In this document: positions 1-34,217 of the stretch, one piece after another
How the letters are laid out: every line of letters begins with the position of its first letter
How positions within the stretch are numbered: the stretch's first letter is position 1
Source of the DNA: Thermococcus litoralis DSM 5473
Lineage (GTDB): Archaea; Methanobacteriota_B; Thermococci; Thermococcales; Thermococcaceae
Assembly: GCF_000246985.2 (NCBI RefSeq)
Contig: NC_022084.1
Coordinates: 648,476 to 682,692 of the forward strand
DNA: 34,217 nucleotides
Reading direction: 5' to 3'
Notes under the pieces: generated by a model
Seen by the model: the letters and a program-made list of their open reading frames with translations, nothing else
Told to the model about the DNA's origin: nothing
Databases searched by the model: none
Position numbers and translations under genes: made by a program

Positions 1-51
1 AGGGTCCCGTCCCGTAGGGGTTCCGGGGTTCAAATCCCCGCCCCCGCACCA
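1..51 (+). tRNA. tRNA-Leu (NAG anticodon family), 3' part
   Basis: This is the 3' part of a tRNA gene; the 5' half lies outside the window. The T arm GGGG-TTCAAAT-CCCC (about 25-39), a 3' acceptor strand CCCCCGC, a discriminator A and an encoded CCA (49-51) are visible. The long variable arm with a CCCGTAGGGG-type hairpin limits it to Leu or Ser class. The window opens with AGGG followed by the 3' anticodon stem TCCCG; read as A35-G36-G37-G38 this fits a leucine anticodon NAG, with the first anticodon base lost off the edge. Serine is unlikely because the bases do not fit GA or GCU anticodons. The class call is inference from partial sequence. Confidence 0.85.
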
Positions 52-109
52 AAAATTCTTTAAAGCCCTTGTTATAATAAAAGAGTATTTTATTGTGGAG
101 ATGAACACG

Positions 110-826
110 ATGAAAAAGAAAAAAAGTATAATCTTTTTGAGCCTGCTTATACTGTTAATAATGCTCTATACAAGCGGGTGCATAAATGACTCACATACAA
201 CAACAGAGAAAACTAAAACATTAATCAAAACAGAGACAGTAACAAACACAGAAACAGCTACTGTAACCACGACAACGACAAAAAGTGAGACTAAAACTGA
301 AACTAAAAGCGAAACACTAGTCCAAACTACTACAATAACAGTAACCGAAACAATAACAGTTACATATACTCCAACACCTACCCTTACCTTACCCAGCAAT
401 CCTGCAAAAGTAGGGGAGCCTGTACTCATTAAACTAGACAACAAAACTATTGAAGTGACAATAATGGACTATATTAGAGGAGAAATAGCCAATTCCATGA
501 TAAGAGATGCCAGCACGTACAACGAAGAACCCCCACAAGGATATGAATACATTCTAGTGAAGGTCAAAATTAGATATCTCAGCGGGAATAAAAAATTATC
601 TATAAGTCCCCTTCGTTTCAGAGTAATGATTGATGGTGCATTATACGGATATGAAAGCATAATGATGCCCTACGAAACTCCAGAGTTAGATCAAGTCTAT
701 TTACTTCCTGGAGGAAAAGTGGAGGGGTGGTTAGCATTTACAGCTCCAAAAGATAAAAAAGTGTTGATAGCGTATACGGACATATGGGGCGACCCCTTGG
801 CTTATATAGAAATACCAGAGGAGTGA
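110..826 (+). CDS. Thr-rich secreted lipoprotein with DUF4352-like C-terminal domain
   Basis: The product is a predicted cell-surface lipoprotein. It opens with a Lys-rich n-region (MKKKKS), a hydrophobic core and a lipobox-like TSGC, so lipid anchoring at that Cys is likely. Residues from about 25 to 90 are almost entirely Thr, Lys, Glu, Val and Ser in short TETxT-like units, the composition of a glycosylated stalk that lifts a domain through the S-layer. The last 130 residues look like the beta-sandwich DUF4352/Telokin-like family (hydrophobic strands, LVKVKIRYL, LLPGGKVEGWLAF). I chose ATG 110 over the in-frame GTG 95 and ATG 101 because GGAGAT at 97-102 is then an upstream ribosome binding site. 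It stands alone, converging on tyrS. Ligand and role are unknown. Confidence 0.75.
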   Translation: MKKKKSIIFLSLLILLIMLYTSGCINDSHTTTEKTKTLIKTETVTNTETATVTTTTTKSETKTETKSETLVQTTTITVTETITVTYTPTPTLTLPSNPAKVGEPVLIKLDNKTIEVTIMDYIRGEIANSMIRDASTYNEEPPQGYEYILVKVKIRYLSGNKKLSISPLRFRVMIDGALYGYESIMMPYETPELDQVYLLPGGKVEGWLAFTAPKDKKVLIAYTDIWGDPLAYIEIPEE

Positions 827-899
827 ATTCTAAAAGTTTCGTTTTTATTTGTTTTGAGAACAAGAAAATGATAATTCAAAGACTAAGGAAAGAAAAGAC

Positions 900-2027
900 T
901 CATCTCGTTATCTGCACTTCTTTCATGAGCTCCAGCGGTTCTGGATGCTTCTCAAAGTACTCCCTAACAGGTTTGAGGAGCTTTATTAAGTATTCAGCTA
1001 CTGCATTCTTCAAATCGAGGGGATGTACCTTGCCCTCGGCAAAGTCCTTCTTGAGTTCCTCGAATGTTGTATACGTCACATCTCCGCCAAACTTTGCTGG
1101 CCTGTGAATTGTGAACTCCGTTGGCTCTTCCCTAAAGATTATATGTTCAGCCCAGTCAAGTACTGGGTTGTAGTTAACTTCCTTTGCTGGACAGAAAGCC
1201 TTTCTAAGCTTTTGCTTTATCTCTTCTGGACTGTCATGGATGAAGACAGCTGAATAGGGCTTGCTCTTGCTCATTTTCATTGCTGCCTTGATCTCTTTGA
1301 ATTCCTCTTCGCTTTCAATTGGCCATTTTGGAGGCTCTTGGAGACCTAAGAGGAGGTGGTGGTGAACAGCAACGGGTTTTACCTTTTCCCCTTCCCAAAC
1401 GAGGGGATGGTATCTCAACTTTGGAGCAACCTCAATAGCAATGACGTGGGCTTTTCTTTGATCCATTCCAGCATGTGCTATATTGACTCCTTGGTAAAAG
1501 ATATCTGCAACCTGCATGGCTGGATAGATGAGCTTCGCAAAATCAATTGCTTCTCCCATCTGTCTTCCCATAATCGTTATAGATCGCATCATTCTTGCCA
1601 GGGTGACGTTTTTTGAAATATCAATAACAGTCCTCCAGTAATCGCCTTTCTCTAGAATCTCACTAGCCAGAACGAATTCTACTTTATCTGGATCCCCGCC
1701 CATGACTTTAATGCTTTGCTTCATGCCCTCCTTAAAATAAGTTAGGGCAACTTTCTGTATAACCTCAAGATCCCCACCGAGCTTATCGTTAATCCAGCTG
1801 TGCCAGTCCGCAAGGAATATCCTCGTTTTTATCCCCGCTTTTTGGAAGTCGGCTATTTTTGCACCAGCCATTAATCCAGTGCCAAGATGAATGTAACCGC
1901 TTATTTCAAATCCAATGTAATGTTGCAAGGGCATTCCAATTTCCAGCAAATGTCTAAGATTCTCAAGTGTCAGCACTTCCTCAGTAGGTTTTTTCGTTAT
2001 CAAGCTTATTTTCTCTTCAATATCCAT
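900..2027 (-). CDS. tyrS: Tyrosyl-tRNA synthetase
   Basis: This cytoplasmic class I aminoacyl-tRNA synthetase charges tRNA-Tyr with tyrosine using ATP. The Rossmann-fold HIGH-like motif is HLGTG at residues 47-51 and the KMSKS loop is intact near residue 250. The segments YPAMQVADIFYQGVNIAHAG and GMDQRKAHVIA match the tyrosine-binding region of archaeal/eukaryotic TyrRS. The length of 375 aa is normal for the archaeal form, which lacks the bacterial S4 domain. The start has a ribosome binding site (AGGTGGTG) three bases upstream on the minus strand, and an upstream CTTAAAAG may be its TATA element. It is divergent from the CGP-CTERM gene at 2141. Confidence 0.97.
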   Translation of the reverse strand: MDIEEKISLITKKPTEEVLTLENLRHLLEIGMPLQHYIGFEISGYIHLGTGLMAGAKIADFQKAGIKTRIFLADWHSWINDKLGGDLEVIQKVALTYFKEGMKQSIKVMGGDPDKVEFVLASEILEKGDYWRTVIDISKNVTLARMMRSITIMGRQMGEAIDFAKLIYPAMQVADIFYQGVNIAHAGMDQRKAHVIAIEVAPKLRYHPLVWEGEKVKPVAVHHHLLLGLQEPPKWPIESEEEFKEIKAAMKMSKSKPYSAVFIHDSPEEIKQKLRKAFCPAKEVNYNPVLDWAEHIIFREEPTEFTIHRPAKFGGDVTYTTFEELKKDFAEGKVHPLDLKNAVAEYLIKLLKPVREYFEKHPEPLELMKEVQITR

Positions 2028-2140
2028 TTACACCACCTACCTTCACCTACGAAATGACTCTTTTAAGCATTTCTTTAAACTATCCATACACTCAAAAATC
2101 TTATAACTTTCAAGTTTTATAAAATACTTTGGTGAACGCC
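2028..2140. promoter_or_regulatory. Divergent promoter region of tyrS and the CGP-CTERM protein
   Basis: This spacer separates two divergent genes and must hold both promoters. Toward the right, TTATAA at about 2100-2105 is a TATA candidate, and GGTGA at 2131-2135 is the ribosome binding site of ATG 2141. Toward the left, the minus-strand CTTAAAAG at about 2061-2068 is the TATA candidate for tyrS. No clear operator palindrome was seen. Confidence 0.5.
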
Positions 2141-3208
2141 ATGAGGAAGCTTTCAATACTAATCTCAGTTTTTGTGTTGTTTGGTCTTTTTGGTATGGCT
2201 TTTGCTAGTGCAGCAACAGTTGCGGTAGATTTAGCCCACGGAGAAAACGAGAAGTACCTCGCAGAGGACGTCCTTGAATACGGAACCAACAAAACTCTCG
2301 CCCACGGAATTGTAAAAACTATTACTGATGTCGAATGGGGCTACTTCGGCGATCCAATGGCCGCAGATACTCTAGGCATTAAGCACCTGGGAGAAAAGAT
2401 AACCGCCGATGCCCTTGCAAACGTTGACATGCTTATCCTCGGCCAACCAACAAGCCCATTCCAACCAGATGAAATTCAAGCCATTGCAGAGTGGTTTAAG
2501 CAAGGTGGAAAAGTTCTTTGGGTTGCCGCCGATAGTGACTATGGTAGCGGTCCCCAAGCCCAAGACATCGCAAACTCCGTTCTTGAACAACTCGGTGTTG
2601 GACACTTAAGAATTGATCTCTGTTCTGTTGAAGACCCAACAAGCAACGCCGGAGCATCTTATAGAGTTGTTGGTCTCGTGCAGCCAGATGACAACACCCC
2701 AGACAAAGAAAAGCTCACACAAAACTTCCAACATGGAGGAAAAGTCCTCTACCACGGCCCGGCAGTAGTTGCATGGGTTGATGATAATGGAAACTGGCAA
2801 AAACTCGTTGATGGAAACATTCCAGAGAACGTTTATAGGATTGTAAAGACTTCACAAGACGGTACTATTGTGGAGAACAACGACCCACCGGCAAATGCCT
2901 ATACAGCTGGAGAAACTGGAGTATTCCCACTCTTGGCAGTTGAGATAATTAAATTCGACAATGGAAAGCAAAGCGTTCTCATAGTAAGCGGTGAAAGCCC
3001 ATACGGTGACTACACCCCAACATGGGAGGCAAAGTACCACGGTGTTGACTTAGATGGCCCAGCGTTCGTCACAAACATTATCCACTGGTCATTAGAACAA
3101 GCAGCAAAAACAGAAACCCAAACCGGTGGCGGTGGAGGAGGAGTTTGCGGCCCAGCAGCTTTAGTAGGCCTAATCCTAATCCCACTGGTCTTTAGAAGAA
3201 AGAAGTAG
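2141..3208 (+). CDS. Secreted CGP-CTERM surface protein of unknown function
   Basis: The protein has an N-terminal signal peptide (residues 1 to about 25, ending near FASAA), a globular extracellular region, a poly-Gly linker and a C-terminal tail CGPAALVG...FRRKK. That tail is the Thermococcales CGP-CTERM sorting signal: a CGP motif, one membrane helix and terminal basic residues. The globular part contains alternating alpha/beta segments such as DMLILGQPTSPF and FKQGGKVLWVAADSDYG, reminiscent of DUF4350/glutamine-amidotransferase-like folds, but I cannot assign a function. ATG 2141 is preferred over the upstream in-frame TTG because GGTGA lies just before it. It precedes an ABC importer, and a second CGP-CTERM protein (8292) follows that importer, so a role in ligand capture is plausible inference. 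Confidence 0.75.
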   Translation: MRKLSILISVFVLFGLFGMAFASAATVAVDLAHGENEKYLAEDVLEYGTNKTLAHGIVKTITDVEWGYFGDPMAADTLGIKHLGEKITADALANVDMLILGQPTSPFQPDEIQAIAEWFKQGGKVLWVAADSDYGSGPQAQDIANSVLEQLGVGHLRIDLCSVEDPTSNAGASYRVVGLVQPDDNTPDKEKLTQNFQHGGKVLYHGPAVVAWVDDNGNWQKLVDGNIPENVYRIVKTSQDGTIVENNDPPANAYTAGETGVFPLLAVEIIKFDNGKQSVLIVSGESPYGDYTPTWEAKYHGVDLDGPAFVTNIIHWSLEQAAKTETQTGGGGGGVCGPAALVGLILIPLVFRRKK

Positions 3209-3297
3209 TCTTGTATCTTTCCCTTCTTTTAAACTTTTAACATTTTTATGACAAAATTTAAAAATAGGCACCTGAACTTCAAAAGGGGTGAGCATTG

Positions 3298-4692
3298 ATG
3301 AAAAAATTTGCGAGCCTTTCGGTTTTGTTCATCGTGTTGTTCAGTGTAGTTGCCGCAGGATGTATCGGAGGAGAAACCAAAACAGGAACACAGACAGAAG
3401 GAAAAGGAATAACCCTTGTCGTTTTAACGAGACATGACGTGACAATACAAGTGATGGCAAAGAAGATGTTCCTCCAAAGCGACATAGCAAAACAATACAA
3501 TATTAAGGATATAAAGTTCATAAAGGCTCCTGAGTCATTATGGCCAACTTACATAGAAAAAGGAGCCGATATTGGATGGGGAGGAGGCCCAACACTCTTT
3601 GACGATCTTTTCAAGAACAATTACCTTGCTCCTATAGATGATCAAAAAGTTCTGGGGCTTATTGGCACCCAGATTCAAGAAACAATTGCTGGAATGCCCA
3701 TGGTAAGAAAAGGAAATGAGGGGGAAATATACTGGATTGCAGCTGCTTTATCTTCATTTGGATTTACCGTGAATCATGACGTTCTTAAGAGATGGAACCT
3801 TCCTGTTCCCCAGAGATGGGAAGAAATAGCAAGCGAGACCTTTGCAATGGATCCACCCCAAGTGGGAATTGCCGATCCTACAAGAAGTACTTCAAACACA
3901 AGGATTTACCAGATAATTCTTCAGGCTTTTGGATGGGACGAGGGATGGAAGATTCTCACACTAATTGCTGCAAATTCAAAGATCTATGATGCCAGTGACG
4001 CCGTTAGAGAAGCCGTAATTGCCGGAGACATAGCCGTTGGAAACACAATTGACTTTTATGGATACACCGCAATGAAGCTGAATCCAGCTTGTGAATACAT
4101 CATTCCAAAGGGACAGAGTATTATAAACGGTGATCCTATAGCCCTTCTTGTAAACTCCCAAAACAAAGAAGCTGCACAGGCATTTATCTATTGGGTTCTA
4201 ACAGAGGGACAGAAGATATGGCTTGATGAGGAGATAAACAGACTGCCAGTCAATCCAAGTGTCTTTGATACTCCTGAAGGACAAAAGAGACCCGACCTAA
4301 AGAAGGCCTATGAGAGTGCCTTAAAGACACAGGGAATAGAATTCGATGACAACGAAGCCCTAGCAACGGTGAACTCAATGCAACTCTACTTCAAAGCTAC
4401 ATTAGTCGATGCAAACCAAGAACTCCACAGAGCATGGGTTTCATTAGTAAAAGCCTACAAGGAAGGGAAGATAAGTGAGGACAAGTACAAAGAGCTGAAA
4501 GCTAAGCTCCTTGAGCCTGTAAAGTTCAAAGATCCAGATACTGGAGAAACTGTAACCTTAACAGAAGAATATGCAAAGAAGATCAACGACAGGCTTGCAA
4601 AGGATTCTTCATTTAGAGACACCCTAATGCAAGAATGGAGAGACGCTGCAAGAGAAAAATACCAAAGTGTCCTCGCGGAGGTGCAAGGATGA
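3298..4692 (+). CDS. ABC importer substrate-binding lipoprotein (family 1 / FbpA-like)
   Basis: This is the extracellular ligand-binding subunit of the importer encoded by the next two genes. It has a short signal peptide with lipobox AAGC at about residues 19-22, then a Gly/Thr-rich linker. The alpha/beta periplasmic-binding fold is supported by ITLVVLTRHD, GADIGWGGGPTLFDDL and GDPIALLVNSQNKEAAQAFIYWVLT, the last being typical of family 1 solute-binding proteins of the iron(III)/thiamine/phosphonate group. At 464 aa it is about 100 aa longer than usual; the extra part is a charged helical C-terminus (about residues 350-464). The start at 3298 has GGTGA at 3287-3291, and TTTAAAAAT at about 3257-3265 is a TATA candidate. 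The stop overlaps the permease start (ATGA). The substrate cannot be deduced. Confidence 0.85.
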   Translation: MKKFASLSVLFIVLFSVVAAGCIGGETKTGTQTEGKGITLVVLTRHDVTIQVMAKKMFLQSDIAKQYNIKDIKFIKAPESLWPTYIEKGADIGWGGGPTLFDDLFKNNYLAPIDDQKVLGLIGTQIQETIAGMPMVRKGNEGEIYWIAAALSSFGFTVNHDVLKRWNLPVPQRWEEIASETFAMDPPQVGIADPTRSTSNTRIYQIILQAFGWDEGWKILTLIAANSKIYDASDAVREAVIAGDIAVGNTIDFYGYTAMKLNPACEYIIPKGQSIINGDPIALLVNSQNKEAAQAFIYWVLTEGQKIWLDEEINRLPVNPSVFDTPEGQKRPDLKKAYESALKTQGIEFDDNEALATVNSMQLYFKATLVDANQELHRAWVSLVKAYKEGKISEDKYKELKAKLLEPVKFKDPDTGETVTLTEEYAKKINDRLAKDSSFRDTLMQEWRDAAREKYQSVLAEVQG

Positions 4693-6533
4693 AGGTTAGC
4701 AAATGGAGTGAAAGACTGTTTGGGACTCCGTTGTTTGAGCCCCTTGTCGCTTTCTCTTACATTTTTCCCCTCTTGTATCTGATAGTGTTCTTGATAGTTC
4801 CCGTTTTGTCTATGCTGCTCATTGCCTTTACATATGATGGAAATATCTCCCTCCACTGGTTTAAGAGCATATTGATGGATTCTTACTATATCCAACTCCC
4901 TCCACAAGGAGAGTTCGCTCAAAAGTTAACAACCTCAACTGGTGAGAGCTTATATTTAATCAGGGGTTTGGATTTTGGAGTTGTGCTAAACTCTCTTGTT
5001 GTTGCCGCATTAGTAACGCTCTTTACGGCAATTTTGGGAACCGTCTTTGCCTTTGTAATGGCGAGATACAACTTCAAAGGGAAGAACTTCTTTAGGATTG
5101 CCCTCTTTATCCCATTGTTGGTAACTCCTTTTGTGAATGCTTATGTCATAAAGCAGATGTTTAGCGAATTTGGGCTCATAAACTACATCTTCCACGAAGT
5201 CCTCCACATCCTTCCGTTTAGAATTAAAATAGATGGTTTAGCCGGTGTAGTTTTAGCCCAATCTATGGCTTATTACCCAATCGTTTACTTGAATGCCTAT
5301 GCGAGCTTTATCAACATAGATCCAACCCTTGAGGAGCAGGCAGAAAACCTTGGAAGCAGGGGATTTCACCTCTTCAGAACGGTAACATTCCCCCTCGCTC
5401 TCCCTGGAATTGCTGCAGGGGCAACCCTAGTCTTTATATTCAGCCTTGAAGACTTAGCAGCACCAATCGTCTTCCACGGAGACCCATTGGCCAAGAAACT
5501 TATGTCATACCAGATATTCAGCAAGTTCATCTATGGCCTCGGAGAAAGAAGCCCCGAAATAGCGGCTCTTTCAATAATAATGCTTACCCTAGCAATAATT
5601 GCTTTCCTCGGCATAAGAAAGTACGTAAGCTTGAGACAATATGCGATGCTAAGTAAAGGTGGAAGGTGGAAGCCGAGAATAAGCGATCCAAAACCATGGC
5701 AAGCTCTCTTAATATACTTGGTCCTCCTCCCAGCATTGTTAATCACTATCTTTCCGCAATTGGGTGTGATAATGCTTGCCTTTTCTGAGAGATGGACTAC
5801 AACAGTCCTTCCACAAGGCTTTACAATTGACTATATCAAGGAGATGATATTGAACCCTGACGTCAGAAGGTTCATCGTAAACAGCCTTACATATTCCGGA
5901 GCTGCTGTAATCCTCATAGTGCTCCTTTCAATAACCTCTTCCTATGCCACAAGCAGATTCAAAGGTGTTCTAAGTCCTATACTGGAGAGTATAGTGATAC
6001 TCCCGATTGCAGTACCGGGAATTGTAGTTGCAATGGGATACTTCTATTTCTTCTCAGCGGTAACTCCAGAGAATTCACCGCTAAATCCAACATCACTTTA
6101 TGGATTTAATCCGGCGTTGGTGCTGATACTTGCTTACTCCATAAGAAGGCTCCCATTTGCAGCAAGATCTGTTTATGCGGGCCTGCAGCAAGTTCATGTA
6201 TCCCTAGAGGAATCATCCATAAACCTCGGCGCTTCAAGATGGAAAACGATAACAGGAATTTTAATGCCGCTAATATCTTTGAACGTCTTTGGTGGGGCAA
6301 TGCTGAGCTTTGTCTATTCAATGAGCGAAACAAGCGTTGGAATAACCCTCGGTTCAATAAACATGGCACAAGCTCCGATAACAGCATTCATGAAAGAAGT
6401 CTTGATGTCTGCAGCGGGTAGCATAAACATAGCAGCAGCATTGGGAGTCTTGCTTATAGTGGTTCAGATAACCGCGATTGTGGTGGTTAATGTTATCACA
6501 AAGCAAAGGTACTCATTCATTGGATTAACATGA
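4689..6533 (+). CDS. ABC importer permease, two fused membrane domains
   Basis: This polytopic membrane protein forms the transport channel. It is a tandem fusion of two binding-protein-dependent permease domains, as in FbpB/AfuB-type iron permeases. Each half has its own cytoplasmic coupling (EAA) loop: LEEQAENLGSRG about 220 residues in, and LEESSINLGASR about 520 residues in. Roughly twelve hydrophobic helices are visible. At 614 aa it is full length for the fused class. The start is ATG 4689, overlapping the binding-protein stop and preceded by GGAGGTG at 4677-4683, so translation is probably coupled. The longer reading frame from 4635 adds a basic, non-membrane stretch with no ribosome binding site. 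Its ATPase partner is the next gene. Confidence 0.9.
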   Translation: MKVSKWSERLFGTPLFEPLVAFSYIFPLLYLIVFLIVPVLSMLLIAFTYDGNISLHWFKSILMDSYYIQLPPQGEFAQKLTTSTGESLYLIRGLDFGVVLNSLVVAALVTLFTAILGTVFAFVMARYNFKGKNFFRIALFIPLLVTPFVNAYVIKQMFSEFGLINYIFHEVLHILPFRIKIDGLAGVVLAQSMAYYPIVYLNAYASFINIDPTLEEQAENLGSRGFHLFRTVTFPLALPGIAAGATLVFIFSLEDLAAPIVFHGDPLAKKLMSYQIFSKFIYGLGERSPEIAALSIIMLTLAIIAFLGIRKYVSLRQYAMLSKGGRWKPRISDPKPWQALLIYLVLLPALLITIFPQLGVIMLAFSERWTTTVLPQGFTIDYIKEMILNPDVRRFIVNSLTYSGAAVILIVLLSITSSYATSRFKGVLSPILESIVILPIAVPGIVVAMGYFYFFSAVTPENSPLNPTSLYGFNPALVLILAYSIRRLPFAARSVYAGLQQVHVSLEESSINLGASRWKTITGILMPLISLNVFGGAMLSFVYSMSETSVGITLGSINMAQAPITAFMKEVLMSAAGSINIAAALGVLLIVVQITAIVVVNVITKQRYSFIGLT

Positions 6534-6542
6534 GGTGAGAAT

Positions 6543-7607
6543 ATGGTTGAAGTCAAGCTTGAGGGCATAGTGAAAACTTTCGGTGAAACCGTTGCCCTGA
6601 AAGGTATCGATCTTCACATAAAACACGGAGAACTGTTCACATTACTCGGGCCTAGTGGGTGTGGAAAATCGACCACATTGAGGATAATCGCCGGCTTAGA
6701 TTTCCCCGACGAAGGACATCTGTACTTCGACGATGAAGAGGTAACTTACAAAAGCTCAAGTGAAAGGGGAGCCGTCCTGGTTTTCCAAAACTACGCATTA
6801 TGGCCCCACATGACAGTTTACGACAACATTGCTTACGGACTCAAAATAAGAAAGCTCCCCAAACAAGAAATCGAAAAAAGAGTAAAGTGGGCCCTTGAAT
6901 TAGTTAAACTCCAAGGATATGAAGATAGATACCCCACACAGCTCAGTGGTGGTCAGCAGCAGAGAGTTGCGATAGCAAGAGCCCTAGTAGTAGAGCCAAA
7001 GCTACTTCTGCTTGACGAGCCCCTCTCAAACCTAGATGCAAAACTTAGGCTGGAAATGAGATCGGAAATAAGAAGAATACAAAGGGAGCTTGGAATCACA
7101 GTTCTCTATGTCACTCACGACCAGGAAGAGGCAATGGCGATAAGCGATAGGATAGCCGTGATGAACATAGGACAGATAGAACAAGTGGGCACACCAAAAG
7201 AAATCTACGAAGAGCCAAAAACTGAGTTTGTCGCATCGTTTATGGGGAAGACCAATGTAATTCCAGCTGAAGTTGTGGAAAGAGAGGGAGATAAAGTAAC
7301 GGTTGAATTTGAAAACTTCAGACTTGATGGGCTTACATACAAAGACAAAAACGATAAAGTTGTCATAGTGATAAGACCAGAGCGCATCAGCCTACATCCT
7401 ATTGAAAATGCCGTGGCAATAACGGGCAAAGTTGATCTTATAGAGTACTACGGATTTTTCATTGAAGTCGTTGGACTGTTTGGAGAAAAGAGGATAATCG
7501 CCAGAACAATAAACGATAAAGACGTTGCCCATCTAAGACCCCAAGGGGAAGTGACCTTCTACATAGACAGAAACGATGTCCTTGTGCTTCCCAAACAAAA
7601 TCTCTAA
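6543..7607 (+). CDS. ABC importer ATPase with TOBE domain (FbpC/PotA/MalK-like)
   Basis: This cytoplasmic ATPase energises the fused permease encoded just upstream (9 bases between the genes, ribosome binding site GAGGTGAG). It shows Walker A GPSGCGKST near residue 38, the Q-loop in VFQNYALWPHMTV, the signature LSGGQQQR, Walker B LLLLDEPLSNLD and the H-loop THD. The C-terminal third (after residue 240) is a TOBE-type regulatory domain (VVIVIRPERISLHP). At 354 aa it is normal for the group. The family is shared by sugar, spermidine, iron and phosphonate importers, so the ATPase does not define the ligand. Confidence 0.92.
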   Translation: MVEVKLEGIVKTFGETVALKGIDLHIKHGELFTLLGPSGCGKSTTLRIIAGLDFPDEGHLYFDDEEVTYKSSSERGAVLVFQNYALWPHMTVYDNIAYGLKIRKLPKQEIEKRVKWALELVKLQGYEDRYPTQLSGGQQQRVAIARALVVEPKLLLLDEPLSNLDAKLRLEMRSEIRRIQRELGITVLYVTHDQEEAMAISDRIAVMNIGQIEQVGTPKEIYEEPKTEFVASFMGKTNVIPAEVVEREGDKVTVEFENFRLDGLTYKDKNDKVVIVIRPERISLHPIENAVAITGKVDLIEYYGFFIEVVGLFGEKRIIARTINDKDVAHLRPQGEVTFYIDRNDVLVLPKQNL

Positions 7608-7624
7608 TTCTCTTTTTTTCCTTT
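7608..7624 (+). terminator. T-rich putative terminator after the ABC importer
   Basis: A run of pyrimidines with seven consecutive T directly follows the ATPase stop. Thermococcales terminate mainly at such T tracts without a hairpin. It sits just before the ribosome binding site of the DUF447 gene, so termination is probably partial. Confidence 0.4.
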
Positions 7625-7636
7625 GGAGGTTGAGCA

Positions 7637-8239
7637 ATGGAAATTTTAAAAGAGGGAAAGGTCTATGAAGTCCTCCTTACAACAAAGTCAAATATAACCC
7701 CAGTAGGAATTACTAGAAAGGGCAACAGATTGAATTTCAGGCTTTTTGAGGGTAAGAGCGCCAATGATATAAAAGAGCATCCTTATGGAGTCCTCCACAT
7801 AACGTGGGACGTCGAGCTATTGGTAAAAGCCGCTCTTAACCTACCAGTTGAAGTAGAATTTGAAAATGCGAAATCGATCCCTATCAAGAAGATAAAGGGC
7901 CTTCCCAGTATAGAAGGGAGAATAGAATTCGTTGAAAGGGAAATAGAGGACGAATTGGGAAAAGCACGTGTTTTAGAGTGTTCACTGGTTCCAACATATG
8001 AAGATATACACCCATTATTCTTCCCTCCTCTCAGCCGGGCTGACTTCTACTTGCTGGAGATGGGCATACACCTCACAAGATTGTATGTGGCAACTAGATC
8101 ATTAAACGTAAAGGAAGCTCAAAAGCTCTATTCCAAGATTTGGGAAGGCTATAGGCTTTACAAAAAGCTTGGAGGAGAGAGTGAACTCGCAGAGAAGATT
8201 ATGGGGTTTGCAGTTGCAGCGTTAAGATGGAACCCTTGA
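7637..8239 (+). CDS. DUF447 family protein
   Basis: A 200-aa cytoplasmic protein of the DUF447 family, known from archaea and some bacteria, with a split-barrel, flavin-reductase-like fold. The recognisable N-terminus is YEVLLTTKSNITPVGITR followed by HPYGVLHITWDVELLVKAAL; the C-terminal half is helical (RADFYLLEMGIHLTRLYVATR). There is no signal peptide or membrane segment. The start is well placed, with GGAGGT at 7625-7630. It lies 29 bases behind the ABC ATPase and 52 bases before the metallophosphoesterase, so it may be co-expressed with either, but no functional link is visible. FMN binding is inference from the family. Confidence 0.8.
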   Translation: MEILKEGKVYEVLLTTKSNITPVGITRKGNRLNFRLFEGKSANDIKEHPYGVLHITWDVELLVKAALNLPVEVEFENAKSIPIKKIKGLPSIEGRIEFVEREIEDELGKARVLECSLVPTYEDIHPLFFPPLSRADFYLLEMGIHLTRLYVATRSLNVKEAQKLYSKIWEGYRLYKKLGGESELAEKIMGFAVAALRWNP

Positions 8240-8291
8240 GAAGAGTGACAACTTTTTTAATGTTTGAGTTCTCTACTATTTTGGTGATACC

Positions 8292-10256
8292 ATGAGGCGA
8301 ACACTTGCATTTTTGCTGGCGTTTCTGACTTTGTCCTTGATTAATGTAAACCCAGCAAGTGCAGAAGCACTCCCGGGGGATGTCCTAAAGATGCCAATGC
8401 CTGGAGCTCCTGCTATAGCACTTCCGGGAGAGACAATAGAAATACAGCCTCAAGAAGGCGTTGATATTACAGAGCTTACAATTGTCTCAGTTATGAACGG
8501 CCCATATAAGGTTGAAATTTTAGAAAAAGGAAATATAATAAAAGCCAAAATACCCGAAAATGTCGTTCCAGATGTTTACTTCCTTCAAGTTAAGTCAAAC
8601 AAAGGAGAAGTAGTTATACCCAATGGTGTATGGGTTCTCAAAGAATATCCGAAGGTGCTTAGAATAGCACACATAAGCGATACCCACGTTACCAGTGGGA
8701 CTAAGTTCGGTTACGTATGCGGAGAATACTTCCAGAGGGATATCAAGAAAATACAAGAACTTTGTGATGGAGGTCTGATCGTTCCACTCCACAGCTACGT
8801 TGCCACAGACAGTGTTTATACATATTGGAGCATGGACAACAGAGTTGATGTTATAATAAACACGGGAGACGTTGTTGATACCGCGGGAGATAGCAAAGGA
8901 TACAAAATGCTCTTTGACATAATTTCTAGGGCAGCCGCAGCTGGAAGGCCAACGATAATAGTCAAAGGAAACCACGATGATCCACCAAATTATTATCCCA
9001 AGCTAATAGGTCCAACAGACTATTACCTCACCATAGGAAAGTTCCTCATTATAGCCCTAGACTCCCACGGAGATGAAGCCCATCCTTACATGAACCAGCT
9101 CGAATGGATGGAGAAAGTCCTTGAGGAACACCCAGACAAGATCCCAATAGTGATTGTCCATCACCCATACTGGTACTCCGCTCCTCAGGGATGGATTGGA
9201 GGAAGAATTGAAGGGTTCACAGCATTTGACGACAAAGATTGGGCAAACCTAACTCAGTATGTGAGCTACTACTGGATCGGTGGGCCAGAAAAAACAACTG
9301 AAGACATAGCAAGGAGATTCCTCCAAGATGTCGAGAAGTACAACATAAAGCTTGTTATGAGCGGACACATTCACCACGACAAGCTCCACATCTATGTAGA
9401 TAAGAATGGCAATGAGCACTGGTTTGTAACATCAACATCAACAGGAGCACCAGACAAAGAAACAAACCCCCCAAGACCCGACAGGAGCCCAACATGGTAT
9501 GGCTCAAAAATAGTCGAAATAGATGAAAACGGCAACGTTAGACTACCAGAGATTGAAGAGATGTTCGGAACACTTTTCAATGACTTCATCTCACTGCCAG
9601 TCCCGCAGGAGTTCATAACATTTAGGTGGGCAACAGACTTTGGAAGTGCCGTCAAGTTCATAAACTTACTCGGAGAAGAGAGCGGAAAGTTTGCGATAGA
9701 AGTCCCAGAAGGAGCACAAGTTGATGCAAGTGTTACAAATGTCACTTACAAGCTTCTTGGAGAAAGAAAGATTGGAGATAAGACCTACGAACTGTTTGAA
9801 ATAGTCGTTCCAGAAGGAGTATCCCAGCTCGTAATAAGCAAAGGCAAGGACACAGAAAAACCTGAAATAAGCATTCCATACTTAACTCCTTCAAAACCAA
9901 TGAAAGGAAAGCCATTTAAGGTTTACATAAGTGCCAAAGACAACCTTGGAATTAGGGACATCTACGTGGAAATAGAAGCCAACGGAAAAGTCACAAAATA
10001 TCCAGCAGTGCAGTCAAGCGGGGGACAAGCAGACTACTTTATGGCAGAAATTCCAGGAGTTGATGCAGATGAATACACCATAAGAGCAGTAGCTGTGGAC
10101 TTCTATGGAAATAGAGCAACATTCGAAAAGACGATCGGAGGGGCACAAACTACAAGCAAAACAACATCTCCAACAGAGAGCAAATCAACGTGTGGGCCTG
10201 CAGCACTTTTAGCATTCTCTCTCATTCCGCTTGCCCTACTTAGAAGAAGGAAATGA
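8292..10256 (+). CDS. Secreted CGP-CTERM metallophosphoesterase
   Basis: This is a predicted surface-anchored calcineurin-like phosphoesterase that hydrolyses phosphate esters outside the cell. It has a signal peptide (residues 1 to about 24) and a small beta domain (to about 120). The dinuclear-metal motifs follow in order: D130-x-H132 (SDTH), GD193 (NTGDVVD), N227-H228 (GNHDD), H290-H291 (VHHPYW) and GH359-x-H361 (SGHIHH). An Ig-like region (about 515-615) and a CGP-CTERM tail (CGPAALLA...RRRK) complete it. All metal ligands of the family are present, so it should be active. GGTGAT lies just upstream of ATG 8292. Its position behind an importer suggests it releases a product for uptake (inference). 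The substrate is unknown. Confidence 0.9.
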   Translation: MRRTLAFLLAFLTLSLINVNPASAEALPGDVLKMPMPGAPAIALPGETIEIQPQEGVDITELTIVSVMNGPYKVEILEKGNIIKAKIPENVVPDVYFLQVKSNKGEVVIPNGVWVLKEYPKVLRIAHISDTHVTSGTKFGYVCGEYFQRDIKKIQELCDGGLIVPLHSYVATDSVYTYWSMDNRVDVIINTGDVVDTAGDSKGYKMLFDIISRAAAAGRPTIIVKGNHDDPPNYYPKLIGPTDYYLTIGKFLIIALDSHGDEAHPYMNQLEWMEKVLEEHPDKIPIVIVHHPYWYSAPQGWIGGRIEGFTAFDDKDWANLTQYVSYYWIGGPEKTTEDIARRFLQDVEKYNIKLVMSGHIHHDKLHIYVDKNGNEHWFVTSTSTGAPDKETNPPRPDRSPTWYGSKIVEIDENGNVRLPEIEEMFGTLFNDFISLPVPQEFITFRWATDFGSAVKFINLLGEESGKFAIEVPEGAQVDASVTNVTYKLLGERKIGDKTYELFEIVVPEGVSQLVISKGKDTEKPEISIPYLTPSKPMKGKPFKVYISAKDNLGIRDIYVEIEANGKVTKYPAVQSSGGQADYFMAEIPGVDADEYTIRAVAVDFYGNRATFEKTIGGAQTTSKTTSPTESKSTCGPAALLAFSLIPLALLRRRK

Positions 10257-10259
10257 TTG

Positions 10260-10280
10260 CTCTCTTTTTTATTCTTTTCA
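10260..10280 (+). terminator. T-rich putative terminator after the metallophosphoesterase
   Basis: A pyrimidine tract with a run of six T and further T clusters directly follows the stop codon, the usual form of a Thermococcales terminator. A TATA candidate (TTTTTAAAC, about 10300-10308) for the next gene follows. Confidence 0.45.
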
Positions 10281-10340
10281 TTGATCCCATATAGAAGAGT
10301 TTTTAAACCCACTTGCCTTCCCCATTCTAGGTGATGCCCT

Positions 10341-10952
10341 TTGAAATTTAAGGGGAAAGCTTTTGGCAATTTAGTTAGAATCGAATTTGAGATACTCAGC
10401 CTTAGCGAGCTTAAGATTGAAGACTTAAAAGATTTTGACATAGAGAACCTAAAAATTGAGCTTAAACCAACTTCTTCTGGGATAAAGATAGTCGGAATAT
10501 GGGAAGGTGAGGTAGAAAAAGCTGGTGAGGGCATAAAGAAAGCCCTCGAAGAGAGTTATAAATTGAGAGATAAGATACTAAACAGGATGAAGGCAAAGAT
10601 TGAGAGAATAAGGGGAGTCATGAAAAAGCTTGGGTTTACTGAAGAGGTTTTAGGTTATGGAAACCTTATCAAGTTCACAAAAAAGATTGGTGATTACGAA
10701 ATAGCAGTTGTTGCTTCCTCCAAAGATGACCTTATTAGAGTGGAAGTTTATGGAAATGACAAGAAGGTAATAGGGCCAGAGATTGAGAACTTCTTTGAAG
10801 ACGTAGACGTAGAGGAGCTCGAGGTTTACGGGTTAGATGAGGAAGCACAAGAAGAGAGACTCGTAATAAACCTTGAACTGCCAGAGGAAGAAGTACCAGA
10901 AACAAAAATAGTAGAGGCAATAAAATTAATCGAAAGCCTCTTGATGACCTAA
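10341..10952 (+). CDS. Conserved-looking hypothetical protein, TTG start
   Basis: I do not recognise this 203-aa protein. It is acidic, has no signal peptide or membrane helix, and alternates beta-rich segments (VRIEFEILSLSEL, IKIVGIWEGEV, YEIAVVASSKDDLIRVEVYG) with a Lys/Arg-rich amphipathic helix (about residues 65-100). The start is TTG at 10341: the only nearby ATG (10334) is out of frame and stops after five codons, while GGTGATG at 10330-10336 is a good ribosome binding site for the TTG. It converges directly on the nuclease-like gene at 10953 with no spacer. The composition resembles an intracellular two-domain alpha/beta protein. Confidence 0.7.
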   Translation: MKFKGKAFGNLVRIEFEILSLSELKIEDLKDFDIENLKIELKPTSSGIKIVGIWEGEVEKAGEGIKKALEESYKLRDKILNRMKAKIERIRGVMKKLGFTEEVLGYGNLIKFTKKIGDYEIAVVASSKDDLIRVEVYGNDKKVIGPEIENFFEDVDVEELEVYGLDEEAQEERLVINLELPEEEVPETKIVEAIKLIESLLMT

Positions 10953-13106
10953 TTACTTATATTTTGCCTCTAATTGGATTTTCTTTATCTTTGCCATCAA
11001 ACCTTTCTTGGGCAACGTGTCTTCCTCCAAAATCTTGCCACTTCTCAGATCTATTTTTGCATAGTAAATCGACTTATCGCCTACTAGTTTTATCACTGCA
11101 TATCCTTTTTCCTTGTAAACGACTATCCTTTCCGTATTGAGGTTCTTTTCATTGAACTTTTCCAGTATATACCTCTTGTAGCTCTCCTCAATCACTATCT
11201 CAGTCAGGAAAACGTCGCTCTTTAGTATTTCCCCAGAACTTCTACCTATCAGAAGCTCTCCCACTCTTTCTTCTCCGACAAATTTAACTTTCCAGTTCTC
11301 ATTAAGTTTTATCTCCTTTATGGTTGCAGGTATTCCTTTCTCTTCCAAGAATTTCTCCGCTATCTCCCTTACCACCTCAATTTTCAGCTGTCTATCTAAT
11401 TCGTTCAAAATTTTTCCATCTTTGCTAAGGGATATTCTTAGAATAGATTTGTCATTCTCAAGCTCAGCCTTGTAAACTTCATTCTCCTTCTCCAGCTTCT
11501 TTATTTCCCATCCCTTATATTTTTGGAGGATTATCTCTCTGGCTTTCTGAGGACTTATCTCAACGAAATAATCTATTATGTCTCCCGTTTTTCCATCGGC
11601 ATTTACCTTAATCTTCCCGTCAACACTCTCAAGGAGTAGCTCTAAATGGGTTGCATCGTAGAATTTGAAGTCAACAAGCTCAAGCCCCTTTATGTCAAAA
11701 TTCTTTTCAATAAGGTTCTTAGCAGAATTTGCAATCTGATAAGGATGAAGGAGGTTTGCAACTACTTTATGTTCACCGTTCTCTAAGTTGAATTCAAGAA
11801 CCACGACTTCCTTTGGAGTCATCACGTCTACTATTGCCCTATTTTCTTTTTCATCAAAGAATATCACTTCTCCGTCAGGATACAGTTTGGCGATTTCAGA
11901 GAATATTGCCTCACGTTTCATTTTTGACTTTCTTTTCATGATCCTACCACTGTAAAGATGCAGAGCAATCCCAAAAACAAACCGTTTAGTTTGTCCACTT
12001 ATAATAGCTACGGAATCTTTTTCCTCTACAGAAATTTCTTCTGGGTTCTCTCCGAGAGATTTTTTGCACTCTTCTCTGGCTATTTCGATGAGCTTTTCCT
12101 TTGGAAGAGGGGTTATGTCTATTTTAATGTCATTCGTTTTAAGATCGACTTCAGCCTTGGCAGAATTTATGCCCACTTTGAGTGTCAATAGAGCTCTATT
12201 CGGGACATAAACCTTCCTTCTAGAACTTAGATAGATATTCGTTTGGGGAATCTCAAGTTCATCTGCAAGTTTTAATTTGAGAGCTATCACCGCCTCATTT
12301 TGAGAAATGGGGGATGTTATTTCAACTTCACTAGCTTTTATTGCAGACTCGCTTTCCAAGAGGGCTCTTGATACTTTTCTTTCCAATTCAACGTCTCTGC
12401 TTACAAAAGGGATTACTTCTTCCTTTGACAAAATTACTGCTTTGTCTTTTACCTCCTCTGTGTCTTTTTTAGCAGACCACAGGATTATATAGCCGGTAGA
12501 AAGCTCAACTACCAGCTCTTCTAGGAAAATGTCCTCTCGTTTTGTTTTATACCGAGATTCCATGAGCGATACGACCATTTCAAGAATTTTATTGGGTGAA
12601 AACGAGTATAACAATGGTGCATCCAAACGTATAACCTTCAACATGCCCCTTCTTTTGGCCTCTTCTTCTTTCTCCATCCTTTCCCTTTTGAGCCTTTCAA
12701 CTAACTCATGGGGTACTGGAATTTCCCTGTCATTTAATTCCTTAACAAACCTCTCTCCATCCCAGGGAATTATTTTCCCCTTGTATTCTCTCCCCAAGAG
12801 CACTTTTGCATCCTTTGTGAATCCACTAACAGAAAGAAAAATCCCTCTATCTGCTTTAGCTTTTATGATGGCCTCTGCAAATTCTTCAACTTCCTTAGAA
12901 GATGCTAACCCTTTTGTTTTTACCTTTATTGCATACTTCTCAAGTCCAGATATTGGATCCTCACGGAGGGCTATGAAGTCGATTTTCCACTCTTCAGCTC
13001 TTACTCTCTCGGCTTCTTTAAACCCCAAGGATTCAATGAGTCGTTGAACGATACGAATTATATCCTCATCAGAGGCAGAGTTCAATATTTCCAACGTCCA
13101 TTCCAT
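10953..13106 (-). CDS. Mrr-like nuclease-domain protein with PepSY-like repeats
   Basis: The first 130 residues resemble the Mrr/restriction-endonuclease-like PD-(D/E)xK fold: an N-terminal helix, D43 in WKIDFIAL, then KVK at residues 61-63 in place of the usual Q-x-K, and KADRGIFLSVSGFTKDA, a hallmark of Mrr domains. The remaining 580 residues form a chain of units, each a helix (AREIILQKY, VREIAEKFLEEKG) followed by beta strands and a turn such as YAKIDLRSGKIL or GKTGDIIDY, closely resembling PepSY repeats. There is no signal peptide, so the protein is predicted to be cytoplasmic. I chose ATG 13106 (GTGAT upstream, TATA-like sequence about 35-45 bases away) over ATG 13142, which has no ribosome binding site. 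The altered QxK motif leaves nuclease activity uncertain. Confidence 0.7.
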   Translation of the reverse strand: MEWTLEILNSASDEDIIRIVQRLIESLGFKEAERVRAEEWKIDFIALREDPISGLEKYAIKVKTKGLASSKEVEEFAEAIIKAKADRGIFLSVSGFTKDAKVLLGREYKGKIIPWDGERFVKELNDREIPVPHELVERLKRERMEKEEEAKRRGMLKVIRLDAPLLYSFSPNKILEMVVSLMESRYKTKREDIFLEELVVELSTGYIILWSAKKDTEEVKDKAVILSKEEVIPFVSRDVELERKVSRALLESESAIKASEVEITSPISQNEAVIALKLKLADELEIPQTNIYLSSRRKVYVPNRALLTLKVGINSAKAEVDLKTNDIKIDITPLPKEKLIEIAREECKKSLGENPEEISVEEKDSVAIISGQTKRFVFGIALHLYSGRIMKRKSKMKREAIFSEIAKLYPDGEVIFFDEKENRAIVDVMTPKEVVVLEFNLENGEHKVVANLLHPYQIANSAKNLIEKNFDIKGLELVDFKFYDATHLELLLESVDGKIKVNADGKTGDIIDYFVEISPQKAREIILQKYKGWEIKKLEKENEVYKAELENDKSILRISLSKDGKILNELDRQLKIEVVREIAEKFLEEKGIPATIKEIKLNENWKVKFVGEERVGELLIGRSSGEILKSDVFLTEIVIEESYKRYILEKFNEKNLNTERIVVYKEKGYAVIKLVGDKSIYYAKIDLRSGKILEEDTLPKKGLMAKIKKIQLEAKYK

Positions 13107-13232
13107 AGTATCACGCTCACATAATAAAATAGGGATTTTCATATAAATTCGTTTTGCATAATACGCCTATCACCATTGGTGTTTAAAATAATCTTTTAAC
13201 CATTTCTCATTCACATTCTCTCAGGTGAGAAA
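13107..13232. promoter_or_regulatory. Divergent promoters of the Mrr-like gene and pgk
   Basis: Toward pgk, TTTAAAATA (about 13182-13190) is a TATA candidate, followed by GGTGAG at 13224-13229 before ATG 13233. Toward the left, the minus-strand AATTTATAT (about 13141-13149) is a TATA candidate. It would put the transcript start near 13120, which supports ATG 13106 for the Mrr-like gene. Confidence 0.5.
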
Positions 13233-14468
13233 ATGTTTAAGCTGATAGAGTTTAACTATCACGGGAAAACAGTCTTTTTTAGGGCGGATTTAAATTCACC
13301 CGTCAAAAATGGAAAGATAATCAGCGATGCCCGATTTAGGGCTGTTTTACCCACCGTAAGGTACCTACTCGAACACAATGCAAAGGTTGTTGTTGGAACT
13401 CATCAGAGCAAGCCCTATGAAGAAGACTACCTAACCACAGAACAGCATGCCGAAATACTAAGCTCCCTACTCGGTATCGAAGTAAAATATGTGGAAGATG
13501 TCTTTGGAAAATGTGCAAGGGAAGCGATAGCCTCTTTAAAACCCGGTGAAATACTTATGTTGGAGAACCTCAGATTTGCGGCAGAGGAAACCAAACAAGC
13601 TCCCTTAGAAAAGTGTGAGAATACGTATTTCGTTAGGAAGCTTAACCCCCTGATAGATTACGTAGTTACAGACGCATTCGCCGCAGCTCATCGATCACAG
13701 CCCTCTTTAGTTGGTTTTGCAAGGTTAAAACCAATGATACCCGGATTTTTAATGGAGAGAGAACTAAAAGCATTGAATAAGGCATATGAAAGCGAGGAAA
13801 AACCCAAAATCTATGTATTAGGTGGGGCAAAAGTTGAGGACTCACTTAGAGTTGCAGAGAATGTTTTGAGGAACGGAAAAGCCGACTTGATTTTAACAGG
13901 CGGTTTGGTCAGCCAAATCTTCACTCTGGCAAAGGGGTTTGATCTTGGGGATGCGAACATAAGCTTTCTTGAGAAAAGAGGATTAATAAAACTCATAGAT
14001 TGGGCGGAAAAGATATTGAATGAGTTTTATCCTTACGTAAGAACTCCAGTAGACTTTGCAGTTGAATACAAAGGTGAGAGAGTCGAAGTAGATCTGTTGA
14101 GCGATAAAAAATGGATTTTTGACGAGAGACCGATTATGGACATAGGAAGTAGGACAATAGAAAAGTATCGAGAAATACTTCAGGAGGCTGCTATAATAGT
14201 TGCAAACGGTCCTATGGGGGTCTTTGAGATAGAAGAGTTTGCAAAGGGCACTGTGGAGGTCTTTAAGGCTATAGGAGAGAGTGAGGCATTCTCAGTTGTT
14301 GGTGGGGGACATTCAATAGCAAGCATATACAAGTACAACATAAAGGGAATCTCCCATATAAGCACGGGCGGTGGAGCAATGTTAGCCTTTTTTGCTGGAG
14401 AAAAACTTCCTCTTGTTGAGGCACTTAAAATAAGCTATGAAAAATTTAAAGATATAGGAAAAAGCTAA
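13233..14468 (+). CDS. pgk: Phosphoglycerate kinase
   Basis: This enzyme interconverts 1,3-bisphosphoglycerate + ADP and 3-phosphoglycerate + ATP in the cytoplasm; in Thermococcales it serves mainly gluconeogenesis because GAPOR bypasses it in glycolysis. The N-terminal PGK signature is RADLNSPVKNGKI, with LMLENLRF and AAAHRSQPSLVGF following. The C-terminal nucleotide domain has VLGGAKVEDS, ANGPMGVFE and VGGGHS. The length of 411 aa is standard for archaea. The start is preceded by GGTGAG. The gene converges on the exporter permease with only 2 bases between the stops. Confidence 0.97.
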   Translation: MFKLIEFNYHGKTVFFRADLNSPVKNGKIISDARFRAVLPTVRYLLEHNAKVVVGTHQSKPYEEDYLTTEQHAEILSSLLGIEVKYVEDVFGKCAREAIASLKPGEILMLENLRFAAEETKQAPLEKCENTYFVRKLNPLIDYVVTDAFAAAHRSQPSLVGFARLKPMIPGFLMERELKALNKAYESEEKPKIYVLGGAKVEDSLRVAENVLRNGKADLILTGGLVSQIFTLAKGFDLGDANISFLEKRGLIKLIDWAEKILNEFYPYVRTPVDFAVEYKGERVEVDLLSDKKWIFDERPIMDIGSRTIEKYREILQEAAIIVANGPMGVFEIEEFAKGTVEVFKAIGESEAFSVVGGGHSIASIYKYNIKGISHISTGGGAMLAFFAGEKLPLVEALKISYEKFKDIGKS

Positions 14469-14491
14469 AATCAACCTATTGTAGCTTTTTC
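14458..14491. terminator. Perfect 10-bp inverted repeat spanning two convergent stop codons
   Basis: GAAAAAGCTA (14458-14467) and TAGCTTTTTC (14482-14491) are perfect inverse complements with a 14-base loop. The repeat covers the ends of both pgk and the convergent permease gene and ends in a T run on either strand. It could act as a bidirectional terminator. Chance from the coding ends cannot be excluded. Confidence 0.45.
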
Positions 14492-15241
14492 AAATTCAAT
14501 CATGGCTACTCCCACAAGGAAAAGAGCCAGCAACGCTAGTACTCCAACGTCAGTTGTTAGGGCAAATTTTGTTACGTTTTCTCCAACAAGGAAATGTCTT
14601 GCTCCATCAACTGCGTAGGTTAAGGGGTTGATGTAAGCTAAGGCTCTCATCCATGAGGGCATTGCGTCTATTGGGTACATCGCGCCGCTCAGGAAGGTCA
14701 GCGGGAGCATGATGATGCCCAATACCATCTGGAAGCCCTCCATGCTCTCCATCTTCAAAGCCAGGCTGACGCCAAAGCCCTGGAAAGCTATCGAGAGCAG
14801 GAAGCCGATTCCAAGGACAGGAAGGAAGCCGCTCAGCTTGAGGCTCTCCGCGAGCGGGTAGGTGAGGACGAGTATTATCGCTCCCTGAGCCAGCGTCACG
14901 AGCGAGTCGCCGATTATCCGCCCCAGGATGCTCCCCCTCCTCGATGCGGGGGCAACAAGGACCTCCTTGAGAAAGCCGAACTGCTTGTCCCAGATGACGC
15001 TCATTCCACCCATGAAGCTCATGTTGAAGACCGTCATGGCGAAGATACCCGGCGCGAGGAATGTGAGGTAGTCAACTCCCCCGAAGATCATCTTCGCCAT
15101 GGGGTTGTCGAAGACCTTGCTCCACCCGAGGCCGAAAAAGACGAGCCAGATTAGTGGGTTGATTACCATCCCGAATACCCTCGACCTCGCCCTGGTGAAC
15201 CTCTTGAGCTGCCTGTAGGCCATCGTGGTTAGCGCCTCCAT
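14471..15241 (-). CDS. ABC-2 type exporter permease (DrrB-like)
   Basis: This membrane subunit of a drug/lipid-type exporter has about six hydrophobic helices, with the ABC-2 landmarks FLAPGIFAMTVFNMSFMG, DKQFGFLKEVLVAPASRR and LSGAMYPIDAMPSWMRALAYINPLTYAVDG. The length of 256 aa is normal. Its ATPase lies directly upstream; the ribosome binding site GGAGGTGAG overlaps the ATPase stop codon. Two ATG codons are adjacent; the second (15241) has the better spacing. Base composition changes inside the gene: the part encoding the last 55 or so residues (14471 to about 14640) is near 45% G+C, the rest 53-60%. That suggests a recombination junction within the gene. Confidence 0.88.
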   Translation of the reverse strand: MEALTTMAYRQLKRFTRARSRVFGMVINPLIWLVFFGLGWSKVFDNPMAKMIFGGVDYLTFLAPGIFAMTVFNMSFMGGMSVIWDKQFGFLKEVLVAPASRRGSILGRIIGDSLVTLAQGAIILVLTYPLAESLKLSGFLPVLGIGFLLSIAFQGFGVSLALKMESMEGFQMVLGIIMLPLTFLSGAMYPIDAMPSWMRALAYINPLTYAVDGARHFLVGENVTKFALTTDVGVLALLALFLVGVAMIEFEKATIG

Positions 15242-16690
15242 CATCTCACCTCCTCATCCTCATTCTCACGAAGGCCGCCATCGGGTTTTCAGGGCTTTCA
15301 TCCCTTATCTCCCTGCCCGTCAGGTGGAGGAAGACGTCGTTGAGCGTGGGCCTGTGGTAGGTAACCTCGAGGATTCTTATTCCTCTCTCATTTGCGAGCT
15401 CGAAGAGCCCCGGGAGCGCTTCGGCAGCGTTTTCCACCTCAAGCGCCACCCTGCCGTCGGGAAGAACCTTGCATCCCCTGATGAAGCCACCTTCGAGGCA
15501 CTTGAGCTCCTCGGGAGCTTCGAGTTTAAGATAGATCACGTCGTTTCCGACGAGCTTTTTGAGCTCCTCGGCAGTTCCTTCGGCGATTATCTTACCGTGA
15601 TCTATGATGGCTATCCTGTCCGCTAACATCTCCGCCTCGTCCATGTAGTGCGTTGTGAGGAAAATCGTCATGTTGTGCTCCTCCTTCATGGCACGAATGT
15701 AGTCCCAGATGTGAGCCCTCGTCTGCGGGTCGAGGCCTATCGTCGGCTCATCGAGGAAGAGAACCTCCGGCTCGTGGAGGAGGGAGCGCGCTATCTCAAG
15801 CCTCCGCTGCATCCCTCCGCTGAAGGTCTTGACTGGTTTGTCCTTGAACTCCCAGAGCTCGACGAACTTGAGGAGGCGCTCTATCTTCTCCCTCAACTCG
15901 TTCCCCTTCAGCCCGTAAATCCTCCCGTGGATGTACATGTTCTCCCAGGCGGTGAGATCCCTGTCGAGGCTTGAATCCTGGAAGACTATGCCTATCCTTT
16001 TCCTGACCTCCATAGGCTCTTCAACAACGTCGTGTCCAGCTACAATGGCCTTTCCCGAGGTCAATTTTAGGAGAGTAGTTAAAACATGAACCGTAGTTGT
16101 TTTCCCTGCCCCGTTCGGCCCGAGGAAGGCGAATATCTCTCCCCGCTTAACCTTAAAGGAGACCCCTTTAACGGCCTCAAAGTCCCCGTACTTCTTGACG
16201 AGGTTTTCAACAACTATTGCTTCACTCATTCCGTTCCCTCCTTTATCTCGCCCAACAGAATCAATCTAACCCTCTTCGTGAACTCTGCAAATTCCTTCGC
16301 GAGGGCCCTCTTCTGCTCCTCGCTCATCTCGCTGATCGAGTTGAAGGCCTCCTTGAGAACTTCCGCCAGCTCTCTGCCGCCGAGCCTCGCGAATTCCTTA
16401 AAGCGCTCTGCGGTCTCAATGGCTTCATTCACCTCATACTCGTGCTCCTTTAGGTATTCCTTCCCCTTCTCGGTTATGCGGTAGAGCTTCTTCTCCCTCT
16501 TTCCCTCGCCGGCGACCTCTATAAGGCCGGCCCTCTTCAGGGAGGCTAGGATGGGATAAATCGCCCCAGGACTCGGGTGGGGCATGCCGTACCTCTTTTC
16601 CAGCTCCGCCATTATGCCGTATCCATGAAGCGGGCCTTCTTCCAGGAGCTTCAAAACGAGGAGTTTAAGATGTCCCTTAAACCTCGGTCG
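14640..16690. other. GC-rich segment, probably horizontally acquired
   Basis: Hand-counted lines here are about 53-65% G+C, against 43-45% in pgk and the extreme 3' end of the permease gene. Third codon positions are rich in G and C, unlike every other gene in the window. The segment coincides with the PadR-ATPase-permease operon, ending inside the permease on the left and near the PadR start on the right. A higher-GC Thermococcus is the likely donor type (inference). Confidence 0.75.
15246..16229 (-). CDS. ABC exporter ATPase (DrrA-like)
   Basis: This ATPase partners the ABC-2 permease encoded downstream. It shows Walker A GPNGAGKTT near residue 40, the Q-loop VFQDSSLDRDLT, the signature FSGGMQRR, Walker B VLFLDEPTIGLD, the H-loop TTHYMDEAE and a C-terminal accessory domain (EGTAEELKKLVGNDVIYLKL onward) like DUF4162 in DrrA. 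The length of 327 aa is normal. It overlaps the PadR gene stop by 4 bases and is followed after 4 bases by the permease, so the three genes form one operon. PadR control suggests induction by a toxic or membrane-active compound; the cargo is unknown. Confidence 0.92.
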   Translation of the reverse strand: MSEAIVVENLVKKYGDFEAVKGVSFKVKRGEIFAFLGPNGAGKTTTVHVLTTLLKLTSGKAIVAGHDVVEEPMEVRKRIGIVFQDSSLDRDLTAWENMYIHGRIYGLKGNELREKIERLLKFVELWEFKDKPVKTFSGGMQRRLEIARSLLHEPEVLFLDEPTIGLDPQTRAHIWDYIRAMKEEHNMTIFLTTHYMDEAEMLADRIAIIDHGKIIAEGTAEELKKLVGNDVIYLKLEAPEELKCLEGGFIRGCKVLPDGRVALEVENAAEALPGLFELANERGIRILEVTYHRPTLNDVFLHLTGREIRDESPENPMAAFVRMRMRR

Positions 16691-16696
16691 CTCCAT
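16226..16696 (-). CDS. PadR family transcriptional repressor
   Basis: The product is a winged-helix regulator. The PadR signature is clear: KLLVLKLLEEGPLHGYGIMAEL, then SPGAIYPILASLKRAGLIE, a wing (GKREKKLYRITEKGKEYL) and a C-terminal dimerisation helix pair (about 85-155). I chose ATG 16696 over GTG 16705 because the GTG lies within the GGTGA ribosome binding site (16702-16706). It leads the exporter operon and most likely represses it through the paired GATATATC boxes just upstream. The protein is full length at about 156 aa. Confidence 0.92.
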   Translation of the reverse strand: MERPRFKGHLKLLVLKLLEEGPLHGYGIMAELEKRYGMPHPSPGAIYPILASLKRAGLIEVAGEGKREKKLYRITEKGKEYLKEHEYEVNEAIETAERFKEFARLGGRELAEVLKEAFNSISEMSEEQKRALAKEFAEFTKRVRLILLGEIKEGTE

Positions 16697-16706
16697 TTCT
16701 TTCACC

Positions 16707-16735
16707 GATATATCAAAAGATATATCTTTTATAAA
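16707..16735 (-). promoter_or_regulatory. PadR operon promoter with paired GATATATC operator
   Basis: On the minus strand a TATA box (TTTATAAA, 16728-16735) is followed by two copies of the self-complementary octamer GATATATC (16719-16726 and 16707-16714) separated by four A/T bases. The boxes fill the space between TATA and the expected transcript start near 16706, where a bound repressor would block polymerase. Assignment to PadR is inference from position. Confidence 0.6.
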
Positions 16736-16790
16736 CTTTGTCCCTAAAAACCCTTAATTACTCCATGAAGTACAGTTAATAGGTGGGATA

Positions 16791-17222
16791 ATGAGGCTCA
16801 TATTAAAACCCCTGTTCGAGGCACCTCTAACTCCCGATTTCATTGAAGTCATAAAAACAAAGCTCAAGGGAAAAGAAGTCAGAGAAGGTGATGTTCTGGA
16901 AATAGATCTGCTGGGAAAGCCTCTCAAGTTCAAGGTCATATATGCAGAGCCAGAGGTCATTAAGGTCACTGACTTAACGGCAATAGAGCTAAGCAAAGAA
17001 GAGATATTTTCCACAACACTTGAATTTGAAAAGGAAATTAAAGATTTACTTCTCGGAGAAAGCATTATTGCAGTTGTCTTTGACGATGAGGTTTTAATTT
17101 TAAACCAAAGAGGGCACAAGATTTTTAACCAGAAATTCGAGAAACTTAAAGAAGTTAGGGTTACAAAAAATACCGTATTGGTGATTCATAATGAAAACAA
17201 ACTTACAATCATCCAAGTCTGA
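16791..17222 (+). CDS. Small protein with Cdc48-N-like beta domain
   Basis: A 143-aa soluble protein without signal or membrane segments. Residues about 28-65 (VREGDVLEIDLLGKPLKFKVIYAEPE then IKVTDLTAIEL) resemble the N-terminal substrate/cofactor-binding domain of Cdc48/VAT, where a phrase of the form FKV..TEP..V.VT..T.IE recurs. The rest is beta-rich (AVVFDDEVLILNQRG, TVLVIHNENKLTIIQV). No ATPase domain is attached. The start has AGGTGGGA upstream. Its end overlaps nth by 32 bases, so the two are probably co-transcribed. The function is unknown; the domain match is by eye and moderate. Confidence 0.65.
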   Translation: MRLILKPLFEAPLTPDFIEVIKTKLKGKEVREGDVLEIDLLGKPLKFKVIYAEPEVIKVTDLTAIELSKEEIFSTTLEFEKEIKDLLLGESIIAVVFDDEVLILNQRGHKIFNQKFEKLKEVRVTKNTVLVIHNENKLTIIQV

Positions 17223-17904
17223 TGGATTTACATTTAATGAGAGCTGGGAGGAAAAGAAAAAACGTGCCCAAGAGATAGTCAAAAAACTCATAGAGACCTA
17301 TCCTAGAGAAAAAATCCTCATTGGGAATCCTTACAAAACGCTGATTCACTGCATAATCTCCCAAAGGATGAGGGATGAAGTGACTTACAAAGTGTGGAGG
17401 GAGTTGTTTAAAAAGTACAAGAACATCGAGACAATAGCGAACACACCCATTGAAGAGATGCAAGAGTTTCTGAGGAAGAACGGTGTTGGCCTCTGGAAAA
17501 CGAAAGGCGAATGGATAGTAAGGGCTTCTCAAATAATTCTCGAAGAATATGGTGGTAAAGTTCCAGATAAAATTGAAGAACTAATGAAGCTCCCGGGTAT
17601 AGGGAGAAAATGTGCAAACATAGTTTTAGCATACGGGTTTGGAAAGCAGACGATTCCAGTGGATACCCACGTAAACAGAATCAGCAAAAGGCTCGGCTTA
17701 GCTCCTCCGAAGGTTTCACCGGAGAAAGTCGAGGAATACCTCAAACAATTAATACCCAAGGATCTATGGATATATGTGAACCATGCAATGGTTGACCACG
17801 GAAAACGAATATGCAAGCCTATAAACCCCAAATGCACCGAGTGTCCCCTGCAGGATCTCTGCCCCTACGCAAAAGGTCAAATAGACAAGAGAGAAATAAG
17901 ATAA
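17191..17904 (+). CDS. nth: Endonuclease III (DNA glycosylase/AP lyase)
   Basis: This base-excision repair enzyme removes oxidised pyrimidines and nicks abasic sites. The helix-hairpin-helix is LPGIGRKCANIVLAYGFG with the catalytic Lys of GRK, followed by the catalytic Asp in PVDTHVNRISKRLGL. The C-terminal [4Fe-4S] loop C-x6-C-x2-C-x5-C (CKPINPKCTECPLQDLC) is complete. At 237 aa it is slightly longer than the bacterial enzyme at the N-terminus. ATG 17191 lies inside the preceding gene, behind GGTGATT, so translation is likely coupled to it. Confidence 0.95.
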   Translation: MKTNLQSSKSDGFTFNESWEEKKKRAQEIVKKLIETYPREKILIGNPYKTLIHCIISQRMRDEVTYKVWRELFKKYKNIETIANTPIEEMQEFLRKNGVGLWKTKGEWIVRASQIILEEYGGKVPDKIEELMKLPGIGRKCANIVLAYGFGKQTIPVDTHVNRISKRLGLAPPKVSPEKVEEYLKQLIPKDLWIYVNHAMVDHGKRICKPINPKCTECPLQDLCPYAKGQIDKREIR

Positions 17905-17949
17905 AAGGGCTTATATACCTAAATCACCAAATTTCTTTTGGTGTTATAA

Positions 17950-18618
17950 ATGAGATACGAGATTATTCAAAGACCAAGTTTTAGCTTGGTTGAGGTAGAA
18001 TTGGAGGATGGGGAAGCCATTAAGGCAGAACCCGGAGCAATGGTTCATATGAGCCCAAATGTAGAAATAGAAACAAAGACAGGCGGAGTTTTTAAAGCCC
18101 TAAAAAGGTCAATGCTTGGAGGAGAAAGCATATTCATAAACACCTTTAGAGCCAGAGGGGGTAAAGGGAATATCGGCCTAGCCCCGCCGTATATGGGAGA
18201 CATAGAGGCATTGGAGTTGAGAGGAACCCTATATGCCCAGAGTGGAGCATTTTTAGCTAGTTCTGAGAATATAGAGATAGACACTAAATTCGGCGGTGCA
18301 AAGACCTTTTTCTCAAGAGAAGGGCTTTTTCTGCTTAAACTAACTGGAGAAGGAACGGTATTCCTTTCAAGCTTTGGAGCAATATATAAAAAGGAGCTTA
18401 GAGATGAGCGCTTCATAATAGACACCGGCCATTTAGTGGCCTTTACGGAGGGTCTCGACTTTAAGGTAAGAAGAGTTGGAGGAATAAAGAGCACTATCTT
18501 TGGTGGCGAAGGACTTGTAGCGGAGTTCTATGGTACTGGGACATTATACATACAAACAAGAAGCATAGATAGCTTTTTAAGCTGGCTTATTCCCTTCCTG
18601 CCAAAGTCTCAAGGATGA
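17950..18618 (+). CDS. AIM24 / TIGR00266 family protein
   Basis: The protein belongs to the AIM24-like beta-barrel family, named after a mitochondrial inner-membrane biogenesis protein; its prokaryotic function is not established. Typical features are the start YEIIQRPSFSLVEVELEDGE, the AEPGAMVHMSPNVEIETKTGG signature, GGESIFINTFRA, the Gly-rich GLAPPYMGDIEALEL and a second half repeating the same fold (GHLVAFTEGLDFKVRR, GGEGLVAEF). The length of 222 aa is standard. It has its own promoter: CTTATATACC (about 17911-17920) lies about 30 bases before the start, followed by GGTG. Confidence 0.88.
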   Translation: MRYEIIQRPSFSLVEVELEDGEAIKAEPGAMVHMSPNVEIETKTGGVFKALKRSMLGGESIFINTFRARGGKGNIGLAPPYMGDIEALELRGTLYAQSGAFLASSENIEIDTKFGGAKTFFSREGLFLLKLTGEGTVFLSSFGAIYKKELRDERFIIDTGHLVAFTEGLDFKVRRVGGIKSTIFGGEGLVAEFYGTGTLYIQTRSIDSFLSWLIPFLPKSQG

Positions 18619-18660
18619 TATTTTTATACCCTCTTCTTTATACCTCTCCGGTGAGAAAAA

Positions 18661-19428
18661 GTGATAGGAGTGTCAACTCAGTGTCTATTTGATAAAAGCT
18701 TAAGTCTCGCCCTCCATAAAATTAAGAATCTCAACGTTGATTTTGTTGAGATCGTCAATGAAGGGTATCACGAGCTTAACAGGTACAACTATAAGACGCA
18801 CAAGGAGTTTTTAGAAAACAACGGTTTAAAAAGCGTTATCCACGCTCCATTCAGCGATATAAACATAGGATCGTTAAACGAAAAGATAAGGAGAGCCTCT
18901 CTCAACATTATCTTTGAGACTCTGGAGGTAGCACATAGAATGGAATCCTTGCTTGTGGTAATTCATCCAGCACATAAGTCCCCACTAAGTGGAAAGTTTC
19001 CCAAAGCTTACGAAAAAGTCCAAAAACGCTCTCTAGAAGAAATAGACAGAGTGGGAGAAAAGATAGGTGTGAAGGTTGCTTTAGAGAATATGCCCTCCTT
19101 CTGGATACTTGATGGTCAAACTCCAGAAAGGATAGCAGAACTCGTTGATGGAACCAACATAGGCGTGACATTTGATGTGGGACACTTAAACACAACAACT
19201 GGAAACTTTGACGAATTTATTGAACTCTTAAGAGACAGAATAGTGTACATACACTTAAGCGACAATGACGGCACAAAAGACTCTCATTTGGCTCTAGGAG
19301 AAGGCACGGTCCCTTGGAGGGAGGTAATGAAAAAACTACCCAAAGTTCCCATGTCTTTAGAGATAAAAACCTTCGACGATGCTATTAAAAGTCTCAAATT
19401 TTTGAGTGAACTTCACAGCAATATTTGA
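18661..19428 (+). CDS. Sugar phosphate isomerase/epimerase-like TIM-barrel protein
   Basis: A 255-aa xylose-isomerase-like TIM-barrel protein (AP endonuclease family 2 superfamily). Metal-ligand motifs lie at the ends of the strands: DFVEIVNEG, VIHAPF, VVIHPAH, ALENMP, TFDVGHLN, YIHLSDNDG..DSHLALGEG and SLEIKTFD. Those residues are the Glu/Asp/His set of the superfamily, so it is likely an active divalent-metal enzyme. Substrate could be a sugar, sugar phosphate or damaged DNA; true EndoIV is longer with more His ligands, so an isomerase-type role is favoured. The start is GTG 18661, with GGTGAG at 18651-18656 and a TATA-like TTTTTATACC upstream. Confidence 0.85.
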   Translation: MIGVSTQCLFDKSLSLALHKIKNLNVDFVEIVNEGYHELNRYNYKTHKEFLENNGLKSVIHAPFSDINIGSLNEKIRRASLNIIFETLEVAHRMESLLVVIHPAHKSPLSGKFPKAYEKVQKRSLEEIDRVGEKIGVKVALENMPSFWILDGQTPERIAELVDGTNIGVTFDVGHLNTTTGNFDEFIELLRDRIVYIHLSDNDGTKDSHLALGEGTVPWREVMKKLPKVPMSLEIKTFDDAIKSLKFLSELHSNI

Positions 19429-19497
19429 TATTCTTTCAATTTTTGGGCAATAATGCCTTTATTGATTCATCAGGGAGCTTATTTTACCTACATAAAA

Positions 19498-19537
19498 CTT
19501 TTATACACAAGAAGATAAAGTTCAAGTGGAACTTTAT
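19498..19537 (+). promoter_or_regulatory. Promoter and 9-bp perfect palindrome of the acyl-CoA synthetase operon
   Basis: A TATA candidate CTTTTATAC (about 19498-19506) precedes the perfect inverted repeat ATAAAGTTC (19515-19523) and GAACTTTAT (19529-19537) with a 5-base centre. The repeat covers the expected transcript start near 19527, the classical place for an archaeal repressor operator. GAGGTGAT and the ATG at 19562 follow. The rest of the 133-base spacer holds nothing recognisable. Confidence 0.6.
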
Positions 19538-19561
19538 TCATAAAATTTTAGAGGTGATACC

Positions 19562-20983
19562 ATGGAAAGCCCAAAAATTGTCGAGGAACTCAAACCCTTC
19601 TTCGAGCCCAAGGCTGTCGCAATCATAGGAGCCACAAACAAAAAAGGAAAAGTTGGAAACGTTATTTTTGAGAACTTCAAAAGGAACAAAGAGCAGGGCA
19701 TTTTTAAGGGCAACATTTACCCCGTAAACCCCAAGCTTGATGAAATCGAGGGGTATAAAGTATACAAGAGCGTCAAAGAACTCCCAGATGACACTGATTT
19801 AGCAGTAATATCAATTCCAGCTCCCTTTGTGCCAAACACAATGAGAGAAATTGCAGAAAAGGGAATAAAGGCAGTAGTAATTATTACCGGTGGTTTTGGA
19901 GAGCTCGGCGAAGAAGGAAAGAAAATGGAAGAGGAAATACTTCAAATAGCAAGGGAAAACGGAATAAGGGTCATAGGACCCAACTGTGTTGGAGTTTACG
20001 TACCCGATACAGGCGTTGACACGGTTTTCCTGCCTGAGGAAAAAATGGATAGACCTAAGAGTGGTTCAATAGCTTTCGTTTCTCAAAGTGGTGCTTTTGC
20101 CGCAGCAATGCTTGACTGGGCAGCTTTAGCTGGAATAGGAATCGGAAAGATGGTAAGCTATGGTAACAAAATAGACGTAGACGATGCTGATCTAATGGAT
20201 TATTTCATTTACGATGACTCCATAAGGGTCGTCACCTTCTACATAGAAGGAGTAAAAGATGGTAGAAAATTCATTGAAGCTGCGAAGAGAATAACAAAGG
20301 TAAAGCCTGTTATAGCCCTTAAGAGTGGGAGGACAGAGTATGGTGCAAAGGCTGCATCTTCCCACACCGGAAGCCTAGCGGGGGCTGATGTGATTTATGA
20401 TGCAGTGTTCAAGCAGACGGGGATTTTAAGGGCAGAAGACTTTGAGCACATGTTTGACGTAGCAAAGGCATTTGCAAAGTGCAAGCTTCCAAAAGGAGAC
20501 AGAGTTGGAATAATTACAGACGGTGGTGGAGCGGGAGTTATGGCAAGTGATGCCGTTGCCAAATTTGGTCTTAAAATGGCCGAACTTAGCGAAGATACAA
20601 TCAAATATCTAAAGGAGCACTTCCCACCACACGCAGTTGCAGGAAATCCGACTGATGTCGTTGGAGATACAGATGCCCAAAGGTACAAATACGCAATTGA
20701 AGCTTTTGTAAACGATCCAAACGTTGATGCAATAGTGGTAATCGTTCTCTTCCAAGTGCCGCTCTTAGATGAGGAGGAAATAATAGAAATCTTAGCGGAC
20801 TACGCAAAGAAGAGTGAAAAACCAATAGTTGCGGTTGCCATGGGCGGTAAAAAGACAGAGTATTATGCAAAGATACTCGAAGAAAAAGGAGTTCCCGTCT
20901 ATCCAACACCAGAAAGAGGGGTTAGAGCATTAGCTGGCTTAGTAAAATACTCCAAATATCTTGAAAAGTTAAAGGAGGAGTGA
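19562..20983 (+). CDS. ADP-forming acyl-CoA synthetase, alpha subunit
   Basis: The alpha subunit of an NDP-forming acyl-CoA synthetase converts an acyl-CoA, phosphate and ADP to the free acid, CoA and ATP, the main substrate-level energy step in peptide and sugar fermentation by Thermococcales. It has a CoA-binding Rossmann domain (VAIIGATNKKGKVGNVIFEN), a succinyl-CoA-ligase-like domain (SGSIAFVSQSGAFAAAML) and the phospho-histidine segment SSHTGSLAG with H268. The 473-aa length fits a separate alpha subunit. Its N-terminus differs from the acetate-preferring ACS I alpha sequence I remember, so another paralog (branched or aryl acid type) is likely, but I cannot choose. The start follows GAGGTGAT; the beta gene follows. 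Confidence 0.93.
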   Translation: MESPKIVEELKPFFEPKAVAIIGATNKKGKVGNVIFENFKRNKEQGIFKGNIYPVNPKLDEIEGYKVYKSVKELPDDTDLAVISIPAPFVPNTMREIAEKGIKAVVIITGGFGELGEEGKKMEEEILQIARENGIRVIGPNCVGVYVPDTGVDTVFLPEEKMDRPKSGSIAFVSQSGAFAAAMLDWAALAGIGIGKMVSYGNKIDVDDADLMDYFIYDDSIRVVTFYIEGVKDGRKFIEAAKRITKVKPVIALKSGRTEYGAKAASSHTGSLAGADVIYDAVFKQTGILRAEDFEHMFDVAKAFAKCKLPKGDRVGIITDGGGAGVMASDAVAKFGLKMAELSEDTIKYLKEHFPPHAVAGNPTDVVGDTDAQRYKYAIEAFVNDPNVDAIVVIVLFQVPLLDEEEIIEILADYAKKSEKPIVAVAMGGKKTEYYAKILEEKGVPVYPTPERGVRALAGLVKYSKYLEKLKEE

Positions 20984-21018
20984 TCCACTCCTTATTTCCT
21001 TATTATGGGGGGGTAATT

Positions 21019-21726
21019 ATGAAAGATGAAGCTTTGAAAGTGATTGAAGAGATTTTGGCCCAAGGTAGGAAGGCTTTGGTTGAATACGAAGCAAAGCAGG
21101 TTTTAAAAGCTTATGGCTTGCCACTTCCAGAGGAAAAGCTTGCGAAAACCCTCGATGAAGCCATAAAATACGCAAACGAAATAGGGTACCCAGTCGTTAT
21201 GAAACTCATGTCTCCACAGATTCTCCACAAAAGCGATGCAAAAGTCGTTATGCTTAACATAAAAAACGATGAGGAACTCAAACAGAAATGGAAAGAAATT
21301 CACGAAAATGCAAGGAAATACCGGCCAGATGCGGAAATTTTGGGTGTATTAATAGCCCCAATGCTCAAACCGGGAAGGGAGATCATTATCGGTGTCACAG
21401 AGGATCCGCAATTTGGCCACGCAATAATGTTTGGTCTCGGTGGAATCTTTGTGGAGATCCTCAAAGACGTAACCTTCAGAATAATCCCAATTGAAGAAAA
21501 AGATGCTTGGGCGATGATAAAGAGCATCAAAGGATACCCAATCCTAGCTGGGGCAAGGGGAGAACCTCCGGCAGACATGAAAGCTATTGTTGATATGATG
21601 CTAAAAGTCTCACAGCTCGTTGATGACCTCAAGGATTACATCAAAGAGATGGACTTGAACCCGGTCTTCATTTATCCCGAGGGAGAAGGAGCAGTTATAG
21701 TAGACGCAAGAATAATTTTGAAGTAG
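21019..21726 (+). CDS. ADP-forming acyl-CoA synthetase, beta subunit
   Basis: This is the ATP-grasp subunit, which carries ADP phosphorylation in the alpha2-beta2 enzyme. The signature is the beta N-terminus EYEAKQVLKAYGLPLPEEKL, then YPVVMKLMSPQILHKSDAKVV, the Gly-rich FGLGGIFVEILKDVTFRIIPI and the metal-site region MDLNPVFIYPEGEGAVIVDARI. The length of 235 aa is standard for the separate beta subunit. ATG 21019 is preferred over 20980 because the extra 13 residues do not belong to the family and a G-rich tract lies just before 21019. It sits 35 bases behind the alpha gene; in Pyrococcus furiosus the alpha and beta genes are recalled as scattered. Confidence 0.93.
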   Translation: MKDEALKVIEEILAQGRKALVEYEAKQVLKAYGLPLPEEKLAKTLDEAIKYANEIGYPVVMKLMSPQILHKSDAKVVMLNIKNDEELKQKWKEIHENARKYRPDAEILGVLIAPMLKPGREIIIGVTEDPQFGHAIMFGLGGIFVEILKDVTFRIIPIEEKDAWAMIKSIKGYPILAGARGEPPADMKAIVDMMLKVSQLVDDLKDYIKEMDLNPVFIYPEGEGAVIVDARIILK

Positions 21727-22037
21727 TCTCTGCAGAAAAATAATCCAACCCTTATTTTATTTTTCTTCCATAATTCGATATTTGAAGTTCTGTTTTTGTA
21801 AGGCGCGAGTTTACATGAAACTTTGTTTAAAGTTTTGTTTGAATTTGTCAAAATGCTCTAATTCTTTGTAAACGTCATAATTACTACATTCCCACATAAT
21901 ACAAAAGTATATATTACTTAAGTCCTATTCATAGTAATAAGTTGAGTTTTTTGAGTGCCTGGTACCTTACCAAAAGGCTATCAAAAGGCTGGTTCTCAAA
22001 TAACTCAGATACACAGCGTAAGAGGGGGTGAAAATAA
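21727..22037. other. Intergenic region with promoter and tandem 9-base repeat
   Basis: This 311-base stretch holds no convincing gene. Just after the beta-subunit stop there are T-rich tracts fit for termination. AGTATATATT (about 21907-21916) is the TATA candidate for the SnoaL-like gene and would give a leader of about 100 bases. The leader contains CAAAAGGCT twice (21971-21979 and 21982-21990, 11-base period), a spacing that puts both copies on one DNA face. GGGGGTGA (about 22024-22031) is the ribosome binding site. A frame from TTG 21942 to the TGA at 22029-22031 encodes about 29 residues but has no ribosome binding site or recognisable sequence. Confidence 0.5.
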
Positions 22038-22457
22038 ATGAGCACAGAAAGAAAAAGAATCCTCCAAACGATAATCGACGAAATCTGGAACAGGGGAAAT
22101 GTGGAAGTAATAGACAAGTTTTACACACCAAATTTCAAAAATCACCATCCTAATATTCCTGAGGTTTCAGACTTTGCCTCATTTAAAAAATGGGTAGTTG
22201 AAGTTCACAAGACGCTTCCAGATTTTCACGCAACTATCGAAGACATGATAGCTGAGGAAGATAAAATTGCGGTACGGTGGACAGTAACTGGAACCCAAAA
22301 GGGCGAGTTTATGGGAATTCCACCTACTGGAAAAAAGGTCCGCTTTGAAGGTATGACTGTATACCGCTTCGAAGGAGATAAAGTTGCAGAAATGTGGTGG
22401 GTAAGCAACGAGATTGCTATTTTACGACAGCTTGGTGTTTTTCCACCAAAAAGATGA
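22038..22457 (+). CDS. SnoaL-like ester cyclase family protein (NTF2 fold)
   Basis: A 139-aa cytoplasmic protein of the SnoaL/ester-cyclase group of the NTF2-like superfamily. The pattern is characteristic: IIDEIWNRGNVEVIDKFYTPNFKNHHP, then TLPDFHATIEDMIAEEDKIAVRWTVTGTQKGEFMGIPPTGKKV, then FEGMTVYRFEGDKVAEMWWV. The substrate pocket His and Asp residues of the family are present, but family members have diverse or unknown substrates. The start at 22038 has an excellent GGGGGTGA. Its end overlaps the convergent UPF0282 reading frame by 36 bases, which is unusual and may reflect an extended end of that damaged gene. Confidence 0.88.
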   Translation: MSTERKRILQTIIDEIWNRGNVEVIDKFYTPNFKNHHPNIPEVSDFASFKKWVVEVHKTLPDFHATIEDMIAEEDKIAVRWTVTGTQKGEFMGIPPTGKKVRFEGMTVYRFEGDKVAEMWWVSNEIAILRQLGVFPPKR

Positions 22458-23551
22458 CATCATTTGCATTCTCTGAACTGATCTCCTTTTTTTATTTTTA
22501 AGAGTGACTTCCAGAACTTTTGGCTTCTTTCCCAAGAACTCGGCGGCCGTTAAAACACTTTTGTTGAGCTTTTCTCCAACTTCCCACACCTCTCTCGTAT
22601 GCTCCCTAAAATGACGCTCTCGCGGGAGGTGGTGATCGTAGATAATAGTCTCTGCATCTGTCTCTTTCACAATTCTAACCGCATTTTCAATTGCTCTTCT
22701 TAAATTGATTTTATTGAGGAGGTAACCAAGCATATATGTCATAGGGCCGTCTAAGACTAAGATATCTGGATTTTCTCTAATTATCCACTCCGCATAGTCT
22801 TCTATTATAGGGCCATTTAAATCACTTGAATGGATTAACTTTTCTTCTTCATGTTCAATAACAGTTGAAATCACCCAACCCACTCTTGAAAACTCTATTC
22901 CATGAAAGAGAGGTTTCGTAAATTTGACTTTTGTGTCTCCAAACTGAAATTCTCTCCCATCAGCAAACACAACTCGAAGATTCTTGAAACTCATCTCAGG
23001 AATTTTTGGGTTTCGATTCCATTTATTGACCCTATTTCTGAACCACTTAAGGCCTTTTTCAAGGAGTTGTTTCCTTCGCTTGTTGTAATCTCCGAAATCC
23101 TTGGAGAATGCTATTGGTAGCTCTTCCATTGGATTTGGATATTCTCGCGATTCTGGTTCTTTCCAGATATCCTCCAACTTTAATTCTCCATAATACCTGT
23201 AGAAATTGGAATAAAAATACTCGGCTCGTTCTCTCTGGGAATCGTTTATATACTCATTTGGGTTCTTAACTAAGAGTGTTTTTCCCCATACATATCTAAA
23301 TCGCTTGGAAAGTAGTGATCGTAGTGATAGTGAGAAATTACAATAATATCGGCCTTTTCACTGGCCTTTTTTATTGCCTTCTCCCCCTCAATAAGCCATT
23401 CGATTTTCTCTTCTTCAGTGGCTGGAAAACTTGGATGCATAATAGCGACACCCGGATCTATTAAGATCGAGATGTCAGGTGTTTTAACGAAGACACATGA
23501 ACTCTTGGATCCCAAGGAATCAAACCACACAGGCTTAAAGGAGAGTACCAT
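22422..23551 (-). pseudogene. UPF0282 metallo-beta-lactamase-fold protein, frameshifted
   Basis: Two minus-strand reading frames together make one UPF0282-type metallo-hydrolase. The N-terminal part (23551-23270) has ILIDPGVAIM and the metal motif SHYHYDHYFPSD, then runs into TAG. The C-terminal part continues in another frame: from the A5 run (plus-strand T run 23279-23283) the new frame reads KTLLVKNPNEYINDSQRERA and flows into EDIWKEPESREYPNP, FHGIEFSRVGWV and LIHSSDLNGPIIEDYAEWI. One missing A (A5 for A6) would restore the whole protein. This is either a true frameshift mutation or a homopolymer sequencing error. The last residues (KNKKRRSVQRMQ onward) look unlike a family terminus and overlap the neighbouring gene. 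Confidence 0.85.
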
Positions 23552-23762
23552 GTTATGAAGTTAATCCTCCAAGATTTAAATCTTAGCTTCCATCACTATC
23601 TTTGGATGAGATGCTTATAAAGAATTAAATTTTTATTTACTATTCAAAGTTTTATATAGTTACTCATTTGTAATCTAGAAGAAGGAGCTTTTTAAGGACT
23701 TACTTTTTTTTTAAGAAATTTAGAAACTTGAAGTTGGTAACTTAGAGTTTACGAAAAGAATA

Positions 23763-23810
23763 AATATTTATAGCAACATATCAAATTATGCATAATGTTA
23801 AACTGGAGGG
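23763..23810 (+). promoter_or_regulatory. Promoter of the RiPP-like operon
   Basis: AATATTTATAG (23763-23773) is a good TATA element; a transcript start near 23794 and the ribosome binding site GGAGGG (23805-23810) follow before ATG 23818. The AT-rich spacer back to 23552 otherwise holds a nine-T run (23704-23712), a short inverted repeat AAGTT-GGT-AACTT (23731-23743) that might bind a regulator, and the divergent TATA candidate of the UPF0282 gene (CTTTATAAG on the minus strand, about 23612-23620). Confidence 0.6.
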
Positions 23811-23817
23811 AGTATTA

Positions 23818-23988
23818 ATGGGAGAGTATATCCCTCCCATCGGAGAGGATCTTGGACACGGGCTTGGAAGTGTTGTAGTTGAAGTCGGTGGCCCAGGACC
23901 AATATTCACTCAGATTATGCCAGTCCTTTTCGTAGTTATTTGGTCCTTACCGTTAAAAGACAAAACCTCAGGAGGTGAAAGTGCATGA
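23818..23988 (+). CDS. Small RiPP precursor-like peptide A (56 aa)
   Basis: I find no known family. The peptide opens MGEYIPPIGEDLGHGLG, is Gly-rich to about residue 27 (VEVGGPGP), has one hydrophobic stretch (IFTQIMPVLFVVIWSLPL, about 29-46) and ends in a polar tail. The motif YIPPIGEDLG (residues 4-13) recurs as YLPPVGGDVG in the next gene, so the two are related at the N-terminus only. ATG 23818 is chosen because GGAGGG stands 7 bases upstream; the in-frame ATG 23788 has no such site. The stop overlaps the start of peptide B (ATGA). The following radical SAM and PqqD-like genes make a modified-peptide precursor the best interpretation (inference). Confidence 0.75.
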   Translation: MGEYIPPIGEDLGHGLGSVVVEVGGPGPIFTQIMPVLFVVIWSLPLKDKTSGGESA

Positions 23989-24245
23989 GCTATTTGCCTC
24001 CTGTTGGGGGTGATGTTGGTATTACTTCAGGAATTACCAAAGAAATAGCAATAAGCCATGCGTATGTATTAAATGTTGGCGGTACGGTTATGGCGGCTGC
24101 GGCAGTATGGGTTATTGCTGCAATGTATGTCGCAGTTGTTTGGGGAGTAGCAGCATGGATAGCAAAGTGGCTTTTACATGGCAATGCTTCCCTAATTAGA
24201 GATCCAAAGATACAGCATAGCACCTTGAGTAAAAACTTGACATAA
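23985..24245 (+). CDS. Small RiPP precursor-like peptide B (86 aa)
   Basis: No known family was recognised. It starts MSYLPPVGGDVG, sharing the Y-[IL]-P-P-[IV]-G-x-D-[LV]-G motif with peptide A at the same position. Residues 13-33 are mixed, residues about 34-66 are a long Ala/Val/Trp-rich membrane-seeking segment (TVMAAAAVWVIAAMYVAVVW and on to KWLLHG), and the last 20 are polar (IRDPKIQHSTLSKN). The ribosome binding site GGAGGTGA (23971-23978) is a perfect consensus, suggesting high expression. It lies 12 bases before the radical SAM start. It could be a maturase substrate with a membrane-active core, like some circular bacteriocins, or a small membrane partner protein. Confidence 0.75.
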   Translation: MSYLPPVGGDVGITSGITKEIAISHAYVLNVGGTVMAAAAVWVIAAMYVAVVWGVAAWIAKWLLHGNASLIRDPKIQHSTLSKNLT

Positions 24246-24257
24246 AAGGTGAAGATA

Positions 24258-25442
24258 ATGAGACTGGGTGTTGGCAGTCTATCAAATGAACTTCAAACGT
24301 TTTATTATTCTTTTTCGAATATTCTCAGCAGATTTATTCAAATGTCAACTGGTACAAATGTACCTTACAGGGCTGGGGAATTAAAAGAGATCCCAGAGAT
24401 ATTTAGCGAGCTTAGAAGTCTTTATCGTAAGTATCGCATCTGGCCGGAAAATCTAAAGGGCCCTGTTTCTGCAGCAATCGATGTTACATATCGATGTAAC
24501 TACAATTGTCCCTATTGTTACATTGGTTGTTCTCCAGATGTAATTCGCAGAGAACTCAGCAGAGAGGAGATATTTAATGTCATAGACGAACTGGCGAAAT
24601 TAAATGTTCTGGTCTTATGTTTATGTGGAGGTGAGCCAACACTTCGTAGGGATTTGTTTGATATTATACAATATGCTAACGAAAGGGGGATCGATGTTAA
24701 CATGGTAACTAATGGCTCATTAATATCCGACAACTTTGCTTCAAAACTTGCTGAAAGTGGTATTGCCGCTGTCCAAGTATCTTTAGATGGCTCCAGACCT
24801 GAGATTATGGAAAAACTAAGACCTAAAGGTTCATACAACAGAGCTATCAACGCAATAAAGAATCTGATCGAATACAATATTCCAACAATTGTAAGTTTCT
24901 GTTCAACAAAACTAAATATAGATAACTTTCCAGAAACTGTTGAGTTATGTGACAAACTTGAGGTTTTATCTGTTCGCACAATGTATTTTGTTCCTGAAAC
25001 CTTCGAACATGTGAAACTAATGCCGACTGATGATCAATACAGGAAATTAATAACGTGGATATTCGAACATAGTTTTGAGTATTCCACTAGAATTGAATTT
25101 GGCGATCCAACAGAGCATATCATAATAGGTCCATATGTCTCACTGATTTCCCTTTCAATAAGTGCAGAAGGTTATATTCTTCCCACTCCATATTTGAGTT
25201 TGGCTTACGGTCATGTTTCAGATGGAATAGAAAAACTATGGAAAGAAGGTTTGGAATATGCATGGAGAGATAACCCTGTGCTTTTATCAATATCCTCCTA
25301 TCTAAAAACTGAGAGAGATATCCTCAAGTTGAAATCTCTCTTTATGACAAGGATAGGTTCAGATTACTTGGATATATTACAATTAAATGAAGAAGATTTG
25401 TCCATTCTAGCAAGAAATATTAGGGAGGTGTTATCAACATGA
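24258..25442 (+). CDS. Radical SAM peptide maturase-like enzyme
   Basis: This is a radical S-adenosylmethionine enzyme of the PqqE/MoaA-like type. The cluster motif C80-x3-C84-x2-C87 (CNYNCPYC) and GGEP (124-127) are intact, followed by the barrel segments VNMVTNGSLIS and VQVSLDGSRPEIMEKLRPKGSY. About 70 residues precede the barrel. Near residues 295-325, AEGYILPTPYLSLAYGHVSDGIEKLW matches the SPASM phrase G.v.PC.yl..GNv..s..eiW, but no Cys occurs in the last 150 or so residues, so auxiliary iron-sulfur clusters are not expected. ATG 24258 has GGTGA five bases upstream. The stop overlaps the PqqD-like gene. Likely job: cross-linking or epimerising the upstream peptides (inference). Confidence 0.88.
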   Translation: MRLGVGSLSNELQTFYYSFSNILSRFIQMSTGTNVPYRAGELKEIPEIFSELRSLYRKYRIWPENLKGPVSAAIDVTYRCNYNCPYCYIGCSPDVIRRELSREEIFNVIDELAKLNVLVLCLCGGEPTLRRDLFDIIQYANERGIDVNMVTNGSLISDNFASKLAESGIAAVQVSLDGSRPEIMEKLRPKGSYNRAINAIKNLIEYNIPTIVSFCSTKLNIDNFPETVELCDKLEVLSVRTMYFVPETFEHVKLMPTDDQYRKLITWIFEHSFEYSTRIEFGDPTEHIIIGPYVSLISLSISAEGYILPTPYLSLAYGHVSDGIEKLWKEGLEYAWRDNPVLLSISSYLKTERDILKLKSLFMTRIGSDYLDILQLNEEDLSILARNIREVLST

Positions 25443-25870
25443 TAACTAATAGCTTGATAACCAATATTGATAAGCATATTAACGGTTTGCTAACTGAAGT
25501 AAGCTCTGATAAATATATGATCAGCTTACTCAAAAATTTAAAATTTAGATTCGAGAGAGATGGGAGAGTTGTGGGATTTAATCCAATTACATGGAAAATC
25601 ACCGTGATGAATCCAACCATGGGGGAGATCATAAAAATACTCCAGAAAAAAGGGAGTGTAAAATTTTCAGACCTTGTCACGCATCTGTGTCTTATCTATC
25701 CAGAAACCCCAAGGAGGATAATAAAAAATGACTTAAAAAACGCCATATTATGGTTATTTACCAACGAATTTATATATCTCCAGAAGCAGAATACCGATAT
25801 CCACTTCGTAGATATACTGAGGGACATCATGCAAAACAACAACAAAGAGCGTGAGAATAATGGTGGATAA
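25439..25870 (+). CDS. PqqD-like RiPP recognition element protein
   Basis: Residues about 30-115 fit the PqqD fold: RFERDGRVVGFNPITWKITVMN, then MGEIIKILQKKGSVKFSDLV, then an amphipathic helix and LKNAILWLFTNEFIYLQ. This matches the PqqD order of a short beta hairpin, N-x-T, I..L...G.., a helix and a final L...gli. PqqD proteins bind the leader of a precursor peptide and present it to the radical SAM partner. At 143 aa it is longer than PqqD (about 90 aa), with extra N- and C-terminal tails. It overlaps the radical SAM stop (ATGA) and has GGGAGGTG upstream, so the two are translationally coupled. The identification is by eye and fits the context strongly. Confidence 0.75.
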   Translation: MITNSLITNIDKHINGLLTEVSSDKYMISLLKNLKFRFERDGRVVGFNPITWKITVMNPTMGEIIKILQKKGSVKFSDLVTHLCLIYPETPRRIIKNDLKNAILWLFTNEFIYLQKQNTDIHFVDILRDIMQNNNKERENNGG

Positions 25871-26297
25871 TTCTATTTTGTTGTCCTTATTTATTACATT
25901 AGGAATAGTTGGGCTAGTCCTTGCACTCATAAAATATGGCTTTTTTGATGCATATGTGCCCCATGCAGTTATTATTCGACATGAGAACAACCAAGTAATT
26001 CTTGTAATAAAAACAAAAAGGAGAACAGTTCCAATTAGAGTTAGAGATTTCCAAGTTAAAGATTACCGAGATGTGCTTGTCTGGAGACTTGGGGGGCTAG
26101 AATTTGGCCGGTATAGAATTGGCAAATACAAAGGTAAATATGGAGAGGTAGTTTCCTATGCCAGTTCAGATTCTGGCTTGCTCATAGAGGCCACAGACGG
26201 GAAAAGATACTACCTAGCTTTTGATAATATTCATGAGGTTATAGATGCTATACTGGACGAAAGCATAAAAGAAAAAGTCATAGAGGTGAGAAAATAA
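25860..26297 (+). CDS. Membrane-anchored protein with possible bacterial PH-like domain
   Basis: One N-terminal membrane helix (residues about 5-24, LLSLFITLGIVGLVLALI) is followed by a compact beta-rich domain of about 110 aa (HAVIIRHENNQVILVIKTKRRTVPIRV, GLLIEATDGKRYYLAFDN) closing with an amphipathic helix (IHEVIDAILDE). This order of strands and a terminal helix resembles bacterial PH domains. The start is ATG 25860 (GTGAG upstream) rather than GTG 25851; it overlaps the PqqD-like gene by 11 bases and the permease start by one base. In such an operon, self-protection or exporter assistance is a reasonable guess, but nothing in the sequence proves it. Confidence 0.65.
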   Translation: MVDNSILLSLFITLGIVGLVLALIKYGFFDAYVPHAVIIRHENNQVILVIKTKRRTVPIRVRDFQVKDYRDVLVWRLGGLEFGRYRIGKYKGKYGEVVSYASSDSGLLIEATDGKRYYLAFDNIHEVIDAILDESIKEKVIEVRK

Positions 26298-27100
26298 TGG
26301 GAATTAAGCCAGTACTCATGAAAGAGGTCTGGCAGTACTTTGCAAACAAACAGTTGGCTGGACTATTAGCAAATGCTGTAATTATACTTGTTATTGGAAT
26401 GTTGTTGATTGTGAGTGGACCAAGGTACTTAACATCCTATTCAAAACAGCTTGCCATGGAGCAAATATCTGAGAGCCCTTTAGTGTTTGGACTTTCTGAA
26501 AATGAAGTAGCAAAAATGGGCGAAGATGCAATAACATTTGCCGCCCTGATATCCCAATTATCGGTAGTTGTAATATTAGTATCTGCCTTGAGTTCTTATG
26601 CTTCAATTGTCTCCTCTTTTTTCAATGAGAAATTAAATAAAACTATGGAAATCCTTTTTTCATCTCCTCTTTCAGAATCCGAGATACTCCTGGGGAAATT
26701 GTTATCGACAGTGTTCTTCAGTTTGCTCTCATGGGGCTTTGCTTTTGCATCTCTTTTCTTCCTCATCCAGTATCTACATCTAAAAGCACTAGGAAGTATA
26801 TGGCATCCCACACTATACTTCATTATCATCACAGTGTTCGTTCCTTTTTCAATGATGATGTTCTCTATTAGCACAGGACTAGTAGTGAGTGTAAAAATAA
26901 AGAGCTCAGAGCTTATAAACCTAATGAGCTTGCCTTTAGTTTTGACGCCAATTATAATATCCTTTGCATCGGCAAAATTAGGGTTAAACAGAACATTCCA
27001 GATATATCTGCTCCTGGGGATTTGTTCTTTGGTAGCTTCACTAATAATAGCAATGTTGGGCAAGCGTGTCATCAATCGCTTGGCATTCATTACAAATTAA
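26297..27100 (+). CDS. ABC-2 type exporter permease (NatB-like)
   Basis: The product is a membrane protein of 267 aa with about six hydrophobic helices. It has a cytoplasmic start (MGIKPVLMKEVWQYF), a long extracytoplasmic loop after helix 1, and the ABC-2 phrase FFNEKLNKTMEILFSSPLSESEILLGKLLSTVFF before helices 3-6. It belongs with the ATPase encoded downstream. The start overlaps the previous stop by one base, and GAGGTGAG provides the ribosome binding site. Likely function: export of the mature peptide product, or immunity by removing it from the membrane. Base composition is as AT-rich as its operon neighbours. Confidence 0.88.
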   Translation: MGIKPVLMKEVWQYFANKQLAGLLANAVIILVIGMLLIVSGPRYLTSYSKQLAMEQISESPLVFGLSENEVAKMGEDAITFAALISQLSVVVILVSALSSYASIVSSFFNEKLNKTMEILFSSPLSESEILLGKLLSTVFFSLLSWGFAFASLFFLIQYLHLKALGSIWHPTLYFIIITVFVPFSMMMFSISTGLVVSVKIKSSELINLMSLPLVLTPIIISFASAKLGLNRTFQIYLLLGICSLVASLIIAMLGKRVINRLAFITN

Positions 27101-27111
27101 GGGGTGATTTC

Positions 27112-28014
27112 ATGCTTGAGGTCGAAAATATCAGTGCAGGTTATGGTAACGGCGATGTTATAGAAAATCTAAGCTTTATCGCAATAAAAAAGGAAATTTA
27201 TGTATTATTGGGAGCCAATGGTGCAGGTAAAACCACAACATTTAGAGCAATCACCGGTATTTTGCCGCTTTCCAGTGGTAGGGTCGTAGTTGATGGAATT
27301 GATCTTTGGGTGGAACCCGAAAACGCTAAAAGAAAGATGGGGTATCTGCCGGAGGGAGAGAGAGTTTATCCAGATCTAACGGTCTACAAGAATCTGCGAT
27401 TTTTCGCCAAGATCTATGATGTTGAAGAAGAACGGATTAATGAACTTCTAAAAGAATTTAGACTTGAAAAATACAAAAATACAAAAGCCGGATATCTAAG
27501 TAGAGGCTTTAGAAAGAGGCTCGCTTTAGCGAGAGCATTGCTTCACAATCCAGACATTCTAGTTTTGGATGAACCGTTTAGCAATTTGGACATTCCAACA
27601 GCTTTAAGCTTAAGAGACAAAATTTTTGAGATGCTGAAAGAAGGCAAAATCATTCTGTTTTCGACCCACATTCTAAGCGAGCTCCAGAATTTTGAGGGGG
27701 TAAAATGCAGGGTTGCAATAATGAAGGAGGGAAAGCTCGTTTTGGAGGAAAGATTGGAGAATTTACTAAGTAAAGTTAGTAGCATTGAAGTGGTGTTTAA
27801 AGTTGATAAAAAAATAAGGGCAAAAGAACTCTTAGAGAAGTTTGGGTATAACGTTAACGTGGAAAACACGGGAATTTCTGTGATGGTTTCAAGGTATAAT
27901 GATGAAGTTCCAGCGATCATGAAGATATTGCTCACCCAAGGGATTAATGTATATGAAGTGAAACCAAAAGAGACTCCTATAGAGAAAATATTCACCGGAA
28001 TCCTAGAAAAATAG
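27112..28014 (+). CDS. ABC exporter ATPase of the RiPP-like operon
   Basis: This 300-aa ATPase has Walker A GANGAGKTT near residue 37, the Q-loop region YLPEGERVYPDLTV, Walker B ILVLDEPFSNLD and the H-loop STHILSEL. The signature reads LSRGFRKR instead of LSGGQ, as in some CcmA/NatA-like exporters. The C-terminal 85 residues form an accessory domain. ATG 27112, 11 bases after the permease stop, has GGGGTGAT upstream; the longer frame from 27022 is only the permease gene read out of frame. It is the last gene of the operon, and 40 bases later the reverse-strand MFS remnant begins. Confidence 0.92.
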   Translation: MLEVENISAGYGNGDVIENLSFIAIKKEIYVLLGANGAGKTTTFRAITGILPLSSGRVVVDGIDLWVEPENAKRKMGYLPEGERVYPDLTVYKNLRFFAKIYDVEEERINELLKEFRLEKYKNTKAGYLSRGFRKRLALARALLHNPDILVLDEPFSNLDIPTALSLRDKIFEMLKEGKIILFSTHILSELQNFEGVKCRVAIMKEGKLVLEERLENLLSKVSSIEVVFKVDKKIRAKELLEKFGYNVNVENTGISVMVSRYNDEVPAIMKILLTQGINVYEVKPKETPIEKIFTGILEK

Positions 28015-28053
28015 CAGGATTGGAATAGCTAGCAAACAGCCACTTAATAAACC

Positions 28054-28737
28054 CTAACAAGCTTTGTCTTCAAGAAAGTAGAAAAGAGGTAAAAATGTTT
28101 CAATACTTTGATAAGCCATATAAACAGCTGCATCCAACAGACCAAGAAGAAAGAGGGTGGAACTAAATGAAAACTCAAACTTCTCTAATTCTCCTTCTGC
28201 TTCAGGTAACGTAAAAGTTATTGCAAAGGTAATAAATCCAAAGAAAGAACACAAAATAAAAACAATCCAAAATCCTGCGAAATATATTAAGCTCCCTGCC
28301 AATAACGGAGCAATGGCTCTCCCCACGAGAGTTGCAGAACTTAAAATCCCCATAAAAGTACCTTTCTTTTCAGAATATAAGTCACTGATTAAAGCAAGGG
28401 AAACAGGAACAAATATAGCAGTTGCTATCCCATAGTAGGCCCTTACCAAAGCTAACGCTATAGCATTGTTAGCAAAGAAGTAAAGAAGGGGCGCAGAGAA
28501 GAATACAAAGCCGCTTATTTTAAGAAGCTTTTTTCGCCCATAGATATCGCTCAAAAGCCCTGAGACAAAGTTCATAAAAATACCCGTTATAGTTGATGCC
28601 GCCGCAACAATTCCAATCTCTCCCCTGCTTAACCCCAAACTTTGAGCATAGAGTGGCAAGGTTGGAGATTTACTCATGGTAGAGCCGAGTATTGCAAAAA
28701 ATCCTGCTATTAGGATTGCGTAAAGTATCTTCTTCAT
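28054..28737 (-). pseudogene. MFS transporter, C-terminal half missing
   Basis: The N-terminal half of a major facilitator is clear: helix 1 (LYAILIAGFFAILGSTMSKS), PLYAQSLGLSRGEIG, the loop motif GLLSDIYGRKK, then helices to about TM7 (LFLLGLLDAAVYMAYQSIE). At 227 aa it has barely half the usual 380-400. After TAG at 28054-28056 the same frame continues hydrophobically as GLLSGCLLAIPILLFF to 28003, exactly where the RiPP-like operon ends, and no further MFS sequence exists. So the gene seems cut at the operon boundary and also carries a stop. ATG 28737 has GGGGT upstream; the nine codons before it lack a ribosome binding site. Confidence 0.8.
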
Positions 28738-28821
28738 GTTTACCCCACAGAAGTTTGACTCCAAGATATTAAATCGTTCTCATTAGATAAATACTTAAGC
28801 TTCAAGCTTCAAAGAGATAAT

Positions 28822-29481
28822 ATGCCGGAAATAGACCTTAATGGGAAGAAGATCCAGTACGAAGTCAGCGTGAGAAGGGTAAGATATGTGAGAATCTACG
28901 TAAGTCCAGAGGGAAAACTCTACATCGTCTCTCCAACGAGAAGAGTTGAAAGGTTCCTAAAAGAAAAGGAGGATTGGATACTCTCAAAGCTTGAGAAAAT
29001 TGAGAGGGCAAAAAACATTCGAGGGTTTCCTTATCTGGGAAAGTTCTACCCATTTAGGGATGGAAAGATTTTCACCGATAACAAAGTTTTAGAAGTTTCA
29101 GACAAAAGAAAGCTTGAGAAAACTCTAAAAAACGAGCTTAGAACATTATTGGTGCCCCTTGTTGAAGAACGTGCTGCGAGTTTAGGTGTCAAGCCAAAAA
29201 GAATTTTCATCCGAAAACAGAGAACGAGATGGGGAAGCTGCTCCCCAAAGGGGAACCTAAGCTTCAATTTAGCAATGCTGGCTTTACCTCCGGAGCTCAT
29301 TGACTATCTCGTAACACATGAAGTAGCCCACTTAGTTGAGATGAACCACTCCAAAAAGTTTTGGACGTTGGTTGAGGAATCCCATCCAGACTGGAGGAAA
29401 AAGAGGAAAGAACTTAAGGATTGGTGGGTAATTATCCACAACAACCCCATCTGGAGAGAGATACTGGGGGGAAGAGAATGA
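28822..29481 (+). CDS. YgjP/DUF45-type zinc metallopeptidase
   Basis: A 219-aa soluble protein of the YgjP-like (DUF45, WLM/SprT-like) family. The N-terminal half is a beta domain (YEVSVRRVRYVRIYVSPEGKLYIVSP). The catalytic region is KQRTRWGSCSPKGNLSFNLAMLALPPELIDYLVTHEVAHLVEMNHSKKFW in consecutive order, giving zinc ligands HExxH plus a downstream His of the NHSKKFW phrase. The family is associated with type I restriction loci in some bacteria but stands alone in archaea. It ends overlapping the MBL-fold gene (ATGA), so the two are a coupled pair. Confidence 0.9.
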   Translation: MPEIDLNGKKIQYEVSVRRVRYVRIYVSPEGKLYIVSPTRRVERFLKEKEDWILSKLEKIERAKNIRGFPYLGKFYPFRDGKIFTDNKVLEVSDKRKLEKTLKNELRTLLVPLVEERAASLGVKPKRIFIRKQRTRWGSCSPKGNLSFNLAMLALPPELIDYLVTHEVAHLVEMNHSKKFWTLVEESHPDWRKKRKELKDWWVIIHNNPIWREILGGRE

Positions 29482-30233
29482 AGGTCATCCTTTTAGGCTC
29501 CGGCTCTTACAGCGGGACTCCTAAGGCATTATGCAACTGTGAGAACTGCACAAGGGCGAGGAAGTTTCCACAATACAGAAGAACGAGGTTTTCTATGTAC
29601 ATTCCAAAGATAAGAGCTCTCATAGATCCCTCTCCAGACCTTTATTACCATCTAAAGCACCTAAATGAAAAAATCGAGAGGGTTTTTATAACTCATCCCC
29701 ACTTTGACCACATTGCCGGGCTTCCCGAGCTACAGGTTTTTAAAGAGGTTATCTTTTACTCCCATGAGAAAACCCTTAGCATTGCGAAGCTCCTGCAGGA
29801 AACTTTTTTAGGGCAGAGAGAGTGGAGATACATCCCCTTAGAGTTCAACAAATGGTATGATTTTGGAAACTTCAAGGTAAATCACTTTCCAGTTGTTCAC
29901 CAGCCCGGAGAAGTTGCCGGTGGATTCATCCTAGAGATAGGGGAGAAAAGGATCGCCATAACTGGAGACACGGGGCCAGAAATTTTGGGAGATGAGAAAA
30001 CATTGGAAGAAATTCAAGGAGCTGATCTTCTCGTCGCAGAGATGACCCACAAGCATTCAATTCCCAGAACCCATCTCGGGGTGGATGATGCCGTTAAGCT
30101 CGCACAAAAAGTCAATGCAGTAAAAACGCTATTTGTGCATATAAGCCATTCAAACTACACCCATGAGGAGCTGGAAGAAAAGGTCGGAGAGGCAGGAATA
30201 GTTGGAAGGGACTTTATGCACTTGGGGATTTAA
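29478..30233 (+). CDS. PhnP-like metallo-beta-lactamase-fold hydrolase
   Basis: A cytoplasmic MBL-fold hydrolase of 251 aa. It starts MKVILLGSGSYSGTPKALC, with CNCENC near residues 18-23 as in PhnP-type cyclic phosphodiesterases, which carry an extra structural zinc site. Catalytic motifs are THPHFDH (HxHxDH), VVHQPG, ITGDTGPEIL and FVHISHSN. The start is ATG 29478, overlapping the previous stop, rather than the upstream in-frame ATG. The likely reaction is hydrolysis of a (cyclic) phosphodiester; tRNase Z is less likely because its exosite is absent. Its coupling to a metallopeptidase gene is unexplained. Confidence 0.87.
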   Translation: MKVILLGSGSYSGTPKALCNCENCTRARKFPQYRRTRFSMYIPKIRALIDPSPDLYYHLKHLNEKIERVFITHPHFDHIAGLPELQVFKEVIFYSHEKTLSIAKLLQETFLGQREWRYIPLEFNKWYDFGNFKVNHFPVVHQPGEVAGGFILEIGEKRIAITGDTGPEILGDEKTLEEIQGADLLVAEMTHKHSIPRTHLGVDDAVKLAQKVNAVKTLFVHISHSNYTHEELEEKVGEAGIVGRDFMHLGI

Positions 30234-30316
30234 ACGAGAAAGAGCTCCTCAAAAGCCCTTCTCCAAGGAAAAATCATTGGAACAGAATCATAAAAATGAG
30301 AAACCCAAGCGAGTTT

Positions 30317-30730
30317 TCACTCTCCCATCACCTGAACAATCACTCTCCTTCTTCTTGGCCTTACATCGAGCTCTACAAAAAATATCTGCTGCCATATACC
30401 CCTGACAACTTTTCCTTCAACAACTGGGAGTACAAGTGAGGGTCCCAAAATGGTAGCCCTTAGGTGGGAGTGGGCATTGTTGTCTATCAAATCGTGCCTG
30501 TAACCAGCACCTCTGGGCACAATCTCCTTTAGGATTCTTTTAAAGTCCTCAAGGAGACCTCTCTCGTGTTCTATTGTTACAACGGCTCCAGTTGCCCCGG
30601 GAACAAACACAAGAACTTGACCGTTTTTTATTTCGCTCCGTTCTACTATCTCCTCCACTTCAGAGGTTATATCCACCAAATCTATTTCCCCTTTAGTGGA
30701 AAACCTAAGCTCTTCGGTCACTACCTTCAT
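30317..30730 (-). CDS. yjbQ: YjbQ/UPF0047 family protein
   Basis: A 137-aa protein of the YjbQ (UPF0047) family, some members of which show thiamine-phosphate synthase side activity. The family phrases are LRFSTKGEIDLVDITSEVEE, VFVPGATGAVVTIEHE, YRHDLIDNNAHSHLRATILGPSLVLPVVEG and GIWQQIFFVELDVRPRRRRV, read in order. Conserved His and Asn residues of the active-site groove are present. ATG 30730 is preferred over 30763 because GGAGGTGG precedes it. It overlaps the VanZ-like gene end by 26 bases and is third in an operon that begins with a ThiN-domain regulator. Confidence 0.9.
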   Translation of the reverse strand: MKVVTEELRFSTKGEIDLVDITSEVEEIVERSEIKNGQVLVFVPGATGAVVTIEHERGLLEDFKRILKEIVPRGAGYRHDLIDNNAHSHLRATILGPSLVLPVVEGKVVRGIWQQIFFVELDVRPRRRRVIVQVMGE

Positions 30731-31004
30731 CCCACCACCTCCAGAGCAAATAACCGGCACCAAACCCTATTAGGTTTGCGGCCATGTCCATAAAGGAAAA
30801 GCTCCTTCCCGGGATAAAGACCTGCATAAATTCAAGAATAACCGGAAAAACCATGTAAAACTTACTCCCACTAATCAGACCGAGAACGAAAAACTCCAAG
30901 AAATGCGCTATTTTGTCCCCTCCCGCTATTCCAGCTGAGGGCACCTTAGGAGAGAGATTAGCATAAATTAGAAAGATGAGGTAGAGATACTTCAAAGGCC
31001 TCAT
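30705..31004 (-). CDS. VanZ-like small membrane protein
   Basis: A 99-aa integral membrane protein with three or four helices and the VanZ-like phrases GGDKIAHFLEFFVLGLI, ILEFMQVFIPGRSFSFMDM and AANLIGFGAGYLLW. The conserved D-K-x-x-H-F, the E-x-x-Q and the R-x-x-x-x-x-D are all present. Its biochemical function is not established in archaea; VanZ itself lowers teicoplanin binding in enterococci, which is irrelevant here. The start overlaps the regulator stop (ATGA), and the 3' end overlaps yjbQ, so it is inside a tight operon. Confidence 0.85.
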   Translation of the reverse strand: MRPLKYLYLIFLIYANLSPKVPSAGIAGGDKIAHFLEFFVLGLISGSKFYMVFPVILEFMQVFIPGRSFSFMDMAANLIGFGAGYLLWRWWDEGSDRRA

Positions 31005-31897
31005 AGGAAACGCTCCAGTTTTTTAACTTTTTCAACGACCTCTATTGGGCTTTTGCCAAAGATATAAACACAAGGTTCTATTCCGAATCCCCCCTTATCT
31101 ATCACAGCATCAAGAATCCCTTTTTTCTTAAACTCCACGGTGATTAGTTTGACGGTTTCTTCCTCGCTTCTCTCGCTTTTTTCTACAGTTCCAACTTTAA
31201 AACCTGCCTTTTTAAGGGCACCCGATATTTTCTTGTCGTACCTTATGTTCAAAACACTTCTAACTTCGGGAAAAATTTCAGAAAGCCCAATCAACACCTC
31301 TGCCATGTGTTCGCTCACCCCAAATTCTGGAGGCAAAGCGTAGGCTTTTCCCTTCACTACTGTTATCCTCCCCGGAATGGCAGCAACATCGTTCTTTTCT
31401 TTTGGTTTTGGAAGGGAATAGGCAAAGTTGCTTCTGACTTCAGGAATTAGCTCCAAAAACTTCTCATCACGAAGCAACTCACTTAAGGCCAAGGAAAGTT
31501 CTTCTAAAATCTGAGTTCTTGAAGGCTCTTCAGTGAATATTTCTCGGCATAGAGACTCATCACTGCTACCAATGTAATCCAAATAGCCCCTGCAAAGAAT
31601 TCCGCTCCTGAACATTTCAAAGAACTTCCTGTTCAAAAACCTCACCAAATCTTCTTTTTTTGCCCCATACAGAATAAGCCCCACAACCTCTTGAGCGACC
31701 TTTTCAACTTCCTTACCAAGTTCACCATTCAGCCTTCTATACTTGCCAGTTAGGTATTTGCTAACCATCGCTTGGGTAATTCCCAGGTGTTCCGCTATTT
31801 TCGCCTGAGTTAAGCCTTTGGAGTATAAAATCCGAGCAACATTTGCCCTGAGGTTGGGCATAACTTCCTCAGCCCAGAATTCACAAGGGGTTTTCAT
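31001..31897 (-). CDS. HTH regulator with ThiN-like domain (ThiR-type)
   Basis: A transcription factor of 298 aa. Residues about 15-60 are a helix-turn-helix of the XRE type (SKGLTQAKIAEHLGITQAMVSKYLTG). The last 130 residues match the ThiN thiamine-phosphate synthase domain: RSVLNIRYDKKISGALKKAGF, then LDAVIDKGGFGIEPCVYIFG and EVVEKVKKL. In archaeal ThiR proteins such a domain senses thiamine phosphate rather than making it. ATG 31897 is chosen over GTG 31906, which lies inside the GGTGAAG ribosome binding site. It is first in an operon with the VanZ-like and YjbQ genes and probably regulates thiamine genes elsewhere too (inference). Confidence 0.85.
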   Translation of the reverse strand: MKTPCEFWAEEVMPNLRANVARILYSKGLTQAKIAEHLGITQAMVSKYLTGKYRRLNGELGKEVEKVAQEVVGLILYGAKKEDLVRFLNRKFFEMFRSGILCRGYLDYIGSSDESLCREIFTEEPSRTQILEELSLALSELLRDEKFLELIPEVRSNFAYSLPKPKEKNDVAAIPGRITVVKGKAYALPPEFGVSEHMAEVLIGLSEIFPEVRSVLNIRYDKKISGALKKAGFKVGTVEKSERSEEETVKLITVEFKKKGILDAVIDKGGFGIEPCVYIFGKSPIEVVEKVKKLERFL

Positions 31898-31992
31898 GCT
31901 CTTCACCAGTTGTTCTTTTTTAAAACCAGGTTATAAACCTTTTCCAGAAAAGCTTATATCTCTAACCCTCTTTTTAACCACTGTGAGGAAAT
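31898..31992. promoter_or_regulatory. Divergent promoters of the ThiR-type gene and lipoprotein gene
   Basis: On the minus strand TTTATAAC (31931-31938) is a TATA candidate for the regulator. It lies within the near-palindrome GGTTATAAACC (31929-31939), a possible autoregulatory site. On the plus strand CTTATATC (31953-31960) would start the lipoprotein transcript near 31982. Confidence 0.5.
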
Positions 31993-32532
31993 ATGAAACT
32001 AATTAAAATAATACCCATTTTCCTGATAATTTTTTCTCTCGGATGCATTACCGTTGAAGATGGGCTCTACTCATCCCCCATAAACTCTAATGTCAAAGTA
32101 TACGTGCAGATAGAAGAAAAAAGCGCAGTTTTTGACTTTTCAGAAGTGGAGATAAAAGTGGGGGATAAAACGATAAGTGAATTCAATAAGCCCGTTTTTG
32201 TTGGATATGCAAGAGGAGATAACGGAGAAGTCAACGTTGCATTCATTGCGGAAGCAAGAGTAAAAAACTGGTATGGAAAAAAAGGGCATGCTAAAAACCT
32301 GATTACACTTAAGCTCCCCTATGGAGAAGAAGTACTTGTTACCTTGGAGCTCTACTATCAAGATGAGAGCATTAGGATAAGAGCAGATAGGGATAAATCG
32401 GGAGTTATCGGTGAGAGCATTCCAAAAGATGTTTTTCTTTCTCCAGAAAAAGCCCTGCTCGAAGAAATAAGAGGCCTCTATGGAAAAATTCCAGAAGATA
32501 TTCTGAGAGAAATCGAGAGAAACAAAAATTGA
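31993..32532 (+). CDS. Small surface lipoprotein of unknown function
   Basis: A 179-aa predicted lipoprotein: Lys-containing start, hydrophobic core (IIPIFLIIFS), then lipobox SLGC. The exported part is beta-rich (VKVYVQIEEKSAVFDFSEVEIKVGDKTI, NLITLKLPYGEEVLVTLELYY), compatible with an Ig-like or beta-sandwich fold, and ends in a helix (ILREIERNKN). No known family was recognised. A GAGG ribosome binding site precedes the ATG. Its stop TGA overlaps the TTG start of the epimerase-like gene, whose product lacks a signal peptide, so the two proteins may work together outside the cell. Confidence 0.75.
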   Translation: MKLIKIIPIFLIIFSLGCITVEDGLYSSPINSNVKVYVQIEEKSAVFDFSEVEIKVGDKTISEFNKPVFVGYARGDNGEVNVAFIAEARVKNWYGKKGHAKNLITLKLPYGEEVLVTLELYYQDESIRIRADRDKSGVIGESIPKDVFLSPEKALLEEIRGLYGKIPEDILREIERNKN

Positions 32533-33527
32533 GCAGCTTTTTCCTGCAAAAGTATTCCAAAACAGGCAACATCACATATCTCATATCCTATAGGGATTCC
32601 TCCTATGTAATACGAGCTTTTGGGGAGCTTGCAAAATGGAAAGCCCTCACACCCATTGACCTAAAGGTCTTTAACTTAACTCTGAAAGCCAATAACGAGT
32701 ACTACTCTCGCTTTACTTCACCACAAAAGGACTTTTTTACTGTGATATTCTCGGACAGCACTCCCTATTACTCTCCTATAAGGATAAAGGGAGAACTAAA
32801 CACCTCCTTGCCCTTCATATACTACCGGGGGAGGGGGATAAATCTCTATGCGGTGAGTGCCCTTCACTGGGTTGACCTGTACTTCCAAAGGGGGGATAAT
32901 GAAAAAGCTTTAAGACTCCTGGACGAGCTTCAGGGGCTCCTCTATTACGGAAATTACAACGGCGAAGATTACGCTTTGTTTTTGAATTATTTTCATTTTG
33001 AGAATTCTTCTGTTCCCTGGGTTTCTGGCTACGCTCAGGGCTTAGGAGCAGGATTATACGCTAAAGCATACCAAATAACAAACAACAAAACATACCTAAA
33101 AACAGCAAACCTGCTATTAAATTCATTTGACCTGCCTTTAGAAATGAACGGATTTGTTGCAGATACAAAATACGGGCCATGGTATCTCGAATACAACTAC
33201 AATTCAAATGAGCTGGTCTTAAACGGCCACATAATAGCTTTGCAAGGCCTCTACTACTACTGGGAAATCACGAAAGATGAAAAAGCATGGAAACTCTTCA
33301 AAGCTGGAGTAGAGAGCACAAAGAGAGCACTCCCAATCTTTGACACCAACTCGTGGAGTAGATACTCAAACATTCACGGGGACGCGAGCGAGTTCTACCA
33401 TAGACTCCACATAAGGCTCTTAAAATGGCTATACGATGTTACCGGCGATGAGTACTTTCTGAATTATGCCAGAAAATGGAACAATTACCTAATTTACAGA
33501 GGATTAAAACCGGAGGATCTCGGATGA
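32529..33527 (+). CDS. Glucuronyl C5-epimerase-like protein, copy 1 (no signal peptide)
   Basis: This resembles the C-terminal catalytic (alpha/alpha-barrel) domain of D-glucuronyl C5-epimerases. Diagnostic phrases are SALHWVDLYFQRGD, FENSSVPWVSGYAQGLGAGLYAKAY, YGPWYLEYNY, LNGHIIALQGLYYYWEI and FYHRLHIRLLKWLYDVTGD. The family converts glucuronate to iduronate residues in polysaccharides. The start is TTG 32529, overlapping the lipoprotein stop and lacking a strong ribosome binding site. Compared with copy 2 it lacks the first 50 or so residues including the signal anchor, so its route to the cell surface is unclear. It ends in an ATGA overlap with copy 2. Confidence 0.78.
   Translation: MSSFFLQKYSKTGNITYLISYRDSSYVIRAFGELAKWKALTPIDLKVFNLTLKANNEYYSRFTSPQKDFFTVIFSDSTPYYSPIRIKGELNTSLPFIYYRGRGINLYAVSALHWVDLYFQRGDNEKALRLLDELQGLLYYGNYNGEDYALFLNYFHFENSSVPWVSGYAQGLGAGLYAKAYQITNNKTYLKTANLLLNSFDLPLEMNGFVADTKYGPWYLEYNYNSNELVLNGHIIALQGLYYYWEITKDEKAWKLFKAGVESTKRALPIFDTNSWSRYSNIHGDASEFYHRLHIRLLKWLYDVTGDEYFLNYARKWNNYLIYRGLKPEDLG
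32973..33075 (+). repeat. 103-base near-identical segment, copy 1
   Basis: This stretch matches 34115-34217 at 97 of 103 bases, with all six differences silent. It encodes ALFLNYFHFENSSVPW and the following substrate-site region. The match continues to the window edge, so the full length of the repeat is unknown. Confidence 0.9.
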
Positions 33528-34217
33528 GTCCGGTAAAGAAATTCTACTCTCTGCTACTGCTCTTCCTCCTTTTAACGGGTTCATATCTTGGAAGCTTTGA
33601 ATTTTCAAAGAGGATCATAATAGAAAGAGCCGATACATTGGAGAATATCTTAAACGAGAACCAAAAGGTTGTTTTAGATAACTTCCTCAAATTCTTAAGC
33701 ACCACAAATGTCCTTTTCTTGTTTTCAAGTGTAGAAGCAGGTTACTCAACAAGAACCTTTGCAGAGGTCTTGAAAAGGGAAGGAAACCTGAGCATAGGGG
33801 AGGTTAAGATGCTGCACTTGACCCTAAAGGCCAACAATGAGTATTATTCCAGATACATATCTCCACTAAGAAGCTTTTACCCAATAACCTTTGGAAACGA
33901 AAGCCCCTATGGAAATGTTTTCTTTGCTGAAGGGAGACTTAACACCTCCCTTCCCTTTGTGCATTACAATTTCAGGGGGCTTGTTCTGTATCCGGTAAGT
34001 GCCCTTCACTGGGCTGATCTGTACTTTAAGAATGAGAACATAGAAGAAGCCCTAAAAATCTTGGATGAGCTGGAAGGGGTTATGGTTCTCAGAAAGAAAG
34101 ATAAAATTGAGTATGCTTTGTTTTTGAATTATTTTCATTTTGAGAATTCTTCCGTTCCATGGGTTTCTGGTTATGCCCAAGGCTTAGGAGCAGGATTATA
34201 CGCTAAAGCATACCAAA
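33524..34217 (+). CDS. Glucuronyl C5-epimerase-like protein, copy 2 (3' end outside window)
   Basis: A partial gene running off the window. It starts ATG 33524, overlapping the stop of copy 1, with GGAGGAT at 33512-33518. The product has a signal anchor (FYSLLLLFLLLTGSYL) and a helical N-terminal region (ADTLENILNENQKVVLDNFL) absent from copy 1. Then it parallels copy 1 from LKANNEYYSR onward, through LNTSLPFVHY and SALHWADLYF to GYAQGLGAGLYAKAYQ at the edge. A membrane-anchored, extracellular polysaccharide epimerase is likely by family. It is a tandem paralog. Confidence 0.8.
   Translation, partial: MSPVKKFYSLLLLFLLLTGSYLGSFEFSKRIIIERADTLENILNENQKVVLDNFLKFLSTTNVLFLFSSVEAGYSTRTFAEVLKREGNLSIGEVKMLHLTLKANNEYYSRYISPLRSFYPITFGNESPYGNVFFAEGRLNTSLPFVHYNFRGLVLYPVSALHWADLYFKNENIEEALKILDELEGVMVLRKKDKIEYALFLNYFHFENSSVPWVSGYAQGLGAGLYAKAYQ
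34115..34217 (+). repeat. 103-base near-identical segment, copy 2
   Basis: Second copy of the segment at 32973-33075, cut by the window end. It sits at the equivalent codons of the paralogous gene. Confidence 0.9.

What the first reader, a model, noticed from the sequence alone, without database searches (positions are those of the whole stretch)
23818..28014. Candidate undescribed archaeal RiPP gene cluster
Seen: two small peptide genes with a shared N-terminal motif, a radical SAM gene, a PqqD-like gene, a membrane-anchored small protein, and an ABC-2 permease plus ATPase. All are on one strand with ATGA or similar overlaps or gaps of about 10-15 bases, each with a strong ribosome binding site, in DNA more AT-rich (27-35% G+C in sampled lines) than the flanks. 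Known: PqqD-like recognition plus a radical SAM enzyme next to small peptides is the signature of RiPP pathways such as PQQ and mycofactocin. Inference: this makes and exports a modified peptide, perhaps a membrane-active archaeocin. I recall no named RiPP class with this precursor motif.
Basis: partly seen in the sequence, partly recalled or inferred. Interest (0 to 1): 0.92.

Follow-up and report, generated by a model that had tools for sequence, protein, structure and literature searches.

The report
Archaeal modified-peptide (RiPP) gene cluster
A seven-gene block in a heat-loving archaeon appears to make two small hydrophobic peptides, alter at least one of them with a radical enzyme and pump it out; it moves between related species and looks like a little-known kind of archaeal peptide weapon.

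Summary
Seven co-directed genes (23818-28014) encode two small peptides, a radical SAM enzyme, a PqqD-like protein, a membrane-anchored bPH protein, an ABC-2 permease and its ATPase. The order recurs in four other Thermococcales genomes at 44-84% rSAM identity, in one near-identical copy and one frameshifted copy. Precursors share a Y-x-P-P-x-G leader, which contains the YxxP motif bound by RiPP recognition elements (RREs). A leader DNA pattern hits seven sites in 94 genomes, all in this cluster. Peptide 2 leaders average 79% identity, the remainder 31%. The PqqD-like protein is probably a discrete RRE (profile link; weak fold link).

The rSAM keeps CxxxCxxC but has no conserved C-terminal (SPASM) cysteine, and the peptides lack cysteine, so PQQ, mycofactocin, sactipeptide and ranthipeptide chemistry do not fit; epimerisation is my untested first guess. 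bPH and ABC-2 genes, hydrophobic cores, patchy distribution, decayed copies, one rSAM-less copy and a near-identical 7.3-kb tract shared with another genome suggest a horizontally spread, bacteriocin-like peptide. Product, activity and chemistry are not shown. I file it as a new variant of a known kind: a RiPP family for which I found no name.

The parts
23555..28057 (.). Acquired segment carrying the cluster; in relative G075 this place holds only 426 bp (3' end of an MFS gene)
   Evidence: blastn against L112 (97% identical flanks) and L113 (71-85%): homology stops at 23552-23554 and resumes at 28058
23818..23988 (+). Precursor peptide 1, 56 aa, leader MGEYIPPIGEDLG; no Cys
   Evidence: found in 6 of 94 genomes, this one included; dN/dS 0.11-0.19 among the three rSAM-bearing loci compared
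23985..24245 (+). Precursor peptide 2, 86 aa, leader MSYLPPVGGDVG, hydrophobic remainder; no Cys
   Evidence: leader 79% vs remainder 31% mean identity, 10 pairs of 5 peptides; leader pattern 7 sites in 94 genomes
24258..25442 (+). Radical SAM enzyme, 394 aa, CxxxCxxC at 80/84/87, invariant C121 and C123 (CxCGGEP), no conserved C-terminal cysteine
   Evidence: PF04055 1.2e-29 and no SPASM family at E up to 1; cysteine columns over 5 sequences; SkfB alignment
25439..25870 (+). PqqD-like protein, 143 aa, probable discrete RiPP recognition element
   Evidence: hhalign 96% vs two PF05402 members; model and VIA-align
25860..26297 (+). Membrane-anchored bPH_5 domain protein, 145 aa; probable transport or self-protection partner
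   Evidence: PF10882 23.0 bits, cut-off 22.5; hydrophobic stretch at residues 1-33
26297..27100 (+). ABC-2 permease, 267 aa
   Evidence: PF12698 34.2 bits, cut-off 31.6
27112..28014 (+). ABC transporter ATPase, 300 aa
   Evidence: PF00005 2.8e-29
28054..28764 (-). MFS transporter gene truncated at the cluster's right border (236 aa; 383 aa in G075)
22422..23551 (-). Metallo-beta-lactamase-fold gene at the left border, split into two ORFs here (22422-23177, 23270-23551); one ORF of 355 aa in G075

Best explanation
This is a RiPP biosynthesis and export operon of Thermococcales. The precursors carry an N-terminal leader with a Y-x-P-P-x-G motif. The PqqD-like protein is a discrete recognition element that binds this YxxP-type leader and presents the precursor to the radical SAM enzyme. 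The enzyme works with only its SAM-binding iron-sulphur cluster and modifies the hydrophobic Ala/Val/Ile/Asn-rich remainder of peptide 2 and perhaps peptide 1; epimerisation to D-residues is the chemistry I think most likely. The ABC-2 transporter and the bPH membrane protein export the membrane-active product and protect the producer. No leader protease is encoded among the seven genes. Shown here: genes, conservation, leader motif, co-occurrence, absence of conserved SPASM cysteines, horizontal movement. Inferred: RRE binding, the modification, export, antimicrobial activity. The confidence given is for the frame (RRE-guided, rSAM-modified, exported peptide); epimerisation taken alone I put at about 0.3.
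For: Gene order peptide-rSAM-PqqD-bPH-permease-ATPase is kept in L009, L044, L046 (rSAM and ATPase frameshifted), L047, L048 (peptide 2 frameshifted) and L049. Y, P, P and G of the leader are the same in 12 of 12 aligned peptides; the two of L049 were found by a motif scan, so for them this is by construction. YxxP is the recognition motif of lasso RREs and related discrete RREs (PMC12710340, passages; PMC13381572, two sections). Leader pattern: 7 sites in 94 genomes, all in this cluster, reversed control 0. Peptide 2 leader 79% vs remainder 31%. Purifying selection. PqqD link. Invariant Cys in 5 of 5 rSAMs aligned are 80, 84, 87, 121, 123 only; 10 of 10 peptides examined have no Cys. Proteusin epimerases are described as having only the SAM cluster, a C-terminal RRE and a critical Cys (PMC8326336, passages). 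PH-domain proteins are needed to export the two-peptide bacteriocin EntDD14 (PMC8657885, passages) and occur with ABC transporters in leaderless-bacteriocin clusters (PMC11580447, passages). A second locus in G080 keeps pep1, bPH, permease and ATPase without the rSAM gene.
Against: No product, activity or binding was measured. The RRE fold rests on a model of mean pLDDT 60; Foldseek found nothing at E 0.001 or better, and VIA Z of 5.1 stands close to unrelated rows at 4.6. The PqqD-like profile does not match the 27-sequence set of the more common Thermococcales PqqD type (hhalign 0.13%) and reaches 44% against a mixed set; the 96% set was hand-picked and held a protein the profile had already hit. 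The PDB sequence search had no hit. The critical Cys of PoyD is Cys372, and known epimerases appear leader-independent, neither of which matches well; homology to PoyD was not tested. C215 is present in 4 of 5 rSAMs and was not considered further. Peptide 1 is not leader-conserved/core-variable (76% vs 83%) and is not found in its usual form in L046, L048 and L049, so it may be a helper or signal.
Confidence: 0.68

Rival explanations
1. Same frame but another single-cluster chemistry: the rSAM makes a carbon-carbon, ether, dehydro or other modification, not an epimerisation. (Not exclusive of the frame above.)
For: The best NCBIfam matches of the rSAM core are several different maturases (mycofactocin, WgkB, StsB, heme b synthase, ScmE, PqqE), all far below their cut-offs, so sequence does not name the reaction; the epimerase idea rests on the cysteine pattern and substrate composition.
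Against: A large proportion of RiPP rSAM enzymes carry SPASM or twitch domains with extra clusters (PMC8326336, passages); conserved cysteines for these are missing here in 5 of 5.
Confidence: 0.35
2. A peptide-derived signal or cofactor, not an antimicrobial: the operon makes a secreted pheromone or redox cofactor, perhaps from peptide 1, whose sequence is unusually constant.
For: Peptide 1 outside the leader is 83% identical over 10 pairs of 5 loci; the rSAM-PqqD pairing resembles PQQ and mycofactocin.
Against: The PqqD-like gene is in only 8 of 94 genomes and other genomes hold decayed copies, unlike a cofactor; none of the seven genes is a cofactor-using dehydrogenase or receptor; peptide 2 is variable and has a transmembrane-like stretch.
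Confidence: 0.15
3. The bPH-ABC genes are a separate resistance or stress transporter that merely sits downstream of a peptide-modifying pair.
For: In G080 a second copy persists without rSAM; in G081 the bPH-to-ATPase part is 97-100% identical to the window in all 100-bp bins but one (91%), while the part upstream is 75-93%, so the two halves recombine separately.
Against: The halves stay together in the six loci read that reach across both (L009, L044, L046, L047, L048, L049); the second G080 copy still has peptide 1 in front.
Confidence: 0.12
4. An inactive or decaying remnant.
For: Broken copies exist in G016, G021, G029 and G088, and peptide 2 of G018 is frameshifted.
Against: All seven window genes are open; dN/dS window vs L009 is 0.09-0.21 for the seven genes; a tract of about 7.3 kb nearly identical to G080 shows recent spread.
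Confidence: 0.05

Closest known systems
Lasso peptide and LPP systems with a discrete RRE (PqqD family)
   Same: YxxP-type leader motif; small discrete RRE; the top VIA rows include TbiB1-leader complexes
   Different: No macrolactam cyclase, leader peptidase or kinase among the seven genes; a radical SAM enzyme instead
Proteusin radical SAM epimerases (PoyD, OspD, PlpD, AvpD)
   Same: Described as having only the SAM cluster, an RRE after the rSAM part and a critical Cys, with Val and Ile among the epimerised residues (paper passages)
   Different: Here the RRE is a separate protein, no nitrile-hydratase-like leader, and the invariant extra cysteines lie at the GGEP strand; homology to these enzymes beyond the rSAM core not tested
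PQQ and mycofactocin systems
   Same: Small peptide, radical SAM and PqqD-type protein adjacent; TIGR03962 is the best NCBIfam match
   Different: 124 vs cut-off 265 bits; no conserved SPASM cysteines; no other pathway genes in the block
Leaderless two-peptide bacteriocins (enterocin DD14; aureocin A53-like clusters)
   Same: Small hydrophobic peptides with PH-domain membrane proteins and an ABC transporter (paper passages)
   Different: Here a conserved leader-like N terminus, an rSAM and a PqqD-like protein; the PH family is bPH_5; the host is an archaeon
Archaeal RiPPs (lanthipeptides; predicted rSAM RiPPs)
   Same: Archaeal RiPP clusters are known and rSAM-type ones are predicted in Euryarchaeota (PMC12144867, passages)
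   Different: Other modification enzymes in the characterised cases; that paper's main text has 0 occurrences of 'thermococc'

Membership tests
RiPP pathway in general | Small precursor with conserved N-terminal leader and more variable C-terminal part | tested here: met
   Peptide 2: 79% vs 31% over 10 pairs of 5 peptides (L048's frameshifted one and L049's first one left out); peptide 1 does not show it (76% vs 83%)
RiPP pathway in general | Modifying enzyme consistently encoded with the precursor | tested here: met
   7 of 7 leader-pattern genomes have rSAM and PqqD-like genes; 7 of 8 PqqD-like genomes have the pattern, the eighth is cut by a contig end
RiPP pathway in general | Product is post-translationally modified | not testable with these tools
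   Needs expression and mass spectrometry
PqqD / discrete RRE | PqqD-family sequence | tested here: inconclusive
   PF05402 below cut-off for P0004 (13.3 vs 23.4 bits); 2 of 6 members match, best E 3.7e-4; hhalign 96% to two chosen members, 44% and 0.13% to two other sets, 0.05% to the negative control
PqqD / discrete RRE | Three-stranded sheet plus three helices (winged helix-turn-helix) | tested here: inconclusive
   Model of pLDDT 60 has this order; top VIA rows PqqD 5sxy Z 5.1 and TbiB1 5v1v Z 5.0, too low to settle; Foldseek none at E 0.001
PqqD / discrete RRE | Binds the leader of its precursor | not testable with these tools
   YxxP motif in 12 of 12 aligned peptides; binding not measured
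Sactipeptide / ranthipeptide | Cysteine donors in the precursor | tested here: not met
   0 Cys in 10 of 10 peptides of this family examined
Sactipeptide / ranthipeptide / PQQ / mycofactocin maturase | C-terminal SPASM or twitch domain with cluster-binding Cys | tested here: not met
   No invariant Cys after position 123 in 5 rSAMs; C215 in 4 of 5, others in single sequences; no SPASM family at E up to 1; SkfB GYVTPC aligns to GYilpt
Mycofactocin | MftC equivalog score | tested here: not met
   124 vs 265 bits
Lasso peptide | Asparagine-synthetase-like cyclase and leader peptidase in the cluster | tested here: not met
   None among the seven proteins
Proteusin with rSAM epimerase | Single rSAM cluster plus a critical Cys | tested here: inconclusive
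   CxxxCxxC and two further invariant Cys; position differs from PoyD Cys372; homology to PoyD not tested
Proteusin with rSAM epimerase | Nitrile-hydratase-like leader | tested here: not met
   No Pfam family on either peptide at E up to 1
Leaderless bacteriocin | No leader on the peptide | tested here: not met
   Conserved leader-like N terminus; removal itself not tested
Leaderless bacteriocin | PH-domain membrane protein with ABC transporter | tested here: met
   bPH_5 at 23.0 bits (cut-off 22.5) with ABC-2 permease and ATPase

The most novel reading that the evidence does not exclude
A new RiPP class from hyperthermophilic archaea: a radical SAM enzyme without auxiliary clusters, working with a separate RRE, converts residues in an Ala/Val/Asn-rich precursor to the D-form, giving a two-component, membrane-inserting archaeocin that is exported and tolerated through a bPH-ABC-2 module and is traded between Thermococcales species.
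Probability: 0.25. Interest if true: 0.87.

Novelty: new variant of a known kind. Interest (0 to 1): 0.62.

Why it matters
I found no characterised radical SAM RiPP from Thermococcales in the papers searched. The cluster has a compact, testable parts list, with a natural empty site, natural loss copies and sequence variants to compare, in relatives of Thermococcus species that can be manipulated genetically (recalled). If it works as proposed it would add an RRE-guided, SPASM-less radical SAM RiPP family in hyperthermophilic archaea and a candidate peptide weapon that must work at high temperature.

Tried and rejected
PQQ, mycofactocin, sactipeptide and ranthipeptide membership was rejected because the precursors have no Cys, no SPASM cysteine is conserved, and the MftC score is far below cut-off. 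Lasso membership was rejected for lack of a cyclase. Plasmid, phage or viral-contig homes: no match for P0004 in plasmids or phages or for P0001 in plasmids, no confirmed relative of the rSAM profile in viral contigs; P0003 in plasmids matched 456 records, the 20 listed at 25-31% identity. No integrase is among the seven proteins, and one search lists no strong border repeat. The sigma-70 scan is uninformative for an archaeon (17 found, 16.1 expected). PDB sequence search with the PqqD alignment gave no hit. AF2 of P0004 alone was poor (pLDDT 49). Foldseek found no match at E 0.001 or better; in the VIA list TigE, an rSAM protein, is row 20 at Z 2.4.

Paper searches for a prior description: no papers; listings and abstract starts. 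One paper (PMC13321764, passages) names Thermococcus among well-known antimicrobial-peptide-producing archaea and predicts archaeal AMPs from hydrothermal vents; its text has no 'radical SAM'. Two likely earlier surveys, Makarova et al. 2019 and Haft and Basu 2011, are not held, so an earlier mention of this locus cannot be excluded.

The genome-contig scan found one Thermococcus MAG and eleven distant rSAM proteins; it did not return members that the genome search found, so absence outside the order is weakly tested. The 115-genome phylum search found the full PqqD-like gene in the same 8 genomes only.
Full report
Observation. The window lies in a 2.2-Mb single-contig genome (G000). It falls in the same family as G056, whose contig C34 has the same length (69,232 bp) as the contig of a named Thermococcus MAG that gave L009, so I treat it as Thermococcales. 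Seven genes run on the + strand from 23818 to 28014 with gaps of -11 to +12 bases and, except for the bPH gene, clear ribosome binding sites. The acquired segment is 37.1% G+C against 42.2% for the rest of the window; the two peptide genes are less AT-rich than the others.

Genes. P0003 matches Radical_SAM (1.2e-29) and no SPASM family; P0005 matches bPH_5 just over its cut-off; P0006 and P0007 are an ABC-2 permease and an ABC ATPase; the two peptides match no Pfam or NCBIfam model at E up to 1; P0004 matches PqqD only below the cut-off.

Relatives. In 94 genomes of the order the rSAM is found at E up to 1e-40 in 9 and the PqqD-like profile over its length in 8 (in G080 two further partial hits); extending to 115 genomes of the phylum adds none. 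Loci with the same gene order were read in G080 (L044, identical proteins), G056 (L009), G093 (L047), G018 (L048), G068 (L049) and G021 (L046; rSAM and ATPase frameshifted). G081 (L053) is cut by a contig end inside the rSAM. Relics: G016 (rSAM in pieces, a bPH match, no PqqD-like match), G029 and G088 (peptide 1 with fragments). G080 also has a second locus (L045) with peptide 1, full-length bPH, permease and ATPase, a truncated PqqD-like gene and no rSAM. Peptide 2 of L048 is frameshifted.

Precursors. Twelve peptides align with the Y, P, P and G of Y-x-P-P-x-G unchanged; the two of L049 were found by a motif scan, so they do not test the motif. In peptide 2 the leader averages 79% identity and the rest 31% (5 peptides, 10 pairs; L048's frameshifted one and L049's first peptide were left out); in peptide 1 the values are 76% and 83%, so peptide 1 does not behave like a typical variable core. 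dN/dS is 0.11, 0.17 and 0.19 for peptide 1 among the three rSAM-bearing loci compared; over all 10 pairs, with the rSAM-less L045 and the decayed L051, it is 0.11-0.59. For peptide 2 it is 0.18-0.69 over 6 pairs. A DNA pattern for M-x-Y-x-P-P-x-G-G-[D/E] hits 7 places in 94 genomes, all of them peptide 2 of this cluster, with none for the reversed control. None of 10 peptides examined has a cysteine; peptide 2 of the window has a hydrophobic stretch within residues 26-64.

Recognition. YxxP is the published recognition sequence of lasso RREs, and W/Y/LxxP/L/I is shared by RRE groups that include PqqD and StsC (PMC12710340, passages). In the LPP and lasso systems [Y/W]xxPx[L/V/I/F/A] is bound by discrete RREs (PMC13381572, two sections). 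The window's YIPP and YLPP fit YxxP. For the PqqD-like alignment, hhalign gives 96.3% (E 1.7e-9) against two proteins that pass the PF05402 cut-off, 44% against a mixed set of eight, 0.13% against 27 sequences of the more common Thermococcales PqqD type, and 0.05% against the bPH alignment as negative control. The two-protein set was hand-picked; one of them, L092, had already been hit by the profile at 3.8e-5. The AF2 model from two sequences has three strands then three main helices at mean pLDDT 60. Foldseek found nothing at E 0.001 or better; VIA-align of 404 of Foldseek's candidates put PqqD 5sxy (Z 5.1, 3.0 A over 77), TbiB1-leader 5v1v (Z 5.0, 2.0 A over 62) and 5v1u (Z 4.7) on top, with unrelated Nab2 next at 4.6. 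I take the RRE assignment as likely, not proven.

Enzyme. Across five aligned rSAMs (the identical G080 copy and the broken ones left out) the invariant cysteines are 80, 84 and 87 (CxxxCxxC) and 121 and 123 (CxCGGEP); C215 is in 4 of 5 and no C-terminal Cys is conserved. SkfB's GYVTPC aligns with GYilpt. [quoted passage not shown] With cysteine-free hydrophobic substrates and a discrete RRE gene directly after the rSAM gene (ATGA overlap), epimerisation is my first choice. This is inference: homology to PoyD was not tested, the Cys position differs, and those epimerases appear leader-independent.

Export and protection. PH-domain proteins are needed to export the two-peptide bacteriocin EntDD14 (PMC8657885, passages) and occur with ABC transporters in leaderless-bacteriocin clusters (PMC11580447, passages; PMC7332713, passages). 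The rSAM-less L045 copy with full-length bPH and ABC genes fits self-protection kept after loss of production, but it is one case and still has peptide 1.

Mobility. In G075 the MFS (383 aa) and metallo-beta-lactamase (355 aa) genes are adjacent. In the window, 23555-28057 replaces 426 bp of the MFS 3' end; G081 keeps most of that 3' end beside its cluster, so the loss was probably secondary. From about 21.9 to 29.25 kb the window and G080 are 99-100% identical in 250-bp bins, while beyond it identity is 90-96% on the left and 81-93% on the right: a recent recombination tract of about 7.3 kb. Between the window and G081 the bPH-to-ATPase part is 97-100% identical in 100-bp bins (one at 91%) and the part upstream 75-93%, so halves of the cluster also recombine.

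Verdict. A real, conserved, horizontally moving RiPP-type cluster of Thermococcales; its precursors and enzyme fit no named class I tested. A prior description is not excluded because two key surveys were not held. Interest 0.62; the D-residue archaeocin reading would deserve 0.87 if true.

Noticed in passing
window 21900-29250: About 7.3 kb around the cluster is 99-100% DNA-identical to genome G080 while sequence on both sides is 81-96% identical: a recent recombination tract.
   Followed up: yes
L046 5575-5673: A 33-aa peptide with seven cysteines sits where peptide 1 usually is; matches in 3 other of 94 genomes (E 1.2e-8, 1.2e-8, 0.003), possibly a separate Cys-rich peptide family.
   Followed up: partly
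L045 9995-12001: A second copy of the peptide-1 upstream region (75%) leads into a degenerate leader, a 55-aa ORF that looks RRE-like by eye, and another ABC ATPase and permease.
   Followed up: no
window 14471-16705: PadR regulator plus DrrA-like ATPase and ABC-2 permease in DNA of up to 56% G+C, against 41.6% for the window; probably foreign.
   Followed up: no
G000:C1:1549885-1555245: A second rSAM with two PF05402 genes in the same genome; similar pairs of PF05402 genes about 5 kb apart in G077 and G078, where the rSAM was not checked.
   Followed up: no
window 22422-23551: The metallo-beta-lactamase gene left of the cluster is split into two ORFs here but is one 355-aa ORF in G075.
   Followed up: partly
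L050 and L045, left flanks: The copies in G016 and the second one in G080 sit beside similar broken fragments of one flanking gene (shared peptide stretch), suggesting a shared landing place or shared transfer.
   Followed up: no
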